IMG/VR virus record: IMGVR_UViG_3300022744_000774
Location: 1-45,001 of that record
Reading direction: 5' to 3' (one strand)
Length of the DNA stretch: 45,001 nucleotides
DNA from: a virus
Shown in pieces: positions 1 through 45,001 of the stretch. Position 1 is the first letter of the stretch; the number at the start of each line of letters is the position of its first letter. Position numbers and translations under genes: made by a program. The notes under the pieces are model-generated. The model ran no database searches and was not told the DNA's origin. It worked only from the letters and a program-made list of their open reading frames with translations.

Positions 1-1646
1 AAACAGACTGGCAGCCGCTCGAGGGCAAGGCCGTCTTGATTTGGCCGGACAAGGATGCACCCGGTTGGAGCTATGCAGAAGCAGCGGCTAAGGCTGCCTT
101 GGATGCAGGCGCTCGATCGTGTGACATCTTGATCCCACCTGATTTCAAACCTTCAGGCTGGGATGCTGCGGATGCGCTGCTAGAGGCGCAAGCTCAAACT
201 GAAGACGCTGTTGCGTTTGATGTGGACGGCTTCATCCTCACAGGACATCGTCTCCCGATCGCCAAAGATCCCGACCCGTCCGAGGTTGATACATCCTCGG
301 TTGATTTGGTCGATGGGGTGAACTGGAGCACAGAGGACGGTCTTGCGATTGCGTTTACCAATCGCTATGGCATCGACCTGCGTTACTGCGCCCAGTTGGG
401 CAAGTGGTTCTGGTGGAACGGCAAGCGTTGGGTGGAGGACAAGATGCTCTACGTGCAACACCTCTCACGGGGTATTTGCCGTGCAGCCTCACGCAAGGCC
501 GACACACCAAAGCTCAAGTCAAAACTGGCAAGCGCATCATCCATCGCATCTGTAGAGCGAATCATTCGCTCAGACCCCAAGCACGCGGCCAACATCGATG
601 AGTGGGATCCAGATCCTTGGCAGCTCAATACGCCAGAGGGCGTCATCGAGTTAAAGACGGGCACTTTGCGTCCTCACCAACGCATTGACCGTATGACCAA
701 GATCACGACCGCAAGCCCTAAGGGGGAGTGTCCACAGTGGGTGGCTTTTCTCGAGCAAATCACAGGGGGTGATGCCGAGTTACTGAGTTATTTGCAGCGC
801 ATGGCTGGGTACTGCTTGACGGGCCTAACCACAGAGCACGCATTGCTGTTTCTATATGGCACGGGTGGCAACGGTAAGTCTGTCTTCGTCAACACGCTGT
901 TCACGATCATGGGCGACTACGCCGCCAATGCACCCATGGAAACATTCATGGAGTCACGCAACGATAGACACCCCACTGACCTTGCTGGGTTGATGGGATC
1001 GCGCTTGGTAACGGCCACAGAGACTGAGCAGGGGCGTCGTTGGAACGAGTCAAAGATCAAAGAGATCACGGGTGGGGACCGTGTGTCTGCTCGCTTTATG
1101 CGCCAGGACTTTTTCACCTATGTTCCCGCTTACAAGATCGTGATCTCTGGCAACCACAAACCAGCGATTCGTAACATCGATGAGGCAATCAAGCGGCGCA
1201 TGCACTTGATCCCCTTCACCTTGACCATACCGCCAGAAAAGCGAGACCACTTGCTCTCGAGCAAGTTGCTCAAAGAGCGTGATGGGATCTTGGCTTGGGC
1301 TGTTCAGGGCTGCCTCATGTGGCAGCGCGAGGGCTTGCGACAACCGACCTCTGTCACATCAGCCACCAATGAGTATTTCGAGTCCGAAGACGTTATGGGT
1401 CGCTGGATTGATGAACGCTGCGTGTTGGTCAGCAACGCCAAGTCGCTCACCTTTGAGCTCTACAACGACTGGAAGCAATGGGCTGAAACGAACGGGGAAT
1501 ACCAAGGGTCGCAACGCCGCTTTTCTGATCTTTTGATCTCCAAAGGTGTGGAGCGATGGCGCAACTCAAGTGGTGTTCGTGGCTTCCAGGGTATCGGTTT
1601 GAAGCAAGGCGCGCCCGTTCGCTTCACTCCTCACGAGGTCGATTGA
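1..1646 (+). CDS. P4-type phage primase-helicase (5' truncated by window edge)
   Basis: Replicative primase/SF3 helicase of the prophage, expected to prime and unwind DNA at the phage origin. The reading frame is open from base 3 with no convincing start, so the N-terminus lies outside the window. The first visible residues (V-L-I-W-P-D-K-D-A-P-G, about 33-65) look like the end of a TOPRIM fold, the metal-binding part of the primase domain. The middle and C-terminal parts match the D5_N/P4-family helicase region: Walker A G-T-G-G-N-G-K-S near 857-882, a Walker B-like A-T-E-T-E about 150 bases later, and the sensor-like V-I-S-G-N-H-K-P followed by R-R-M-H-L-I-P-F. These assignments rest on family recognition. 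The gene is followed by a large palindrome rather than by a close partner gene. Confidence 0.9.
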   Translation, partial: TDWQPLEGKAVLIWPDKDAPGWSYAEAAAKAALDAGARSCDILIPPDFKPSGWDAADALLEAQAQTEDAVAFDVDGFILTGHRLPIAKDPDPSEVDTSSVDLVDGVNWSTEDGLAIAFTNRYGIDLRYCAQLGKWFWWNGKRWVEDKMLYVQHLSRGICRAASRKADTPKLKSKLASASSIASVERIIRSDPKHAANIDEWDPDPWQLNTPEGVIELKTGTLRPHQRIDRMTKITTASPKGECPQWVAFLEQITGGDAELLSYLQRMAGYCLTGLTTEHALLFLYGTGGNGKSVFVNTLFTIMGDYAANAPMETFMESRNDRHPTDLAGLMGSRLVTATETEQGRRWNESKIKEITGGDRVSARFMRQDFFTYVPAYKIVISGNHKPAIRNIDEAIKRRMHLIPFTLTIPPEKRDHLLSSKLLKERDGILAWAVQGCLMWQREGLRQPTSVTSATNEYFESEDVMGRWIDERCVLVSNAKSLTFELYNDWKQWAETNGEYQGSQRRFSDLLISKGVERWRNSSGVRGFQGIGLKQGAPVRFTPHEVD

Positions 1647-1688
1647 GACCGAAAAGAAATCAAAAAGGATTCACTTTCAGACACAAAA

Positions 1689-1794
1689 CTGACGCATGAC
1701 ACAGCTCGACGCTGTTTTCCTATTATCGACGTCTCACGCGTACGCGTAATAGAGGGAATATAGAAAACAACGTCGATATGTGTCAGTGCGTCAG
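1689..1794. repeat. 106-nt interrupted palindrome between primase and resolvase
   Basis: Nested inverted repeats share nearly one centre (about 1741). The outer arms are CTGACGCATGACACA (1689-1703) and TGTGTCAGTGCGTCAG (1779-1794). The inner arms are CGACGCTGTTTTC (1707-1719) and GAAAACAACGTCG (1763-1775). CTATTA (1720-1725) can pair with TAATAG (1747-1752). A perfect 12-mer, ACGCGTACGCGT, sits at the centre (1736-1747). Its place right after the replication helicase suggests an origin, a primase-binding site or a regulatory hairpin, but nothing here decides among these. The right outer arm runs up to the resolvase start region, so it could also affect that gene's translation. Confidence 0.85.
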
Positions 1795-1807
1795 AGCAAG
1801 GACGACT

Positions 1808-2281
1808 ATGACACTCAAGACAATTTTGGCCCTCGACTTGGGCACGACAACTGGTTGGGCTCTTCGTGATCAAGCGGGGAGCATTGCACACGGATTTGTG
1901 AGCTTCAAGCCGCAACGGTTCGAGGGTGGTGGGATGCGCTTCTTGCGCTTCAAACGCTGGCTCACAGAAATCAAAGCCACAACCGAGCATGGCATCGATG
2001 CCGTTTACTTCGAGGAAGTGCGGCGTCATCTCGGGGTGGATGCGGCTCATGTCTACGGCGGGTTGATGGCAACGCTCACGAGCTGGTGTGAGCATCACCA
2101 GATCCCCTACGAAGGTGTTCCCGTTGGCACGATCAAACGACACATCAGCGGCAAGGGCAACGCGTCCAAAGACGATGTGATCAAAGCGGTGTGCGAGCTC
2201 GGGTTTGCTGTCAGCGATGACAACGAAGCCGACGCCATTGCGTTATTGAACCTTGCGATCCTGAATAACGAGGGGGTGTGA
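1808..2281 (+). CDS. RuvC-like Holliday junction resolvase (phage type)
   Basis: A 157-residue protein of the RNase H-like RuvC family, expected to cut four-way junctions or branched DNA during phage recombination or packaging. The N-terminal L-A-L-D-L-G-T-T-T-G-W strand carries the first catalytic Asp (D10). An acidic Y-F-E-E-V motif lies near residue 68, and a C-terminal D-D-N-E-A-D-A-I-A-L segment supplies the last acidic residues in the order expected for RuvC. I chose the ATG at 1808 because an AAGGAC-like ribosome binding site precedes it. An in-frame ATG at 1778 would start inside the palindrome and add ten unlikely residues. It is followed one base later by the next small gene, so it is probably translationally coupled to it. 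Confidence 0.85.
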   Translation: MTLKTILALDLGTTTGWALRDQAGSIAHGFVSFKPQRFEGGGMRFLRFKRWLTEIKATTEHGIDAVYFEEVRRHLGVDAAHVYGGLMATLTSWCEHHQIPYEGVPVGTIKRHISGKGNASKDDVIKAVCELGFAVSDDNEADAIALLNLAILNNEGV

Positions 2282-2282
2282 G

Positions 2283-2498
2283 ATGAAGTTTCCTCCCGTG
2301 CGTTACCCATCTCCGCTTGGTCGAGCACAACCCATTCCCATGGACGTCGAGCGCACCAAGCGTGAAGGCTGGCAAAACAGCCACCTTCTTGTGATCGCTG
2401 CTAACGACCAGCGGCTCGACTTTTTAGAACAACAACTCATCGAGAGCATTGGCAACAGGCTCTACGGGACAAAAGGCAAAGGGGGAAAAATTGGATGA
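2283..2498 (+). CDS. Small phage protein, unknown function
   Basis: A 71-residue protein beginning M-K-F-P-P-V-R-Y-P-S-P. The ATG follows the resolvase stop by one base, and the 3' end overlaps the next gene by eight bases, so it sits in a tightly packed operon, which is the main reason to believe it. There are no membrane segments or cysteines. The C-terminus is Gly/Lys-rich, but there the DNA also serves as ribosome binding site for the next gene. I do not recognise a family. Confidence 0.6.
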   Translation: MKFPPVRYPSPLGRAQPIPMDVERTKREGWQNSHLLVIAANDQRLDFLEQQLIESIGNRLYGTKGKGGKIG

Positions 2499-2865
2499 AC
2501 TCAACATCGACAACGTGGGCGAGAGGTTTCGCCAGGCTGCACGCACTGCATACCGACTGCCAGCAGTCAGAGTGCAAGGTTATGTGAGCTACTGGCCAGA
2601 GATCAAGCAAACGGAGACAGTTAGAAGCGCAGTGGAGGAACGCCGCTACATCAAGTTTCCGCCAAGCCCCAAAGAGGTCGAGGAGATGCTGGAGGTCATG
2701 CGTTGGATCCAGTGCCTCGATGTCGAGCAACGAAAACTGGTCTGGATGCGTGCGAGGCGCTATGGGTGGCGAGACATCGGTCAGCGCTTTGGTTGCTGCT
2801 CACGCACCGCACAGCGCCACTGGCAGTTCGCCATGCTCCAAGTGATCAACCAGATCAAACCATGA
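2491..2865 (+). CDS. DUF6362-like phage protein
   Basis: A 124-residue protein resembling the DUF6362 family common in proteobacterial prophages. The family look comes from a basic N-terminal part, a central Y-x-S-Y-W-P and F-P-P-S-P region, and a C-terminal helix-turn-helix-like segment (G-W-R-D-I-G-Q-R-F-G-C-C-S-R-T-A-Q-R-H-W) that could bind DNA. No function is established that I know of; a regulatory or packaging role is inference from the helix-turn-helix look. The TTG at 2491 is preferred because a purine-rich AGGGGG stretch lies six bases upstream. An earlier in-frame TTG at 2449 would extend it 14 residues into the preceding gene. Confidence 0.7.
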   Translation: MDELNIDNVGERFRQAARTAYRLPAVRVQGYVSYWPEIKQTETVRSAVEERRYIKFPPSPKEVEEMLEVMRWIQCLDVEQRKLVWMRARRYGWRDIGQRFGCCSRTAQRHWQFAMLQVINQIKP

Positions 2866-2876
2866 ACACATCAGCG

Positions 2877-2927
2877 TTGGAATGTTGCCCAAAGAGAGGA
2901 GTTGGCAAAAATGGGCAATATTTCCAA
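2877..2927. repeat. Imperfect inverted repeat in intergenic region
   Basis: TTGGAATGTTGCCCA (2877-2891) and TGGGCAATATTTCCAA (2912-2927) form a near-complete inverted repeat around a 20-base purine-rich loop. It begins about 11 bases after the DUF6362-like stop codon. There is no T-run after it, so it is not a classical terminator; an operator or a processing/antitermination hairpin is possible. Bases 2928-3048 beyond it hold no gene I can support. Confidence 0.6.
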
Positions 2928-3048
2928 CGAGTTCGGGCGGTTGCTGTTTTAGTTACGGCGATTGCTGAATTTGGCCAAAAAAAGGGTGTCGCATTTCGGG
3001 AATGAATCAGGTAAATTCTCGATACGTTGGGAATCAAAGCAACTTGAT

Positions 3049-3264
3049 TCAGCGAAGCAAAACAGAGTCTTGTTTCACCATCTCTTCGAGCTTGTCCACA
3101 TGGATGTAGCCCGTCACTCCCTCTGAGACAGTCACTGCCAGGTAGCCGTGCTCAGCAGGACCTGACACCTCGTAAGTCCCCGCACTCAGGGGAATGAACC
3201 CCTCATCCTTGAAATCCTTGCCCAGTTTTCTGGCGAGGACTCCCTTCTTCACTTCAATCTTCAT
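3049..3264 (-). CDS. Small phage protein with SH3-like character
   Basis: A 71-residue leftward gene starting at 3264 with an AGAGGTAGG ribosome binding site in front of the ATG, divergent from the methyltransferase with only 35 bases between the two starts. The sequence is rich in beta-prone and Gly residues, and its G-Y-I-H-V-D-K-L segment resembles the end of bacterial SH3-like barrels; that resemblance is weak. No signal peptide or membrane segment is seen. The opposing start and shared promoter region suggest it could be expressed under different control from the late genes. Confidence 0.6.
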   Translation of the reverse strand: MKIEVKKGVLARKLGKDFKDEGFIPLSAGTYEVSGPAEHGYLAVTVSEGVTGYIHVDKLEEMVKQDSVLLR

Positions 3265-3299
3265 TGCCTACCTCTGTGCAGGCAATTGTAGGAACACGC

Positions 3300-4550
3300 A
3301 TGCCTCAAACTCAAAAGCATCCAGAGATTCGGATGACGCCTTTGGATAAGTTGATTCCCTATGCCCGCAATGCCCGCACACATAGCGATGAGCAGGTGGC
3401 ACAGATCGCGGCCTCCATCTCCGAGTTCGGATTCAACAATCCCATCCTCACCGATGGTGAGCATGGTTTGATCGCTGGACATGGTCGTCTGGCCGCAGCT
3501 CGAAAGCTCGGCCTCAAAGAGGTTCCGGTGATTGAGCTCGGGCACTTGAGCGATACCCAAAAGAAAGCCTACATCCTGGCCGACAACCGCATTGCATTGA
3601 ATGCTGGTTGGGACGATGGGCTGCTGACTCTGGAGTTGCAAGAGCTCCAAGGTGCAAACGTAGACCTTGGTCTTTTGGGTTTTGGTGATGAAGAGATTGA
3701 GCGACTGCTCAACGGTGCTGACGTTGGCGGTGGTTTGACCGAAGATGACGCAGTCCCAGAGCCACCCGTGGAACCTGTATCCAAACCTGGTGACCTGTGG
3801 ATTCTTGGCAACCACCGCCTTCTGTGTGGCGACTCAACCCTTCTGTCAGACGTTGAGAGGCTGATGGATGGTCAGCTCGCAGACATGGCGTTCACTGATC
3901 CACCCTACAACGTGGACTATGGCAACAACGCCAAGGACAAGATGCGCGGCAAAGACCGTCGCATCATGAACGATGCCTTGGGCGATGGGTTCTACCAATT
4001 CCTCTACGACGCCTGCCTGAACCTCTTGGTCGTGACCAAGGGTGCTTGCTATGTGTGCATGAGCTCTTCGGAGTTGCACACATTGCAGAAGGCTTGGATT
4101 GATGCAGGTGGCAAGTGGTCCACCTTCATCATTTGGGCTAAGAACACCTTCACGCTCGGTCGCGCTGACTATCAGCGCCAGTACGAACCCATCCTGTATG
4201 GCTGGAAACAGGGAACTGATCACTTCTGGTGCGGTGACCGTGATCAGTCGGACATCTGGAACTACAACAAGCCCCGGGTTAACGACCTACACCCGACCAT
4301 GAAGCCCGTTGAGCTGGTCGAGCGTGCAATCCAGAACTCCTCAAAGAGTCGTGACATCGTGCTCGATCTCTTTGGTGGCTCTGGCACAACCCTCATCGCT
4401 TGCGAGAAAACCAACCGCCAGGCTCGATTGGTTGAGTTGGATCCCAAGTTTGTCGATGTAATTGTCAAGCGTTGGGAGGAGTACACGGGCAAGAAAGCAG
4501 TGCTCTCGAACCGAGAGCTCGAGGCTCAAGCTGAGGTCTTAGGTGAGTAA
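3300..4550 (+). CDS. ParB-like domain fused to beta-class DNA methyltransferase
   Basis: A 416-residue two-domain protein. Residues ~10-130 form a ParB/Srx-type nuclease-like domain (P-L-D-K-L-I-P-Y-A-R-N-A-R-T-H, then G-L-I-A-G-H-G-R-L-A-A-A-R-K). Residues ~175-400 form an amino-methyltransferase with D-P-P-Y-N-V-D-Y-G (catalytic motif IV) before D-L-F-G-G-S-G-T-T (AdoMet-binding motif I), the beta-class order. The product should be N6-methyladenine or N4-methylcytosine. No restriction enzyme is adjacent, so it looks like an orphan phage methyltransferase, perhaps protecting phage DNA from host restriction; that role is inference. The start at 3300 has GTAGGA upstream. A TTG at 3264 would overlap the divergent gene's start. 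Confidence 0.9.
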   Translation: MPQTQKHPEIRMTPLDKLIPYARNARTHSDEQVAQIAASISEFGFNNPILTDGEHGLIAGHGRLAAARKLGLKEVPVIELGHLSDTQKKAYILADNRIALNAGWDDGLLTLELQELQGANVDLGLLGFGDEEIERLLNGADVGGGLTEDDAVPEPPVEPVSKPGDLWILGNHRLLCGDSTLLSDVERLMDGQLADMAFTDPPYNVDYGNNAKDKMRGKDRRIMNDALGDGFYQFLYDACLNLLVVTKGACYVCMSSSELHTLQKAWIDAGGKWSTFIIWAKNTFTLGRADYQRQYEPILYGWKQGTDHFWCGDRDQSDIWNYNKPRVNDLHPTMKPVELVERAIQNSSKSRDIVLDLFGGSGTTLIACEKTNRQARLVELDPKFVDVIVKRWEEYTGKKAVLSNRELEAQAEVLGE

Positions 4551-4571
4551 AGCACTGCAATCGCCCTTGTT

Positions 4572-4931
4572 CTATCCAAGCCTTGCGACGTAACGGGCGT
4601 AGTCCCCGCCCTCGGGGTTGACGTAGAGATAAGGGCGACCAGGTGCTTTGATCTCAACGCACAGAAACCCGTCACCTGTGCCACCTCCTTTGCCTGCCAA
4701 CCAGTCGCGAGATTTCAGTAGGGTTCGTCCAAAGGAATCGAACTCCTCTGGTGTCATTTCCTTGGTTTCGGTTACGAACACTTTGTAGTTGCCGTAGCCT
4801 CCAACCTCCTCAAGGCTGGATGGCTTGCGGGCAAATGGCAGCTCAACGCTGAGCTCTTGGACGTTGATCTCTTTGCCTGCAAACATCAAAGTGCGAGGCG
4901 TTCTCTCGATGGTGATCGTCATGGTTGTCAT
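4572..4931 (-). CDS. Conserved-looking small phage protein, unknown function
   Basis: A 119-residue protein, the last gene of a leftward four-gene operon. The ATG at 4931 has GAGG five bases upstream and begins eight bases after the stop of the DUF3489 gene. It starts M-T-T-M-T-I-T-I-E-R-T-P-R-T-L-M-F and has a C-terminal R-P-Y-L-Y-V-N-P-E-G-G-D-Y-A-R-Y-V motif. It is probably a soluble alpha/beta protein. It ends 21 bases from the convergent methyltransferase stop. I do not recognise the family. Confidence 0.65.
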   Translation of the reverse strand: MTTMTITIERTPRTLMFAGKEINVQELSVELPFARKPSSLEEVGGYGNYKVFVTETKEMTPEEFDSFGRTLLKSRDWLAGKGGGTGDGFLCVEIKAPGRPYLYVNPEGGDYARYVARLG

Positions 4932-4938
4932 ACGTGCC

Positions 4939-5379
4939 TCAAACAATTCGGTATTTGCGCTCTTGACCATCGGTCTTCTCGGACACGATGTTCAGGCTCA
5001 GTTTCTTTTTCAATGAACCTGCCATCGCCCCTCGTATGGTGTGTTGCTGCCAGCCTGTCGCTTGAACCATTTCAGCGAGGCTTGCGCCTTCTGGACGCTT
5101 GAGCAACTCAATCAGGGTCGATTGCTTGGTTCCTTCCCGTTGCTTGGCTTGGGTTTCTGGCTTTGCGCCAATTGCCTCTCGACCAGCTGCCGTAATGGCA
5201 AATTGGGTTGTGCCCTCAGAGGTTTTGCTGTGCGGGGCAATCAACCCTGAGTTGCCAAGGGCGGTGAGCACTTTGATGAGTGCGCCGCCTTTGAGGTTGG
5301 CGGGGAAGTCACACAGTATTTTTTGCGGATGTTTAGCTGCTGCTTCAAGCAAAGCGCGTTGAGAGTCTGTGAGTTTCAT
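4939..5379 (-). CDS. DUF3489 domain protein
   Basis: A 146-residue protein. The C-terminal half (T-K-Q-S-T-L-I-E-L-L-K-R-P-E-G-A-S through R-G-A-M-A-G-S-L-K-K-K-L) is the DUF3489 domain, which is winged-helix-like and often found in prophages and integrative elements. The N-terminal half also resembles a small winged helix (L-L-E-A-A-A-K-H-P; A-L-G-N-S-G-L-I). Together these point to a DNA-binding or regulatory role, which is inference. Its ATG overlaps the preceding stop as ATGA, so it is translationally coupled to the DUF6900-like gene upstream. Confidence 0.8.
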   Translation of the reverse strand: MKLTDSQRALLEAAAKHPQKILCDFPANLKGGALIKVLTALGNSGLIAPHSKTSEGTTQFAITAAGREAIGAKPETQAKQREGTKQSTLIELLKRPEGASLAEMVQATGWQQHTIRGAMAGSLKKKLSLNIVSEKTDGQERKYRIV

Positions 5380-5579
5380 TTTTTACCTTTCGATGTTGTT
5401 GATTTGTTTTGTGCTGCTAAAGCGCCTGCGGCGTAGGCAGCTTCAAGCGCGCTCTTGATGGCCCAGACGGAAACGTCGTGGAAATCGTGGCGATCGCTGT
5501 TTTGGGTTTCAAGTGTTTGGATGAACAAATGGTCTTGAGCTATTTGCCCGATCACTTGCTCTTGGCTCGGGTTGCTCAT
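5376..5579 (-). CDS. DUF6900-like small phage protein
   Basis: A 67-residue protein with the layout I associate with DUF6900: I-A-Q-D-H-L-F-I-Q-T-L-E-T-Q-N-S-D, then H-D-F-H-D-V-S-V-W-A-I-K-S-A-L, and a C-terminal A-Y-A-A-G helix. Function unknown. Start and stop both overlap their neighbours as ATGA, which supports a real gene in a coupled operon. The tail is Lys/Ser-rich. Confidence 0.7.
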   Translation of the reverse strand: MSNPSQEQVIGQIAQDHLFIQTLETQNSDRHDFHDVSVWAIKSALEAAYAAGALAAQNKSTTSKGKK

Positions 5580-5788
5580 GCTTTTGCTCCTTTGGTTTTG
5601 TGGATGAGGTGAGCCTTGTCAAACCCCACCCAATGACCGTCTTTGTCCAGGCCTCTGTTGGCCAACTCAAGACGGGCTAGGTGGTTGAGGTCGAGCTCAC
5701 CCTTGGCTACGGCGGACAAGACATCGGTTGGCGCGATTTGGATGAACCCAAGTTCATCAATCGAGAAGGCGGTGGCTTTTGCGTTCAT
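5576..5788 (-). CDS. Small phage protein, first gene of leftward operon
   Basis: A 70-residue protein starting at 5788 with a strong AAGGAG ribosome binding site. It contains I-D-E-L-G-F-I-Q-I-A-P-T-D-V-L and L-A-R-L-E-L-A-N-R-G-L-D-K-D-G-H-W-V-G-F. Proteins of this layout are frequent neighbours of DUF6900/DUF3489 genes in phages, but I know of no assigned function. It leads the leftward unit 5788-4572; its promoter should lie in the short divergent space before the HNH gene (5789-5896). Confidence 0.65.
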   Translation of the reverse strand: MNAKATAFSIDELGFIQIAPTDVLSAVAKGELDLNHLARLELANRGLDKDGHWVGFDKAHLIHKTKGAKA

Positions 5789-5896
5789 TGCTTTGATCTC
5801 CTTTGTTTGTTGCGATGTAAAGCATTGACGCTCTCATTCGAGAAGAAGCCAAGCTAATTACTCGATGTGTCGCTTATTCCTTGAAAGTTGATTGAG

Positions 5897-6271
5897 ATGC
5901 CAAGAAGTGCTCCAACTCCTTGCAGATACCCGGGATGTATGGCTGTCTTGGCTAAGCCTGGCTATTGCGACGCACATCGCGCATTGGTGCACCGTGATTA
6001 CGGTCGTGCGCGTCGTAGTTTTGATGCGGAGGTTGGGTTCTATCAATCAGCAAATTGGCGGCGCTTGCGTGCCAACTTCTTACGGTTGCACCCCCTTTGC
6101 AGGGTGTGTGCTGGCAAAGAGCAAACAGTTGCTGCCAAAGTGGTGGACCACATCGTCCCAATCAAGGACGGTGGTGGCCGCTTTGATACGGCAAACCTGC
6201 AATCACTGTGTGTGTCCTGTCACAACCGCAAGACAGCTGCGGAGAGTTGGCGGCGCACTGCTGGGGGGTAG
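5897..6271 (+). CDS. HNH endonuclease
   Basis: A 124-residue HNH nuclease placed directly before the terminase genes, as in many HK97-like siphophages where the HNH protein assists terminase cutting at cos. An N-terminal zinc-binding-type region (P-C-R-Y-P-G-C...Y-C-D-A-H) is followed by C-R-V-C and the HNH core V-V-D-H-I-V-P-I-K-D-G-G, then N-L-Q-S-L-C-V-S-C-H-N-R-K-T. The paired cysteines fit a structural zinc finger. The start is either ATG 5897 or TTG 5888, and neither has a strong ribosome binding site. The packaging role is known for relatives and inferred here. Confidence 0.88.
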   Translation: MPRSAPTPCRYPGCMAVLAKPGYCDAHRALVHRDYGRARRSFDAEVGFYQSANWRRLRANFLRLHPLCRVCAGKEQTVAAKVVDHIVPIKDGGGRFDTANLQSLCVSCHNRKTAAESWRRTAGG

Positions 6272-6355
6272 GGGGTCTAAATCTCTACGACTGGTAGGCA
6301 AAGATGCGCTCGCCTGCCCAAATTTTTACGCGTGCAAATTGAACTAGGGGGGGCT

Positions 6356-6369
6356 TCCCTCAAAAGGGA
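6356..6369 (+). promoter_or_regulatory. Hairpin overlapping the terS ribosome binding site
   Basis: TCCCT (6356-6360) can pair with AGGGA (6365-6369) around a CAAA loop. The right arm is part of AGGGAG, the ribosome binding site for the terminase small subunit ATG at 6375, so folding would hide it. The 103-base gap between HNH and terminase (6272-6374) is also where a cos site would be expected; I cannot identify one from sequence alone. Confidence 0.4.
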
Positions 6370-6374
6370 GTCAT

Positions 6375-6836
6375 ATGGCTGGAAGAAAACCGCTGCCCAC
6401 CAAAGTTAAGCAAATCAAAGGCACGCTCCAAAAATGCCGAACCAACCTGCGCGAACCAAAGCCTCAGGGCGACCTGGTTGAGCCACCTGATTACATGCCC
6501 GAAGGGGCCAAGTCAGCCTGGCGGTATGCGTTGGAATGTGCGCCGCCCAATTTGCTTAAGAAGTTAGATATGTCGGTGCTGGAGGTCTGGGCATGTGCCG
6601 CAGATCTGTACCGCAAAGCTCAAGCAGGTATCGCAAAGACGGGCCTTTTGGTGAAGGCCCCAAACACAGGTGTGCCGATGCAGTCTCCGTATCTGGCGAT
6701 AGCAAACAAGCAGGCACAGATCATGACAAAAGCAGCCACGGAGATGGGGTTCACGCCCGCATCCAGATCGAGAGTCACTTTGCCCATGGAGGCCGCTGAC
6801 GACGACATGGATCCGTGGGCTGACATCGCGGGATAA
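6375..6836 (+). CDS. terS: Phage terminase small subunit, P27 family
   Basis: A 153-residue DNA-recognition subunit of the packaging motor. The N-terminus M-A-G-R-K-P-L-P-T-K-V-K-Q-I-K-G-T and the later central helices (W-R-Y-A-L-E, L-D-M-S-V-L-E-V-W-A) are typical of the P27 family, which pairs with Terminase_1-type large subunits. The acidic C-terminus (E-A-A-D-D-D-M-D-P-W) probably contacts the large subunit. It ends five bases before the terL start, so the two are co-translated. The ATG at 6375 has AGGGAG upstream. Confidence 0.9.
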   Translation: MAGRKPLPTKVKQIKGTLQKCRTNLREPKPQGDLVEPPDYMPEGAKSAWRYALECAPPNLLKKLDMSVLEVWACAADLYRKAQAGIAKTGLLVKAPNTGVPMQSPYLAIANKQAQIMTKAATEMGFTPASRSRVTLPMEAADDDMDPWADIAG

Positions 6837-6841
6837 GTTCA

Positions 6842-8554
6842 ATGGCTCAAGACAGTTATGCGGACATTGCCAAGATGTACGCACAGAAGGTCGTGGCCGG
6901 AGAAATATTGGCCTGCAAGTGGGTGCAAGCTGCTTGCCAGCGACAGCTCAGCGATTTGAAGAAGTTCAAGGGCAAAGACAGTCCCTATCAATTCAATCCA
7001 AAGCTGACCAGTAAAAGTGGCAAGAGCTACTACCCAGCAGACAACATGTGTGCCTTCATCGAGCGACTCCCTCATGTGAAGGGGCCGCTGGCTGGTGAAG
7101 CAATCTCACTTGAGCCTTGGCAGGTTTTCATCCTGACCACTGTGTTTGGTTGGGTGAAGGCTGATGGAACTCGACGGTTTCGTCGTTCCTACATCGAGGT
7201 TCCACGTGGAAACGCAAAGTCCACGCTCTCATCCGCTGTCGGGCTCTACATGCTGGCAGCTGATGGTGAGGGTGGAGCCGAGGTTTATTCCTTGGCAACT
7301 ACGCGTGATCAAGCAAGGATCGTGTTTGGTGACGCCCAAACCATGGCGCGTCGTAGTCCTGGTTTTCGCAATCGTTTCTCGGTGAATGTCGGAGCGCACA
7401 ACATGAACGTGCTGTCCTCGGGCTCTAAGTTTGAAGCGCTATCAGCTGAAGGCTCGACCTTGGATGGTTTGAATATTCACTTCGGGTGCGTGGATGAACT
7501 CCATGCGCATAAGACCCGTACGGTCTATGACGTTGTAGAAACCGGAACGGGCAAGCGAGACAACTCCTTGCTGTGGGTGATCACTACTGCCGGTAGCAAT
7601 CGAGCAGGCATTTGCTACGAGGTGCGATCCTTTGTGACGAAACTCCTAGATGGTGTTTTCGAGGACGAGACCCAGTTTGGAATCATCTACGGGCTAGATG
7701 ATGGAGATGACTGGACGACCGAGGAGTCATTGATTAAAGCCAATCCCAACTGGGGCATTTCGGTTCGGTCGGAGATTTTGGGGCCACTGCAGGCAAAGGC
7801 GATGCAGCTGCCAAGTGCGGTCAACAACTTCAAGACCAAGCACCTCAATGAATGGGTCAATGCGGACACCGCTTGGATGGACATGCGTTCTTGGGACGCG
7901 TGTGGTGACCCGGCAATGTTCATTGATCAGTTTGAAGGTCAGCCTTGCTGGATTGGTTTGGACTTGGCGAGTAAGACGGACATTGCTGCATTGATCGCTG
8001 TATTCAAGCATCCGGAAATCTCCGATGCATTTGTGACCTTTGGCAAGTACTACCTCCCTGAGGACACAGTCAACGGGGCTGGCAACAGCCAGTATTCGGG
8101 CTGGATGCATTCAGGGCGTCTGATCGTGACACCGGGCAATGTGATTGATTTCGGTTGGATCGAATCGGACCTTTTGGATATGGCCTCCCGGTATGAGATT
8201 CAGGCTGTTGCATTTGATCCGTTCCAAGCCACACAGTTATCCACAAGGATGCTGTCTGAAGGGCTGCCCATGATTGAGGTGCGGCCAACGGTTCTGAACT
8301 TCAGCGAACCCATGAAGACCTTGGAAGCCTTGGTCTTACAAAAGAAGCTCGTTCACGACGGCGACCCTGTTCTTGGCTGGATGGCCAGCAACGTGGTGGC
8401 TCACTTGGACGTCAAAGACAACATCTATCCGCGCAAGGAGCGAGCAGAAAACAAGATAGACGGAATCGTGGCCTTGATCATGGCGCTCTCACGCGCAATC
8501 AAACCGGGTGAATCGGTGGTCCTAGGTTCTGACTATGAGTTGATGGTGCTCTGA
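6842..8554 (+). CDS. terL: Phage terminase large subunit (HK97/Terminase_1 type)
   Basis: A 570-residue packaging ATPase-nuclease. The ATPase part shows a Walker A-type V-P-R-G-N-A-K-S-T (about residues 119-127) and Walker B F-G-C-V-D-E-L-H (about 215). The nuclease part begins with G-L-D-L-A-S-K-T-D (about 372), providing a metal-binding Asp, followed by a later V-A-F-D-P-F-Q-A segment. It packages concatemeric DNA into the prohead through the portal. Length and neighbours are normal for the family. The portal gene starts four bases after its stop. Confidence 0.95.
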   Translation: MAQDSYADIAKMYAQKVVAGEILACKWVQAACQRQLSDLKKFKGKDSPYQFNPKLTSKSGKSYYPADNMCAFIERLPHVKGPLAGEAISLEPWQVFILTTVFGWVKADGTRRFRRSYIEVPRGNAKSTLSSAVGLYMLAADGEGGAEVYSLATTRDQARIVFGDAQTMARRSPGFRNRFSVNVGAHNMNVLSSGSKFEALSAEGSTLDGLNIHFGCVDELHAHKTRTVYDVVETGTGKRDNSLLWVITTAGSNRAGICYEVRSFVTKLLDGVFEDETQFGIIYGLDDGDDWTTEESLIKANPNWGISVRSEILGPLQAKAMQLPSAVNNFKTKHLNEWVNADTAWMDMRSWDACGDPAMFIDQFEGQPCWIGLDLASKTDIAALIAVFKHPEISDAFVTFGKYYLPEDTVNGAGNSQYSGWMHSGRLIVTPGNVIDFGWIESDLLDMASRYEIQAVAFDPFQATQLSTRMLSEGLPMIEVRPTVLNFSEPMKTLEALVLQKKLVHDGDPVLGWMASNVVAHLDVKDNIYPRKERAENKIDGIVALIMALSRAIKPGESVVLGSDYELMVL

Positions 8555-8558
8555 AGCA

Positions 8559-10043
8559 ATGGGACTTTTCACATTACTTGATCGATTCAAAGCCTCCTCA
8601 AGCGATCGCTCTCCATGGGGCGATTTCTTTTTTGAGCCTGTCTCAGTCCGTAGTTCCTCAGGCATGCGTGTCTCGCCCGACGGGGCACTACGGCTGTCGG
8701 CGGTTTATGCCTGCGTTCGTATTCTGTCTGAGACCATGGCATCTTTGCCTGTGGTGGTTTACCGCCAACGTAAGGATGGTGGCAAAGACCGGGTGACGGA
8801 TCACTGGCTCTACAACCTACTAGCCAGAAAACCCAATCGGTTCCAAAACCCCTTCGAGTGGCGAGAGATGCTGCAAGGGCACCTGTCCCTCAGAGGCAAT
8901 GCGTTTTGTCAGATCATCTCCAACCCCAGAGGGGAGATCACCGAGCTGATGCCCATCCATCCTGACCGTGTACGCATGGAGGTGATGGACAGCGGAGATT
9001 TCCGCTACCGGGTGCGCATGCAAAGCGGTGACGAAACAGTTTTTCCAAGAGGCCAGATCTGGCACTTGAGGGGCCTGTCCTCGGACGGACTGATGGGCAT
9101 GAGCCCAATCGAGTTGGCCAGAGAGAGTCTTGGCATGGCCTTGGCCGCGCAGGACTACGGGGCTAGGTTCTTCACCAACGACGCCAAACCCACGGGTGGC
9201 TGGATTGAATTTCCCGGCACCTTCAAGGATGCCGAAGCCAAACGGGTGTTTCGTGATTCGTATCAGTCGGCACAGGCTGGCTCGAACCGGGGCAAGGTGC
9301 TCGTACTCGAGAACGGCATGAAGTTTCATGAGGTGGGTGTCACGAACAAGGATGCTCAGTTTTTAGAACTACGCAAGTTCCAGATAACAGACATTGCTCG
9401 AATGTTCCGTGTGCCACCGCACATGATTGCCGATTTGGAGCGAGCAACGTTTTCCAACATCGAACAGCAAAGCCTCGAGTTCGTCATGCACACCATGACG
9501 CCATGGGCTGAGCGTTGGGAGGCGTCCATCGAAACGGAGCTTCTCCCCGATGGTGATGCGCTGGAGATCGAGTTTGACTTTGCCAACCTCATGCGAGGTG
9601 ACGCTGCAAGCCGTTCTGCCTATTACCAAAGCGGTATCCAAAACGGCTGGTTGACCCGAAACGAAGCTCGCATCTCTGAAAACCTCAACCCCTTGCAAGG
9701 ACTCGATCAGCCGCTTCGTCCGCTGAACATGGTGGAAGAAGAGGATGCCGAAGAGGCCGAGCTAGAAAACGAGACCAACAATACCGAACCTTCTGAGGAC
9801 GCCACACCTCCGGCAGAGCAGGACATGAGCCTGCGTTTTCGGATGCTGGTGGCATCAAACGCCAATCGTCTGGCGCGACGCATTGCCAAGAAGGGCTCGA
9901 TTGGCACCAACGAAATCGGATTGATCTCACAAGCCTTTGGGCTCGATGCCACTCATGTGAGTGCATGGGCGCAGCAACAAGTCCTCCCGCTTCAAGAAGA
10001 CGCGCTGTCGGCTTCACTTATTCAACTTGGAATGAACCAATGA
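8559..10043 (+). CDS. Phage portal protein, HK97 family
   Basis: A 494-residue protein that forms the dodecameric ring at the capsid vertex, through which DNA passes. The family pattern is clear: A-L-R-L-S-A-V-Y-A-C-V-R-I-L-S-E-T near residue 44, then L-L-A-R-K-P-N-R-F-Q-N-P-F-E-W, and the C-terminal F-R-V-P-P-H-M-I-A-D-L-E segment. The last ~100 residues are acidic (E-E-E-D-A-E-E-A-E-L-E) and may be disordered. Its stop overlaps the protease start as ATGA, indicating translational coupling. Confidence 0.95.
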   Translation: MGLFTLLDRFKASSSDRSPWGDFFFEPVSVRSSSGMRVSPDGALRLSAVYACVRILSETMASLPVVVYRQRKDGGKDRVTDHWLYNLLARKPNRFQNPFEWREMLQGHLSLRGNAFCQIISNPRGEITELMPIHPDRVRMEVMDSGDFRYRVRMQSGDETVFPRGQIWHLRGLSSDGLMGMSPIELARESLGMALAAQDYGARFFTNDAKPTGGWIEFPGTFKDAEAKRVFRDSYQSAQAGSNRGKVLVLENGMKFHEVGVTNKDAQFLELRKFQITDIARMFRVPPHMIADLERATFSNIEQQSLEFVMHTMTPWAERWEASIETELLPDGDALEIEFDFANLMRGDAASRSAYYQSGIQNGWLTRNEARISENLNPLQGLDQPLRPLNMVEEEDAEEAELENETNNTEPSEDATPPAEQDMSLRFRMLVASNANRLARRIAKKGSIGTNEIGLISQAFGLDATHVSAWAQQQVLPLQEDALSASLIQLGMNQ

Positions 10044-10966
10044 ACAAACAACTCCTTCTCTCTGAATTCTTGACTACGCCTTGGGCTTTGATGCCAGAGC
10101 GTTTGCAAGCCATGTCTGGCATCCTGACCCGTTGGTCTGCGGGTGAGCCGCCCAGCGATGAGACGATGTTTCAGGTCAACACCGATCGGGTGCTCCGCGA
10201 CTCACGCAAACAGATGGCAGCGGCCAGCACAGGCTTTGGCATTGCGGTGCTCCCACTGTATGGTGTTGTGACCCAACGCGGCAACATGGTGGACGACATC
10301 TCCGGCCCCGGCAGCTCGAGTACCCAACAATTCACATCCGTCTTGCGCCAAATGCTGGCTGATGACACGGTCGGTCAGATCCTGATCGACATCGACAGTC
10401 CTGGCGGAAGTGTCTACGGGGTGAGTGAGCTCGCAGGCGAAATCATCAAAGCGCGTGCACAAAAACCGGTTATTGCCGTGGCCAACAGTCTGGCAGCATC
10501 GGCGGCCTATTGGATTGGCTGCTCGGCCAGCGAGTTCTATGTCACCCCAGGTGGTGAAGTTGGCTCGATTGGTGTCTGGCAAGCCCACTTTGATTATTCA
10601 AAAGCACTCGAAGAGGATGGGGTCAAACCAACGCTCATCTCCGCAGGCAAGTTTAAGGTGGAGGGCAATCCGTATGTGCCGCTCGATGAGCAGGCGCAGG
10701 CGTTCATGCAGTCGCGAGTCGATGACTACTACAACGCCTTCGTTGAGGCCGTGGCGCTTGGTCGCGGTGTGTCCATCAACGATGTCAAAACCGGAATGGG
10801 TGAAGGTCGTGTGTTGGGAGCTGATGCCGCATTGGCTCAAAACATGGTCGATGGCATCGCCACCTTTGATGATGTCTTGGCCAAGATGCAAGCGAACATA
10901 CGGTCTAGCAGACCACACAGCCAGTCACGCCTCAAACAAGCGCGTGACGCACTTGCGCTGATCTAA
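10040..10966 (+). CDS. S49-family prohead protease (SppA/ClpP-like)
   Basis: A 308-residue capsid maturation protease of the S49 serine peptidase group, placed between portal and capsid as in lambda-like and many HK97-like phages. I-D-S-P-G-G-S-V-Y-G (about residues 117-126) is the oxyanion/strand signature, S-L-A-A-S-A-A-Y-W puts the likely nucleophile at Ser154, and S-A-G-K-F-K suggests Lys204 as the general base. It would cleave scaffold or capsid N-terminal regions during prohead maturation. The ATG at 10040 overlaps the portal stop. The capsid gene downstream still carries a long N-terminal coiled-coil segment of the kind such proteases remove. Confidence 0.9.
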   Translation: MNKQLLLSEFLTTPWALMPERLQAMSGILTRWSAGEPPSDETMFQVNTDRVLRDSRKQMAAASTGFGIAVLPLYGVVTQRGNMVDDISGPGSSSTQQFTSVLRQMLADDTVGQILIDIDSPGGSVYGVSELAGEIIKARAQKPVIAVANSLAASAAYWIGCSASEFYVTPGGEVGSIGVWQAHFDYSKALEEDGVKPTLISAGKFKVEGNPYVPLDEQAQAFMQSRVDDYYNAFVEAVALGRGVSINDVKTGMGEGRVLGADAALAQNMVDGIATFDDVLAKMQANIRSSRPHSQSRLKQARDALALI

Positions 10967-10983
10967 CCACTTTCATTGTTTTT

Positions 10984-11073
10984 GCACCTCTCCGTAGAGG
11001 GGTGCGCATTACTGCGACCCGTTGGTCGTAATCCCTGTCGCCGCCTTGAGTCATTTCGACCAGGCGGTTTTTT
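10984..11073 (+). terminator. Three consecutive hairpins, the last followed by T6, before the capsid gene
   Basis: Hairpin 1 (10984-11005) is a 9-bp stem with a CGTA loop. Hairpin 2 (about 11007-11031) pairs ATTAC..CGACC with GGTCGTAAT around CGTT. Hairpin 3 pairs CCGCCT (11041-11046) with AGGCGG (11062-11067) and is followed directly by six Ts, the signature of a rho-independent terminator. The array fills the gap between protease and capsid genes. It may partly end upstream transcription or stabilise and process the capsid message; as a full terminator it would demand a capsid promoter or antitermination. Confidence 0.65.
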
Positions 11074-11092
11074 CATTTCTGGAGAAAAACCA

Positions 11093-12409
11093 ATGAGTAA
11101 GCAACTCCGTGAGCTTCAAGCTCGCAAATCATCCTTGGTCAAGGACGCACGTGCCCTGACCGATATCGCTGCCGCTGAGCAGCGTGACATGAACGAAGAA
11201 GAGGTCAGTGCTTTTGAAGCCCTGAAAGCCAAGATCGAAGCAACTTCGAGTGCCATCGATCGCGAGGCTGCCTTGATTGCTGAGGAGGCGCAGTTGGCCC
11301 ACACGGCCCAACTGCCCACTGCCTCCGTGATCACGGTTGTCGATAACGCAGCCTCTGACCCCAAACACGGCTTCAAAAGCGTTGGCGAGTTTCTCAAGAC
11401 CGTCTGCCAAGCTCAAAAGCACGGCAGCTCTCTTGATGAGCGACTGCTGATTGGCTCCACCCGTGGTGCGGCTGTGCCCACGAGCTTTGGTAGCGAAGGC
11501 TCCGCTCAAGATGGCGGTTTCTTGGTGCCACCTCAGTTTGCACAAGAGATCTTCCAGTTGTCGTTGGGTGAGGACTCGCTCCTGCCGCTGACAGACAACG
11601 TGGAGATCACGGGCAACACCATGGCCTTCCCCAAGGACGAAACCACGCCATGGGGCAGCAACGGCATCCGTGCTTACTGGCAAGGCGAAGCCACCCCAGC
11701 GGTGAATACCAAACCGGTGTTGGGCCTGTCCACCTTGCGCCTCAAAAAGCTGATGGCCCTTGTGCCTGTGACGGATGAGCTGTTGGACGACACCAATGCG
11801 TTGTCCACCTACTTGCCCGACAAGATTGCCACTTCCATCCGCTGGAAGACCAATGAGTCCATACTCTTTGGCTCGGGCACAGGCGTTCCTGTGGGCTGTA
11901 TGAGCAATGCAACCACGGTGACGGTGGCCAAGGAAACAGGTCAGGCGACACAAACGCTGTTGGCTCAGAACTTGGCCAAGATGATTTCTCGCCTGCCCCC
12001 AGCGTCATTTGCGAAGGCGGTCTGGATCGTCAACAACGATGTGTTGCCAGCGCTGTTCACACTCACCTTGGGCAATTACCCGATCTACCTGCCCATGGGC
12101 TTGAACGTCGGTGGTATCCAAGTCTCTCCCTACGGCACCTTGCTGGGTCGTCCGGTGTTTGTCTCGCAACACGCGAACAGTTTCTCCGGCGCAGGCGATG
12201 TGTTGTTGGCTGACTTGTCCTACTACCAGACCATCACCAAAGCGGGTGGTTTGCAAACGGCCACTTCGATGCATCTGTATTTTGATGCAGACCTTACGGC
12301 CTTCCGGACGACCTTCCGCATGGACGGTCAATCCAAGATCGCGGCACCCATTTCGCCAGCCAAGGGCAGCGCAACGATGTCGCCCTTTGTTCAATTGGGC
12401 GCACGTTGA
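11093..12409 (+). CDS. HK97-family major capsid protein
   Basis: A 438-residue coat protein. Residues 1-70 are a charged coiled coil (Q-L-R-E-L-Q-A-R-K-S-S-L-V-K-D), the delta/scaffold domain usually removed by the protease. The HK97 fold follows: G-G-F-L-V-P-P-Q-F near residue 140, then A-Y-W-Q-G-E, L-A-L-V-P-V-T-type strands, and a C-terminal F-R-M-D-G-Q region. The ATG at 11093 is set by a GGAG ribosome binding site about 10 bases upstream. The open frame extends back to 10976 but those residues would lie across the hairpin array. Confidence 0.95.
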   Translation: MSKQLRELQARKSSLVKDARALTDIAAAEQRDMNEEEVSAFEALKAKIEATSSAIDREAALIAEEAQLAHTAQLPTASVITVVDNAASDPKHGFKSVGEFLKTVCQAQKHGSSLDERLLIGSTRGAAVPTSFGSEGSAQDGGFLVPPQFAQEIFQLSLGEDSLLPLTDNVEITGNTMAFPKDETTPWGSNGIRAYWQGEATPAVNTKPVLGLSTLRLKKLMALVPVTDELLDDTNALSTYLPDKIATSIRWKTNESILFGSGTGVPVGCMSNATTVTVAKETGQATQTLLAQNLAKMISRLPPASFAKAVWIVNNDVLPALFTLTLGNYPIYLPMGLNVGGIQVSPYGTLLGRPVFVSQHANSFSGAGDVLLADLSYYQTITKAGGLQTATSMHLYFDADLTAFRTTFRMDGQSKIAAPISPAKGSATMSPFVQLGAR

Positions 12410-12438
12410 TCGTGGCCATTACCTAAAGGAAAAATTTA

Positions 12439-12885
12439 ATGTTTCCCAATGCAAAAGGCAGCGAACTGATTTCAGTTCTGGCCACCATCGATCCCGCCAG
12501 TCAAGCGGCGGGCACTGTCACCACCGGCTGGATTTCAGCTGGCAACCACCACAACCTGCTGGCTTTGATTCAAAGCGGTGTCCTGGGCACGGGTGCCACG
12601 CTGGATGCAAAGCTTCAGCAAGCTACCGACGCCTTAGGCACTGGAGCTAAGGATGTGACTGGTAAAGCCATCACCCAGATCGTCAAGGCCACGGGTGACA
12701 GCAAGCAAGTCTTGATTAACTTGCGCCCCGAAGAGCTGGATGTGAACAACGGGTTCAGCTATGTCCGTCTCTCTGTAACTGTGGCTGTCGCAGCCAGTCT
12801 GACTTCAGCGCAGTTGCTTGGGTTTAATCCTCGATTCGCACCGGGTGACGCAAGCAACCAGGCTGCAGTGGCTCAGGTTATCTGA
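12439..12885 (+). CDS. Probable virion structural protein after capsid
   Basis: A 148-residue protein with an AAAGGA ribosome binding site. It is Gly/Ala/Thr-rich with no cysteine and no membrane segment. Lying between major capsid and the head-tail connectors, it is in the slot often used by head decoration or fibre proteins; that is an inference from position only. There are notable segments A-G-T-V-T-T-G-W-I-S-A-G-N-H-H and L-I-N-L-R-P-E-E-L-D. Confidence 0.7.
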   Translation: MFPNAKGSELISVLATIDPASQAAGTVTTGWISAGNHHNLLALIQSGVLGTGATLDAKLQQATDALGTGAKDVTGKAITQIVKATGDSKQVLINLRPEELDVNNGFSYVRLSVTVAVAASLTSAQLLGFNPRFAPGDASNQAAVAQVI

Positions 12886-12906
12886 GTCTGAGGGGAGACC
12901 AAGGGC

Positions 12907-13530
12907 ATGCCCATGCAATTGATCACCCCTCCCGTAGGGGAGCCAGTTTCTCTTGAAGAGGCCAAGCTCCACTTGCGGGTGGATTTCGATGATGACGATG
13001 GGTTGATTCAGGCTTTGATCTCTGCTGCCAGACAAGCAGCAGAGACCATCACCAACAGGCAGTTCATCACTGCGCGTTGGAAGTTGGTCATGGATAGCTT
13101 TCCCGGTCCGAGCCTCATGGGGGTTCCAGCGGGACAGCCTTTCACATTGCCTGGGCATGCCATCCTCATTCATAAGTCACCCGTCCTGAACGTGGTGTCT
13201 ATCAACTACCTCGACATGGCAGGCGTCATGCAGACCTTGCCCTCGAACAGCTACACGGTCGATACAGCCTGTGAGCCTGCCCGGCTCACACCTGTATTTG
13301 GCCAAATCTGGCCTATTCCGTTGCCACAAATCGGTGCGGTTTCGGTCACCTTTGATGTTGGCTATGGCGACGCAACAGCGGTGCCCGAAGGCATCAAGAG
13401 CTGGATCAAGTTACGAGTTGGTAGTCTTTATGCGCACCGAGAAGAAGTCGCTGCACTCTCTCGTGGCCGAATTGAATCTTTGCCATTTGTTGACGGGTTA
13501 CTCGACCCATTCAAGGTCTCATTCATATGA
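12907..13530 (+). CDS. Head-tail connector (phiE125 gp8 / gp6-like)
   Basis: A 207-residue adaptor protein. The N-terminus P-V-G-E-P-V-S-L-E-E-A-K-L-H-L-R-V-D, an acidic D-F-D-D-D-D-G-L-I, and the helix A-R-Q-A-A-E-T-I-T-N-R-Q-F are diagnostic of the QLRG/gp6-like family. It would form the ring under the portal. The C-terminal half is the phiE125 gp8-type extension (V-T-F-D-V-G-Y-G-D-A, then H-R-E-E-V). The stop overlaps the next start as ATGA. Confidence 0.88.
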   Translation: MPMQLITPPVGEPVSLEEAKLHLRVDFDDDDGLIQALISAARQAAETITNRQFITARWKLVMDSFPGPSLMGVPAGQPFTLPGHAILIHKSPVLNVVSINYLDMAGVMQTLPSNSYTVDTACEPARLTPVFGQIWPIPLPQIGAVSVTFDVGYGDATAVPEGIKSWIKLRVGSLYAHREEVAALSRGRIESLPFVDGLLDPFKVSFI

Positions 13531-13877
13531 ATCCCATCAGCGCAGGCATGCTCTCGCGACGCATCAAGGTGCAACGTCCGAGCACCATCAAAGACAGCCT
13601 AGGCGCTCCTTGTCGGACTTGGCTGGATGTGGCGACAGTTTGGGCGGACATTCAACCGCTCTCAGGCAAAGAGGCTGTGATCGCCAATCGGATCTCTGCT
13701 GAATTGACGCATCAGATCACGGTTCGATACCAGCCTGTATTTGACAACCCACAGCAAGTCGCGCAGATGCGTGTGCTCTATAAGTCCCGCATCTTCAACA
13801 TTCACTCAGCTTTGAATGAAGACGAAAAGCGCACGCAGATCATCCTTCTAGCTTCTGAAGGACTTGACGATGGCTAA
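13527..13877 (+). CDS. Phage head closure / head-tail adaptor protein
   Basis: A 116-residue protein of the SPP1 gp16-type head-tail joining family (Phage_H_T_join). It contains the characteristic L-S-R-R-I-K-V-Q-R-P, W-L-D-V-A-T-V-W-A-D-I-Q-P-L-S-G and R-I-F-N-I-H-S-A-L-N-E-D-E segments. It would seal the connector after DNA packaging. Both ends overlap neighbouring genes, consistent with the compact morphogenesis operon. Confidence 0.9.
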   Translation: MNPISAGMLSRRIKVQRPSTIKDSLGAPCRTWLDVATVWADIQPLSGKEAVIANRISAELTHQITVRYQPVFDNPQQVAQMRVLYKSRIFNIHSALNEDEKRTQIILLASEGLDDG

Positions 13878-14358
13878 GCAGAAAATCGTCAAAATTGAAG
13901 GCTTGGCAGAGTTGGCCAAGGCGCTTCGAGAGTTGCCTGATCGGGTGGCTAAGAATGGACTTCGCGTATCCGTCTATGCAGGAGCGAAGGTCATTCGAGA
14001 TGAAGCGAGGATGCGTGCACCAAAGGCTGCCGAGTCGCTGGGCCCAAACCAACCTCCGCCTGGCACGTTGAAACGCTCGGTGATCATGAAACACATCCCT
14101 GAGCTTTCAAGCCTCACTCGGCAAACCTTCTTCGTGACTGTGCGTCACGGCAAGAAGTACCGCAAGCAAGGCAAAAAAGGGAATCTGTCCCAAGACGCTT
14201 GGTACTGGCGCTTCATTGAGTTTGGCACTCGCAAGATGCAAGCTCGACCATTTCTCAGACCCGCACTCGAAGCAAAGCGGCGTGAAGCTGTTCAAGCGAT
14301 GAAGGACCGACTCAGCGATCGCATCGAACTAGAAGCGAAAGCGTTCAACAAGAAATAG
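13870..14358 (+). CDS. HK97 gp10-like tail completion protein
   Basis: A 162-residue basic protein with the HK97-gp10 pattern: I-E-G-L-A-E-L-A-K-A-L-R-E-L-P near the start, A-P-K-A..P-G-T-L-K-R-S in the middle, and W-Y-W-R-F-I-E-F-G-T...A-R-P-F-L-R-P-A near the end. It is a head-tail or tail completion component. The ATG at 13870 has GAAGGA upstream and overlaps the end of the previous gene by eight bases. Confidence 0.88.
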   Translation: MAKQKIVKIEGLAELAKALRELPDRVAKNGLRVSVYAGAKVIRDEARMRAPKAAESLGPNQPPPGTLKRSVIMKHIPELSSLTRQTFFVTVRHGKKYRKQGKKGNLSQDAWYWRFIEFGTRKMQARPFLRPALEAKRREAVQAMKDRLSDRIELEAKAFNKK

Positions 14359-14360
14359 CC

Positions 14361-14711
14361 ATGCAGGACTTCTACGACGCCATCAAAACTTTGGCGGCTG
14401 GGGAGGTTTATGCGCTTGTTGCCGCACAAGACGCTCAGTACCCAGCCATTGTTTACACGCCCATCGTTCAAGAGCACATCTTTGGCCTCGATGGGCCGCA
14501 CGGCTTGCAACGCATACGCATGCAAGTCGATACCTACGCCAGAACGTATCAAGAGGCATTGAGTCTGCACGACGAGATTCTTGACACGTTGTTGGTCGAT
14601 AAAAGCACCGTCGTCGATGTACGCATGGGGCTATCAGATTTTGAAGAACAGGCCCGGCTGTACCGGGTGAGCGTGGACTACACCTATTTCCGACAGGTCA
14701 GTCCACCCTAA
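14361..14711 (+). CDS. DUF3168 tail terminator-like protein
   Basis: A 116-residue protein matching DUF3168, equivalent to the tail terminator of lambda-like phages that caps the tail tube and joins it to the head. Visible family traits are A-I-V-Y-T-P-I, R-I-R-M-Q-V-D-T-Y-A-R-T-Y-Q-E-A and the terminal Y-R-V-S-V-D-Y-T-Y. It starts two bases after the preceding stop. Confidence 0.85.
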   Translation: MQDFYDAIKTLAAGEVYALVAAQDAQYPAIVYTPIVQEHIFGLDGPHGLQRIRMQVDTYARTYQEALSLHDEILDTLLVDKSTVVDVRMGLSDFEEQARLYRVSVDYTYFRQVSPP

Positions 14712-14725
14712 ACGTGGAGCTACAC

Positions 14726-15136
14726 ATGAGCAGCACAGCAATTACCGCACAGGGAATTACGATTTCTCGATTTGGAACAACCGCCTTTGAAGTGATCCCC
14801 AACGTGGTGTCGTTTCAAGGTCCTGGCGGTCAAGCCGCCGTGATCGACGTCACCAACCTGGCCTCAGCGTCTAAAGAAAAGCGCGTGGGCTTGCGTGATG
14901 AAGGTCAGTTGACTTTGACCATGCACTACAACCCCGACGACACGATCCATCAAGGTCTGCGAAGTGATCGCGCCAATCGTGTGCGCCGTCAGTTCAAGTT
15001 GACGTTCACAGACACCGTGCCAGCGATTTGGACCTTCTACGGCTATGTCACCACCTTTAGCGTGCAAGGTGGTGTGGATGCTGTGGTGCAAGCGTCTGTG
15101 ACGATTGAGATCGATGGCGAAATTACCGAAGCTTGA
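14726..15136 (+). CDS. Major tail tube protein
   Basis: A 136-residue protein in the tail tube position. The pattern of short beta strands (E-V-I-P-N-V-V-S-F, G-Q-L-T-L-T-M-H-Y-N-P, R-Q-F-K-L-T-F-T-D, A-S-V-T-I-E-I-D-G) fits tube proteins of siphophages, and it sits between the terminator and the chaperones. The ATG at 14726 has GTGGAG upstream; a GTG at 14714 would add four residues. Confidence 0.85.
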   Translation: MSSTAITAQGITISRFGTTAFEVIPNVVSFQGPGGQAAVIDVTNLASASKEKRVGLRDEGQLTLTMHYNPDDTIHQGLRSDRANRVRRQFKLTFTDTVPAIWTFYGYVTTFSVQGGVDAVVQASVTIEIDGEITEA

Positions 15137-15149
15137 GAGGAAGAAACAC

Positions 15150-15488
15150 ATGTTGACGCGTGAACAAATTTTGCAATGTGACGACTTACCCAAAGAAACA
15201 GTCAAAGTCCCCGAGTGGGGTGGTGAGGTGCAGGTGCGCACCATGACGGGAACAGATCGCGATGCGTTTGAAGCCAGCTTGATTGGCAAAGAAGGCCGAT
15301 TGGAAAACGTCCGCGCTCGCTTGGTCTCCTTGGCCGTGTGCGATGAATCGGGCAACCGCCTGTTTGGTGACGCAGACGTTGCTGCCTTGGGTGCCAAAAG
15401 CGCCAAGGCACTTGACCGGGTGTTTGCTGTGGCTCAGCGACTGAACGGCATCGGTGCTGAACAGGTCGAACAAGCAAAAAACGCCTAA
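15150..15488 (+). CDS. Tail assembly chaperone G
   Basis: A 112-residue chaperone equivalent to lambda gpG, expected to coat the tape measure protein during tail assembly. The sequence is small, acidic and helical at the C-terminus (A-Q-R-L-N-G-I-G-A-E-Q-V-E-Q-A-K-N-A). It carries a -1 slippery heptamer three codons before its stop, giving the longer GT form described separately. The ATG at 15150 is preferred over an upstream in-frame start because it lies just after the tail tube stop with GAGGAAG upstream. Confidence 0.88.
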   Translation: MLTREQILQCDDLPKETVKVPEWGGEVQVRTMTGTDRDAFEASLIGKEGRLENVRARLVSLAVCDESGNRLFGDADVAALGAKSAKALDRVFAVAQRLNGIGAEQVEQAKNA

Positions 15489-15820
15489 AAACCCATCCGA
15501 CCCGACGCTTTGCATTTCGCTTGGCACTGGCACTTGGGATGCCTGTGCGCGAGATGCTGGCTCGGATGGGCTCTGATGAGTTTTCAGAGTGGCTGGCTTT
15601 CTACCAACTGGAGCCCTTTGGGGACTACCGCGCTGATTACAGATCAGGAGTGGTGGCATCCACTTTTGCCAATGCGCACAGGGCCAAAGATGCGAGTCCC
15701 TTTAGACCTGAAGATTTCATGCCGTTCATGGAAAAACAAGCGACAACGCAAGACGTCAGTCTCAATGTGGCGAGGTTCAAGGCCATGTTTGCTCACAAGG
15801 TGAAGAAGAACAATGGCTGA
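15150..15820 (+). CDS. Tail assembly chaperone GT (programmed -1 frameshift product)
   Basis: The fusion protein made when ribosomes slip back one base at 15476-15482, then read the -1 frame open from 15482 to 15820. The extension begins R-L-K-T-H-P-T-R-R-F-A-F-R-L-A-L and continues with V-R-E-M-L-A-R-M-G-S-D-E-F-S-E-W, typical of gpT-like C-terminal domains. The T part has no ribosome binding site of its own. In lambda the T domain recruits the tube protein to the tape measure; I infer the same role. The total length is about 223 residues, and it overlaps the tape measure start by eight bases. Confidence 0.88.
15476..15482 (+). promoter_or_regulatory. A AAA AAC -1 ribosomal frameshift site
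   Basis: The heptamer AAAAAAC lies in the exact register needed for tandem slippage: gcA AAA AAC gcc taa in the G frame. It is three codons before the G stop, and the -1 frame downstream is open for more than 330 bases. The next stretch (CGCCTAAAAACCCATCCG) shows no obvious strong hairpin within 10 bases, so a stimulatory structure, if any, lies farther on. Confidence 0.9.
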
Positions 15821-18263
15821 TATTGGCTCCTTAGTTGTCAAACTCGCAGCTGAAACGGCAGAGTTTCGGGAAGATTTGGGCAAGAGTGCCCGACTTCTTG
15901 AAAAACATGCCGACGGCATGCGCTCTTCGCTCGAACGGGTGGCAGATGTGGCAAAGACCACCTTTGCCATTGCGATCGGGGTTGAGTCTGTTGGCGCGCT
16001 CAAGGAGCTCATTGCTCACACACTTGAATCCGTTGCTGCATTGCAAGACTTTGCCGAGCAAACGGGTGCCAGCGCAGTCGCTTTGTCTGGTTTTGCCCCT
16101 GTGGCCACCATTTCTGGTGTGGCCATGGAACAAATCAGCGTTGGTTTGACCAAACTCTCCAAGGGCCTGGCTGGTGTTGACGATGAAACCAAGGGCGCGA
16201 GCCAAGCATTGGCTTACCTTGGGATCAAAGCCAAGGACTCTGGAGGAAATCTTCGCGATCCTGCGGAGGTGATGAACGACATCGCCTTGAAGCTATCGGA
16301 CTTTGAAGACGGTGCAGGCAAAACTGCGATCGCGCTTGAGTTGTTCGGCAAGTCAGGGGCAACGCTGCTGCCATTCCTCAAAGACTTGGCTGCAAATCAG
16401 GATCTCAACATCCGAATGACTCAAGCGGAGATTGAATCCGCTGAGCAAGCGTCTAAAGCGCTCGGGCGTTTGAAGGCAGAGCACAACTTTGTGGCCCAGA
16501 CCATCGTGACTGCAGCAATACCCGCTATGGAAGAGTTAGTTGGGCAACTCAAAGAAGTGGTTCTTGGGACGCACAACTCGGCTGAGGCCATGGTTCGTTT
16601 GCGCGATGACGGCACTCTGAAAGAGTGGGCGCAAGATGCTGCTGTTGGATTGGCGATCGTGATTGATGCGATGCGCGGTCTGATCCAAATGGTCAAGTCT
16701 GTGATCGGAAGCTTTGAGGCCGTTTGGGCCGATATGGAGTTGCTTGGCACTTTCATTGCTGGGGGTAAGGGTCTTAATCCTTTTTCCGATGAGAACCAAG
16801 CCACGCTCAAGGCCGCACTTGAAAAGCGAAACTCGATTGTCGAAAAGGCCAACCAGAACTATGTTGACCTGTGGAAGATGCCGCTGCTCTCTGATGCGGT
16901 CAAGTCTCGATTTGATGCCATCAACAAAGGGGAATCAGATGCCGCAGTTGGTGCATCTAAACCGAAGCTGAACTACAACTCAGCGACAGGAGCACTCACC
17001 GCAGGAGCAATGGCTCAAATTGAGAGCGATATCAAAAAGCTTCAAGGTCTCACAGACGTTGAGAGCGGCATACTCAAAGACCGTCAGAAGATCATTGATC
17101 TGTATGAGAGTCAAGGCTACATCAGCTACAAGGAAGCAAGTGAGGCAAGGCTAAACGCGCAGGGAGACTTCACGCAAAAGCTGGGTGACCTGTATGGGCA
17201 AGAGGAAACTATTCTCAAGCGCGGTCTTGCAACGGTTGCCAAAACCACGCAGGACAAACTCAAGCTTCAAGACAAACTGACAGAGATCACGCTGCGTCGT
17301 GAAAAACTCGAGCGTGATGCGCAGCAGTCTAATCTGGAGCGCGAGATCAAACTGCCCGGCGAGACGCTCAAGGACATCCAAGAGCAAGTCGCCAGAGGTC
17401 AAAACCAACTGCGAGCCACCGAAGAGCAGATCAAGGTGCTCAAAGATAGTGGTGCCATCAGTGAGGTGGAGTCGCTCAAACGCCTTTCGGCTGCACGCAA
17501 GTCCAGCGCAGAGGAATTGGCTGACTTTGCCGCAAAGGCAAGGGAGTTGGTGGAGGCTGCACCAGGCAACGATAAGCTGGCTGACTCCTTCAAGCGAATT
17601 GAGGAGGCGGCAAGGCAGGCCGCTGATGGTGCGCAGCTCTTGGGTCAGCGAGCGTTTGAGCTCTCAGACCCTGGTGCAGGGTTTTCTAAAGCATTGCGGA
17701 CCCTCGGCGAAGAGACCGAACAAGTGGGTAAGCAAATGGAGGCGGTTACCACCAGAGCCTTCAATGGAATGACCGATGCGTTGACCAACTTCGTGATGAC
17801 AGGAAAGCTTGATTTCCGAACCCTTGCAACGTCGATCATTTCGGACCTGATACGAATTCAGATTCAACGCTCCATCACCTTGCCAATGGCGAATGCCTTG
17901 GGCGGGATGTTTGGATTTGCCAATGGTGGCGTTATGACTTCAGCTGGCCCATTGCCATTGCGCACCTATGCAGGTGGCGGGGTTGCATCGTCGCCTCAGC
18001 TGGCCGTGTTTGGTGAAGGCTCCATGAATGAGGCGTATGTCCCATTGCCTGATGGCCGCTCAATTCCCGTCACCATGCGCCAAGGTGGTTCGGGTGGAGG
18101 GGATGTTTTCAACATCTCGGTCAATGTTGCCGAGGGTGGAACAACCTCAACGGCTGGTCAAGGCCAAGACTTAGGTCGCGCTATATCCAGCGCTGTTCGC
18201 CAAGAGTTGCTCAACCAAAAGCGAGCTGGCGGCTTGCTTGATCCCCGAAGGATGGGGAGATGA
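15813..18263 (+). CDS. Tail tape measure protein
   Basis: An 816-residue protein that sets tail length and is ejected on infection. The N-terminal half is helical coiled coil (L-A-A-E-T-A-E-F-R-E-D-L-G-K-S). A central pair of hydrophobic helices lies near residues 275-300. Residues ~640-700 (N-F-V-M-T-G-K-L-D-F-R-T-L-A-T-S-I-I-S-D-L) are the lambda-type tape measure C-terminal domain, followed by a Gly-rich tail (G-F-A-N-G-G-V-M-T-S-A-G-P-L-P-L-R). By the usual 0.15 nm per residue the tail would be near 120 nm, which is an estimate. Confidence 0.93.
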   Translation: MADIGSLVVKLAAETAEFREDLGKSARLLEKHADGMRSSLERVADVAKTTFAIAIGVESVGALKELIAHTLESVAALQDFAEQTGASAVALSGFAPVATISGVAMEQISVGLTKLSKGLAGVDDETKGASQALAYLGIKAKDSGGNLRDPAEVMNDIALKLSDFEDGAGKTAIALELFGKSGATLLPFLKDLAANQDLNIRMTQAEIESAEQASKALGRLKAEHNFVAQTIVTAAIPAMEELVGQLKEVVLGTHNSAEAMVRLRDDGTLKEWAQDAAVGLAIVIDAMRGLIQMVKSVIGSFEAVWADMELLGTFIAGGKGLNPFSDENQATLKAALEKRNSIVEKANQNYVDLWKMPLLSDAVKSRFDAINKGESDAAVGASKPKLNYNSATGALTAGAMAQIESDIKKLQGLTDVESGILKDRQKIIDLYESQGYISYKEASEARLNAQGDFTQKLGDLYGQEETILKRGLATVAKTTQDKLKLQDKLTEITLRREKLERDAQQSNLEREIKLPGETLKDIQEQVARGQNQLRATEEQIKVLKDSGAISEVESLKRLSAARKSSAEELADFAAKARELVEAAPGNDKLADSFKRIEEAARQAADGAQLLGQRAFELSDPGAGFSKALRTLGEETEQVGKQMEAVTTRAFNGMTDALTNFVMTGKLDFRTLATSIISDLIRIQIQRSITLPMANALGGMFGFANGGVMTSAGPLPLRTYAGGGVASSPQLAVFGEGSMNEAYVPLPDGRSIPVTMRQGGSGGGDVFNISVNVAEGGTTSTAGQGQDLGRAISSAVRQELLNQKRAGGLLDPRRMGR

Positions 18264-18301
18264 GACTGAATTAAGGAACTTTTTGACCCAAGGAACTTTA
18301 G

Positions 18302-18640
18302 ATGGCTACCTTCACATGGATTCCATCCATCGGGGCTTCACTCACCGTTAAACCAAATGTGCGACGGGTCTCCTTTGGCGATGGTTACGAGCAACGCTTG
18401 GCTTATGGCATCAACACGCAGCCTGAAGTCTGGTCGCTGGAGTTTCGGGGGAAGTCCACCAGTGACGCATCTGCCATCGACAGCTTCTTACGAGCCCGAG
18501 GTGCGGTTCAAGCATTCGACTGGACAACCCCAAGCGGCCTCACGGGCAAATTCACCTGTGACGAGTGGAGTCGCACGATTGAAGAGCCCAACATAGAAAA
18601 CATTCGCGCCACCTTCAAGCAGGTGTTTGATTTGTCATGA
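18302..18640 (+). CDS. Minor tail protein M-like
   Basis: A 112-residue protein of the lambda gpM family: V-S-F-G-D-G-Y-E-Q-R-L-A-Y-G-I-N near residue 24 and F-D-W-T-T-P near 81 are its hallmarks. It is part of the tail tip complex that nucleates tail assembly. Its ribosome binding site lies in a duplicated 10-mer, AAGGAACTTT, at 18273 and 18290. The stop overlaps the L gene start as ATGA. Confidence 0.92.
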   Translation: MATFTWIPSIGASLTVKPNVRRVSFGDGYEQRLAYGINTQPEVWSLEFRGKSTSDASAIDSFLRARGAVQAFDWTTPSGLTGKFTCDEWSRTIEEPNIENIRATFKQVFDLS

Positions 18641-19341
18641 CCACACAAGCCATCACGACCGAAATTCAAAAACTTGCACCAAGTTCGGTCATTGAGTTGT
18701 TTGTACTGGACTTGAGTCTCTTTAACGAAGGTGTTGTGCGCTTTCATGCGGGCACAAATGAGTTGCGCAGGCAGGTGGTCTGGCAAGGCAATGTCTACGA
18801 GCCGTTTCCGATTCAGGCCGATGGTTTTGAGTTCAACGGCAATGGGCAAGTGCCAAGGCCAAAGCTCAAAGTGGCCAACGTCACTGGCAGTATCACTGCC
18901 TTGATCTTGTCGTATCAAGACCTGGTGGGAGCCAAGATCACTCGCAAGCGCACCTTGGTCAAGTATCTAGACGGGGTGAACTTTGCCAGCGGCGCCAACC
19001 CAACGGCGGATCCAAGTGCCGAGTTTGCGGATGACGTCTATTACATCGATCGCAAGTCTCGCGAAACGCGTGATGTGGTCGAGTTCGAATTGGCAGCATC
19101 TTTTGACCTTGAAGGCGTCTCGTTGCCGCGCAGGCAGATTGTGCAAAACGTCTGCCCTTGGGGCTATCGAAGCTCAGAGTGTGGCTACACGGGTACGGCG
19201 TATTTCAACGCCAACGATGTGTCTGTTCCCCTTAAAGCTCAAGACGCCTGTGGCAAGCGACTGAGTTCTTGCCAAAAGCGATTTGGCTCCAATGCGGAGC
19301 TTCCCTTTGGCGGGTTTCCCGCTGCTGGATTGATACGGTGA
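18637..19341 (+). CDS. Minor tail protein L-like (Fe-S type)
   Basis: A 234-residue tail tip protein of the gpL family. Four cysteines near the C-terminus (V-C-P-W-G-Y-R-S-S-E-C-G-Y-T-G, then D-A-C-G-K-R-L-S-S-C-Q-K-R-F-G) match the positions that bind an iron-sulfur cluster in lambda gpL; I infer the same here. It sits between M and K in the standard order and would link the baseplate hub to the J protein. Confidence 0.92.
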   Translation: MTTQAITTEIQKLAPSSVIELFVLDLSLFNEGVVRFHAGTNELRRQVVWQGNVYEPFPIQADGFEFNGNGQVPRPKLKVANVTGSITALILSYQDLVGAKITRKRTLVKYLDGVNFASGANPTADPSAEFADDVYYIDRKSRETRDVVEFELAASFDLEGVSLPRRQIVQNVCPWGYRSSECGYTGTAYFNANDVSVPLKAQDACGKRLSSCQKRFGSNAELPFGGFPAAGLIR

Positions 19342-19350
19342 TGTTTGCTG

Positions 19351-20058
19351 ATGCTTGAAACCAATAAACAACTAGCTCTTGAGCATGCAGCGCGTGAATT
19401 TCCACGCGAGTCATGTGGCTTGCTCGTCATCCGCAAAGGCAAGGAGAGCTACGTTGCGTGTCGCAACATTGGCGTGGGGACTGATCAATTTGTGATTGAC
19501 CCTGTGGACTATGCCAAAGCAGACAAGCGTGGGCAGATTATTGGGGTCGTTCACTCGCACCCCAACATGCCTGCGATACCAAGCCAAGCGGATCGTGTGG
19601 CCTGTGAGGCCAGTGGTATTCCTTGGTTCATCGTCTCCTATCCCAATGGGGTGTGGGAAGAGATCCAGCCGCAGGGGTATGTGGCTGCGCTTGTTGGCCG
19701 GGAATGGTCACACGGCGTTTTGGACTGCTACTCGCTGATCCGAGATTGGTATGCCCAAGAGAAGAATCTCGACTTGCCCGATTACCAACGCTTTGATGAG
19801 TGGTGGAAGCGTGGTGAAAACCTCTACCTCGACAACTTTGCACATGCGGGTTTCGGTGTTGCCAGTTCAGATGGTTTAAGCGAAGGCGATGTCTTGCTGA
19901 TGCAGGTGAACTCGGATGTTCCGAATCATGCGGCCATTTACTTAGGCGACGGACTCATCTTGCATCACCTGCAAGGCCGGTTATCGAGCCGCGATGTTTA
20001 TGGCGGTTATTGGCAAAAGATCACAACACACATTCTTAGACATCATTCACAACGGTAA
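19351..20058 (+). CDS. Tail tip peptidase K-like (JAMM + NlpC/P60)
   Basis: A 235-residue protein joining two peptidase-like domains, as in lambda gpK. Residues ~1-110 are a Mov34/JAB metallopeptidase fold with E-S-C-G-L-L-V and H-S-H-P-N-M-P-A-I-P-S-Q-A-D (zinc ligands). Residues ~120-235 are an NlpC/P60 cysteine peptidase with H-G-V-L-D-C-Y-S-L-I (nucleophile Cys) and N-H-A-A-I-Y-L-G-D-G (catalytic His). It probably helps the tail cross the peptidoglycan. The ATG at 19351 lies nine bases after the L stop; an earlier TTG (19345) is less likely. Confidence 0.92.
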   Translation: MLETNKQLALEHAAREFPRESCGLLVIRKGKESYVACRNIGVGTDQFVIDPVDYAKADKRGQIIGVVHSHPNMPAIPSQADRVACEASGIPWFIVSYPNGVWEEIQPQGYVAALVGREWSHGVLDCYSLIRDWYAQEKNLDLPDYQRFDEWWKRGENLYLDNFAHAGFGVASSDGLSEGDVLLMQVNSDVPNHAAIYLGDGLILHHLQGRLSSRDVYGGYWQKITTHILRHHSQR

Positions 20059-20651
20059 TGGCAACCATCATTCTTCTCGGCGAACTAGGGCGACAGTTCG
20101 GTCGCCGACACAAGATGGTGGTGGCTAGTGCTGCTGAGGCCGTGCGTGCATTGAGTGCCAACTTCCCAACCTTTGAGCGTGTGTTGGTGAGCTCTGGAGA
20201 GCGCGGTGTTGGCTACAAAGTCCTGGTTGGTCGAGATGAACTCAATCTTGAGCGTTTGCATGAACCTAGTGGTCAGCAACGCATCACGATTGCGCCCGTC
20301 ATCTCGGGTGCTGGTGGTAATGGACTCGGGCAAATCATCCTTGGCGCTGCATTGATTGCCGTTGCTTGGTGGAACCCCATGGGATGGGCTGCGGCAGGAA
20401 GTTTCTTGTCGCAAGCCACGCTGTATTCGGTGGGCACATCCATGATTCTTGGCGGTGTGGCTCAGATGATCGCTCCAACGCCTAAATCCTCAGACCCTTC
20501 AGAGCGGCCAGAGAACAAGCCCAGCTATGCATTTAATGGTGCAGTCAATACGACTGCGCAAGGTCAGCCTGTCCCAGTGGGCTACGGACGCTTGATTGTG
20601 GGATCCGCTGTCATCAGCGCAGGGATTGATGTGGACGAGGTGCCTGTATGA
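20058..20651 (+). CDS. Tail assembly protein I-like
   Basis: A 197-residue gpI-family protein. The N-terminal half has a ubiquitin-like look (I-I-L-L-G-E-L-G-R-Q-F-G-R-R-H). A hydrophobic Gly/Ala-rich hairpin follows at about 90-140 (G-L-G-Q-I-I-L-G-A-A-L-I-A-V-A-W-W-N-P-M-G), and the C-terminus ends with the family's V-P-V-G-Y-G-R-L-I-V-G-S-A-V-I-S-A-G. It is needed for tail tip assembly in lambda and absent from the mature virion. It overlaps both neighbours slightly. Confidence 0.9.
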   Translation: MATIILLGELGRQFGRRHKMVVASAAEAVRALSANFPTFERVLVSSGERGVGYKVLVGRDELNLERLHEPSGQQRITIAPVISGAGGNGLGQIILGAALIAVAWWNPMGWAAAGSFLSQATLYSVGTSMILGGVAQMIAPTPKSSDPSERPENKPSYAFNGAVNTTAQGQPVPVGYGRLIVGSAVISAGIDVDEVPV

Positions 20652-23600
20652 ATGAATCGATCACCGAATCCATAAGCCAACCTTCACTCATCATTGGTGC
20701 AGGCGGTGGTGGCAAAGGTGGCGGCGGGAGTGCGAGGGTTGCACAAGAGGCCCCCGATAGCCTGCGCTCCAAAGCCTTCGCTCGCGTGGTGGACTTGGTG
20801 TGCGAGGGAGAAATTCAAGGGCTGGCCAATGGCCTGAAGTCTGTTTATCTTGATGACACGGCCATTCAAAATGCCGATGGCAGTTACAACTTCGCTGGCG
20901 TAACGCTAGAAACTCGCAACGGAACGCAACAGCAAAGCTACATCCCCGGTTTCTCATCTGTTGAGAACGAGGTTGCTGTCGGTGTGGAATGCAAGTTCAA
21001 CCAACCTGTCGTTCGCGCCATCACCGATCCGGATGTAGATGCTGTTCGCGTCAAGATTAGTTTTCCGGCGCTGACATATCAAGACGCTACCAATGGCGAC
21101 TTGAGTGGCACAACCGTGGACTTTGCGATCGATGTGCAAAGCAACGGGGGTGGTTACTCGCAGGTGGTGGCTGACTCGGTTTCTGGAAAGACCACCACCA
21201 AATACCAACGCAGCTACTACATCCCACTCAATGGTTCTGCACCATGGGATGTGCGGTTGCGTCGGATCACAGAGGATTCAACCAAGACCAATATCCAGAA
21301 CAAGATGTTTCTGGAGTCCTACACCGAAGTCATTGAGAGCAAGCTTCGTTATCCCAACAGCGCCTTGATGGCATTGCGCGTTGATGCCTCACAGTTCAGT
21401 TCTATTCCGAAGCGCAGCTATGACTTGAAGCTGCTTCGGGTACGCATACCGTCTAACTACTATCCCGAGACGCGCTCATATTCGGGCGTGTGGGATGGCA
21501 CATTCAAAGTCGCATGGACGGACAACCCTGCCTGGTGTTTCTACGATTTGGTGACCAGCACCCGTTATGGCTTGGGCAACTACATCCCAGAGGCACAGGT
21601 CGACAAGTGGGCCCTGTATCGCGTGGCACGTTACTGCGATGAATTGGTGCCCAACGGGTTAGGAAGCTACGAGCCTCGGTTCACCTGTAACCTATATCTG
21701 CAGACAAGAGAGCAGGCTTACAAGGTCGTGCAGGACATGGCCTCGATCTTCAGGGGCATGGCGTATTGGTCAGGTGGTGCCATCACCGTGACCCAAGATG
21801 CACCGCAAGATGCGGTCTATCAATTCACGGCTGCAAACGTCATCGATGGGGACTTCTCGTACCAAGGCTCGTCTGCCAAAGCGCGTCACACCGTGGCGTT
21901 GGTGAGTTGGATTGACCCAGACGACTTCTACCGTCAGAAGGTGGAATACGTTGAGGATGTCGACGGAATTGCCCGCTACGGCTTGGTGCAAGCTGATGTT
22001 GTGGCCATGGGATGCACTTCCCGAGGTCAGGCTAACCGAGTTGGTAAGTGGTTGCTCTACTCAGAGCAGTCCGAGTCGGAAATCATCACGTTTCGCACTG
22101 GGCTTGAAGGTGCGGTGGTGCGTCCAGGTGACGTCATCAAAGTGACTGACGCAAGCCGTGGTGGCTTGCGACTCGGTGGGCGTATCGCAGCGGCCACAAC
22201 CGTGACCGTGACGCTTGACCAAGACCCACCTGCAGGTTCGTGGCGGATTTCAGTTATTACGCCAGCTGGCACGGTGGAAGAACGACAAGTGGGATCGTTC
22301 AGCGGTCGAACACTTGGTGTGACCAGTTCGTTTTCTGCTGCACCTCAACCGGGGGTGATTTGGGTCTTGGCCTCAAGTCAGGTCGAGGCACAACTCTTTC
22401 GGGTGGTGCAAGTTGCTGAGAGTGAGCCGGGCATCCATGAGGTGACAGCCCTTGCGCACAACCCAAGCAAGTACGCAGCGATTGAGCAGGGCTTGGCGCT
22501 GCAACCTCGTGACATCACGGTGCTGTCGACCACCCCTGCAATGCCAACAGGCTTGAAGGTGTCTGAGAGCCTGTATCGGGTCAAGGATCAAGCGCTCGTA
22601 TTGATTCAGGTGGCGTGGGAGCAGGTCTTTGGTGCGCTTGAGTATCAGGTGAGCTATCGGCTCAATGGCGGCAACACCGTCACCTTGCCTCGTGTGTCCA
22701 CCAGTTATCTGGAAATTCGCAATGCCGAAACTGGAGACTATGTCTTCACGGTCAAGGCCGTTGGCGTTTCAGGAAAACTTGGTAACGGTGCAACGCTTGG
22801 TCAAACCATCCTTGGCAAATTGCAGCCCCCCGACGATGTGCAAGATTTCCTTGTGTATCGCAGAACGACTGACTTGCTTCTCAAGTGGGCAGCCAACACA
22901 GATGCTGACTTGGCGGGTTACGAGGTACGTGTGGGTTCGGGCTGGGACTCAGGAGTATTGGTTGGCCAAACCGCAGGCACGCAGCTTGTTCATGACCAAA
23001 GTGAGTCGGGCCAGTACAACTACTTCATCCGAGCGTTTGATACCTCGGGCAAGTACAGCACGCATGTCACGACTTTTCAGCTGATCTTGCTTGCCCCATC
23101 GTCGGTGAGGCAGTTTGATGTGGTCCAGTCTGCCAACCGTCTGGAGTTTCGTTGGCTGCCCAACCCAGAGCCTGAGGTTGTGGCTTACGAGCTCAGGGAA
23201 GGGGGAGCCTGGGACACCTCCATCTTCATTGCAGAGGTGAAGTCCAGTAGCTACACCTTGCCATCGGGCTTCGATGGTGAGCGAAAGTTCTGGATCAAGG
23301 CGATTGCCTCTCCTGGCATCTACTCAGACGAAGCTACCTTTGTCTCGACTGTGGTGGCCCAGCCGCAAAACGCCAACCTACTGGTGACCATGGATGCGCA
23401 AGCGACAAGGTTTCCGGGGATCAAGCACTTTGCGTCTGTGGAATCAGTCAACAGTCTTGATGTCCTGCGCATGGACAGCGGAGTCAGTCAGTCTGAGTAT
23501 CTGTTCGAAGTGAACCTTCCGACCAGTTACCGGGCTCAGAACACCTTACTGGCCAGCATTGGCGCAACGCTGGATGACCGCGAGACATGGAGCACGGCCA

Positions 23601-24175
23601 ACTATGCGTGGAACAGCCAAGCGGCCAAGCGTCAATGGACCTATGACGGGGCGCTCAAGAGTATTGAGGCGCGATTTCAAATTGCGCGTGAAGACACATT
23701 GCAGTCTGGTGAGATTTATGGGTGGCGCCTCAACGGGGTACTCAGCGGTTACGGCAGTCCAACAAGTGGGGATGCCGCAGGCGTGAGCTACGGAGATGGT
23801 CGTTACGGGACAGGTGTGTTGATCAAGGACACCACCAAAGTGTCATGGGGCGTGCGCATACCGGGCGTGTTTCATGTGAGCTTTTGGTTCATCCCCAATC
23901 AAGTCACCACATCGGTGATCTGGAGTGCGACTGGTGCGGGGGTGAGCTTGTGTGTCGGGTATGACGCTGCAAACCAAGTGTTCTTCCTTGAAGACCACCT
24001 GTTCAATCGCATCCAAGTTCCATACCCCGTCAATGTGAGTGATCGCATTTGCGTTGGGGTGTGTCAAACCGCGACAGAGCGCAGGCTCTTTATCGGAAAG
24101 ATGGGTGGGGATGTGCAAAGCGCTAGCAGCGCAATGACATCTACAGCGGGCTACACCGCACTCAAGCTTTACTGA
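20648..24175 (+). CDS. Central tail fibre / host specificity protein J
   Basis: A 1175-residue tail tip protein of the lambda gpJ family. The N-terminal ~600 residues are the conserved hub part (G-K-G-G-G-G-S-A-R, then V-D-L-V-C-E-G-E-I-Q-G-L). From ~630 to ~900 come tandem fibronectin-III-like modules (L-A-G-Y-E-V-R-V-G-S-G-W-D; V-A-Y-E-L-R-E-G-G-A-W-D). The last ~200 residues contain a W-S-T-A-N-Y-A-W-N-S motif shared with a later tail protein, then a LamG/concanavalin-like stretch (V-F-H-V-S-F-W-F-I-P-N) that could bind surface glycans. Receptor recognition is inferred from lambda. A strong terminator follows. Confidence 0.93.
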   Translation: MNESITESISQPSLIIGAGGGGKGGGGSARVAQEAPDSLRSKAFARVVDLVCEGEIQGLANGLKSVYLDDTAIQNADGSYNFAGVTLETRNGTQQQSYIPGFSSVENEVAVGVECKFNQPVVRAITDPDVDAVRVKISFPALTYQDATNGDLSGTTVDFAIDVQSNGGGYSQVVADSVSGKTTTKYQRSYYIPLNGSAPWDVRLRRITEDSTKTNIQNKMFLESYTEVIESKLRYPNSALMALRVDASQFSSIPKRSYDLKLLRVRIPSNYYPETRSYSGVWDGTFKVAWTDNPAWCFYDLVTSTRYGLGNYIPEAQVDKWALYRVARYCDELVPNGLGSYEPRFTCNLYLQTREQAYKVVQDMASIFRGMAYWSGGAITVTQDAPQDAVYQFTAANVIDGDFSYQGSSAKARHTVALVSWIDPDDFYRQKVEYVEDVDGIARYGLVQADVVAMGCTSRGQANRVGKWLLYSEQSESEIITFRTGLEGAVVRPGDVIKVTDASRGGLRLGGRIAAATTVTVTLDQDPPAGSWRISVITPAGTVEERQVGSFSGRTLGVTSSFSAAPQPGVIWVLASSQVEAQLFRVVQVAESEPGIHEVTALAHNPSKYAAIEQGLALQPRDITVLSTTPAMPTGLKVSESLYRVKDQALVLIQVAWEQVFGALEYQVSYRLNGGNTVTLPRVSTSYLEIRNAETGDYVFTVKAVGVSGKLGNGATLGQTILGKLQPPDDVQDFLVYRRTTDLLLKWAANTDADLAGYEVRVGSGWDSGVLVGQTAGTQLVHDQSESGQYNYFIRAFDTSGKYSTHVTTFQLILLAPSSVRQFDVVQSANRLEFRWLPNPEPEVVAYELREGGAWDTSIFIAEVKSSSYTLPSGFDGERKFWIKAIASPGIYSDEATFVSTVVAQPQNANLLVTMDAQATRFPGIKHFASVESVNSLDVLRMDSGVSQSEYLFEVNLPTSYRAQNTLLASIGATLDDRETWSTANYAWNSQAAKRQWTYDGALKSIEARFQIAREDTLQSGEIYGWRLNGVLSGYGSPTSGDAAGVSYGDGRYGTGVLIKDTTKVSWGVRIPGVFHVSFWFIPNQVTTSVIWSATGAGVSLCVGYDAANQVFFLEDHLFNRIQVPYPVNVSDRICVGVCQTATERRLFIGKMGGDVQSASSAMTSTAGYTALKLY

Positions 24176-24198
24176 CCAAAAAACGATTCTCAAAAACC

Positions 24199-24230
24199 AG
24201 GCGTTGTACCGAAAGGTTCAGCGCCTTTTT
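24199..24230 (+). terminator. Intrinsic terminator after J
   Basis: AGGCGTTG (24199-24206) pairs with CAGCGCCT (24219-24226), with an inner ACC-GAAA-GGT hairpin (GNRA loop), followed by TTTT. It separates the J gene from the fibre/radical-SAM cassette, so the cassette may have partial transcriptional independence. Confidence 0.85.
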
Positions 24231-24253
24231 CTTTGCACAACTAGGAATTACTC

Positions 24254-24700
24254 ATGATTGAAGAAGGCATGAACATCAAAGGCGCAATCACGTTGCTGTT
24301 GGCCAAGGCCAGTGGCGAGGTGGAGGTGGTTCACAAAGAGAACATCATCGTCAATGGGGGCTTTGACTTTGTAGCCGACGCCATTGGTAACTCATCCAGT
24401 CGCCCAGGCGTGATGGGGTGGATTGCCCTTGGAACTGGGACCACGGCAGCAGCGGCAACGCAAACTGCATTGGTCACAGAAATCAAGCGCAACGCTGCAA
24501 CGTATGCCCATACGGCTGGCACCAAGGTTTTTACCTTCACCGCCAGTTATCCCGCCGGGGATGCCACGGGAGCGATCACTGAGGCAGGTGTGTTCAACGC
24601 CGCATCTGCTGGCTCTATGTTTGACCGTGTGGTCTTTCCTGTGGTGAATAAGGGCGCAGACGACAGCTTGACCGCTGTGTTCACGTTCACCATGAGTTGA
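24254..24700 (+). CDS. Phage tail protein, probable fibre-base component
   Basis: A 148-residue, beta-rich protein starting with AGGA eight bases upstream of ATG 24254 (an alternative ATG at 24269 is possible). The sequence has V-N-G-G-F-D-F-V-A-D-A-I-G, then W-I-A-L-G-T-G-T-T-A-A and I-T-E-A-G-V-F-N-A-A, which I associate with small collar/fibre-base proteins placed after J in siphophages. It probably contacts the fibres encoded next. First gene after the terminator. Confidence 0.7.
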   Translation: MIEEGMNIKGAITLLLAKASGEVEVVHKENIIVNGGFDFVADAIGNSSSRPGVMGWIALGTGTTAAAATQTALVTEIKRNAATYAHTAGTKVFTFTASYPAGDATGAITEAGVFNAASAGSMFDRVVFPVVNKGADDSLTAVFTFTMS

Positions 24701-24713
24701 TAGGACTGGGGCT

Positions 24714-25904
24714 ATGGCCGAGACCGCAAGCGTCACAACGACACCGGGTGCTAACTACACCTGGAACACGGCAAATTTTGCGTGGAACAGCGCCGCCTCA
24801 GGCAAGAACTGGTCTAGCGCCTATCCCGCCATCTATGCCCTCAATGTGGCGTCCGATCTCAACTTTGCTGAATTGGTCCAAAAACTCAACACCAAGCAAA
24901 TCGCTGATGGGTTCGCTATCGTCGAAACAAGTAATCGTGTTGTTGTGCTCAACAAGTTCGAGGCTTGGGGTTTTGTTGAAACCTATACCGACCTGATTGC
25001 CTATGTGCTGAGGTTTGTGGAATCGTTTTCGGTATCGGAGCAGTACAAGCAGAACTGGACCAAGGCTGTGCTTGAGGCATTTCAAGTTGACGAAGGACTT
25101 GCACGGCAGTTGGTGCTCAAGAAGTTCGAAGCGATTGGGATCGCTGAAACCTATACCGACCTCATCGCATACATCCTGCGCGTGAGTGAGAGCTTCAGTT
25201 TTGCTGAAGTCCCATCCAAGAGCATCACGCAACCACAGTTTGAAACGCTTGGGCTGTCGGATGGTCTTGCCAAAGCTCAAACCAAGAGAGTGGCTGAAGC
25301 ATTTGCCTTTGCTGAACTCTTCGGACGCACCGTTGCCTATCGACGAGCCCTTGCAGAAGGCTTTGCAATTGGTGAGGCGTTAAAGCGTGCTCAGACGATC
25401 AAGCTTAGCGAGGCATTTGCGCTTGTTGAGCAGTACAGGCGCAAAGCAAACGGTGTGATCAGCGACATGATCGTTGCCAGCGCAGAAATCACTGAGCAGG
25501 ACTTCACGGACATCTTGGAGTCAGGGCATCCGCCGGGTTACACAAATTTCCGGGACTTCATCCAAGGCGACTACACCTACCAACGGGCGCTGTTCAGAGC
25601 GGTGATCACTTCGAACAATGCCGACAGGGGCTACATCGATGGCTTGCGGGTCACGGTGGATGTGCCTGATGTGTTTGATCGTGGCACGGCACAAGTCACC
25701 AATGCGGCCAATGGCGTGTTCGTTGGTTTTTCCCGAATGTTCAGGGTGGCCCCAGAGGTGACGTTGACTTTTAAGGGCGGAACAACCGTTGCCGTACCTC
25801 GGATTCTTGGAAGTGTGAGCACCACAGGCTTCACGGCTGTTTTAGAAAACACCTCTGGCACGCGGGTCACCGGTGCCATCTCTTGGGTTGCACAAGGCTA
25901 TTAA
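24714..25904 (+). CDS. Repeat-rich tail protein
   Basis: A 396-residue protein in three parts. The N-terminus has Y-T-W-N-T-A-N-F-A-W-N-S, like a motif near the end of J. Residues ~43-245 are about 11 tandem units of 17-21 residues with a core like E-(A/S/G)-F-x-(I/V/F)-x-E. The C-terminal ~140 residues look like a beta-sandwich (D-R-G-Y-I-D-G-L-R-V-T-V-D-V-P-D-V-F-D-R) with a terminal T-S-G-T-R-V-T-G-A-I-S-W. The repeats would make an extended helical or beta stalk between J and the fibre. I do not recognise a named family. Confidence 0.75.
   Translation: MAETASVTTTPGANYTWNTANFAWNSAASGKNWSSAYPAIYALNVASDLNFAELVQKLNTKQIADGFAIVETSNRVVVLNKFEAWGFVETYTDLIAYVLRFVESFSVSEQYKQNWTKAVLEAFQVDEGLARQLVLKKFEAIGIAETYTDLIAYILRVSESFSFAEVPSKSITQPQFETLGLSDGLAKAQTKRVAEAFAFAELFGRTVAYRRALAEGFAIGEALKRAQTIKLSEAFALVEQYRRKANGVISDMIVASAEITEQDFTDILESGHPPGYTNFRDFIQGDYTYQRALFRAVITSNNADRGYIDGLRVTVDVPDVFDRGTAQVTNAANGVFVGFSRMFRVAPEVTLTFKGGTTVAVPRILGSVSTTGFTAVLENTSGTRVTGAISWVAQGY
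24840..25440 (+). repeat. Tandem ~19-residue repeats in tail protein
   Basis: About 11 degenerate units, for example E-S-F-S-V-S-E-Q-Y-K-Q, E-A-F-Q-V-D-E-G-L-A-R, E-A-F-A-F-A-E-L-F-G-R, E-G-F-A-I-G-E-A-L-K-R and E-A-F-A-L-V-E-Q-Y-R-R. Two of them, F-E-A-W-G-F-V-E-T-Y-T-D-L and F-E-A-I-G-I-A-E-T-Y-T-D-L, are close to identical and lie 168 bases apart (24954 and 25122), suggesting a recent three-unit duplication. Confidence 0.8.
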
Positions 25905-26825
25905 ATGCAAAACTACACCGAAATTCCCTCGTCCTCGACGCTGTCGGACTCGTTGTCTCAAATCTTGAACAACGACAAGACGGCGTTATCGCTCTCAAGT
26001 GGTACGTCTTTCCCGACGGTCAACCTGCAACAGGGCATGCCTTGCTTTAGGACTGACGAGCAAAAGCTCTATGTCTTGACCGTGGTCAGTCCTGCCACTT
26101 GGAAGATGGTGATTGACTTATCGGCCACAGTGGGCAAGGTCGCCAATGCTGACTTGCTGGATGGCATTGATTCCACTGGCTTCGCGCTTGCAGGACACAC
26201 CCACGATGCTGCCTATGCGGCTCTGGGGCACAACCACAACGCAACGTATCTCGGCATCACGGCTAAAGCTGCAGATGCGGACAAGCTCGATGGTTATGAC
26301 TCAACTGCCTTTGTGAGATCGGTCAACGGTTACGGGCCTGATGCCAACGGCAATTCGTCCATACCAATTGATCTCTCCAGTCGAGTTGCCAAGTCGGGCG
26401 ACACCATGTCAGGCACGCTCACGGTGCCGCGATTGCAGATATCCAGTACAGCCAACTACCTGGACATGGTCGATCAGGACTGGGGGACCCGATTTCTGCA
26501 CCACAACCAGGGGCTCATGGGATTTTTGAAATCCGATGGCAATTGGGACATGTACATGAACAACAGCGGTCAGATGTGGACCGCCAATTACGGCTGGCTG
26601 CACGACTACTTTTTCTCATCAGTTGCCAACTGCGCACCCACCTTGGTGAACTGCAACGGTAATGCGGGCAATTGCATTCCAGAGGTGCCAATCAATTGCT
26701 ATGGGGGCGGGAATATGCAGCAAATTCGCGCAGAGCTACTTGATAACGGTAGCCAAGTTCAGCTCCGATCCGTTCGATACAACTTCAACTGCAACTGCAA
26801 CTGTGATTGCAACTGTATGGGGTGA
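25905..26825 (+). CDS. Tail fibre with Asn-Cys-rich C-terminal tip
   Basis: A 306-residue fibre. Residues ~1-75 are a probable attachment region. Residues ~75-135 hold trimeric fibre repeats with G-H-T-H-D and G-H-N-H-N, typical of metal-binding His in phage fibres, and A-D-A-D-K-L-D-G-Y-D-S. Then comes K-S-G-D-T-M-S-G-T-L-T-V (~165-176), another fibre hallmark. The last 65 residues are unusual: cysteines at 243, 250, 257, 265, 296, 298, 300, 302 and 304, each preceded by Asn except one Asp, ending N-C-N-C-N-C-D-C-N-C-M-G. Mixed Asn (AAC/AAT) and Cys (TGC/TGT) codons argue for selection on protein sequence. Followed by a helper gene and two radical-SAM enzymes, it is probably a modification substrate (inference). 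Confidence 0.88.
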   Translation: MQNYTEIPSSSTLSDSLSQILNNDKTALSLSSGTSFPTVNLQQGMPCFRTDEQKLYVLTVVSPATWKMVIDLSATVGKVANADLLDGIDSTGFALAGHTHDAAYAALGHNHNATYLGITAKAADADKLDGYDSTAFVRSVNGYGPDANGNSSIPIDLSSRVAKSGDTMSGTLTVPRLQISSTANYLDMVDQDWGTRFLHHNQGLMGFLKSDGNWDMYMNNSGQMWTANYGWLHDYFFSSVANCAPTLVNCNGNAGNCIPEVPINCYGGGNMQQIRAELLDNGSQVQLRSVRYNFNCNCNCDCNCMG

Positions 26826-26827
26826 AT

Positions 26828-27613
26828 ATGAAAAAAATCACATCGATCAATTCACAGACGCTGATGCGTCATGGCCACATCATTGAGCTAGATGACAAAG
26901 GATTCACGAGCTCGCTTTACAAGCTCAAAGATGAGGTATCAAGTCATAGTCTTTCAATGACTCCTGAAGACGTAGAGGGTGGCAGTCTTTCTCCTGCATT
27001 GGAAAACCTGCACTGTGTCATCTTCAGTCGCACACGCTTTGATTTCGAGGTAATCAAGCAACGAAGCGAATTCTCTGACCATGGCATTTGGGCCATCAAT
27101 GAAAACGAGCTGTCCTATGGGCATCCCTTCAATCGCATCGTTGAAACCGTCCATTCCAAACGCCATCGCGACCACAACTCCCGGATGGGAGAGACATCTT
27201 CAATCAAAGTGCTGGTACCGCTGGCTTCTACAAATGAAGCGAATTGGGCGATGCACATTGCCTGCCATCCCGAGTTTCCATTGGTCATCAATTCAGGTGT
27301 CGAACCCCTTGGCTTGTACGAAACGATTGAAGCAGTCATGCCCACCTTGAGTACTCCCTCGCAGATTGAGGTGGCTGCCAACGAAACGGCCACGCTGAAG
27401 GTTTCCATCAACAACGCAGCAATCGGGGAGGAGGCAGAGCTTTTCGCCGAGTCTTCCGGTGGCTATTTACCGCTCACTCGGATTCAGACATCCAAACAAA
27501 CCGCGACCTTCAGGTTCATGCCTTTGGGGCTATCTAAGGGGGAAACCGTGCGCGTGAAGTTCGGATTTCGCTTTTACACAGGTTTGGCCTCAACCATCGT
27601 GAAGGTCGTTTAA
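26828..27613 (+). CDS. Unrecognised protein between fibre and radical-SAM genes
   Basis: A 261-residue protein I cannot assign. The ATG at 26828 lies two bases after the fibre stop. The N-terminal ~170 residues are mixed alpha/beta with a His/Arg cluster H-S-K-R-H-R-D-H-N-S-R near 113 and a later I-A-C-H-P-E-F. The C-terminal ~85 residues alternate hydrophobics like an Ig-like beta sandwich (I-E-V-A-A-N-E-T-A-T-L-K-V-S-I-N-N through V-R-V-K-F-G-F-R-F). No signal peptide or membrane helix. Position suggests a partner of the modification enzymes, a carrier or chaperone for the fibre tip, or a virion protein; none is proven. It ends two bases before the first radical-SAM ATG. Confidence 0.8.
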   Translation: MKKITSINSQTLMRHGHIIELDDKGFTSSLYKLKDEVSSHSLSMTPEDVEGGSLSPALENLHCVIFSRTRFDFEVIKQRSEFSDHGIWAINENELSYGHPFNRIVETVHSKRHRDHNSRMGETSSIKVLVPLASTNEANWAMHIACHPEFPLVINSGVEPLGLYETIEAVMPTLSTPSQIEVAANETATLKVSINNAAIGEEAELFAESSGGYLPLTRIQTSKQTATFRFMPLGLSKGETVRVKFGFRFYTGLASTIVKVV

Positions 27614-27615
27614 CC

Positions 27616-29049
27616 ATGTTTACGCTTTCGATGAAACGCTCCGATGGGCATCAGTTCAATTTGAACTGGAAACCATACACCCTTGAACTGGCGCAAGAGG
27701 ACGGAACGCCTGTTGATCTTGCGCCACTTCATCAGTTCTATCCCAACAAGACGTTTGCGCACTCCACCCAGCACGGAGGATATGAAAAGCAGATCGCGCA
27801 TCGCGTAGGGCCCGATGACCCTGTGGGCAAGAGCCATCACCAAAAGAATGTTCGGATCATTTTTGGATTGGCTTGCAACTTCTCCTGCTCCTACTGCTCA
27901 CAAGCAAGAGCCCGCCATTTGGATGATCTGATTGGGGAGACTTCAGATGTCGAAGACTTCGTTAAAAAGCTACCCCAGTGGTTGCACAACACCCCGGATG
28001 AGTTGATTCGCTTCGAGTTTTGGGGTGGTGAGAGTCTTGTCTATTGGAAAAAGATCAAGCGCATGGCTGAAATGCTTCGCGCCTTGTATCCAAACGCTTA
28101 TTTCTGGCTCCCGACCAACGGCAGTCTGATGACCCGTGAAATGAATAAGTGGCTCTTTGAACTCGATTTCCACATTGCCTTTTCACATGACGGACCAGGG
28201 CAGCACCATCGAGGGCCAGAAGATCCATTGGATGATCCGGAGGCGTTTGCGGCGATTGCCGAATACTGCGATCGCATGACTCCAAGGCGTAAGTTCAACA
28301 TCAACTTGGTGATGACTTACGGAAACCACTCCTACGAAAAAATTGTCCGGTTCTTTGCCGATAAGTTTCGTGGGCATCAGTTTCCAATGATTTCATGTGA
28401 GGGGTTGGTGCTTGCGCACAGCAAGCATGACAAAGATCGTTCGCCTGAAACTGCAGAGGCGCATCACGAAATCAGGACACGTTTGCTCAGCGATGTCGTG
28501 AACTATGGGTTGGACTCGGTTTCTTTTGTGGGGCATCACATTGGTGAGTTTGCGGCTGACCTGTTAGACCGACGAACCTCGGAGTTTCACGGTCAGGGGT
28601 GCGGCCTTGATAGGCAAGACAACATCACCCTCAAGCTCAATGGGGATGTGGTCATCTGCCCAAATGGATCAGCACCAGATCAAAAAATCGGATCGGTCTA
28701 TGACTTTGATGCCATTGAGTTGAGAACAACGCATTGGAGTCACCGTGACGGGTGCAACTCTTGTCCTGTCATGCCTCTGTGCGGTGGGGCTTGCATGATG
28801 TTCGATGGTGAAAACCACGCCATCACCTGCGACAACCACTTCACCTACCACCTTGTGTTTTTTGCCTACGTGCTTCGCATCCTCACGGGTGCAACGCTGC
28901 ATCGAATCACTGGCGACAAGATCCGCTTTTCTGAAATCAAGCAGTTTGACTATTGGTCACCTTGCGAGATTCGACCCAAGTCGAAAACTCGCGCTTTCCC
29001 AATCCCTGTTGTCGCTGATGGAGCCTCCGTTGGCTGTCCATCCGTTTGA
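27616..29049 (+). CDS. Radical SAM / SPASM peptide-modifying enzyme 1
   Basis: A 477-residue radical-SAM enzyme. The C-N-F-S-C-S-Y-C motif (Cys87, 91, 94) would bind the [4Fe-4S] cluster that cleaves AdoMet. F-W-G-G-E-S-L-V-Y follows as the GGE motif. The C-terminal SPASM domain has seven cysteines (329, 348, 380, 383, 389, 393, 405), including the exact C-x2-C-x5-C-x3-C, enough for two auxiliary clusters. SPASM enzymes typically modify peptides, for example in sactipeptide and ranthipeptide systems and anaerobic sulfatase maturation. About 80 residues precede the core and could be a substrate-recognition region. The C-terminus ends with A-F-P-I-P-V-V-A plus an extension. Substrate: I infer the Asn-Cys fibre tip. 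Confidence 0.9.
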   Translation: MFTLSMKRSDGHQFNLNWKPYTLELAQEDGTPVDLAPLHQFYPNKTFAHSTQHGGYEKQIAHRVGPDDPVGKSHHQKNVRIIFGLACNFSCSYCSQARARHLDDLIGETSDVEDFVKKLPQWLHNTPDELIRFEFWGGESLVYWKKIKRMAEMLRALYPNAYFWLPTNGSLMTREMNKWLFELDFHIAFSHDGPGQHHRGPEDPLDDPEAFAAIAEYCDRMTPRRKFNINLVMTYGNHSYEKIVRFFADKFRGHQFPMISCEGLVLAHSKHDKDRSPETAEAHHEIRTRLLSDVVNYGLDSVSFVGHHIGEFAADLLDRRTSEFHGQGCGLDRQDNITLKLNGDVVICPNGSAPDQKIGSVYDFDAIELRTTHWSHRDGCNSCPVMPLCGGACMMFDGENHAITCDNHFTYHLVFFAYVLRILTGATLHRITGDKIRFSEIKQFDYWSPCEIRPKSKTRAFPIPVVADGASVGCPSV

Positions 29050-29070
29050 CCCAAACAAGAAAGTATCCAA

Positions 29071-30435
29071 ATGGCAAAGTTTGTAGTCACTGTCGTTGAC
29101 CCCAAGACGGGGAATCCTTCGAAGCTGTTTTATGACAACGTTGAAAGCACGCTCAGCGATGAAACAGGGCTGTCGGTTGTCCAAGTCATGAGTGAGTCGA
29201 TCATGGCAGCCCGCTCACCAGTAGCTAGGACGTCTAAGTCAACACCAATAGGTAAGACGAGCCCCAGAGTTTTGAAAATCTCTCTGGGCCTATCGTGCAA
29301 TTACGAGTGCGAGTATTGCTCTCAACGGTTTGTTCCACGCTCCCAAGAGACCAATCCTGAGGACATTCAATCCTTTATCGATGGTCTCGACTCATGGATC
29401 ACAGAACCACCTGAAAAGGTCGAGTTTTGGGGAGGAGAGCCGCTGGTCTACATCAAGACACTTCGCCCTCTTGCTGAAGCCATTCGGGCTAAGTACCCGC
29501 TTACGCAATTCACCATGATCACCAATGGGTCTGTCTTGACGCCAGAGATCAATGATTGGATTGAAAAAATGGACTTCAGCATTGGGCTGTCTCACGATGG
29601 CCCAGGTCAAGCGGTCCGAGGTCCTGACCCACTGGCGGATCCGGACAAAAAGGCAGCGATTCTCGATTTGTATGCGCGTCTGGCTCCCAAGGGCAAGATG
29701 AGCTTTAACACGATGATGAATCGAAATAACCCCAGCCGAGCCGCTGTCCAGCAGTTCTTTGTCGCGCTGACGGGGGACCGGTTTGTCAGGATCGGCGAGG
29801 GGGGGATCGTTGATGCCTATGACGAGGGTGGTGTGGCCAACTCCCTGCAACCGCATGAGTTTGCTGCCTATCGCAATCTTGCTTTCTCTGAGATCAGAGC
29901 AGGGAGCGCCCGCAATTTTGGTGTGCTCGCAGAAAAGATCATGTCGTTTGTGAACTCTCTGCGAACGCGACGTCCAATCAGCTCTGTTGGACAACGCTGC
30001 AGTATGGATAAGCCCGACATATTGGCGGTCGACCTGCGGGGCAATGTGCTGACATGCCAAAACGTGAGCGCAGTTGGGATGGCTCCTAACGGTGAATCAC
30101 ATCTGCTTGGGACAGTCCATGACTTGGACCGAGTCAAGCTCAATACAGCCACTCACTTTGCCCATCGTGAAGAGTGCTTGGGTTGCCCAGTGGTGCAAAT
30201 CTGCCAAGGTGCTTGCATGTTTCTCGAGGGGCGACTCTGGGACACCACATGCAACAACGCCTATTCGGATGCGGTCCCTATCTTTGCTGCTGGCATCGAG
30301 TTTTTGACGGGGCTGTTTCCAATCCACATTGAAGGGCAGTTCAGAGCTGACCGAAAGGACTTGTTTAGCAACGCTAACTCGTCCCCTCAAAGCCCTTCAC
30401 CGAAGGCATTCCCAATCCCGGTCGTAGCGGCCTAA
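29071..30435 (+). CDS. Radical SAM / SPASM peptide-modifying enzyme 2
   Basis: A 454-residue paralogue of the preceding gene: C-N-Y-E-C-E-Y-C (Cys76, 80, 83), F-W-G-G-E-P-L-V-Y, and a shared S-H-D-G-P-G-Q segment followed by R-G-P. Its SPASM domain again has seven cysteines (310, 329, 369, 372, 378, 382, 394) with identical C-x2-C-x5-C-x3-C spacing. It ends with P-K-A-F-P-I-P-V-V-A-A, nearly the same tail as enzyme 1. The N-terminal ~65 residues differ from the paralogue, which could mean a different substrate site or partner. It begins 21 bases after enzyme 1 and is the last gene before a terminator. Two copies suggest sequential modifications or a heterodimer; both are inference. Confidence 0.9.
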   Translation: MAKFVVTVVDPKTGNPSKLFYDNVESTLSDETGLSVVQVMSESIMAARSPVARTSKSTPIGKTSPRVLKISLGLSCNYECEYCSQRFVPRSQETNPEDIQSFIDGLDSWITEPPEKVEFWGGEPLVYIKTLRPLAEAIRAKYPLTQFTMITNGSVLTPEINDWIEKMDFSIGLSHDGPGQAVRGPDPLADPDKKAAILDLYARLAPKGKMSFNTMMNRNNPSRAAVQQFFVALTGDRFVRIGEGGIVDAYDEGGVANSLQPHEFAAYRNLAFSEIRAGSARNFGVLAEKIMSFVNSLRTRRPISSVGQRCSMDKPDILAVDLRGNVLTCQNVSAVGMAPNGESHLLGTVHDLDRVKLNTATHFAHREECLGCPVVQICQGACMFLEGRLWDTTCNNAYSDAVPIFAAGIEFLTGLFPIHIEGQFRADRKDLFSNANSSPQSPSPKAFPIPVVAA

Positions 30436-30454
30436 GCCGACCAGTTCATAACCA

Positions 30455-30484
30455 GCCACCCTGAGTTCGCTCACGGTGGCTTTT
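30455..30484 (+). terminator. Intrinsic terminator with UUCG loop after radical-SAM genes
   Basis: GCCACC-C-TGAG-TTCG-CTCA-C-GGTGGC (30455-30480) followed by TTTTCTTTT. A 10-bp stem with a single C-C mismatch and a UUCG tetraloop is very stable. It closes the fibre/modification cassette before the lysis genes. Confidence 0.9.
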
Positions 30485-30499
30485 CTTTTGGAGAAATCA

Positions 30500-30883
30500 A
30501 TGCCAGAACCTACAAGCTCCGGAGTCGCAGGAGCAGCAGCTGCATACAAAGCCATAGGCGGTGCCGCTGGTGCTGCTGCCGGGGGCGCAACCCTTGCCGC
30601 AGTCGTCGTCATGCTCATGACCCCACCAAGAAACATTCGCGAATGGACGGTGGGGCTGATCAGTACCGTTGTCTCAAGTATTTGCGGTGGCGCTATCACC
30701 GTCGAGTATTTCCAGTTGCACCACTGGGCGTTTTCGACCATTGGTCTGTATGCCATGGGCGGAGTCATCTTTGCCTGTGGTCTGCCTGGCTGGGCGCTCG
30801 TGAGGTGGCTCTTCAATTTCATCGAGCAACGCAGAGATGAGTCCATCGATGAAGTGGCCAAGGATGTGAAGGAGCTGTTTTGA
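30500..30883 (+). CDS. Holin-like membrane protein
   Basis: A 127-residue protein with GGAG upstream of ATG 30500. A hydrophobic Ala/Gly-rich helix lies near residues 10-42, and two further membrane helices lie near 50-65 and 75-100. The tail is charged (E-Q-R-R-D-E-S-I-D-E-V-A-K-D-V-K). This layout and its place right before the endolysin fit a class I-type holin that opens the inner membrane at lysis. The family name is not certain. Its stop overlaps the endolysin start. Confidence 0.7.
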   Translation: MPEPTSSGVAGAAAAYKAIGGAAGAAAGGATLAAVVVMLMTPPRNIREWTVGLISTVVSSICGGAITVEYFQLHHWAFSTIGLYAMGGVIFACGLPGWALVRWLFNFIEQRRDESIDEVAKDVKELF

Positions 30884-31344
30884 AACCACAAGAATTCATA
30901 AACCAAATCGCAAAAGCGGCCCAAGCGGTCGCCAAGCAATCAGGTGTTCCCGCCAGTCTCTCAATTGCTCAAGCAGCCCTCGAGTCAGGCTGGGGAGAGT
31001 CCGGTCTGGCCAAGACGGGAAACAACCTGTTCGGGATCAAGGCTGACAGCCGTTGGAGGGGGGAGACCTTGACCCTTACAACCAAGGAGTTCATCAAGGG
31101 GCAATGGGTTGTTGTCCCTGCCAAGTGGCGCAAATACGCAAGCTGGCAAGCCAGCATTGATGACCACGCAGCCTTTTTGAAGCAAAACCAACGCTACGCG
31201 CCTTGCTTTAGTTGCCTTGCAGCAGATGCATTTGTCCGGGCTCTCGCGAAGGCTGGCTATGCCACCGATCCGCTTTATGCGGACAAGGTGATCGGAGTAA
31301 TGAACAAACACAACCTAATTTCATTTGACGGAGGTTTGAAATGA
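30880..31344 (+). CDS. Endolysin, FlgJ-like glucosaminidase (GH73)
   Basis: A 154-residue muramidase-like enzyme of the GH73/FlgJ family, expected to cleave N-acetylglucosaminyl bonds in peptidoglycan at lysis. S-I-A-Q-A-A-L-E-S-G-W-G-E-S-G (~residues 28-42) carries the catalytic Glu. N-N-L-F-G-I-K-A, W-R-K-Y-A-S-W and G-Y-A-T-D-P-L-Y-A-D-K-V are typical later motifs. The start is a TTG at 30880 overlapping the holin stop, with AAGGAG upstream; no ATG fits. It has no signal peptide, consistent with release by the holin. Confidence 0.9.
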   Translation: MKPQEFINQIAKAAQAVAKQSGVPASLSIAQAALESGWGESGLAKTGNNLFGIKADSRWRGETLTLTTKEFIKGQWVVVPAKWRKYASWQASIDDHAAFLKQNQRYAPCFSCLAADAFVRALAKAGYATDPLYADKVIGVMNKHNLISFDGGLK

Positions 31345-31838
31345 ACTGGCTCAATCGTTTTTTGTTGGCCAACTGGTCATGGTTAATGGATGGCATGTTG
31401 CTTTTGATGGCTTTGATCATCGGGATGCAGATCGGGGAGTCCCATGTTCAGAAGGAGTGGAACGCTGAGAAAAGCAAGAACGAGCAAATCACCGCCAAGT
31501 TGGAGCAACACGTTGAGGACGTGAAGCTAATGCAAACCCAAATCAATCAGGAGATCACCAATGACTTTCTTAAAAAATCCAAACTGCTGGCTGATCGCCT
31601 GCCTGACCCTCGCGTTGTCGGGGTGTGCAACGTCCCCTCAGCCGGTAACGGGCGTGTGTCCGCCGTTCCCGATGGTGCCAATAGAGCTGATGCAACCAGC
31701 TCCATCCCTTTACCTAATGCCCAAGGAAATGTAGGAGAGGTGAGCTGCCTGCAGCTGAGTAGGGATGCTGCGCAGACAACACTGATGCTGGTTGAATTTC
31801 AACGCTGGTATCAAAAGCAAGCATCAGTTGACCCTTAA
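31341..31838 (+). CDS. Rz-like inner-membrane spanin
   Basis: A 165-residue type II membrane protein. A membrane helix at ~16-33 (L-M-D-G-M-L-L-L-M-A-L-I-I-G) is followed by a coiled coil (Q-K-E-W-N-A-E-K-S-K-N-E-Q-I-T-A-K-L-E). This is the i-spanin layout; with its outer-membrane lipoprotein partner it would fuse the two membranes at the last lysis step. The partner Rz1 is encoded within it in the +1 frame at 31561-31734. It overlaps the endolysin stop by four bases. Confidence 0.85.
   Translation: MNWLNRFLLANWSWLMDGMLLLMALIIGMQIGESHVQKEWNAEKSKNEQITAKLEQHVEDVKLMQTQINQEITNDFLKKSKLLADRLPDPRVVGVCNVPSAGNGRVSAVPDGANRADATSSIPLPNAQGNVGEVSCLQLSRDAAQTTLMLVEFQRWYQKQASVDP
31561..31734 (+). CDS. Embedded Rz1-like outer-membrane spanin lipoprotein
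   Basis: A 57-residue gene lying wholly inside the Rz-like gene in another frame. It starts M-T-F-L-K-N-P-N-C-W, has a lipoprotein signal ending L-A-L-S-G-C (Cys22 would be lipidated), then a short proline-rich mature part with many Pro (P-P-F-P-M-V-P and P-A-P-S). It stops at TAG 31732. The size, lipobox, proline content and nested position are the hallmark of Rz1. Found by reading the frame directly; it is easy to miss because of its length. Confidence 0.9.
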   Translation: MTFLKNPNCWLIACLTLALSGCATSPQPVTGVCPPFPMVPIELMQPAPSLYLMPKEM

Positions 31839-31846
31839 AAATAAAA

Positions 31847-31882
31847 CCCGGCTTGTCTTAGGACAGGTCGGGCTATTTTTTT
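31847..31882 (+). terminator. Strong terminator at prophage late-region end
   Basis: CCCGGCTTGTC pairs with GACAGGTCGGG around a TTAG loop (11 bp with two G-T wobbles), then a run of seven Ts. It ends the phage lysis genes and marks the last confident prophage feature. Confidence 0.9.
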
Positions 31883-31909
31883 CCAGTAACTGAATGAGAT
31901 GTGCCGAGG

Positions 31910-31951
31910 GCACTTTTCTGGATCGATTTCCTTTGTTGCTGCGAAAAGTGC
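31910..31951. repeat. 9-bp perfect inverted repeat beyond prophage
   Basis: GCACTTTTC (31910-31918) and GAAAAGTGC (31943-31951), 24 bases apart, in an AT-rich stretch (31,883-32,038) otherwise without a gene. It could be a regulator site or a part of the prophage border; no att repeat can be paired within the window. Confidence 0.5.
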
Positions 31952-32038
31952 GAATGATTAATTAGTCAATTAAATCAATGATTTAACGTTACCGAGATCA
32001 TAAAAACAGTTGCGAATAATTTGTTCAAACTAGGCTGT

Positions 32039-32407
32039 ATGAGTCCTGAGTTTGCAGAAATTCTCAATGTATCTGCCCCTCCATTCCTTCAGGAGAATCC
32101 TGACCCTGATCGGTACCGTAAATTCGACGAGGAAGCTGCCTATCATTTGGCTGAAATCGGAACACTTGAGGCATTGACCGCACTCATCTTGCTGCTCAAG
32201 AAATCGGAGTTGATTTCTTCGCATGAGTTGAGAGCAATGGTTCTCAACGCCTACCACCATTGCCATCAATGGCTAAGAGTGGTGCCAGAAATTGCACCGA
32301 TGGCAAATGAACTGATTCATTCGATTGATTTGAATTGCAAACACTGGATTTATTCATCGCCAGAGTGGCGAATGGAGGTGGTCATATTTTCGAGAGAGTT
32401 TCCTTAA
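32039..32407 (+). CDS. Hypothetical protein at prophage/island junction
   Basis: A 122-residue soluble, mainly helical protein (E-E-A-A-Y-H-L-A-E-I-G-T-L-E-A-L-T-A-L-I-L-L-L-K), faintly HEAT-like. ATG 32039 has a weak AGG upstream; an in-frame TTG at 32021 is an alternative. It lies between the prophage terminator and the metal operon, on the strand opposite to the latter. It could be a late-acquired phage moron or island cargo. No family recognised. Confidence 0.6.
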   Translation: MSPEFAEILNVSAPPFLQENPDPDRYRKFDEEAAYHLAEIGTLEALTALILLLKKSELISSHELRAMVLNAYHHCHQWLRVVPEIAPMANELIHSIDLNCKHWIYSSPEWRMEVVIFSREFP

Positions 32408-32483
32408 CTTCAAAAAAATGACCTCCACGAATAAACATCAATTTGCATTGAACAGATGCCAATGCAATTGGTTTGTTAACGAA

Positions 32484-32867
32484 TTATTTGAGTGTAAATC
32501 GCACTGTCGCCACTTTGGCGTTGTTGCTGACTTGTGCGACTACTTTCGCTCCTGCAAGCGCTTTGAATTTTCCAGTGGCTTCAAGCTTCTCACCTACCGG
32601 TTTTAATTCAACCTCTTGTTTTTCAGAGCCTGAAAGCATCGTGACTTTGGCCGTAGCCTTGCTGACATTGACAGGCTTGCCGTGATCGCGCACATAAAGT
32701 TGTAAAACATCAGCCTTAGCTACAAATTCATATTCAATGTCCTTCACCTCTGCCACCACACCTCCGTGCATGGGCTGGGTATCGCCATGAGTGTGGCCTT
32801 CTCCAGCTGCAAATGTGACTGAGCTGATCAGTAGGCTCAGTGCGATCACTAATTTCTGACTTTTCAT
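32484..32867 (-). CDS. Small periplasmic protein of metal efflux operon
   Basis: A 127-residue exported protein. The signal peptide ends near V-T-F-A-A and the mature part begins G-E-G-H-T-H-G-D, a likely metal-binding segment. H-G-G-V-V-A-E-V and a small beta-rich domain follow. The ATG at 32867 has AAAGGA upstream. It is the last gene of the leftward efflux operon, 22 bases after the RND stop. A periplasmic metal-binding or delivery role is inferred from composition and context. Confidence 0.75.
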   Translation of the reverse strand: MKSQKLVIALSLLISSVTFAAGEGHTHGDTQPMHGGVVAEVKDIEYEFVAKADVLQLYVRDHGKPVNVSKATAKVTMLSGSEKQEVELKPVGEKLEATGKFKALAGAKVVAQVSNNAKVATVRFTLK

Positions 32868-32889
32868 TTCCAATCCTTTCTGTAACTAA

Positions 32890-35800
32890 TTAAAGTGCTT
32901 CGGCGTCTTTGTCATCTAACAAAAGTTCGGTATCTCGACGACCAAAGAGCCAAAACATCACGGGGGTCAGGAACGTATCAAGCAACGTGGAGCTGATCAA
33001 CCCTGAAAAAATTACCACCGCAACTGGGTGTAAAACCTCAGTCCCCGGGCGCTCTGCTTCAAAAAGCAAAGGAGCCAATGCAAAAGCTGTTACCAACGCA
33101 GTCATCAACACAGGGCTTAATCGTTCGAGCGAACCACGAATAATCATCTTGTGATCAAAATTCTCACCTTCAAACCGCATCAAGTTGATGTAATGACTGA
33201 CTTTTAAGATGCCATTTCTGACTGAAATTCCAGCTAGTGTGATGAATCCCACCAAAGCGGCAACAGACAACGGCTGTCCTGACAACCACAGCCCGAGAAC
33301 TGCACCTACCAAGGCCAGCGGTATGTTCACCATGATCAACGCGGAAAGTCGCGTCGACTTGTAGCGGCTGTACAGAACCACAAACATCAAGACCAGCGAC
33401 ACGATTGAGAGCAGCCCCACAAGTCGTGAAGCTTCCTCTTGAGCTTGAAACTGACCGCCTAGCGTGATGAAGTACCCCTCGGGGAGTTTGGTGTCAGCCA
33501 CCACAGCGCGAATATCCGCAACAATTTCTGACAAAGCTCGACCAGATGCGTTTGCGGACAAAACGATGCGGCGTTTGCCGTCATCGCGGCTGATTTGGTT
33601 CGGGCCATCGCCATCCTCAATCGTCGCCAACTTTGACAATGGCACTCGACCGTTGGGAGTCTCAATCAAGATTTGGTTTAAGCCCTCAACCGAACGAGCA
33701 GATTCAGGCAAGCGCACGACCAACGCAAAACGACGTCCGCCTTCCACAATCTGGGTGATTTTTTCGCCTTCGACCAAGCTTTGCAAAGTCGAGAGCACTT
33801 GTGGTGCAGGAATTCCGTATTGAGCTGCGGCGGCATAGTCAATACGAACCTTGATTTGCGGTGCCAGCACTTGCTTTTCAATTTGCAAATCAGCAATGCC
33901 GGGAATAGTCGCTAATCGTGCTCTCAACGAATCAGCTTGCCCACGCAATCCATCTAAGTCATCGCCAAAAATTTTGATGGCGATTTGCGAGCGCACCCCG
34001 GACAGCATGTGATCGATACGGTGGGAAATGGGTTGACCGATTTCTAGGGCGGCGGGCAAATTGACAAGGCGAGAACGGATGTCTGCCTTGATTTCATCCA
34101 TACTGCGCGTCAGCTCACCCGTTGGTTTGAGGCCCACGTCCAGCTCACTCACGTGAACGCCCTCTGCGTGCTCATCAAGCTCAGCTCGTCCGCTTCGACG
34201 ACCGACATGTGTGACCTCTGGTACTTGCTTGACCAAGACCTCGGCTTGTCTGGCCAATGCAGTGGTTTCGGACAAAGTCACGCCGGGGTTCAAGCGCAGT
34301 CCGATCAGCAGTGTTCCTTCGCTGAATGGTGGCAAGAAAGTCGTCGGGAAAAATGGTACTGCTGCAATTGCCGTCAGCACGGCGAATCCAGAGGCAACCA
34401 ATGCAGTTTTCGGTTTTTGTAAAACGCTTTGAAGACTGCTTGCATAGCGTGTTTTGAGCCAAATCAGAACCTTGGTATCCCCATGATCCAAGTTTTTCAT
34501 GGTCGGCAGGAGGTAGTAACTCAGCACGGGGGTAATGGTGACCGAAACAAGCAATGAAGCCAGAGTTGAAACGATGAAGGAAATGCCCAACGGAACAAAG
34601 AGCTTTCCCTCCAAGCCGGGCAATGCAAACAACGGAATGAAAACGAGGACGATGATCACCGTGGCATACAAAATGGCAGATCTAACCTCCATTGAGGCTT
34701 TCGCTACAACTTCCAACGGATGAAGCCGATGCTGCGGATGTTTTATGCGATCTTCCTTCAACCGTCGCAGAATGTTCTCTACGTCGACCACCGCATCGTC
34801 GACCAGACCGCCAATGGCAATGGCCAATCCTCCAAGAGTCATGGTGTTGATAGACAAGCCAAAGTACTTGAATACCAAAGAGGTGATGAAGATGGATACG
34901 GGAATCGCTGTCAAGGCGATGATGGTGGGTCGAACCGTACCTAAGAAAAAGAACAAAATCACAGCGACAAAGACGGATGCACCAATCAATTTGCCTTGTA
35001 GCGTATTGATGGATGCTTCGATGAAGCTGGCCTGTCTGAATGTGACGCGAGGGGCATCCATGCCAGCTGGCAAGGATGATTTCAAACCTACCAACGCATC
35101 CTCAATTGCACGGGTAAGAGCAATCGTGTCTGCTGTGGGTTGTTTCTGAATACCCAAAATAACTGCCGGTTTCCCCTCAAACCCTGCATCACCACGCTTC
35201 AACGCTGCAGCAAAAGTAACATCGGCAATTTGACGCAACAAGATTGGCTGCCCATTTTTTGTGGTCAGTGCCAGATTTTTCAGATCATCCAAACGGGAAG
35301 TTCGTCCGAGGTTGCGGATCAGGTATTCCCGTCCATTGAGTTCCAAAAAGCCACCGGAGGTATTGGCAGAAAAACCTTTCAGCGCAGCTTCCATTTGATC
35401 GTGTGAGATGCCTAACTCAGCCATACGAGCCGTGTTGGGTTGCACCTGAAACTGACGCACCTCGCCACCAATTGGAATAACTTGGGCAACCCCAGAAACC
35501 GACAGAAGGCGTGGACGCAAAACCCAGTCTGCGTACTCTCGGACAGCCATAGCTGAAATCTTCTGCGAATCGACTGGAATAGCGATTTGCATGATCTCGC
35601 CCATGATCGAGCTGATTGGTCCCATGCGCGGCATTACGCCAGCAGGCATACCGTCTTCCATGGCTGACAGTCGCTCAGATACCAACTGTCTTGCACGGAA
35701 AATGTCTGTATCCCATTTGAAAGTCACATATAAAAATGACAACCCGGCTGAAGAAATAGACCGGACGGATTCAACGCTAGGCAAACCGTTCATGGCGGTC

Positions 35801-36009
35801 TCTAGGGGGAAGGTGATGAGTTGCTCAACTTCCTCTGGCGCCATGCCACCTGATTCGGTCATGATGGTGACCGTGGGCTTGTTCAAATCAGGAAAAACAT
35901 CCACTGGTGTTTTTGTCAATGTGAATGCGCCGTAGGTCATCAATACGACACTGGCGATGATCACCAGCAATCGATTGGCTAAACTGTTTTCAAGTAACCA
36001 CTTAAACAT
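32890..36009 (-). CDS. Heavy-metal efflux RND transporter (CzcA/CusA family)
   Basis: A 1039-residue inner membrane pump of the HME-RND type: a dozen membrane helices with two large periplasmic loops. It begins M-F-K-W-L-L-E-N-S-L-A-N-R-L-L-V and has G-G-M-A-P-E-E-V-E in the first porter domain. The fourth helix reads I-G-G-L-V-D-D-A-V-V-D-V-E-N, with the proton-relay Asp pair. That helix differs from classical CzcA (which has D-F-G ahead of I-V-D-G-A-V) and CusA (I-G-A-M-V-D-A-A), so substrate class is uncertain. It starts one base after the adaptor stop. The pump exports metal ions from periplasm or cytoplasm through the outer membrane factor encoded in the same operon. Confidence 0.93.
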   Translation of the reverse strand: MFKWLLENSLANRLLVIIASVVLMTYGAFTLTKTPVDVFPDLNKPTVTIMTESGGMAPEEVEQLITFPLETAMNGLPSVESVRSISSAGLSFLYVTFKWDTDIFRARQLVSERLSAMEDGMPAGVMPRMGPISSIMGEIMQIAIPVDSQKISAMAVREYADWVLRPRLLSVSGVAQVIPIGGEVRQFQVQPNTARMAELGISHDQMEAALKGFSANTSGGFLELNGREYLIRNLGRTSRLDDLKNLALTTKNGQPILLRQIADVTFAAALKRGDAGFEGKPAVILGIQKQPTADTIALTRAIEDALVGLKSSLPAGMDAPRVTFRQASFIEASINTLQGKLIGASVFVAVILFFFLGTVRPTIIALTAIPVSIFITSLVFKYFGLSINTMTLGGLAIAIGGLVDDAVVDVENILRRLKEDRIKHPQHRLHPLEVVAKASMEVRSAILYATVIIVLVFIPLFALPGLEGKLFVPLGISFIVSTLASLLVSVTITPVLSYYLLPTMKNLDHGDTKVLIWLKTRYASSLQSVLQKPKTALVASGFAVLTAIAAVPFFPTTFLPPFSEGTLLIGLRLNPGVTLSETTALARQAEVLVKQVPEVTHVGRRSGRAELDEHAEGVHVSELDVGLKPTGELTRSMDEIKADIRSRLVNLPAALEIGQPISHRIDHMLSGVRSQIAIKIFGDDLDGLRGQADSLRARLATIPGIADLQIEKQVLAPQIKVRIDYAAAAQYGIPAPQVLSTLQSLVEGEKITQIVEGGRRFALVVRLPESARSVEGLNQILIETPNGRVPLSKLATIEDGDGPNQISRDDGKRRIVLSANASGRALSEIVADIRAVVADTKLPEGYFITLGGQFQAQEEASRLVGLLSIVSLVLMFVVLYSRYKSTRLSALIMVNIPLALVGAVLGLWLSGQPLSVAALVGFITLAGISVRNGILKVSHYINLMRFEGENFDHKMIIRGSLERLSPVLMTALVTAFALAPLLFEAERPGTEVLHPVAVVIFSGLISSTLLDTFLTPVMFWLFGRRDTELLLDDKDAEAL

Positions 36010-36010
36010 A

Positions 36011-37135
36011 TCAACGCACTTGGTTAATCAATGTTGCGCCTTGCGTAGCGATCAAATCGCTCACCTCAAGACCCGATGTAATAGCAACCCGTGTACCGTC
36101 CAAGGGTTCAAAAGTGATGGTGCGCGGTGTGAATCGCTCAGCGGCTGTTTTGACCCAAACAATTGGCTGATTGGCAGGGTTCTTCATCAAAGCAGAAACT
36201 GGAACAGCCATGCCTTTCACCTTGTCTTTGGTCTGAATCACCACCCTGACTGGCTCACCGAGAGCCAATGCGCTCAGTTCTTCGCCCTGAGCCTTGAAAT
36301 TCATGGGCAGTGCTTGCTCACGCAGGCTGCGTGCTGCACCTAAAAATTGAAGCGAAATTTGTTGGCCATTCACTGCCATGAACGCCTTGTCCACGCTGGC
36401 GATGAGAGCGGTGTCAAAAGCCAAGGCTTCAATTCGCAGGCGTGCTGGGTCCACAATTTCAAACACCAACTCTCGCGCATCGATCACTTGTCCGGCCACC
36501 ACATTTGCTGAGGCAATCACACCAGAAACGGGAGCCACCAATGGTTCTCGGTGGTTCAGTCCTGTGCTAACTGCCGAGACGCGGCCCGTCAAGCTTTGTA
36601 GCTCGCTCTCAGCTGCTTCGATGTCTTTGCGTGGCACGGTATCGGAAAGTTCCTTGAATCGTGCCAGTCGTTTTTCTGCAAGAGATTTAGCTGCTTTGAG
36701 TTCTGCCAACTGTGCAAACTGATTGGATTGCTCAATAGGCGCCAGTGAAGACACCAGATAAGCAAGAACATCCCCTTTGCGCACCGCAGTACCGAGATTT
36801 GGCAGACCTTTAGGACCGGCTTCGATTCGACCAGCATTGATGGCTTGTACTTTGCCGCCAGCATTGGGGTCCATGCTGACTTTGCCGTTGAGTTCTATGG
36901 ACTTCGGCAAGTCTGCAACTTCCACTTTGATAGTACGGATTGCCAATTGACGTTGGGCTGGCTTTGGTAAGAAGACGCTGCCATCGGGCAAGCGCTGAGG
37001 CCCGTTCATGTTGGGAGTAGCAGATGCACCGCCATGGTCATGGCCTTCACCAGCCCAAGTGCTGGTCACCGGAGATAGGACAGTCAATGCGGCCATCACG
37101 ACAGTCAGTGTTGAAAGAGTGGTTTTGAAAGTCAT
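36011..37135 (-). CDS. RND periplasmic adaptor subunit (CzcB/CusB family)
   Basis: A 374-residue membrane fusion protein. The signal peptide (M-T-F-K-T-T-L-S-T-L-T-V-V-M) is followed by mature T-W-A-G-E-G-H-D-H-G-G-A, a His-rich start. Lipoyl-type strands come next (G-K-V-Q-A-I-N-A-G-R-I-E), then a helical hairpin (S-L-A-E-K-R-L-A-R-F-K-E-L) and a beta-barrel (V-S-G-V-I-A-S-A-N-V-V-A-G-Q). It bridges pump and outer membrane channel. Its ATG overlaps the preceding stop as ATGA. Confidence 0.92.
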   Translation of the reverse strand: MTFKTTLSTLTVVMAALTVLSPVTSTWAGEGHDHGGASATPNMNGPQRLPDGSVFLPKPAQRQLAIRTIKVEVADLPKSIELNGKVSMDPNAGGKVQAINAGRIEAGPKGLPNLGTAVRKGDVLAYLVSSLAPIEQSNQFAQLAELKAAKSLAEKRLARFKELSDTVPRKDIEAAESELQSLTGRVSAVSTGLNHREPLVAPVSGVIASANVVAGQVIDARELVFEIVDPARLRIEALAFDTALIASVDKAFMAVNGQQISLQFLGAARSLREQALPMNFKAQGEELSALALGEPVRVVIQTKDKVKGMAVPVSALMKNPANQPIVWVKTAAERFTPRTITFEPLDGTRVAITSGLEVSDLIATQGATLINQVR

Positions 37136-37719
37136 TCGGCACCTCCGGTGCGATTAGCTTGATGAGTCTGTAGGCGCTTGCGAATAAAAATCAGCGCCAT
37201 GAGAGCAGCGGCAGAAAACAAAGCCCAGCTGAGCCACTTTTTCCATCCATTTTTTGAAGCGCTACCTTGTCCATTCAAATCTGAGTGAATGTCCAGCTCC
37301 CCAGCCAACAAATCAACTTCTTTGTCGATCGTGACAGTCGCAGTCACGCTGATAACGCCGGGTTTCGGCTCAGCGGGGAGCACAATTTCGAACTCATCTT
37401 CACCGTGCTTTTGCGCTACAAATTTAACGCCAGATAAATCCAGCTCAATTTGTGCATCTTTGACAGGCGCATTGGTTTCAAGGCGATCTAAATAGAGAGT
37501 GATTTGCTTTCCGTTCAGCACACCGACCAATTCGAGTGCATCTGAAACTGCTGTAAAACGGGGGGTGGAGGGGGCTGATGTGGCTGCCTTGGCATCGCCA
37601 TGATCGTGCCCTTCCCCTGCCCAACTCAGACTGGAAAGAGCCAAGCCGATGGCCAGTCCAATGGTTCTGATTCCTGATGAAATAGTCATTGAAATTTTCT
37701 GTAATGTTGATTGATTCAT
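37132..37719 (-). CDS. His-rich membrane-anchored periplasmic protein of efflux operon
   Basis: A 195-residue protein. After the signal peptide (cleaved near L-S-W-A) comes G-E-G-H-D-H-G-D-A, then a beta domain (L-E-L-V-G-V-L-N-G-K-Q-I-T-L-Y-L-D-R-L-E-T) that resembles the N-terminal domain seen in some metal RND adaptors, and a C-terminal membrane helix (~165-182: L-S-W-A-L-F-S-A-A-A-L-M-A-L-I-F) with a short basic tail. It probably holds metal near the pump; that is inference. AAGGTG precedes the ATG. It starts eight bases after the outer membrane factor stop. Confidence 0.8.
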   Translation of the reverse strand: MNQSTLQKISMTISSGIRTIGLAIGLALSSLSWAGEGHDHGDAKAATSAPSTPRFTAVSDALELVGVLNGKQITLYLDRLETNAPVKDAQIELDLSGVKFVAQKHGEDEFEIVLPAEPKPGVISVTATVTIDKEVDLLAGELDIHSDLNGQGSASKNGWKKWLSWALFSAAALMALIFIRKRLQTHQANRTGGAE

Positions 37720-37727
37720 AGCACACC

Positions 37728-38990
37728 TTATTGCGGCAATAGTCCAGCGGCTTGACGTAGCGCTGAGATAGACGCAAAGAACTCGATACGACTTAAAGCA
37801 GCTTGACGTTGTGCCTCAACGGCTTCTACCTCGATGCGCAGTCGGGTTGGCAAATCGGATTCACCAAGCTGAAACGATTTCTCAAAGAAGGTGCGGGACT
37901 CCAAAGCCAATTTGGCTCTGCGCTCCGCCGCTTTGAGTTGAGCCTGTGCAGCATTGACTTTTGCTTGAGCAAAGTGCCACAGGGACTGTGTCCGATCGCG
38001 CTCCAAGGTCAATTGCGCTTGGGCTTGTGTTGCTTCAGCTTGGGCGTGAGCTACAACCGCCTCATACCTAGGGCCACCGCCAAACGGAAGTCGAATGCCT
38101 ATCGTTATTTTTGAGCTGTAGGGATCTGCAAGATTGCCACGATCTCTGGATTTGGCAATCGTGAATTCTGGGTTCGCCCTTGTTCTGGTTGCGGCCAGTG
38201 CCATCGCGCGCTCGGCAACATCTGAGCGCGCTTGCAGCTCCATCAATGCAGCATGGTTGCGTGGGTATTCAGCTGAAGGGAGTAACTCTGGGCTATCTGA
38301 CAAATTTAGCGTTGAAAAACTTGTCGCACCAATCGATGCTTTGATCATCTGAATGGCAAGTTCCAAATTTGCTTGCGCCATGGCATACGCAGACTCAGCC
38401 ACCGCAACGGCACCTTCAGCTTGGTGTTGATCCGATTGAGCTAAATCACCCGCCTTCACCCGTTTAGAAACATCTTCAGCTAAGCGTTTCGCATTGTTCA
38501 ATTGATCCGTGGTGACATCTTTTTCGATGCGAGCACGGTGCAAATTCCACCAATCCTCTCGGATTTGTCCGGCAACACGCAGTTGATTTGCTTTAATTTG
38601 ATGATCTAAAGCGTTGACCTCAGCTTCTGCGAGAGCAGAACTTTTGCTTCGTTGACCGGGGAGCCACATCGGAACTGCGATTGCAATTTGCTGCTCTCGT
38701 TCACCCAAATTTCTGCCCCACTGATCAGATTTTGAGTTCAGCTCTACGGCTGCTGGCTCTGGTGTCCATGCTGCAGCTGCACGCTTTTGGGCTTGCAATG
38801 CTTGCTGACGAGTCTCTAACGCTTGTGCTTCTGGTTGACGCGCCCAGGTGGTATCAAAAATATCTTTGACGCTCTGAACTGGCCGTGGCTGGTTGGTATT
38901 TTGCGCAAATACATGAAAGACACTGCACACTGAAATGGCAGCTACTGCACTCAGGCGCCATTTGAAATTCCATTTTTTGGTTCGGTACAT
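37728..38990 (-). CDS. Outer membrane efflux protein, TolC/CzcC family
   Basis: A 420-residue outer membrane factor with a signal peptide (L-S-A-V-A-A-I-S-V-C-S-V-F-H-V-F-A) and the duplicated coiled-coil pattern of the family (A-L-E-T-R-Q-Q-A-L-Q-A-Q-K-R-A-A-A; A-A-E-R-R-A-K-L-A-L-E-S). G-I-R-L-P-F-G-G-G-P-R-Y marks the second repeat, as in CzcC-type channels. AGGAG lies seven bases before the ATG. It forms the exit duct for the RND pump. Confidence 0.92.
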   Translation of the reverse strand: MYRTKKWNFKWRLSAVAAISVCSVFHVFAQNTNQPRPVQSVKDIFDTTWARQPEAQALETRQQALQAQKRAAAAWTPEPAAVELNSKSDQWGRNLGEREQQIAIAVPMWLPGQRSKSSALAEAEVNALDHQIKANQLRVAGQIREDWWNLHRARIEKDVTTDQLNNAKRLAEDVSKRVKAGDLAQSDQHQAEGAVAVAESAYAMAQANLELAIQMIKASIGATSFSTLNLSDSPELLPSAEYPRNHAALMELQARSDVAERAMALAATRTRANPEFTIAKSRDRGNLADPYSSKITIGIRLPFGGGPRYEAVVAHAQAEATQAQAQLTLERDRTQSLWHFAQAKVNAAQAQLKAAERRAKLALESRTFFEKSFQLGESDLPTRLRIEVEAVEAQRQAALSRIEFFASISALRQAAGLLPQ

Positions 38991-39058
38991 CCGACTCTCC
39001 TAGGTTGTGAATAACCATGACATGGAGATCGGTAAGGAAGCTGGATCGACACGCACAG

Positions 39059-39104
39059 CCGCTTCAGAACTGAAGCTCAGTTCTCAAGAAGTCGGCTGAA
39101 GCGG
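39059..39104 (-). promoter_or_regulatory. Overlapping alternative hairpins between czcI-like and outer membrane factor genes
   Basis: CCGCTTCAG (39059-39067) pairs with CTGAAGCGG (39096-39104). Inside it, AGAACTGA (39066-39073) pairs with TCAGTTCT (39077-39084), and GCTTCA (39061-39066) can instead pair with TGAAGC (39071-39076). The last two are mutually exclusive. There is no T-run, so this is more like an RNA processing or attenuation element than a terminator. Confidence 0.5.
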
Positions 39105-39129
39105 GGATGGATTGAACTAACCTCACCGA

Positions 39130-39501
39130 TCAGGCGAGGTGGTTCCACTGAGGTCGTTCTGGTCGTTCTATTGCAGAACGGAAAAGGAATTCGGCTTGGG
39201 TAGCCGTCACGTGCTCGGGGCCTTGTGATGAAGGCATTTGCGTCTGAGTAACCAACGCAGCGCAGCAACCGGCATGGCAACTGGCGCAATCTGTATCACT
39301 GCCGTCCAGATTACTTACCTCTGAGGTAGGTGTTTTGGTGTCGGACATGGAGTCGCCAGACTTGTGCTCGTGCTCATGATGACCGGGGTGTTGCGCTTGC
39401 GAGCTGACATCGCTTTCATGCTGGCAATAGCCACTCACTGCAGCCCAAGAGAGCTGCAATGGCATAAAGACCAGCAAGAAAATGGCTATCAAGCGACGCA
39501 T
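39130..39501 (-). CDS. czcI: CzcI-like exported metal-resistance accessory protein
   Basis: A 123-residue protein beginning M-R-R-L-I-A-I-F-L-L-V-F-M-P-L-Q-L-S-W-A-A, a signal peptide typical of CzcI, followed by Y-C-Q-H-E, a His-rich H-P-G-H-H-E-H-E-H and a Cys cluster C-A-S-C-H-A-G-C-C. CzcI is a periplasmic modulator of Cd/Zn/Co efflux operons in Cupriavidus-type systems. ATG 39501 is preferred; an upstream in-frame start at 39534 would add 11 residues. It lies 61 bases after the P-type ATPase on the same strand. Confidence 0.82.
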   Translation of the reverse strand: MRRLIAIFLLVFMPLQLSWAAVSGYCQHESDVSSQAQHPGHHEHEHKSGDSMSDTKTPTSEVSNLDGSDTDCASCHAGCCAALVTQTQMPSSQGPEHVTATQAEFLFRSAIERPERPQWNHLA

Positions 39502-39562
39502 GAGCAGAAGTCTATCAGCAAAGATAGAAGACAAAGATGGTGTTTCGCTGAATGTCCCATCT

Positions 39563-41797
39563 TCAATGCTGGGTTTTTAAAAGTCTCAGGCCATTGAAAA
39601 CGACCATCAGACTAGCACCCATGTCGGCAAACACTGCCATCCACATAGTTGCATCGCCAAAAATCGCCAGCGCTAAAAATACGGCCTTGATACCGAGCGC
39701 CAAGCTGATGTTTTGCCAAAGCACAGCATGGGTTCGGTTGGATAATCGAATGGTTTCTGGCAGACGGCGCAGGTCATCATTCATCACCACCACATCAGCC
39801 GCCTCCATTGCGGTGTGCGTGCCAGCGCCTCCCATGGCAAAACCAATATTAGCTTTTGCCAAGGCAGGTGCATCATTGATGCCGTCACCTGTCATGGCCG
39901 TGACGCCAAACCGCTGTTGAAGCTCAGCAATCGCATCTAGTTTGTCTTCTGGCAGCAGGTTGCCTCTAACTTCATCAATCCCTGCTTGCGCTGCTACGGT
40001 ATGCGCTGTGGCAATGTTGTCACCCGTCAACATCACGGGTGTCACGCCCATGGACTTCAACTCAGCCACCGCTTGTGTGGACGAGGGTTTGATGGTGTCG
40101 GCCACAGCACACAAAGCCATCACACGATTGGCATTGGTCAAAATGGTGACGGTTCTTCCCGCTTCTTCATGAACTTTGAGGCGATTCTCAAGTTCGGCAG
40201 AGCATTGTTGGCGCTCTTCGATCCAACGATGATTGGCCAACGCATAGGGATGCGCCTCAATGACACCTTGTACGCCACGACCTGCAACTGCTTGAAATTC
40301 AGTGACATCTCTTAGGTCTGCGGTGAGACCTTCGGCAATGGCTTTGGACACGGGATGGTCTGAACGAGCAGCAAGACTTTTGGCAATGCTTTGAGTGTTT
40401 GCAAAATCTAAGCTTGTATCGATGGGTTCAAACGCCACTAATTTCGGTTTACCTTGTGTGATGGTTCCTGTTTTGTCTAGGGCTACCACCTTGATGCTTC
40501 TGGCTTCTTCAAGATAAACACCCCCCTTGATCAAAATGCCTCGACGTGCCCCTGCAGCTAAACCACTGACGACCGTGACTGGGGTGGAAATGACCAAGGC
40601 ACAAGGGCAAGCAATGACCAAAAGCACCAAGGCTTTGTAGAGCGCTTGAATCCAAGTCCAGTCTGCAAGCCAAGGCATCAGTACAGCCACAGCAACAGCT
40701 AAAACAAAGACGGCTGGTGTGTAAATAGTTGCGAATTTATCCACAAACCGTTGGGTTGGGGCACGTGATGCTTGCGCTTGTTCGACGGCGTGGATGATGC
40801 GAGTTAAGGTACTGTCCGAGGCCAGTGCCGTGACCCGAATTTCTAGCGATCCTGATTGATTGATGGTGCCTGCATAGACTTCATCACCAGCAGTTTTATC
40901 GACTGGCAAGCTTTCACCAGTGACAGGGGCTTGATTGACAGCACTGCTACCTGATTTGACGACGCCGTCTAGGGCGATGCGTTCGCCCGGACGCACACGC
41001 ACAGTTGCGCCTATTTCAACGGTCTTCACAGGGCACGGCACCCACTGCCCATCAGCTTGCAGAACTTCGGCGTGTTCTGGTGCAAGTGCCAGCAGGCTTT
41101 TGATGGCGTTGCGAGCACGGTCGACTGCTCGGGCCTCAATCGCTTCAGCAATGGCATACAGTGCCATCACCATAGCGGCCTCTGGCCATTGTCCGATCAG
41201 GAATGCACCTGTGACAGCGACGGTCATGAGTGCGTTCATATTCAAGCGCCCTCGAACCAAAGCAGAAAGACCTTTGCCGTAGACCGAAAAGCCCGCCAAG
41301 GCGATCGCACAGGCGGCAAGTGCCATGCCTAGTCCCTTTGAAGTCAAGTCATCTGGCAACGCAAAAGCCAAACCCTCGGCAGCTAAAGACAATATCAAAG
41401 CACAAATCAACTTGCCCCATGAGTCCCAAAATCTATGCGAAGCAACGCCTTTTGCATTTGCTTTGTCACGCTCGTCGATCAACGGCTCTGGTTTAAAACC
41501 CACTCTGCGAATGGCATCGATAGATTCGGCAACAACTTGTGGATCAGCAGCAATCGTCAATTCGCGAGCAGTCAGATCGAAGCGCAAACTTCGAATACCT
41601 TGAATCGCTACTAACGCCTGACGAATTTCCGATTCCTCAGAAGCACAGTCCATATTTGCAATGCGAAAACGCTGATCATCGTTGCTCAAACCAACTGCAC
41701 TGGGGTGCTCAACAGTGACAGGCATTGAAGCGCAGGTCGTCCCGCATTCGCAGGCTGATTGAGTTTTAGTTTGTTGTACTGGCGCTTTGACTGACAT
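39563..41797 (-). CDS. cadA: Cd/Zn/Pb-exporting P-type ATPase (CadA/ZntA family)
   Basis: A 744-residue P1B-type ATPase exporting soft divalent cations from the cytoplasm. The N-terminus is Cys-rich (A-C-E-C-G-T-T-C), followed by one heavy-metal-associated domain with M-D-C-A-S-E-E in place of the usual C-x-x-C. The transmembrane metal site C-P-C (A-C-P-C-A-L-V-I-S), phosphorylation site D-K-T-G-T-I-T, and hinge T-G-D-G-I-N-D-A-P are all intact. TAGGAG precedes the ATG. It is the first gene of the operon from the CadR-type promoter. Confidence 0.93.
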   Translation of the reverse strand: MSVKAPVQQTKTQSACECGTTCASMPVTVEHPSAVGLSNDDQRFRIANMDCASEESEIRQALVAIQGIRSLRFDLTARELTIAADPQVVAESIDAIRRVGFKPEPLIDERDKANAKGVASHRFWDSWGKLICALILSLAAEGLAFALPDDLTSKGLGMALAACAIALAGFSVYGKGLSALVRGRLNMNALMTVAVTGAFLIGQWPEAAMVMALYAIAEAIEARAVDRARNAIKSLLALAPEHAEVLQADGQWVPCPVKTVEIGATVRVRPGERIALDGVVKSGSSAVNQAPVTGESLPVDKTAGDEVYAGTINQSGSLEIRVTALASDSTLTRIIHAVEQAQASRAPTQRFVDKFATIYTPAVFVLAVAVAVLMPWLADWTWIQALYKALVLLVIACPCALVISTPVTVVSGLAAGARRGILIKGGVYLEEARSIKVVALDKTGTITQGKPKLVAFEPIDTSLDFANTQSIAKSLAARSDHPVSKAIAEGLTADLRDVTEFQAVAGRGVQGVIEAHPYALANHRWIEERQQCSAELENRLKVHEEAGRTVTILTNANRVMALCAVADTIKPSSTQAVAELKSMGVTPVMLTGDNIATAHTVAAQAGIDEVRGNLLPEDKLDAIAELQQRFGVTAMTGDGINDAPALAKANIGFAMGGAGTHTAMEAADVVVMNDDLRRLPETIRLSNRTHAVLWQNISLALGIKAVFLALAIFGDATMWMAVFADMGASLMVVFNGLRLLKTQH

Positions 41798-41820
41798 GGC
41801 TGTTACTCCTAGTTGGGTAG

Positions 41821-41851
41821 ATTAGAAACCCTATAGCCACTACAGTGTCAA
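41821..41851 (-). promoter_or_regulatory. MerR-type metal promoter/operator for cadA
   Basis: Read leftward, a -35 TTGACA (41846-41851) and a -10 TCTAAT (41821-41826) are separated by 19 bp, the stretched spacing typical of MerR-activated promoters. The spacer holds a dyad, ACCCTATAG-CCA-CTACAGTGT on the + strand (41828-41848), with 7 of 9 positions symmetrical, as at known CadR/PbrR operators. The regulator would sit on this dyad and untwist the promoter when metal binds. Confidence 0.88.
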
Positions 41852-41894
41852 GCGCATAAAATTTGAGCTTCAAATCAGTTCGAAAAGATGCCAC

Positions 41895-42356
41895 ATGAAG
41901 ATCGGTGAACTAGCTAAATCTACCCAAACACAGGTGGAGACGATTCGGTATTACGAGCGAGAAGGGTTGCTACCTTCACCGCTGCGCTCGGAAGGCAACT
42001 ATCGAATTTATGGCCCCGAACATGCGGCTCGGCTGTCTTTTATCCGGAACTGCAGAAGTCTGGATATGACACTGAACGAAATTCGAACCTTACTGGCTTT
42101 CAAGGACGCACAGCAAGGTGACTGCGATGGTGTGAATGAACTGATCGATACACACATGGCGCACGTTGCGTCAAGGATAAAAGAGTTGCGAACACTTGAG
42201 CGCCAACTCAAAGAATTACGCGAAACTTGTATGGAAGCGCGGGCAACAAACCAATGCGGCATTCTTGCTGAGTTATCTGCACATCCACGCCAAGCAACTT
42301 TGAAATCAAAAAGCGTTTCAGGGCACATTGGTGGATTGCACTCAAAAAGCTTGTAA
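41895..42356 (+). CDS. cadR: MerR-family Cd/Pb-responsive regulator (CadR/PbrR type)
   Basis: A 153-residue regulator. The N-terminal winged helix (M-K-I-G-E-L-A-K-S-T, then I-R-Y-Y-E-R-E-G-L-L-P-S-P) is diagnostic of MerR. A long dimerisation helix follows. Cys77 (G-D-C-D-G-V-N), Cys112 and Cys121 (E-T-C...N-Q-C-G) match the metal-binding cysteines of CadR/PbrR. The C-terminal H-I-G-G-L-H may add ligands. It is divergent from the ATPase, with the dyad in between. Confidence 0.92.
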   Translation: MKIGELAKSTQTQVETIRYYEREGLLPSPLRSEGNYRIYGPEHAARLSFIRNCRSLDMTLNEIRTLLAFKDAQQGDCDGVNELIDTHMAHVASRIKELRTLERQLKELRETCMEARATNQCGILAELSAHPRQATLKSKSVSGHIGGLHSKSL

Positions 42357-42687
42357 TGTCTGAGATGGACATTAATTGGTCAATACAACTGGACGCGCTG
42401 GTCACGTTGCTGGACTGATTGGTCAACATCACTGGAATACGCAGGGCGCACAGCTTTTTCAGCATTTAGGACTCCTTGTAAAAAGTCCTATAGAAACTCT
42501 GGTGCCCCCCGGTTCTTACCCCTAAACAGTCACAATGGTGGCGGATCCCTAGGTTTAGTATGAATTACTTTGTGGAACTTATAGGTTTCAATTAACTTTT
42601 CTTTCTAAACTTATGAGTTCCATAAAGATTACATAAATGGAACCCATAGGTTAATATATTGGAAGTCTAACGAAACTCATAAGTACC
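42357..42687. other. Gene-free spacer between cadR and mobile mystery A gene
   Basis: The first part (42,357-42,540) has no gene I trust; a leftward open frame from 42,465 has a strong AAGGAG site but no recognisable product and runs into cadR. The second part (42,541-42,687) is AT-rich and holds four similar operator-like sites described separately. Confidence 0.6.
42574..42687. promoter_or_regulatory. Four alternating operator-like sites upstream of mobile mystery A gene
   Basis: GGAACTTATAGGTTTC (42574-42589), AAACTTATGAGTTCC (42607-42621, inverted), GGAACCCATAGGTT (42639-42652) and GAAACTCATAAGTACC (42672-42687, inverted) lie 31-34 bases centre to centre, about three helical turns. The last one abuts the start codon. 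They probably bind the HTH protein encoded next and repress its own gene. Confidence 0.75.
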
Positions 42688-43146
42688 ATGGACAAGCAAT
42701 TTCGTGATCTTCAGCTCCAACAGATGGATGCTTTGCTCGGCACTTGGAAGTCGGCGCAGCTGTGCCCACGACCCAAATCTGGCTGGGTTCGTGCCGTCCG
42801 CGAGACTTTGGGAATGTCTGCTGCTGCCTTTGCCAGGAGGCTGGGTATTTCGCATGCAGGCGTGCGCAAGTTGGAGGCATCTGAAGCCTCGGATGTCATC
42901 ACATTGGCAACCCTTCGCAAGTTGGCACAGGCATTAGACTGCGAGTTGCAGTACGCGCTGGTGCCTAGAACAAGTCTTTCGCAACAGATTCAAGTTCGAG
43001 CACATGCCGTTGCGAAAGAACAATTGCAACCGATCGCGCATTCCATGGCGCTTGAAGACCAGGACGTCAATGGCTCCTTAAATAAGCTTCAGTTTGATCT
43101 CTCGGTCAGGGATCTGGTCCACGGATCACGCCGAAAATTGTGGTGA
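42688..43146 (+). CDS. Mobile mystery protein A-like HTH regulator
   Basis: A 152-residue DNA-binding protein. The Xre-type HTH (G-W-V-R-A-V-R-E-T-L-G-M-S-A-A-A-F-A-R-R, then H-A-G-V-R-K-L-E-A-S-E) followed by I-T-L-A-T-L-R-K-L-A-Q-A-L-D-C-E-L-Q-Y-A-L-V-P is the pattern of mobile mystery protein A. This family usually precedes a Fic-domain protein B, together resembling a toxin-antitoxin pair; here B is missing and a RES-Xre pair follows. It has no visible ribosome binding site, since the last operator site touches the ATG, so it may be leaderless. Confidence 0.85.
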   Translation: MDKQFRDLQLQQMDALLGTWKSAQLCPRPKSGWVRAVRETLGMSAAAFARRLGISHAGVRKLEASEASDVITLATLRKLAQALDCELQYALVPRTSLSQQIQVRAHAVAKEQLQPIAHSMALEDQDVNGSLNKLQFDLSVRDLVHGSRRKLW

Positions 43147-43208
43147 GACAAAGACCTATGTTCAGATCCGCCTCAAATTGGAATAAGGCTGACTCGATAG
43201 CTGGCTTG

Positions 43209-43262
43209 TTGCGATTGAAACAAATTATGAGACATTTAAAACTTATCGTGGTATCATCGCAA
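43209..43262. promoter_or_regulatory. Inverted repeat in the RES-Xre promoter region
   Basis: TTGCGAT (43209-43215) and ATCGCAA (43256-43262) form a perfect 7-bp inverted repeat 40 bases apart, upstream of the antitoxin ATG at 43295. A TATCAT hexamer at 43252-43257 could be a -10. This could be the site bound by the Xre antitoxin for autoregulation, as seen in other RES-Xre pairs. Confidence 0.45.
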
Positions 43263-43294
43263 ACCTAGATACAAGACATAACAGGAGCACGCAT

Positions 43295-43690
43295 ATGGGA
43301 GCAGTACTTGAGCGTAAGGCCTCCGCGTCCCAAGATCGTGGAGCACTGGCAAAGATGGTGATGACTTTGCTGGAGCACTGGAAACTAACAACTGAAGACC
43401 AAGCAGCATTGTTAGGTATTGCTTCGAGCAATCGTGCAGCCCTCACGCGCTATCGCAAAGGGGACCCTATTGGAACTAATCGTGATCAGTTCGAAAGAGT
43501 AGGTCATTTGCTCGGGATCCACAAAAACTTACGATTGCTTTTTCCGCAAAACCGGGATCTTGCTTATCGGTGGATGTCCACGCGCAACAAAGCATTTAAC
43601 AACCTGACACCAGTTGATGTGATCAGAGAGTGGGGATTCGCTGGACTCCTGATGGTGCGCGCTTACCTTGACCGCGCTCGTGGCTCCTAA
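43295..43690 (+). CDS. Xre/MbcA/ParS-type antitoxin
   Basis: A 131-residue antitoxin of the MbcA/ParS/Xre group. An N-terminal HTH-like region ([22 protein letters not shown]) leads to a DUF2384-type toxin-binding tail ([23 protein letters not shown]). It would neutralise the RES toxin encoded next. AGGAG precedes the ATG. Confidence 0.9.
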
Positions 43691-43704
43691 TTAGGTTGGG
43701 ATTC

Positions 43705-44418
43705 ATGAACCATCTCTTTTCGCAACTGAGGTTGGCAGACGTTCATCAAGATGTAATGAGGAACATCGTTTCTATTAGGGATTCACAAAACCTATATGAC
43801 GACCTGTCAGACGATCCTGATGAATGGACATTGGCACAGCAAGTTGAAGATGAAGTAAAGCCACCTCCGTATCGTTCGAGCACGCCGGTAATTCATCGAC
43901 CGTTTGAAGATGCAGAGTGGTTCAATGCAATCGCTTGGCCTTTCGATCACTGGCAATCGAGCCGCTTCTCTGACGGATCATTCGGGGTTTGGTATGGCTG
44001 TAACTCTGTGGAGGCTTCAGTCTACGAGTCAGCTTATCACTGGTACCGCTGGTTGTTGAGTGATGCCGGGTTCGAGAAGAGCGCTGTCATTGGGGAACGA
44101 AAAATTTACTCAGTGACATGCGATGCCGCACTTTTGGACTTTCGTGGACTTGTCGCTGACTTTCCCGAACTGTCCCACAAAACTGATTACTCATACGCCC
44201 AATCAGTTGGATCAAGGATTCATCGCGAGGGTCATCCAGGATTGGTTATCCCCTCCGTGCGATACACCGGGGGAGAAAACTACGTTGTTTTCAATCCCGA
44301 TGTTTTGTCAAATCCAAAATTCAATTGCCAGCTGACTTATCGAGTTGAGGGAAATGACATTATTGTTGAGAAAAATCCCGGCACAACATGGTTGGTTGTT
44401 CCAATCGCAGAGCTCTAA
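43705..44418 (+). CDS. RES-domain toxin
   Basis: A 237-residue RES toxin. RES proteins attack NAD(+) by phosphorolysis or hydrolysis, stopping growth; this function is from the family. Its key features are [14 protein letters not shown] (Arg and Tyr of the active site), [11 protein letters not shown] (Glu) and a later V-V-F-N-P segment. ATG 43705 is preferred over TTG 43696. It begins 14 bases after the antitoxin stop, in the usual antitoxin-then-toxin order, so the pair is probably co-transcribed. Confidence 0.9.
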
Positions 44419-44443
44419 TTTTTCGGCAAATGTGGCCACCACT

Positions 44444-44704
44444 TCAGGTTAGCTGCGACATAGCTTCGTGAAGCATCAAACCGGACACAGCTGTTGGTGG
44501 GACTGGCTTGTGTACATCGGGGCGTTGAAATCGGCGCTCGGATTCGAATGCTTCGATGTCAATCAATCGGTACATTACTTTGCCGCCAATTTTGAGATAG
44601 ACTGGTCCAGTGCCATCGCAACGGTAACGTTCGATGGTATGGACTGATTTGTTCCATCTGTTGGCTAGGTCGTTTTGAGTTAGGTGTTTCACGGAATCTG
44701 TCAT
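44444..44704 (-). CDS. Excisionase/AlpA-type helix-turn-helix protein
   Basis: An 86-residue protein with a MerR-like HTH_17 (L-T-Q-N-D-L-A-N-R-W-N-K-S-V-H-T-I-E-R-Y-R, then G-P-V-Y-L-K-I-G-G-K-V-M-Y-R-L-I-D-I-E-A-F-E), like AlpA or excisionase proteins that direct integrases in mobile elements. ATG 44704 has AAGGAAA upstream. It is convergent with the toxin gene. An integrase would be expected nearby, but none lies within the window. Confidence 0.85.
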   Translation of the reverse strand: MTDSVKHLTQNDLANRWNKSVHTIERYRCDGTGPVYLKIGGKVMYRLIDIEAFESERRFQRPDVHKPVPPTAVSGLMLHEAMSQLT

Positions 44705-44887
44705 GGTTTTTTCCTTTTTTTTGGGAAGACCATTGACGCGTAGATTCGAGAGAAAAGCCAGTTAATTCGAGAGGTAGCTGCGGAAATTTGTAAGTTATGC
44801 ACTGCATACGCAACCACCGCTCAAGCAGTATTCAAGTGCTGTTGGTGTGGAATTGAACCAGAGTCCACAATGCACCACCATACACAA

Positions 44888-44915
44888 GGGCTCGGAAACT
44901 CTCCGAGCCCTTTTT
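44888..44915 (+). terminator. Intrinsic terminator near right edge
   Basis: GGGCTCGGA (44888-44896) pairs with TCCGAGCCC (44902-44910) around AACTC, followed by five Ts. No rightward gene lies just before it except the toxin about 470 bases back, so it may belong to a small RNA or a gene fragment in 44,705-44,887 that I cannot identify. Confidence 0.8.
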
Positions 44916-45001
44916 CTTTGCTCCAATGACCTGTATCCACGGGCATCCGGCGAGTGACCTTAAGGACGCGACGACTTCACTTTTCCAGAAGGTGAGTTTT
45001 T

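Follow-up and report, generated by a model that had tools for sequence, protein, structure and literature searches.

What is the function of the 106-nt palindrome at positions 1689–1794 of the viral sequence IMGVR_UViG_3300022744_000774? We analysed positions 1 to 45,001 of this IMG/VR record, a 45-kb stretch referred to here as the window, in which the palindrome lies between two genes. The initial annotation had named these genes as a P4-type primase-helicase and a junction resolvase, and had read the whole gap as one potential cruciform that could be a replication origin or a structure acted on by the resolvase. The gene names were correct, with matches to D5_N and TIGR01613 for the first gene and to PHROG 159 for the second.

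Make-up of the palindrome and its flanking genes

The features of the locus are as follows.

3–1646, plus strand: P4/D5-family primase-helicase, presumed initiator (Pfam D5_N and DUF5906, NCBIfam TIGR01613)
1392–1643, plus strand: region coding for the C-terminal winged helix (residues ~464–547), presumed iteron reader (AF2 model, co-variation)
1689–1794, no strand: whole element, putative replication origin with two inverted iteron sets around a core (arms, fold, layout in relatives)
1690–1696, plus strand: left iteron 1, TGACGCA (exact TGACRCA site)
1697–1703, plus strand: left iteron 2, TGACACA (exact TGACRCA site)
1707–1713, plus strand: left iteron 3, CGACGCT, degenerate (comparison with relatives)
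1735–1748, no strand: central alternating pyrimidine-purine tract CACGCGTACGCGTA, containing the 12-mer palindrome
1769–1775, minus strand: right iteron 3, CGACGTT, degenerate (comparison with relatives)
1779–1785, minus strand: right iteron 2, TGACACA (exact TGACRCA site)
1787–1793, minus strand: right iteron 1, TGACGCA (exact TGACRCA site)
1808–2281, plus strand: RuvC-like resolvase, next gene downstream, not counted as part of the origin (PHROG 159)

The palindrome proved to be real and non-random, and all of its claimed arms were present. The outer arms (1689–1696/1787–1794) match perfectly over 8 nt, the next pair (1697–1719/1763–1785) matches at 87% over 23 nt, and a perfect 12-mer palindrome, ACGCGTACGCGT, occupies 1736–1747. 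The 23-nt pair was the top inverted repeat of the window, with a score of 15.5 compared with 11.5–13 for the best repeat in each of three Markov-simulated windows. DNA folding of 1689–1794 gave z = −5.7, and none of 200 shuffled sequences was equally stable. The segments at ~1720–1734 and ~1748–1762 pair poorly, and the whole gap is therefore not one cruciform. A more fitting description of the element is that of short iterons in two mirror-image sets with an alternating tract between them. Its arms are built from repeated TGACRCA-type words, three per arm, and the four exact TGACRCA sites are the sole such cluster in the window. The spacing of the words is irregular (7/8 and 10), and an indel of 1 nt between repeat units 1 and 2 accounts for the off-by-one centre of the nested arms. 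The core has AT-rich flanks and a GC-rich centre formed by the alternating tract.

The primase-helicase gene has lost its 5′ end at the window edge. Its product consists of a Toprim-like start, a D5_N part, an SF3 AAA+ core and a C-terminal winged helix. The AlphaFold2 model (mean pLDDT 90.5) ends in this winged helix, with a helix at residues 504–513 and wing strands at 517–529. Fold comparison grouped the protein with ASFV primpol and poxvirus E5, both of which have been deposited as hexamers, and ASFV primpol also as dodecamers. The resolvase probably starts at the ATG at 1808, past the element. Downstream of it, positions 2494–2865 encode a DUF6362 protein with weak ECF-sigma similarity, which could be a late regulator.

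Layout and central tract in relatives

Direct blastn of the element against named phages gave no match, and relatives were therefore reached through the neighbouring proteins. With the resolvase and the primase as starting points, searches of IMG/VR and of bacterial genomes yielded some 240 loci, among them a Limnohabitans lacus prophage with ~98% primase identity. At most of these loci, the primase stop codon is directly followed by short repeats in tandem, then a core, then an inverted set of these repeats. Across relatives, two mirror-oriented sets of 7–10-bp iterons flank a core of ~45–65 bp, and in most of them the iterons recur preferentially every 9 or 10 bp, roughly one turn of the helix. 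The repeat words agree within one phage and differ between phages (TGACGCA, TGACGGA, GAAGGAT, GTGACCG, TCCGAAG, GGAGGGT, GGTTACG, AGCGACG, GTGAACA and GTGCCCC). A mobile element or MITE was considered as an explanation of the palindrome and rejected, there being no second copy in the window and one fixed place for the element in its relatives.

To quantify the layout, we used a four-iteron score (two direct and two inverted 7-mers; maximum 28), which took the place of an earlier, looser iteron caller that separated signal from controls poorly. A score of at least 25 was reached by 55% of 175 loci and by none of 506 control windows (0/171 upstream, 0/162 downstream and 0/173 shuffled). With a threshold of 24, the fractions were 78% of the 175 loci and 4–11% of the control windows. 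The scoring fraction was nearly unchanged after the loci had been thinned to <90, <70 or <60% primase identity, and about a fifth of the loci stayed below the score threshold. The element of the window itself is one that falls below the strict score: the near-identical relatives L003 and L004 score 22.5 each, which implies ~22.5 for the window. The shortfall comes from unit spacings of 7/8 and 10 in place of 9-9. Location, exact sites and close relatives are the grounds for its predicted membership of the iteron class.

No four-iteron element was found past the distant D5 primases of phages phiBT1, Dubu, Doobus, Judy, Tbone and BMP-1. Five of these are actinophages (phiBT1, L250; Dubu, L251; Tbone, L254; Doobus, L255; Judy, L249), and three of them (Dubu, Tbone and Doobus) have a gene for DNA polymerase I shortly downstream of the primase, hinting at another mode of replication start. 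In several relatives of the Rhodoferax type (L187, L188, L191, L197, L090 and L203), the gap between primase stop and element is longer (240–550 nt) and contains extra TGACGC-type repeats. By analogy with P4 crr, these are possibly extended or doubled iteron arrays.

Between the iteron sets, the alternating pyrimidine-purine run had a median length of 20 nt, compared with 6 nt both in shuffled cores and elsewhere in the same loci. Runs of at least 14 were present in 75% of cores, in 0.3% of shuffled cores and in 0% of segments elsewhere in the loci. Of the 57 cores that made up the non-redundant set, 50 had a run of at least 10, and the runs were centred (relative position 0.48, sd 0.08). CG made up half of the pyrimidine-purine steps in these cores. 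The AT-rich phages phi105 and Sfi21 have short ATATAT runs in place of the GC-rich alternation.

Base pairing, protein binding and the presumed reader of the iterons

If the palindrome were held by base pairing, changes in one arm should be compensated in the other. In the closest relatives, which supply four more sequence variants of this element, all seven paired-arm changes were uncompensated. This is the outcome that the initial annotation had named as refuting its proposal, and it speaks against the cruciform as a structure maintained by pairing. Two of these changes (1701 A to G, 1781 T to C) convert TGACACA to TGACGCA. Among distant phages, the arms were more alike across the dyad (0.863) than the iterons were within an arm (0.756), spacers included, and this held for 39 elements to 1. 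From these comparisons, the iterons appear to explain most of the palindrome, with some further dyad constraint remaining. The latter may reflect symmetric contacts of two protein rings or occasional hairpin formation; as the arms are more alike over long distances than the iterons need, the dyad or a cruciform may have a secondary role.

Plasmid pRN1 offers a precedent for a stem-loop origin: it depends on a stem-loop of 100 nt located 3′ of the primase-helicase gene, restoring the symmetry rescued a mutation in the stem, and an origin of this type has also been proposed for phage BIP-1 (PMC4234260). As in our element, a palindromic region of ~100 nt lies 3′ of a primase-SF3 gene, and the layout is kept while the sequence is poorly conserved (PMC4234260); the pRN1 origin differs in being explained as a stem-loop. 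An extruded hairpin rather than the iterons would then be what the primase-helicase recognizes. The likeness across the dyad and the DNA fold (z = −5.7) agree with this, but the uncompensated arm changes do not. Pairing also leaves the tandem 9–10-bp period within the arms unexplained, and the core pairs poorly. Taken together, these findings make a pRN1-like origin unlikely. In the related Bordetella phage BMP-1, the four-iteron score gave no iteron signal.

We then asked which of the two neighbouring proteins varies together with the iterons. Among loci with the same RuvC downstream, an alternating run of at least 11 was present in 96% of the 48 with a D5 primase upstream and in 0% of the 22 with another gene there. 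Pairwise iteron similarity correlated with similarity of the last 67 primase residues (winged helix, 481–547) when the rest of the primase was taken into account (partial r 0.31, 0/1000 permutations), although this correlation was drawn from loci picked for their iteron score and may still contain a share of common ancestry. Given the winged helix, the rest of the primase showed no added tie to the iterons (partial r 0.035, 277/1000 permutations). In a window scan along the primase, covariation with the iterons was maximal at the C-terminal end, and, of the 20 residues with the strongest tie to the iterons, half fell in 481–547, including R505, D509, W519 and R526. A second, weaker peak at residues ~146–236 (window 438–710), in the D5_N region, is perhaps a second DNA contact.

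Covariation with the winged helix shows recognition, not initiation. The iterons could thus be an operator to which the primase or another regulator binds to control downstream transcription, with the origin elsewhere, and a promoter-like match is present on the minus strand (1786–1757). We regard this as improbable: P4 crr and the Sfi21 origin, which have the same plan, are replication sites, and PICI origins have the same place (PMC6092414).

A structured RNA, or a transcription terminator or attenuator, between primase and ruvC is very improbable. The RNA fold of the element is stable (z = −4.9), the strand is presumably transcribed with the operon, and there is one weak terminator-like stem. 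However, the long stem is not followed by a T tract, an Rfam search gave no match to known structured RNA families, and the iterons covary with a protein domain. Among mismatches across the dyad, G.T (48) was not commoner than A.C (41), so that RNA pairing is apparently not selected.

That the element is a cruciform substrate of the RuvC-like resolvase (a processing site or autoregulation), as the adjacent gene and the palindrome had suggested at first, is scarcely tenable: the element does not travel with the resolvase gene, being absent before RuvC genes without a D5 primase upstream and present at loci without RuvC downstream, and RuvC similarity showed no tie to the iterons beyond that of the primase (partial r −0.03, 620/1000 permutations).

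RuvC genes of the same family are also preceded by other blocks. One type was seen at L008 (1680–1800), L009 (2890–3000) and L017 (2860–3000) as well as at L010, L018, L023, L025, L032, L033, L044 and L064. Such RuvC genes follow a Prim-Pol/PriCT_2/DUF3987 gene (seen at L009), and the block, GAGGGAGCCGCACC..CCCTGACCCGGC..GCTCCTCCAGGTCGCTT, is highly conserved and folds well, with almost no covariation and no Rfam match in the loci scanned. A third type of element upstream of RuvC has GTTGGCA / TGCCAAC repeats followed by CTCCTACTACGTAGGAGAGGG (L011–L014, L016, L019–L021, L026–L028, L043, L057 and L080). It adjoins an AAA_25 helicase gene and is perhaps the origin of another replication module.

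The element as a probable replication origin, compared with known systems

We conclude that 1689–1794 is very probably the replication origin of this phage, or an essential cis site like P4 crr, presumably bound by the primase-helicase. This reading, drawn from sequence comparison, follows from the place and layout shared by relatives and from the covariation of the iterons with the primase winged helix; the origin proposed by the initial annotation is strongly supported by it.

The closest known systems, besides pRN1, are those of phage P4, the PICIs and phage Sfi21. In phage P4, crr is annotated at 4291–4590 beside alpha, and its type 1 repeats form both direct and inverted pairs. As in the window, a Toprim primase-SF3 helicase gene ends directly 5′ of the site, whose iterons of ~8 bp form 9-bp direct pairs as well as inverted ones. 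According to a work cited in PMC10516667, P4 has a winged helix as its origin-binding domain, and the C-terminal winged helix predicted here resembles it. P4 differs in having two sites (a doubled crr and ori) and an AT-rich centre, whereas the window has one site, another iteron word and a GC-rich alternating centre. No P4-like second iteron site was found in the window, a phage genome fragment with one TGACRCA cluster.

PICI origins are located 3′ of rep and consist of two iteron sets flanking an AT-rich melting region, a plan that, according to PMC6092414, is shared by no other known bacterial replicon. Our element has the same place as in PICIs/SaPIs (pri-rep-ori) and likewise two iteron sets flanking a core; PICIs differ in being satellites and in their AT-rich centre. 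In Streptococcus thermophilus phage Sfi21, the 302-bp noncoding region directly 3′ of the primase is annotated ‘origin of replication, phage inhibitory sequence’. Its TAGTTAC iterons stand in mirror pairs and reached the maximal four-iteron score (28/28), but the iterons are others and the centre is AT-rich with a short (AT)n run. This element is described as an origin that is activated by infection, and as an origin-like element that blocks phage (PMC6356513).

The SV40 origin with its T-antigen double hexamer is an analogy only, the site not being homologous. The origin-binding domain of T-antigen has another fold and lies N-terminal to the helicase. T-antigen is an SF3 helicase that is loaded as two opposed rings and is associated with a shearing mechanism (PMC9894130).

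The model starts from what the comparison demonstrates, namely layout, position, covariation and predicted fold. We infer that the winged helices of the primase-helicase would bind the two iteron sets and thereby place one SF3 helicase ring on each side, the rings facing each other. ATP-driven translocation would then melt the core, with the alternating tract as its easily deformed centre, and the Toprim primase part would prime both forks after opening. The palindrome would be mainly a by-product of a two-sided loading site and not of a need for a hairpin.

The GC-rich alternating centre is the unusual part compared with known iteron origins. Together with the change of iteron words from phage to phage it makes up what is of interest here, the plan being otherwise of a known kind. 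It is possible, though we would not count on it, that elements of this kind are widespread among phages as a class of origin whose centre, in place of the usual AT-rich melting region or as its organizing element, is an alternating, Z-DNA-prone tract of 12–26 bp with mostly CG and CA/TG steps. The tract might serve as the opening point, by a non-B flip under negative supercoiling or by shearing between two opposed SF3 rings. With the flanking iterons free to change, the winged helix of the primase might set an initiator-origin code that is private to each phage and incompatible with the codes of others.

For many uncultured temperate phages, the results provide a rule for finding origins: mirror-image iterons and an alternating core right after a P4/D5-type primase gene. 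They carry over to phages and prophages in general an origin plan that had been described as peculiar to the PICI satellites of phages, and join it with P4 crr and the Sfi21 origin. The natural series of initiator domains matched to DNA words makes a winged-helix recognition code testable, and the conserved GC-rich alternating centre turns the opening of DNA that is not AT-rich by an SF3 helicase into a concrete question. Copies of such origins can act as phage-blocking decoys, as with Sfi21.

Follow-up and report, generated by a model that had tools for sequence, protein, structure and literature searches.

The ranthipeptide maturases CteB/SCIFF and PapB/freyrasin combine a radical-SAM (rSAM) domain and a seven-Cys SPASM domain, and their substrates, with several Cys each, are encoded next door. 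CteB is a thioether-forming enzyme. QhpD, an rSAM enzyme in the maturation of quinohemoprotein amine dehydrogenase, acts on a Cys-rich protein subunit and not on a released peptide. The His-Xaa-Ser (Hxs) system consists of a repeated short C-terminal motif and a pair of rSAM enzymes. To our knowledge, no virion structural protein is known to be matured by radical-SAM chemistry. We found no description of an rSAM-matured phage fibre tail in the literature that we searched, which comprised no preprints and few subscription journals; an earlier report may therefore exist. For Campylobacter phages, 11-12 rSAM genes were reported, to which no function was assigned (PMC2853527).

Here we studied a stretch of 45,001 nucleotides (the window) of a linear IMG/VR record with a lambda-like tail module. 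We consider it probable (roughly 0.7) that the Cys tail of a fibre protein encoded in the window is the substrate of a neighbouring rSAM/SPASM enzyme and is probably cross-linked through thioethers. The features are as follows.

20648-24175, plus strand: J-like central tail protein, assigned from position and sequence (upstream context)
24254-25904, plus strand: two tail-tip accessory ORFs (148 and 396 aa) between J and the fibre
25905-26825, plus strand: P0001, tail-fibre protein of 306 aa, the putative substrate, encoded by the third gene downstream of J
26631-26825, plus strand: Cys tail of P0001, with four separate NC pairs and then NCNCNCDCNC-MG at the C-terminus
26828-27613, plus strand: P0002, 261 aa, a frequent partner
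27616-29049, plus strand: P0003, rSAM/SPASM enzyme of 477 aa, the second and optional rSAM
29071-30435, plus strand: P0004, rSAM/SPASM enzyme of 454 aa, the constant partner

The gaps between the genes from P0001 to P0004 are 2, 2, and 21 bases, and a holin-like ORF and a glucosaminidase are located downstream of P0004. The 148-aa ORF matched phrog_5417 (E=4e-24). The 396-aa ORF (24714-25904) is possibly another tip protein: stretches similar to AEAF/ETYTDLIAYVLR recur in it, and its end weakly matches an H-type lectin (H_lectin). A RiPP natural-product cluster has a short precursor with a leader, a protease, and an exporter, whereas here the candidate substrate is a 306-aa fibre, and no protease or exporter was recognised between 24254 and 31344. 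Further right, past the lysis genes, minus-strand genes of the heavy-metal efflux (RND) type (32484-36009) look bacterial; thus, the record may be a prophage with a host flank.

P0001 matched phrog_8443, tail fiber (E=6e-6), contains GDTMSG and the YGWLH fibre domain, and has N-terminal relatives in the Achromobacter phages JWF and 2-1. By both its fibre homology and its place downstream of J, it is a phage tail fibre. The region 26631-26825 corresponds to codons 243-306 and the stop codon of the ORF 25905-26825. When the positions were recounted in the 306-aa ORF, the description in the initial annotation was exact: nine Cys (243, 250, 257, 265, 296, 298, 300, 302, and 304) lie within the last 64 residues, eight preceded by Asn and one by Asp, and the last five form a terminal CxCxCxCxC. 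The only other Cys in the protein is C47. That nine of the ten Cys should fall within the last 65 residues by chance has a hypergeometric probability of 5e-6. Among 200,000 shuffles of the tail, none had N or D before all nine Cys, and 0.08% had CxCxCxCxC. At the DNA level, the pattern for the NC run gave two overlapping matches in the window, compared with 0 expected from shuffled windows.

The initial annotation had also pointed out a spacing of seven between the first Cys. This spacing does exist in P0001 (7, 7, 8), but it is not conserved among relatives (for example, ANCFIGNCPGNTGNC in L003); it therefore has little weight, and we dropped it as a signature. DNA slippage as the origin of the NC run was rejected, in agreement with the earlier argument, because the codons are mixed (AACTGC, AATTGC, AACTGT, and GATTGC) and the pattern persists in diverged fibres.

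We collected about 100 non-redundant fibre ends with the same kind of tail; a few entries in this set are spurious frames or Hint-bearing proteins, which do not end in the tail itself. Of the 733 Cys counted in these ends, 492 directly follow N, 56 follow D, and 49 follow A, while N makes up 12% of all tail residues. What is conserved is the pairing of N with C, together with a CxCxC run at the terminus. As Ala or other residues stand in the place of Asn in many tails, Asn may be a recognition residue and not the acceptor. The fibre bodies vary widely, and the tail and the rSAM gene are constant, usually together with the P0002 family. Some fibres with identical first 157 residues have different end domains, yet each has a Cys tail and an rSAM gene.

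In several loci (L018, L412, L427, L445-L449, and L457), a Hint (intein-like) domain that starts with CFPAGT or a similar sequence directly follows the Cys tail. Its presence suggests that self-cleavage would free the C-terminus of the tail after modification. The isolated Achromobacter phage JWF (NC_029075; L044 5844-7295) also has a fibre with a Cys tail and then a Hint domain. Its genes gp028-gp030 encode a fibre with NCDCNCNCS, a hypothetical protein, and an rSAM enzyme with 47% identity, and the gene order (J, small protein, fibre, and rSAM) matches that of the window. JWF differs from the window in the Hint domain, in an accessory gene unlike P0002, and in having one rSAM gene. The gut phage contigs L132 and L183 contain a divergent form of the system. 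Each locus has several Cys-rich ORFs with long CQTCQGC runs and NCNCDC ends, accompanied by two rSAM genes and by a distant relative of P0002. Gut-phage tails that finish in CC or have extended CxxC runs, as in these two contigs, may be made differently.

The initial annotation had proposed to test whether the [N/D]-C repeat co-occurs with rSAM/SPASM genes, and the scans showed that it does, almost without exception. In the tail-first scan, viral contigs were searched with the DNA pattern NCNC[ND]C[ND]C, which matched at least 120 stretches, and ORFs with at least 3 kb downstream were used. Among the matches listed, an rSAM gene was nearby in 65 of 69 NC-tail ORFs, or in 40 of 44 when only non-redundant ends were counted; the four without it were short or internal frames and not C-terminal tails. 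As a control, we used 59 complete fibres that share KxGDTMTG, unselected and with at least 3 kb downstream. All 57 fibres without a CxCxC tail also had no rSAM gene, and both fibres with the tail had one (Fisher p=6e-4). One of these two (L341) has the fibre, P0002-like, P0003-like, and P0004-like genes in the order of the window, including the two rSAM genes. A P0004-based search gave 41 viral loci, mostly with an upstream fibre ending in (N/A/D)C repeats.

With the YGWLH fibre domain as the query, which was selected independently of the tail, we obtained 80 loci. All complete fibres among them had a Cys tail; thus, these fibres were unusable as a control and were replaced by the unselected motif. 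With at least 3 kb downstream, all of these loci except L086 had an rSAM gene. We do not count L086 as a tail without rSAM, because its contig stops after 3.9 kb of downstream sequence, whereas the rSAM gene of its sister L011 lies 4.5 kb downstream.

In the enzyme-first scan, 12 rSAM sequences were compared with 84,980 species genomes. We obtained 74 loci, many from Limnohabitans, other Comamonadaceae, Polynucleobacter, and Burkholderia, and some from Rhodospirillales, and 56 of them had a CxCxC tail ORF upstream. The loci without the tail were mostly cut off upstream (for example, L405, L413, and L417), frameshifted, short-tailed (NCDCHC in L444), or degenerate (L418). L387 was rejected as a case of rSAM without a tail, since its fibre ORF continues in another frame. 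A few chromosomal rSAM relatives with 34-43% identity (Variovorax, Ramlibacter, L434, and L450) have no fibre. Near the relative in L450, an Oligoflexia genome, there is a small Cys-rich ORF (5644-5895, CGGPCGPC...), which is perhaps a cellular RiPP precursor. In Polynucleobacter L418 and L037, both partners are damaged: the rSAM gene is spread over three frames, and the tail run is interrupted (NCNCDRNCGC). This is consistent with joint decay.

The association of tail and rSAM in one gene block across many unrelated fibres strongly supports the tail as a very likely rSAM substrate. We looked for fibres that keep the repeat without any rSAM gene, and the search did not refute the substrate idea. 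The tail module and the rSAM gene could instead share a block by descent and not act on each other; the two are located together in the tail-tip region, and there is relatedness among many of the contigs. This is highly improbable, as the pairing is kept in about 40 non-redundant unrelated ends, tail-less fibres do not have the gene, and the broken rSAM genes in L418 and L037 coincide with broken tails.

Another proposal is a metal needle, in which the alternating Cys of a trimeric fibre point inward and bind a column of metal ions, the rSAM enzyme being secondary. In an alternating CxCxC strand, every Cys would project from the same face, and HxH iron motifs occur in T4-type fibres and an Alteromonas phage (PMC11705849). 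The tip of T4 gp37 resembles the present tail in its repeated residue pairs, but gp37 uses His and non-covalent iron with no enzyme; the window tail was negative for HxH, and there is no His in residues 242-306 of P0001. The needle also leaves unexplained why rSAM is nearly always found with the tail and is absent without it. We regard it as unlikely.

The initial annotation was right about the rSAM partner of the tail but did not name P0002, a frequent third gene family. We found 240 ORFs of this family (108 non-redundant) in the fetched loci. Among the matches listed, P0002 was present in 31 of 40 non-redundant NC-tail loci and undetected in 9. Its model (pLDDT 93) has a C-terminal Ig/intimin-like domain (171-261; intimin 6tpl, Z 10.0, rmsd 2.5, 87 aligned). 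The N-terminal domain had no match in the PDB structure search, which does not imply a new fold. P0002 belongs to no family in Pfam or NCBIfam, and its viral relatives are uncharacterised phage proteins.

Other genes are found in some tail/rSAM blocks. A 2OG-FeII oxygenase-like gene (L003 4713-5303), a tryptophan halogenase (L014 8716-10239, E=6e-97), and a fatty-acid desaturase (L021 5181-5894) possibly represent further fibre tailoring. Halogenase or desaturase genes occur in few rSAM loci. A candidate TP-methylase (L020 7356-8093) was rejected, as Pfam gave no support.

P0004 and P0003 both matched phrog_1802 (E=5e-59 and E=1e-47, respectively), which is described only as radical SAM domain-containing. 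Both scored above the cut-off of the SPASM model TIGR04085 and are rSAM/SPASM enzymes. P0004 has exactly ten Cys, three of the rSAM motif (C76/80/83) and seven of SPASM (C310/329/369/372/378/382/394). P0003 has CX3CX2C at 87/91/94, seven SPASM Cys, and an extra C261. The initial annotation had assigned the modification to both adjacent enzymes; the association holds, but of the two only the P0004 type (phrog_1802) accompanies the tail constantly. P0003 is optional; among 114 non-redundant rSAM loci, we detected a second rSAM in 10.

Gene-order association alone cannot name the reaction. No named maturase family reached its curated cut-off with P0004 (PapB 54-55 bits vs 340, the others far below). 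In the case of its AlphaFold model (pLDDT 90), the closest solved fold is CteB (5wgg, Z 24.3, 357 residues, rmsd 4.1), followed by ChlB (Z 21.5), anSMEcpe (20.6), and TigE (18.7). These closest solved relatives have cysteine peptides as their substrates. Ranthipeptide and sactipeptide maturases have a RiPP recognition element at the N-terminus, and the full-length P0004 model, which aligns with CteB from residue 1, may have one. Seven SPASM Cys are found in AlbA-type enzymes as well, and this count cannot specify the bond. In CteB, a site on Aux I is open, and anSME is fully ligated (PMC6231123). With seven SPASM Cys and no linker Cys, Aux I in P0004 would be one ligand short, which is consistent with an open site as in CteB. 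PapB joins Cys-Xn-Asp with n=0-6 (PMC9413430); thus, cross-links inside NC/DC runs are chemically reasonable.

If the tail is the substrate, a thioether is the best guess for the product and a reasonably likely one by analogy, because of the nearest relatives of the enzyme, the cluster ligands, and the constant Cys. A different radical change on the tail, such as a C-C bond, epimerisation, or a combination with 2OG hydroxylation of Asn/Asp, is rather unlikely. TigE and ChlB are also near folds, and a 2OG-oxygenase-like gene was found in 60 of 114 non-redundant rSAM loci, about half; against this, the constant residue is Cys and not a carbon-only residue, and the window block has no 2OG gene. 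Formylglycine formation, in which an anSME-like enzyme turns Cys to aldehydes that bind host-surface amines, is very unlikely in spite of the place of anSMEcpe among the nearest solved folds. The tail does not have the C/S-x-P/A-x-R target motif, P0004 has seven and not eight SPASM Cys with Aux I short of a ligand compared with anSME, and nine aldehydes per tail would be odd.

With the thioether reading, the window resembles CteB/SCIFF and PapB/freyrasin in the rSAM and seven-Cys SPASM domains (with Aux I short as in CteB) and in a neighbouring substrate with several Cys. It differs from them in that the substrate is a phage-fibre end and not a short precursor, the motif is NC and not C-x3-D, and the enzyme is below the family cut-off. 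QhpD shares the whole-protein substrate (P0004 scored 49 bits against TIGR03906, cut-off 453), but its target is a cellular enzyme subunit and here it is a virion part. The Hxs system shares a repeated C-terminal motif with rSAM, and HxsB was a weak match below its cut-off; here the motif is Asn-Cys and not His-Xaa-Ser, and Hxs is not a phage-fibre system.

We propose that the rSAM/SPASM enzyme would modify the Cys tail inside the infected cell, ahead of virion release. The Cys sulfurs would enter thioether bonds, with the beta or alpha carbon in a neighbouring Asn, Asp, or Ala as the most likely partner, and cross-linking would give a rigid, non-reducible, oxygen-stable fibre end. P0002 may present or chaperone the tail, or sit on it in the virion. 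Further changes may come from the genes that only some blocks contain (2OG oxygenase, second rSAM, halogenase, and desaturase). The virus thus probably hardens or arms its fibre tip chemically. Receptor contact, stiffness, and protection against oxidation are ideas, not results; whether the modified end touches the host receptor could go either way.

This would be rSAM/SPASM peptide maturation acting on virion fibres. We give even odds to a broader view, a widespread class of phages with fibre ends cross-linked by a phage-encoded rSAM enzyme, in which a portable Cys tail for any fibre travels with its own enzyme and partner; the hosts would be freshwater Burkholderiales and alphaproteobacteria, and also gut bacteria, the phages of which would have a divergent form. 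As the isolated phage JWF carries the same block, a clear test is possible there. If true, the finding would provide a short portable tag for protein cross-linking, would give a function to the phage rSAM family phrog_1802, and would add a covalent, enzyme-made tip chemistry to the ways in which phages stiffen or aim their fibres.
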